From the NCBI GenBank assembly GCA_024278345.1, contig JAJRTK010000463.1, positions 1 to 9,827 of the forward strand: a stretch of 9,827 nucleotides of DNA, written 5' to 3'. The DNA comes from a bacterium. GTDB taxonomy: Bacteria; CSSED10-310; JAJRTK01. A model generated the notes under the pieces. That model was not told the DNA's origin, searched no databases, and saw nothing but the letters and a program-made list of their open reading frames with translations. A program made the position numbers and the translations under genes. Shown piece after piece: positions 1 through 9,827 of this stretch. The first letter of the stretch is position 1; each line of letters starts with the position of its first letter.

Positions 1-710
1 CGCGATTCCACGGTAGTAAAGGCATTTCCCCCCTGATACGGCTGGTCGGCCCGATTCGACGTCGCAGAGCCCGCAAGCACGATGTACACTTCTCTGGGCA
101 AGTCGGGGAAACGATCCGTCGCCCGCAGCAGACAGGGGGCATGGTAATGGCCGGAGAGCACGATGTCCACCCCGAGTTCCGCAAGGCTGCCCAACGTCTG
201 GCGCGAACGGATCTGGGGCATCTACCAGAGGCCGGGAAAGGAAAGAAGCGGATGATGGGTCACGACAATTCGCCTTGCCACGCCGGGAAACTCTGATATG
301 CGGAGCTCCAACCGTGCAAGCTGACGGGCTGTGACCATGCCTCGGTGGACCAGATAGGGTTTGCTGGAATCGAGGCCCAAAACCAAAAGCTGGCCCAGGC
401 GAACTTGCGGTTCAGTCGTCTCGTGGATAAACCGCTTGTAAAGCTGGTAAGGTTGTAGGAATCGGTGGACTGGATTCAAGATCGAGATTTCGTGATTCCC
501 CGGAACACTCAGGTAGGGCCGGTCCAGGCTGTCGAGGAAGCGCCTGGCCCGGGCAAACTGCGCGGGAAACGCCGCCCGCTGGACCAAATCCCCGGAAACT
601 ACGACCAGGTCGGGCTTCAGACGCCCGATACACCTTTTCAACGCCGCGACTCGATCCCACCGGATCGGAGGACCAAAGTGCAGATCGGAGATGTGAACAA
701 GGAGACTCAA
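1..710 (-). pseudogene. calcineurin-like metallophosphoesterase, 3' end outside window, interrupted by an in-frame TAG
   Basis: Calcineurin-like phosphoesterases use a two-metal centre to hydrolyse phosphomono- or diesters. Counting from the TTG at 710, the family motifs appear in order: ISDLHFG (D9, H11), SGDL (D41), PGNHE (N72, H73) and THHPL (H152, H153). After residue 162 the frame meets TAG at 222-224, then continues open to the left edge and holds the last metal motif, SGHYHAP (H188, H190). The domain is therefore complete only if the stop is read through, and the 162-residue product alone would lack the GHxH motif. I chose TTG 710 because the family normally begins a few residues before HISDLH. 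It has a weak GAAAGA upstream. An ATG at 854 also fits the frame, but its AAGGAG lies only one base before it and the added 48 residues look non-coding. The gene is divergent from the SH3/beta-helix gene. Substrate unknown. A point mutation, an assembly error or TAG recoding are all possible. Confidence 0.82.
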
Positions 711-914
711 GAACAGTCTTTCAAAGAAGGCGCCTCCGCCCGGACAGGCCAGACGGAGGAACCGCGTAGGCAGACTCTTGGGAAAGACCGGCCGGGCGCC
801 TGGCGCTCGGGGAATTCGCTTCGAGTCGGGGGCAAGCTCAAGGCAGTTTATCATGCTCCTTGGACAGCGGCGAATCCCCGCCGCACCGCCAAACCGCAGC
901 CGCGGGCGCGCCCA

Positions 915-2201
915 ATGAAAATGTTGGCGTTTTTTCTGGGGGCCTGGGTGGCGGGAATCCTCCTTGCCTGTCTACCGTCGCCCGCCGAAGCAAAGACAGC
1001 CAAGATCAAGGTCGATCTGGCCAATATCCGAGAGGGCCCTGACACCAAGATGGCTCGGGTCGGCCGCGCAAAAAGGGGCACGGAGCTCGCCGTCCTTGGC
1101 GAAAAAGACCAATGGCTCAAGGTGGAGCTACCAGACGGGCAACAGGGCTGGATCTGGGCTTCCCTGGTCACCATCACGGACGCCGCCCCCACGCCGGCAC
1201 CTCCGGCAACGCCTCGGGCAACACCATCTCTGGATGATCTCCGAGGGATGGCCGCGAAGCTGGCGGCGGGACAGATCAAGAATCTTCGGACGGCCCAGAC
1301 CTTCTGGATCCTCCAAGAAGCGGTCACGAGCGCTCAAACGGGGGACCGCCTTCTGTTGGGTCCAGGACGCTATCCAGGCCGCCTCGTCATTGGAAAAGAG
1401 CTTCGCCTCTTTGGCGCGGGAATGGACGAGTCCATCATTGAGCTTGATCGGGATAAACAAGACTCCGTTTGGATCCAGGCAGCCTGCCCCAAGGCCATCT
1501 TTGCTCACGTCACCTTCCTGGGAGGCAAGGGCAAACTTCCCCTCGTGGAGATCAATGGCGCCTTCAAGGGCCTCTTGACCCACTGCCGCTTCAAAGGCGG
1601 CAAGGGCGTGGCACTGGCCATCGGCGACCGGGCCACGCCCACCATCGCCAACTGCGAATTCATCAAGACCGGAAAGGTGGCCATCGAAGTCCGGGGGCAA
1701 GCCGCACCGCTCCTTGAGCTCAACCAGGCCAGCGACGGACAGGGCGGAGGCATCGTCGTCTTCGATAGTGCCGCGCCGATCATCCGAGGAAACCGGATCC
1801 ATGGAATGAATGCCTTTGGCATCCAAGTCGCTGACCGATCCCGCCCCATCCTGGAAAGCAATGTCGTGGAAAACTGCCGCCTGGACGGAATCTACGTTCA
1901 GCACCTCGCCGCGCCCACCATCCGAGGCAACTCCATTCTCTCCAATGCTCAAAACAGGCGGGACACGGCGAACCTCTCTTTCGACGACGACTCCGCGGGG
2001 ATCGTCGAAGAGAACGTCATCGCGGGAGCCGAGCGGCGGCCGGGGCTCCTGGTCATCAAGAATGCTCACCCGCTGGTCCAGCGAAACCAGTTCTTCCGCA
2101 ACAAAATCGCCATCCGCCTCGAAGACAAGAGCTATCCCACCCTCCGAGAAAATCACCTTGTGGACAACGGGGACGATCTCCAGGACAAACGGGACAAATG
2201 A
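915..2201 (+). CDS. exported SH3b - right-handed parallel beta-helix protein
   Basis: This 428-residue protein probably acts in the envelope or periplasm. Residues 1-26 form a signal peptide (MKM, a hydrophobic core, then a PAEA signal-peptidase I-like site). An LLAC at residues 16-19 is a poor lipobox, so lipoprotein processing is possible but less likely. Residues 28-84 match a bacterial SH3 (SH3_3) domain, with NIREGP, a WLKV strand and a GWIWASLV end. A Pro/Ala/Thr-rich linker follows. From about residue 120 to the end there are PbH1/NosD-like repeats of 22-24 residues, each with a pattern like P-x-I-x-x-N-x-(I/V), as in PTIANCEF, PIIRGNRI, PILESNVV and PTIRGNSI. SH3b domains often bind cell-wall material, and beta-helices often bind or cleave polysaccharide; no catalytic residues are evident. 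The frame is open back to 465, but that part lies antisense to the phosphoesterase. ATG 915 fits the signal peptide although it has no clear Shine-Dalgarno sequence. The gene converges on the response regulator with a 38-base gap. Exact function unknown. Confidence 0.85.
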   Translation: MKMLAFFLGAWVAGILLACLPSPAEAKTAKIKVDLANIREGPDTKMARVGRAKRGTELAVLGEKDQWLKVELPDGQQGWIWASLVTITDAAPTPAPPATPRATPSLDDLRGMAAKLAAGQIKNLRTAQTFWILQEAVTSAQTGDRLLLGPGRYPGRLVIGKELRLFGAGMDESIIELDRDKQDSVWIQAACPKAIFAHVTFLGGKGKLPLVEINGAFKGLLTHCRFKGGKGVALAIGDRATPTIANCEFIKTGKVAIEVRGQAAPLLELNQASDGQGGGIVVFDSAAPIIRGNRIHGMNAFGIQVADRSRPILESNVVENCRLDGIYVQHLAAPTIRGNSILSNAQNRRDTANLSFDDDSAGIVEENVIAGAERRPGLLVIKNAHPLVQRNQFFRNKIAIRLEDKSYPTLRENHLVDNGDDLQDKRDK

Positions 2202-2239
2202 CCCTCCGACACCGCTCACGGCCATGGGAAGAGTCCGCA

Positions 2240-2956
2240 TCAACGACCGCGGCGGAGCTCGTCGGAAATGCGATACCCGAAACCCCGCACCGTTTCCAGC
2301 AGCTCCGACGCCGGGCCCAACTTGTCCCGGAGACGCCTTATATGCGTATCCACCGTTCGCGACAGGACGTCCGATTGGTAGCCCCAAACCCGGTCGAGGA
2401 GCGACTCCCGCGTACAGACTCGACCCGCTTCCTCAAGAAGATGGACAAGCAGCCGAAACTCCAGCGGAGTCAGCTCCACCCTTTCGCCGGCTACCTTCAC
2501 CCTATGGCGCCCAACATCCACCTCAAGGGAACCAAAGCATAGAAACCGCGGACCTGCCTCCAGGCGGCGGCGGAGCAAAGCCTGAAGCCGAAGAAGCAGC
2601 TCCCGCACTGAAAAAGGCTTGACCACGTAATCGTCCGCTCCCGTCTCGAACCCGATGACCCTGTCAAGCTCGCTGCCCCTAGCCGTAAGCATCAGCACCA
2701 GGACCTCTTCGGTGGCCGGGTTGCTCCGCAACTTCCGGCAAACCTGGATTCCCGTAATTCCCGGCAGCATCAGATCGAGGATCACGATGTGGGGAGGATT
2801 GCGAAAAGCCTGGTCCAAAGCCCCACGTCCGCTCCTCGCCTGCGTCACCTCGTAGCCCTCAGCCTCAAGATTGAACCGCAAAACCTCCTGCAGATCGGGA
2901 TCGTCCTCCACCACCAAAACCCGGCGCTTTCCAGCTTCCGCACTCGCTTTTTTCAT
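2240..2956 (-). CDS. OmpR/PhoB-family response regulator
   Basis: A 238-residue DNA-binding response regulator and the likely partner of the histidine kinase just upstream. The receiver domain (about residues 11-125) shows the acidic pocket E17-D18-D19, the phospho-accepting D61 in ILDLMLPG, T91 in MLTARG and K113 in VVKPFS, so all key residues are present. The winged-helix effector domain (about residues 138-232) has ELTPLEFRLL, the recognition-helix region SRTVDTHIRRLRDKLG and the terminal VRGFGYRI hairpin typical of PhoB/OmpR. ATG 2956 is preceded by GAGGG at 2961-2965, four bases away. A TATAAG at 2983-2988 could be a -10 element for an internal promoter, but I see no convincing -35. Length and domain order are normal. 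The sequence is PhoB-like, but without a pst cluster nearby I do not assign phosphate control. Confidence 0.95.
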   Translation of the reverse strand: MKKASAEAGKRRVLVVEDDPDLQEVLRFNLEAEGYEVTQARSGRGALDQAFRNPPHIVILDLMLPGITGIQVCRKLRSNPATEEVLVLMLTARGSELDRVIGFETGADDYVVKPFSVRELLLRLQALLRRRLEAGPRFLCFGSLEVDVGRHRVKVAGERVELTPLEFRLLVHLLEEAGRVCTRESLLDRVWGYQSDVLSRTVDTHIRRLRDKLGPASELLETVRGFGYRISDELRRGR

Positions 2957-3112
2957 CGGACCCTCAAGGTGTCGATCATTGACTTATATCCCCGTATACT
3001 CAATCCATTACTCCGGATTCAGTTTTTTTTGCCATGTTCCGCTCCCATCGTATGACCCACGCCTGCGGCGCGAGTTCCCCCCCCGCTCACGCGACTCGCC
3101 CCTCAACCCCGT

Positions 3113-4429
3113 TCACTCCGAATCTTCCACCCGCCCAATCTCTTCGCGCCGATTCTCCCGGCCAGAAGTGGATTCCGCCCCCAAAGGCTCCTCTGGAAGC
3201 GGCAATTCCACCACGAACAGCGTTTTCTCCCCCGGCTTGCTCTCGGCCCAAACCCGGCCTCCATGCCGCCGCACAGTGCTCTGGACGATGGCCAGGCCAA
3301 GACCGGTCCCGGGCGCACCGCCAGGTCCTCGCCCCTCGATCCGGTAAAATCGCTCGAAGATTCTGGTCAAATGGGCCTCGGCAATCCCTTCTCCCCGGTC
3401 CTCCACCTCCAACCTGAAGGCCCCCTCGCCATTCCTCAGCCCTCTCACGGTCACCGTTCCCCCGCGTTTGCCAAACTTTGCGGCATTCTCCAGCAGGTTG
3501 ATCAAGAGCTCCTCCATGGCTTTGGAGTCGGCATGGAATCGCACTCCGCCAGTCTGGATTTCCCTGTCAACACGGATCTCCCTGCGACAGAAAAGGGATT
3601 CAAGAGAACTCTCGGCAAGATCGAGGATCTCCCCAAGATCAAGCCATTCCGACACCACCGGCAAGTCGCCTTGCTCCAGCCGTGTCAGCTCCAGAAGATC
3701 CCGCGTCAACCGCGCCAACCGCTGAGCATTGCGTTCGATCATTCCCAAAAACCGATCCCGCTGCTCACAAGGAATTTCCCGGCCCAGGGTGAGGCTCTCC
3801 ACGCTGGCCAGAATGCTGGAGACCGGCGTCCGGAGCTGGTGCGACGCATTGGCCAGAAAGTCTCGGTGCATCCGCTCGATACCGTCTGTTGCCGTCACGT
3901 CGTAGAAAAGCGCCAAGGCGCCTCCCCCGCACTCCCGATCAAGCGGGACAACAGTTGCCTCCAGGACCCGGACCTGGGGGATTCCCGTTGAAAAGCGCCC
4001 CATGTCGGGCTCACCGCTTGCCAAAGCGCGGTTCAGGATTTCGTGAAAATCGGGATGCCTTACGAGCTCCGCGGCCCGGAAACCACGGCAGGGAGCGTCA
4101 AGCCCGAACATCTCGCAAAACGCGGGGTTGGTCAAAAGTGCCATCCCTTCCTTTCCCACCAGAAGGATTCCCGCCGCCATCCGGGCAAGAACCAGATCAA
4201 CTCCATGCTCCTCCGGCTCACAGACGCCTTTCCCAACAGCCACGGCTCCAGGGAGCAAGTCCAACCTCGACTTGCCCCAAACCCTCCCAATGAGTACCAA
4301 GGAGAAGAACGAGGTCACCGCAACGGAGCCCACGGCCAACAGACCGTTCTTCCAAAACCCCAGGACCAGGAAACCAACGGCAAGACCGGCGACCTGTGCC
4401 AGAAGGAACCGTGCAATTCAAGGAAACAT
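3113..4429 (-). CDS. PhoR-like membrane sensor histidine kinase with a TGA at codon 4
   Basis: Sensor kinase with PAS, HisKA and HATPase_c domains. Numbering from the in-frame TTG at 4339, there is a hydrophobic segment at residues 4-20, a PAS-like domain at about 45-150, a HisKA domain with the phospho-accepting H167 in ASHQLRTP (Gln where Glu is commoner, a known variant), and an ATPase domain. The ATPase has N box ENAAKF (284-289), G1 DRGEGI (314-319), F box FERFYR and G2 GTGLGLAIV. The frame is open upstream of 4339 to 4417 and encodes another hydrophobic segment (ARFLLAQVAGLAVGFLVLGF), so the TTG start would cut off the first membrane helix. The best start is ATG 4427-4429, preceded by AGGAAGAG at 4434-4441, but its fourth codon is TGA (4418-4420). 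Other starts in this stretch are ATT 4417 or CTG 4402, neither with a Shine-Dalgarno. Kinase and regulator are probably co-transcribed, in the order opposite to phoBR. The kinase call is secure; the start is not. Confidence 0.9.
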
Positions 4430-4433
4430 GTCA

Positions 4434-4441
4434 CTCTTCCT
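4434..4441 (-). promoter_or_regulatory. Shine-Dalgarno for the histidine kinase
   Basis: On the minus strand AGGAAGAG lies four bases before ATG 4427-4429. It is the only good ribosome-binding site in front of the kinase and so points to this ATG as the original start, even though the reading frame hits TGA three codons later. Confidence 0.5.
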
Positions 4442-4495
4442 GTAGGGGAATCGGCGGCTGGCCGGTGCCCACCGAGCCGGAGCGTAGCGGAGACA

Positions 4496-4510
4496 ATGGC
4501 CGCAGGCCAT
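4496..4510. repeat. perfect 6-bp inverted repeat in the divergent intergenic region
   Basis: ATGGCC-GCA-GGCCAT forms a perfect six-base-pair stem with a three-base loop. It lies in the roughly 245-base gap between the divergent histidine kinase and decarboxylase operons, and is flanked on both sides by CGGAG (4488-4492 and 4513-4517). It could be an operator, a hairpin in a 5' leader or part of a dispersed palindromic element. No T-run follows, so it is not a terminator. The role is unknown. Confidence 0.35.
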
Positions 4511-4674
4511 AACGGAGAATCGGCTTCGCCCACCACCGATGACCAAGGCCGGCAGAATCATGGCGGCGTCACCCGGACACAAAGCGACCATCACCGAGGC
4601 TCCTACTCTTGGCACAATCGGGAAAAAGTTGCGACCCTAGAAGCACGAAACAGCGAAATCGAAGGTACTCCCCA

Positions 4675-6555
4675 ATGAAGAGCATTCCCCCCACGGAACC
4701 AGCGAGCAAGAGTCCTCCCCCTTGTGGAACCACACCGGCGGCCCATGGAGATCTACCTGCCCCGGAGTTCCGGGCCGCTGCCCACCGCGTCGCCGACATC
4801 ATGGCCGACTACCTGGAGAACGTGGGCGACTACTCGGTTCTTCCAGGAATCGAGCCCGGCTTCGTCCGCTCCCGGATTCCTCGGGAGCCACCCTGCGAAT
4901 CCGCGCCCATGAACGCTATCCTGGACGATTACCAGAAGCTCATCGAGCCGAACGTGACCCACTGGAACCACCCCGGGTTCCTGGCCTACTTCGGGATCAC
5001 CGGATCGGGGCCCGGCATTCTGGCCGAAGCCCTTGCCGCGGCTCTCAACGTCAATGCCATGCTTTGGAAAACCGCGCCGGCGGCCACGGAGCTGGAGGAG
5101 CTCACTTGCGACTGGCTCAGGCAGATGATGGGTCTCCCCCAGGAATTTCGGGGCCACATCAATGATACGGCGTCCATGAGCACACTCCTTGCTCTGGCCA
5201 CTGCCCGGCACGAGCTTCCGGGCCTGGAAATTCGAGAGAAGGGGATGGCGGGACGAAGTGATCTCCCGACCCTTGTCGTTTATACCAGCGACCAGGCTCA
5301 CTCCTCGGTGGACAAGGCCTGTATCGCTCTTGGAATCGGCCATGGAAATGTCCGCCACATCCAGTCGGACGACGCCTTCCAGATGGAGGCCAAGGCGCTT
5401 CAAGAGGCGATCAGAGCCGACCGCGGCAGTGGGAAAATCCCCGTATCCGTCGTGGCCACGGCCGGCACGACATCGACGACGAGCGTCGATCCCCTTCGGG
5501 AAATCGGAGAAATCTGCCGAAAAGAGGGCATCTGGTTTCACGTGGATGCCGCCTACGGCGGTAGCGCGGCGGTCTGCCCAGAGCTGCGCCCCCTTCTCAA
5601 CGGGATGGAACTCGCCGATTCACTGGTCGTCAACCCCCACAAATGGCTCTTTACGCCCATTGACTGCTCGGTCCTCTTCGTCAAGAACCCCGACGCCCTC
5701 AAGCGGGCCTTCTCTCTTGTTCCGGCCTACCTGGAAACCAGCGAAACCCACGTGACAAACCTCATGGATCTCGGAGTTCAGCTCGGTAGAAGATTCCGTG
5801 CGCTAAAGCTTTGGATGGTCATCCGCTCCTTCGGTGTCAAGGGCATCCAGAAGCGGATCCTGGCTCACTGTGAAATGGCCCGGGAATTGGCGGGCTGGAT
5901 CGAGGAGAAGCCGGGCTTTGAGCTGTCCGCTCCCGTCCCCTTCAGCACCGTCTGTTTCCGCGCCGTTCCCAAGCTCGATCCAGAAGATCAAAATCGCTAC
6001 AACCAACTGTTGCTGGACAAAGTGAACGCCCGGGGACCCGTCTTTCTTTCGCCTACACGCTTGCGAGGGCAAACAGTGCTTCGTGCCGCCATCGGCAATC
6101 TTCGGACAACCCCCGGCCACGTGAAACAAGCCTGGGACATCATCGTCCATGCGAACCAAGAGCTCGGAGCCACCTCCGGGGCTGGAAAAAAATCCGACCT
6201 CGACGCACAACCGGAAGCGCCCAAAGAAGAGGCTCCGGATAGAGGCTCCGGAAATCCCTTCGACGACTTCGGCGAGCCCGTGGAAATCCCCATCGACGGA
6301 TGCCTCGATCTCCACACTTTCCAGCCTCGGGAGGTCAAGGAGCTCGTCCCCGACTACCTGGAGGCCTGTTGTGAGAAGGGGATCCTGGACGTGCGTATCG
6401 TTCATGGCAAGGGAACAGGCACCCTTCGCGGAATCGTTCACTCCATCCTGAAACGACATCCGATGGTGGCCAGCTACCGGCTGGCCGACGAGCTCCGCGG
6501 CAGTTGGGGAGCCACGGAGGTGCGGCTAAAAACAGCAGAGGGAACGAGTCGCTGA
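4675..6555 (+). CDS. PLP-dependent aromatic-L-amino-acid-type decarboxylase fused to a C-terminal Smr domain
   Basis: A 626-residue two-part protein. Residues about 25-495 are a group II PLP decarboxylase, the family that turns aromatic amino acids into amines. It has the HWNHPGF substrate-side motif, the PLP-stacking H209 in SDQAHSS, the ATAGTTSTTS loop, D291 in FHVDAAYGG (pairs with the pyridine nitrogen) and the Schiff-base lysine K323 in NPHKW. This part alone matches the usual family length of about 470-490. A charged linker (about 496-540) leads to a Smr domain (543-623) with LDLH (544-547), HGKGTG (577-582) and a GATEVRL end. Smr domains bind or cut nucleic acid. ATG 4675 has GAAGG at 4661-4665, nine bases upstream; the in-frame TTG at 4609 adds 22 residues unlike the family. 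The stop overlaps the sulfotransferase start by one base. All catalytic residues seem intact. Substrate (Trp, Tyr, Phe or other) cannot be told. What the Smr part does for the decarboxylase is unknown. Confidence 0.93.
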   Translation: MKSIPPTEPASKSPPPCGTTPAAHGDLPAPEFRAAAHRVADIMADYLENVGDYSVLPGIEPGFVRSRIPREPPCESAPMNAILDDYQKLIEPNVTHWNHPGFLAYFGITGSGPGILAEALAAALNVNAMLWKTAPAATELEELTCDWLRQMMGLPQEFRGHINDTASMSTLLALATARHELPGLEIREKGMAGRSDLPTLVVYTSDQAHSSVDKACIALGIGHGNVRHIQSDDAFQMEAKALQEAIRADRGSGKIPVSVVATAGTTSTTSVDPLREIGEICRKEGIWFHVDAAYGGSAAVCPELRPLLNGMELADSLVVNPHKWLFTPIDCSVLFVKNPDALKRAFSLVPAYLETSETHVTNLMDLGVQLGRRFRALKLWMVIRSFGVKGIQKRILAHCEMARELAGWIEEKPGFELSAPVPFSTVCFRAVPKLDPEDQNRYNQLLLDKVNARGPVFLSPTRLRGQTVLRAAIGNLRTTPGHVKQAWDIIVHANQELGATSGAGKKSDLDAQPEAPKEEAPDRGSGNPFDDFGEPVEIPIDGCLDLHTFQPREVKELVPDYLEACCEKGILDVRIVHGKGTGTLRGIVHSILKRHPMVASYRLADELRGSWGATEVRLKTAEGTSR

Positions 6556-7505
6556 TGGATTTCTCCGCGAACCCAACGACCGAGGCCAAGGGGGAGTTCG
6601 CCTTCATCGTCGGGTGTCCACGATCGGGAACCACTCTTCTGTCGGAAATACTCCACGGCCACTCGGCCATTGCCGTGACGCCAGAAACACACTTTGTTCC
6701 TCGATTCCATCGGCAAATCCAAGAGGCTGCCAAGAGCACCTGTCCAGCGCGTTGGCGCACGGCTTTAGAATCGCTCACGTCGCAGCCCTGCTGCTCGAAA
6801 ATGGGGATCGACCCCCAAAAATTTATCTCGGAAAGCAAGAAGATAGCCCGAAACCCCGGAGCGCTGTTTCGACTGCTCCTGGAGATGTACGGCCAAAAGC
6901 AAAACGTGGGGATGGTGATCGAGAAAACGCCCAGGCACCTTCGCTTTCTTCCGCTGCTCCGGCAATGGTTTCCAAGAGCCCGGTTCATTCACATCATCCG
7001 CGACCCGCGGGCCGTGGCAAACTCGTGGAAAAAAGTGCCATGGTCCAGCGGAAGCCTCCTTTGGGACACCCACACGTGGGCTTCCATGGTCCGCTTCGCC
7101 CGCAAGTTTCAGATGCGGTTCCCCCGGGCCATTCACCTTCTCCATTACGAGGATCTGGTGAAGAATCCCCGACAAGCCCTGAACGGGCTTTGTCATTTCT
7201 TGGGCCTTCCCTTCGAACCCTCGATGCTGGAAGTCCGGAAACACCAGGGCGCCACATTCGATGCCGTGGAGGAACCTTGGAAGCGAACCGCCTTGATGCC
7301 CCTGTCCACGGCGCCTGCCAACCGCTGGAAACAAGAGCTCACCGGACCGGAGATTCTGGCCATTGAAACTGTTGCGTGGCGGATGATGTCTGCCCACGGT
7401 TATCGGATTCAACACCCTTGGCCAAGAGTCCTTCTCCGTGCCCCCACCTGGTGGATCCGGCTAGCCATGAAGCGCCTGCAAATCCGGCGGAGACGCCACA
7501 CCTGA
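6555..7505 (+). CDS. PAPS-dependent sulfotransferase family protein
   Basis: A 316-residue sulfotransferase, which would move a sulfuryl group from PAPS to a hydroxyl or amine. The 5'-phosphosulfate loop is at residues 18-29 (IVGCPRSGTTLL) and the 3'-phosphate site is in FIHIIRDPRAVANSW (R149, S157). The EKTPRH segment (123-128) and the C-terminal RW...EL...GY pattern (258-283) are also typical of bacterial members. The last residues are strongly basic (RLQIRRRRHT). No signal peptide, so probably cytoplasmic. The ATG shares its A with the upstream TGA (TGATG at 6553-6557), so translation is probably coupled; GAGGG at 6538-6542 is twelve bases away and weak. An in-frame TTG at 6504 would add 17 residues inside the Smr coding region and is less likely. 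Its tight coupling to the decarboxylase suggests the two act in one pathway, perhaps sulfonating the amine or a product built from it. The acceptor is unknown. Confidence 0.92.
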   Translation: MDFSANPTTEAKGEFAFIVGCPRSGTTLLSEILHGHSAIAVTPETHFVPRFHRQIQEAAKSTCPARWRTALESLTSQPCCSKMGIDPQKFISESKKIARNPGALFRLLLEMYGQKQNVGMVIEKTPRHLRFLPLLRQWFPRARFIHIIRDPRAVANSWKKVPWSSGSLLWDTHTWASMVRFARKFQMRFPRAIHLLHYEDLVKNPRQALNGLCHFLGLPFEPSMLEVRKHQGATFDAVEEPWKRTALMPLSTAPANRWKQELTGPEILAIETVAWRMMSAHGYRIQHPWPRVLLRAPTWWIRLAMKRLQIRRRRHT

Positions 7506-7723
7506 AGTCGCCAACCAGCCACGGAGGCCCATCTCGCTCATCGATGAGGGCTTGGATCCCGGTCAACCCTTTGCTTTCTTTGCGTTACGTTCCGCTCACA
7601 TCGGACGCCATCCGGCGCCCGCTCCTCGCCATTGTCGCCGCCTTCGATCCATTGCCCTAGGGCTGGAGCACCACCCAAAATTCGGGCCCAGCCCCAAGGC
7701 CGGAGGCCCAGGGGAAAGCAGCG

Positions 7724-9355
7724 TCACCGGATGAGGGAAGTCCCCGTAGCGGAGGCAGTGAGCCAGATGGGAGAGGATTCGGCCCGATCACCATCCGCTT
7801 GCTCAACTTGAACATAATAGTAGTGATCAGCGCCGGCATCTGGGACATCGAAGCCCCAGGTACCAGACGTGGTGACTACGGGCTCGGTGCGAAAAAGATT
7901 CCCGTCGCGATAGACGTCGATGCGGGTAAACTGTTCCTTGTCCGGATCGTCGAACCCCACCAAAAACGAGGCGGCACCTCTTCCCAGAGCCGAACCCATT
8001 TCAGCACCTGCCGAAGTTGTGAAATTCAGTTCGAGATTCTTGTCCTCGGATGCATAGAAGCGCCTGGCGCGATAGCCTTCCAAAAGTCCGTCCATGGTAA
8101 GATCGGGGGCAAGCACGACCGTTCGGACATCGTTTCTCAAGCCGTAGTCGGCCACATGGTTGTCCTGGGCCGTGACACTCCCAACACGCCAGCCCATGAG
8201 CAGCGCCTCATTGTAATAATCGTAACTGCCGTCGTATCCCACTGAAAACTCTTCAAAACCGTTGTTCTGGATCGTTTCGATCCCCACCATTTGCTCCGCC
8301 AGGGAGGAGCGAAGCTCAAAGTGGTTGAATTCCACGCCAAACAGGTCGTAGCCCCCAGGATGATTGAAGGTCACGATGGACCTTGGCTGCCCCTCCAACC
8401 AGTCGTAGAACTTCGAAACAGTCCATTTGTTTAAAGCGCTTACGAACTTCGTCGTATTCATCACTACATAGTGGCCCATGGCCGGGTTGGAATACTCGAA
8501 GCCCGGGAAAGCCACAAAAACACCCGGTTCCGTCATTTCCGCCGCTGTCTGCCGGAGAGACTCAAAGCGATTCGCCCCCAAGAACTCGGCATGCTCACTC
8601 AACCCCATGAAATCCATGCCGGCCTCATCACGGGCCATGATCCAGGCATCTCGAGGCGACGGGGCCTTTTTTCTGGCATCGATGGAATACCGCGAGTGGG
8701 CATGGAGAAAACCACGGTACCCAGTCCAAGAACTCTGCCGCGTCCGGGCACTCAACTCCACGAGCCCGCCTTCCACGGCCGTTCGCTCCGGCCGGCGCAA
8801 AGAAGGCCGAGGAGGCTCGATCATCCCGAACTCCGGTACATGGTCTGCCGCCTTGCTCCGCCGAACCAACCCGGCCAGGCCCGGGACCCGCGACGGATGG
8901 AGCTCCATGAAAAGATCGTCCATGAGGAAAAAGGGACTGACATTCCGCCGCGCAAAATCCCGGCTCATCAAGAGTGCCCGAAGGCAATCGCTTCGGCTCC
9001 GCCCCATCTCCAGAGCATCGACGAACGCCCGGAGCTCCCGAGCAACCGGAGGACGCTCCACAACAACCACAAAGGCCGATGTCACAAACTCCTCGTCAGA
9101 CGCCTCGCCGCGGAAGGCCTCCGAGTCCACCAGGGCACGAAAAAACGACCAACGGGTCGAGCCCCGTTTCAGGGTAGAAACCCAGCCTTGACGTTCGGAA
9201 GGCGAAGGCCGACGACCAAGGACCCCCTGAAAAGACTGCTCTACGAACTGGGCCTGGGTCAGCCTTTGCTTGAGGAACTCAAAAGGAACCTGGTCATGGG
9301 CAAACGCCGCCGCCGCCGAAAGAAGTGCAAGGAAAACCCAGAATGCCTTCTTCAT
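7724..9355 (-). CDS. exported DUF4214-like / PHP-domain metallohydrolase (CehA/McbA type)
   Basis: A 543-residue exported protein. Residues 1-19 are a signal peptide (MKK, a hydrophobic core, then AFA before HD). Residues about 35-82 and 88-135 look like two DUF4214-like helical repeats (for example QSFQGVLGRRPSPSERQGW, then VSTLKRG and the FFRALVDSEAF helix). From about 212 to 435 there is a PHP metallohydrolase domain: FLHAH (H218, H220), D226, SEHAEF (E254, H255), FPGFEYS (E287), GHY (H295), NHPGG (H332) and QDNH (D398, H400). These are the metal ligands expected for a PHP trinuclear site. The C-terminal beta-rich part ends in YYYVQVEQADG...SSPIW, common in CehA/McbA relatives. That family includes carbaryl and other hydrolases; the substrate here is unknown. 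ATG 9355 has GGAGGG seven bases upstream and starts directly with the signal peptide, so I prefer it to ATG 9379. The gene converges on the sulfotransferase across a 218-base gap in which I see no clear element. Confidence 0.9.
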   Translation of the reverse strand: MKKAFWVFLALLSAAAAFAHDQVPFEFLKQRLTQAQFVEQSFQGVLGRRPSPSERQGWVSTLKRGSTRWSFFRALVDSEAFRGEASDEEFVTSAFVVVVERPPVARELRAFVDALEMGRSRSDCLRALLMSRDFARRNVSPFFLMDDLFMELHPSRVPGLAGLVRRSKAADHVPEFGMIEPPRPSLRRPERTAVEGGLVELSARTRQSSWTGYRGFLHAHSRYSIDARKKAPSPRDAWIMARDEAGMDFMGLSEHAEFLGANRFESLRQTAAEMTEPGVFVAFPGFEYSNPAMGHYVVMNTTKFVSALNKWTVSKFYDWLEGQPRSIVTFNHPGGYDLFGVEFNHFELRSSLAEQMVGIETIQNNGFEEFSVGYDGSYDYYNEALLMGWRVGSVTAQDNHVADYGLRNDVRTVVLAPDLTMDGLLEGYRARRFYASEDKNLELNFTTSAGAEMGSALGRGAASFLVGFDDPDKEQFTRIDVYRDGNLFRTEPVVTTSGTWGFDVPDAGADHYYYVQVEQADGDRAESSPIWLTASATGTSLIR

Positions 9356-9362
9356 CCTAAAT

Positions 9363-9368
9363 CCCTCC
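9363..9368 (-). promoter_or_regulatory. strong Shine-Dalgarno for the PHP protein
   Basis: GGAGGG on the minus strand, seven bases before ATG 9355. It decides the start: the ATG at 9379 lies upstream of this site, which would then fall inside the coding region. Confidence 0.7.
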
Positions 9369-9390
9369 GTAGTTGGCATGGAAACGAGTT

Positions 9391-9399
9391 ATCCTAGCA
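9391..9399 (-). promoter_or_regulatory. possible extended -10 promoter for the PHP gene
   Basis: Minus-strand TGCTAGGAT is an extended -10 (TGn plus a 4/6 match to TATAAT) about 35 bases before the start codon, just past the upstream toxin-like stop. The -35 region is weak (GTGAAC-like), so this rests on the -10 alone. Confidence 0.3.
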
Positions 9400-9413
9400 C
9401 AAACAAGACCGGT

Positions 9414-9821
9414 TCACCACTGGAAGTTCCAGTCATGGTAGAACTTTCCGGCCAGTGAGGGAGGGACACCATTCGCAGGGCGGCGGTGGGTATGGGTTGG
9501 AAGTTTTCGTTCATAAAAATCATCATGAGGCCCGAGCAGAACGAACTTGATGGTCGTGTCCGATGTTTCCCGGCAATCCGAGCAGGCCACCACGGCATTA
9601 TCGCCTTTTTTCCGGCACACTTCGCAATACAGGTAGATGATGATGAAATTGCGCTTCACCGGACATGAATAAAACCCCTGCCAGTTACCCTTCAAGGGTA
9701 TCCACGCAAAGCGGGACAATGGGTCGCGGAAAAAAAACTTGGCATCGGGCAGCGCCGCGCTCCGCTCGGCGGTTGTCCGGGGACGCTGTCCCCCGTCCCC
9801 TGGCAGGACTTCGCCCTGCAC
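9414..9821 (-). CDS. RelE/YafQ-like toxin with a four-cysteine insertion, 5' end probably degraded
   Basis: Counting from GTG 9821, residues 43-103 resemble the C-terminal half of RelE/YafQ-family mRNA-interferase toxins: LKGNWQGFYSC (43-53), the NFIIIY strand (58-63), and FVLLGPHDDFY (93-103) in place of the usual GxHxxxY ending. Between the strands sits CEVC...CSDC (C66, C69, C80, C83), a zinc-ribbon-like insertion unusual in these toxins. A 32-residue tail follows. Typical toxins have about 45 residues of helices before the LKG motif, but here that space (residues 1-26) is read from GC-rich hairpin DNA and looks non-coding. A run of eight A (plus strand 9730-9737) lies at the junction, and one more base there would place the ATG at 9746-9744 in frame. 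The frame stays open to the right edge. No antitoxin is visible; it would lie beyond 9827. I read it as a truncated or frame-broken toxin. A different zinc-binding family is the alternative. Confidence 0.5.
   Translation of the reverse strand: MQGEVLPGDGGQRPRTTAERSAALPDAKFFFRDPLSRFAWIPLKGNWQGFYSCPVKRNFIIIYLYCEVCRKKGDNAVVACSDCRETSDTTIKFVLLGPHDDFYERKLPTHTHRRPANGVPPSLAGKFYHDWNFQW
9753..9819. repeat. cluster of three GC-rich hairpins
   Basis: Three successive inverted repeats lie here. CGCCG/CGGCG spans 9753-9771 with a nine-base loop. GGGGAC-GCT-GTCCCC spans 9779-9793, a perfect six-bp stem with a three-base loop. GCAGG/CCTGC spans 9803-9819 with a seven-base loop. None is followed by a T-run on either strand that would make a standard terminator. 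The arrangement looks like a dispersed palindromic intergenic element and overlaps the 5' part of the toxin-like frame. Confidence 0.5.
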
Positions 9822-9827
9822 CCACCA

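Follow-up and report, generated by a model that had tools for sequence, protein, structure and literature searches.

Organization of the fusion gene

Analysis of the window, i.e., the whole stretch of 9,827 bp, revealed one gene (4675..6555, forward strand) in which two complete domains with intact motifs, an aromatic-L-amino-acid decarboxylase (AADC)-type PLP enzyme and a Smr domain, are joined in one reading frame by a linker predicted to be disordered, an arrangement that was unique among the genomes searched. This AADC-Smr protein appears to display a domain architecture not described before; a literature search, mostly without subscription journals, gave no paper on it. We regard it as probably a genuine lineage-specific fusion of two working proteins, whose functions would be independent. 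Its Smr half is easily overlooked when the gene is named as a decarboxylase alone. The source genome is a MAG-like draft of 550 contigs (87.9% complete), and the fusion is known from this one genome.

The initial annotation had read positions 4675-6555 as a decarboxylase and a Smr domain in one chain, and its coordinates and residues were confirmed by a reading frame check: the frame opens with ATG at 4675, ends with TGA at 6553-6555, and comprises 626 codons (626 aa) with no internal stop. The residues listed there as kept, namely H209, D291, and K323 in the enzyme as well as LDLH (from residue 544) and HGKGTG (from residue 577) in the Smr domain, were all found in place, and the view of both halves as complete agrees with the ends of standalone relatives, the decarboxylases ending at query residues c. 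490-505 and the Smr proteins starting at c. 533. Between the two domains lies a hydrophilic linker of about 40 residues (residues 501-543, 6175..6303, forward strand), which is rich in A, D, E, G, and P. In a model of the whole chain, whose alignment covered the enzyme half only, both halves were folded, whereas residues 502-537 had a pLDDT below 50. A joint alignment of both halves for one structure was dropped, since decarboxylase C-termini were misaligned onto the Smr domain.

Characterization of the enzyme half

The decarboxylase occupies residues 25-500 (4747..6174, forward strand), and its Pfam match to PF00282 (Pyridoxal_deC) at residues 61-430 covers positions 1-374 of the 375 in the profile (E 1.9e-103). 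Its solved relatives are DOPA and aromatic amino acid decarboxylases (PDB 7xin, 1js3, and 6eei), which align over about 460 residues, the full length of the enzyme half (406 bits for 7xin); compared with these, the fusion protein has an additional C-terminal linker and Smr domain. In animal and bacterial DOPA decarboxylases of solved structure, the catalytic His, Asp, and Lys stand at the positions aligned with H209, D291, and K323 of the fusion, and these three residues are invariant in 18 relatives. With K323 as the PLP lysine, H209 as the stacking histidine, and D291 as the aspartate at the ring nitrogen, the residues expected of a PLP group II enzyme are all present. In the family members used, 96 columns are invariant in all others, and the fusion departs from three of them, which lies within the range of the relatives when each is left out in turn. 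Judged by sequence, the enzyme half would decarboxylate an aromatic (or related) amino acid, a substrate that the sequence itself does not fix.

In regard to the active-site loop, the position of animal Tyr332 is taken by Leu363 in the fusion (NLMDLG, window positions 5761-5772, forward strand), and the NLMDLG loop is also present in Acidobacteriota relatives. Reading the loss of Tyr332 as a sign of an aldehyde synthase was rejected: the bacterial-type DOPA decarboxylase 7xin likewise has Leu at this position (NLRDWG), and Leu363 is thus no evidence for an altered reaction. Three residues past Leu363, the fusion carries Leu366 where most relatives have Tyr.

Characterization of the Smr half

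The Smr domain (residues 544-619, 6304..6531, forward strand) matched PF01713 over the complete profile (1-77 of 77, E 9.5e-22), a score that, like that of the enzyme half, lies far above chance level, and harbors the nuclease-type motifs DLH (residues 545-547) and HGKG (577-580). Its solved relatives are Smr domains of MutS2, and the AlphaFold model of this half (mean pLDDT 77.6, with blocks of about 90 or higher across most of the domain) matched the Smr domain of T. thermophilus MutS2 with a TM of 0.91 on target; the best PDB matches were Smr domains, and YdaL, MutS2-disome, and SmrB-disome structures were matched as well. A C-terminal Smr domain is common to MutS2 and KOW-SMR proteins, but the fusion has no MutS core, ATPase, or KOW domain, and the MutS2 profile TIGR01069 matched only the Smr part (540-618) with 53 bits against a cut-off of 400. 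The SmrB equivalog NF003432 gave 24.7 bits against a cut-off of 128, so that the protein reaches the cut-off of neither family profile. The closest relatives of the fused domain are standalone proteins of 85-140 aa, up to 69% identical, and small standalone Smr proteins such as E. coli YdaL/SmrA and SmrB ("family 3" of PMC3200294) share the domain, the HGxG motif, and a SmrB-like DxH. Unlike them, the fused domain is attached to an enzyme and lacks a clear start of its own.

SmrB, which has an N-terminal uS2-binding hook, and other mRNA-cleaving Smr proteins are marked by DxH, and its loss is tied to the absence of cleavage, e.g., in the non-cleaving MutS2 of B. subtilis, which has DLR (PMC10897456). 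The sole other Smr match in the genome studied here is the C-terminus of a separate MutS2-like protein with IDLRG replacing LDLH; the fused domain is therefore the sole Smr of the DxH type detected in this draft genome, so that a metabolic enzyme carries the only nuclease-type Smr found there. MutS2 and a standalone Smr protein usually do not occur in the same genome (PMC3200294); here, a standalone-type Smr domain coexists with MutS2 in one genome, but carried on an enzyme.

Distribution among bacterial genomes

Comparison with other genomes revealed the decarboxylase and the Smr domain in one frame in the source genome only (genome counter 1,942, some sets overlapping). None of the seven other genomes of the phylum had such a pair; they were without a close decarboxylase relative of this kind, and six of the seven had the small Smr as a separate gene. 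Generally, relatives of the decarboxylase (up to 67% identical) and of the Smr domain (up to 69%) are encoded by separate genes that are not neighbors. Among the matches listed, decarboxylase and Smr lay at different places, and none held both domains, in 60 diverse genomes, in 82 genomes of a phylum in which the two genes occur commonly, in sets of 4 and 195 genomes, in the 16 genomes of the closest decarboxylases, and in 396 genomes from the phylum of an acidobacterial hit, for which three candidates were scored per genome. When C-terminal queries were run against 392, 395, 7, and 386 genomes, a full match came from the own genome only; two of these searches (392 and 395 genomes) used a strict cut-off and had no positive control inside the set. 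A recurrence of the fusion in related genomes, which the initial annotation had put forward as a check, was thus not seen in any genome searched.

The 19 named relatives belong to Planctomycetota, Gemmatimonadota, and Acidobacteriota, with one from Chloroflexota. Since a tree placed the enzyme of the fusion beside Acidobacteriota, with weak support (80/52), a transfer is possible. An origin from a mobile element was rejected, as plasmids yielded no near-full match and viral contigs no relative.

Reading frame across the linker

A frame error is conceivable at one place, an A7 homopolymer within the linker (6186..6192, forward strand; GGA AAA AAA TCC), which could hide an indel. With another number of A at 6186-6192, the region might represent two genes: one A added leads to a stop of the decarboxylase at TAG 6240-6242, and a Smr protein could begin from GTG 6280-6282 (V536, forward strand), close to where standalone Smr proteins begin, the two families being separate genes in relatives as well. 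With one A fewer, reading continues out of frame. Against this explanation, the stretch of 31 codons from the A7 tract to GTG536 carries the codon signal of the genome in frame 0. Scored with the codon usage of 103 long open frames (about 150 kb of the same genome sampled), frame 0 reached +10.8, compared with -0.6 and -13.0 for the two remaining forward frames. The score in frame 0 was reached by none of 2000 shuffles; one reverse frame scored 11.9, so that the test separates forward frames, not strands. In addition, the genome commonly contains runs of A7 or longer within its long open frames, with 10 of them in 140 kb, and the tract alone is not suspicious. A separate Smr gene would have neither ATG nor TTG as its start, GTG536 being the only candidate in the Smr frame at residues 486-550, where no obvious Shine-Dalgarno sequence was found. 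Separate genes with a stop between them in related genomes had been named in the initial annotation as the sign of an artefact, and separate they are; as they are not even adjacent there, and the linker codes in one frame, this arrangement does not demonstrate an artefact. Altogether, a frame artefact or a decay of the fusion is unlikely, because the codon signal stays in one frame across the linker past the A7 tract and neither half has lost invariant residues.

A programmed -1 frameshift at A_AAA_AAA, yielding a decarboxylase-only product, was considered as well, the phase of the heptamer being right and the -1 stop lying at TAG 6240. It was set aside because A7 or longer runs are common in the open frames of this genome and no relative with a fused gene was found.

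Other enzymes with a C-terminal Smr domain

Smr domains had been described in the initial annotation as normally alone or on MutS2-like proteins, which is right but not exclusive, since our survey of Smr genes also brought up two fusions of unrelated enzymes in unrelated genomes. One gene (L111:1495-2445, reverse strand, the same gene as L117:4588-5538, reverse strand) encodes a PRAI (TrpF)-like domain (PF00697) followed by a small Smr (316 aa), while the other (L017:853-1749, forward strand, the same gene as L118:1767-2663, forward strand) encodes a HAD hydrolase with a C-terminal Smr (298 aa). As in the AADC fusion, a soluble enzyme carries the same small Smr as its C-terminal part in both proteins; their enzyme halves, however, are unrelated to the decarboxylase, and the linker is short or absent (PRAI-Smr: LLDNPEPEQLTIPIDG). 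In the HAD-Smr protein, PGKG replaces HGKG, and its gene is located directly downstream of a HisF-like gene. The PRAI family acts in the synthesis of aromatic amino acids, and the PRAI-like half reads IIQIAGI at the usual site of the N-terminal catalytic cysteine, where TrpF has KICG, so that this cysteine is apparently missing. These independent fusions show that the Smr domain tolerates C-terminal attachment to unrelated soluble enzymes; AADC-Smr is therefore unique in its partner, not in kind.

Probable origin and possible function of the fusion

Probably, the gene for a bacterial aromatic amino acid decarboxylase came to be located directly 5' of a small Smr gene that had stood alone, and the loss of the stop of the first gene and the start of the second would have led to one reading frame. 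Known AADC relatives are dimers, and the product would be a decarboxylase dimer from which two Smr domains extend, each tethered flexibly by about 40 residues. The two activities are most likely independent, which we took as the default since evidence for coupling was not found. The Smr half would keep the role of a small DxH-type Smr, i.e., its targets for binding and nicking would be RNA on ribosomes that have stalled or collided, or branched nucleic acids, with the enzyme as its carrier; speculatively, dimerization could raise its avidity for paired ribosomes. Of the three options offered by the initial annotation, namely RNA-linked regulation, moonlighting, or a lineage-specific accident, we favor a lineage-specific fusion, since the architecture is non-recurrent in the genomes searched and the genes are not close in the relatives examined; evidence for RNA regulation was not found. 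Without coupling, the gene would represent a clean case in which two complete proteins were fused with a neutral or near-neutral outcome.

A functional coupling, in which the enzyme would be recruited to stalled ribosomes or to RNA through its Smr domain, or binding of RNA (e.g., its own mRNA) would tune the amount or activity of the decarboxylase, would link amine production to ribosome stress. The intactness of both halves is consistent with it, and the same kind of C-terminal Smr on a PRAI-like protein and a HAD hydrolase hints at repeated selection. We nevertheless give it little chance: the AADC-Smr pair does not recur, a shared pathway logic is weak with a PRAI-like partner that apparently has no catalytic cysteine, and the linker is long, predicted to be disordered, and without a conserved interface.

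Even less probable is a passive leftover, in which read-through joined the Smr domain to the enzyme and the domain is now without function. The single occurrence and a neighborhood that is not conserved would fit it, but 14 columns do not vary among 16 other Smr proteins, and the fusion keeps every one of them, including DLH, HGKG, and GAT. With residues invariant in relatives kept on both sides, neither half seems to resemble a relic. Finally, a loose, undescribed class in which metabolic enzymes (AADC, PRAI-like, and HAD) have repeatedly acquired a small Smr domain at the C-terminus, each enzyme serving as carrier or sensor and thereby linking metabolite state to the rescue of ribosomes or to mRNA cleavage, seems highly doubtful.

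Neighboring genes

Downstream of the fusion gene, a sulfotransferase gene (PF13469; 6555..7505, forward strand) was identified, whose ATG overlaps the stop of the fusion gene (TGATG); therefore, the two are probably co-transcribed and co-expressed. A sulfotransferase adjoining an amine-making enzyme could form a small pathway, an arrangement not seen in relatives. A conserved neighborhood was rejected, as in none of the 19 named loci did the decarboxylase have a sulfotransferase or a Smr gene as its neighbor, and the standalone Smr genes of relatives lie in varied neighborhoods, none with a decarboxylase. Upstream of the fusion gene, a PhoB/PhoR-like pair is encoded on the opposite strand.

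Two further genes of the window were characterized roughly. At 465-2201 (forward strand), an open reading frame encodes a protein with a SH3-like domain and a right-handed beta-helix (NosD-like), whose true start is probably at c. 900-915, because the upstream part overlaps a metallophosphoesterase gene on the opposite strand. At 7724-9379 (reverse strand), a protein of 551 aa harbors an N-terminal DUF4214 repeat; its C-terminal part, without a Pfam hit, resembles by eye a PHP/DUF3604-type phosphoesterase.
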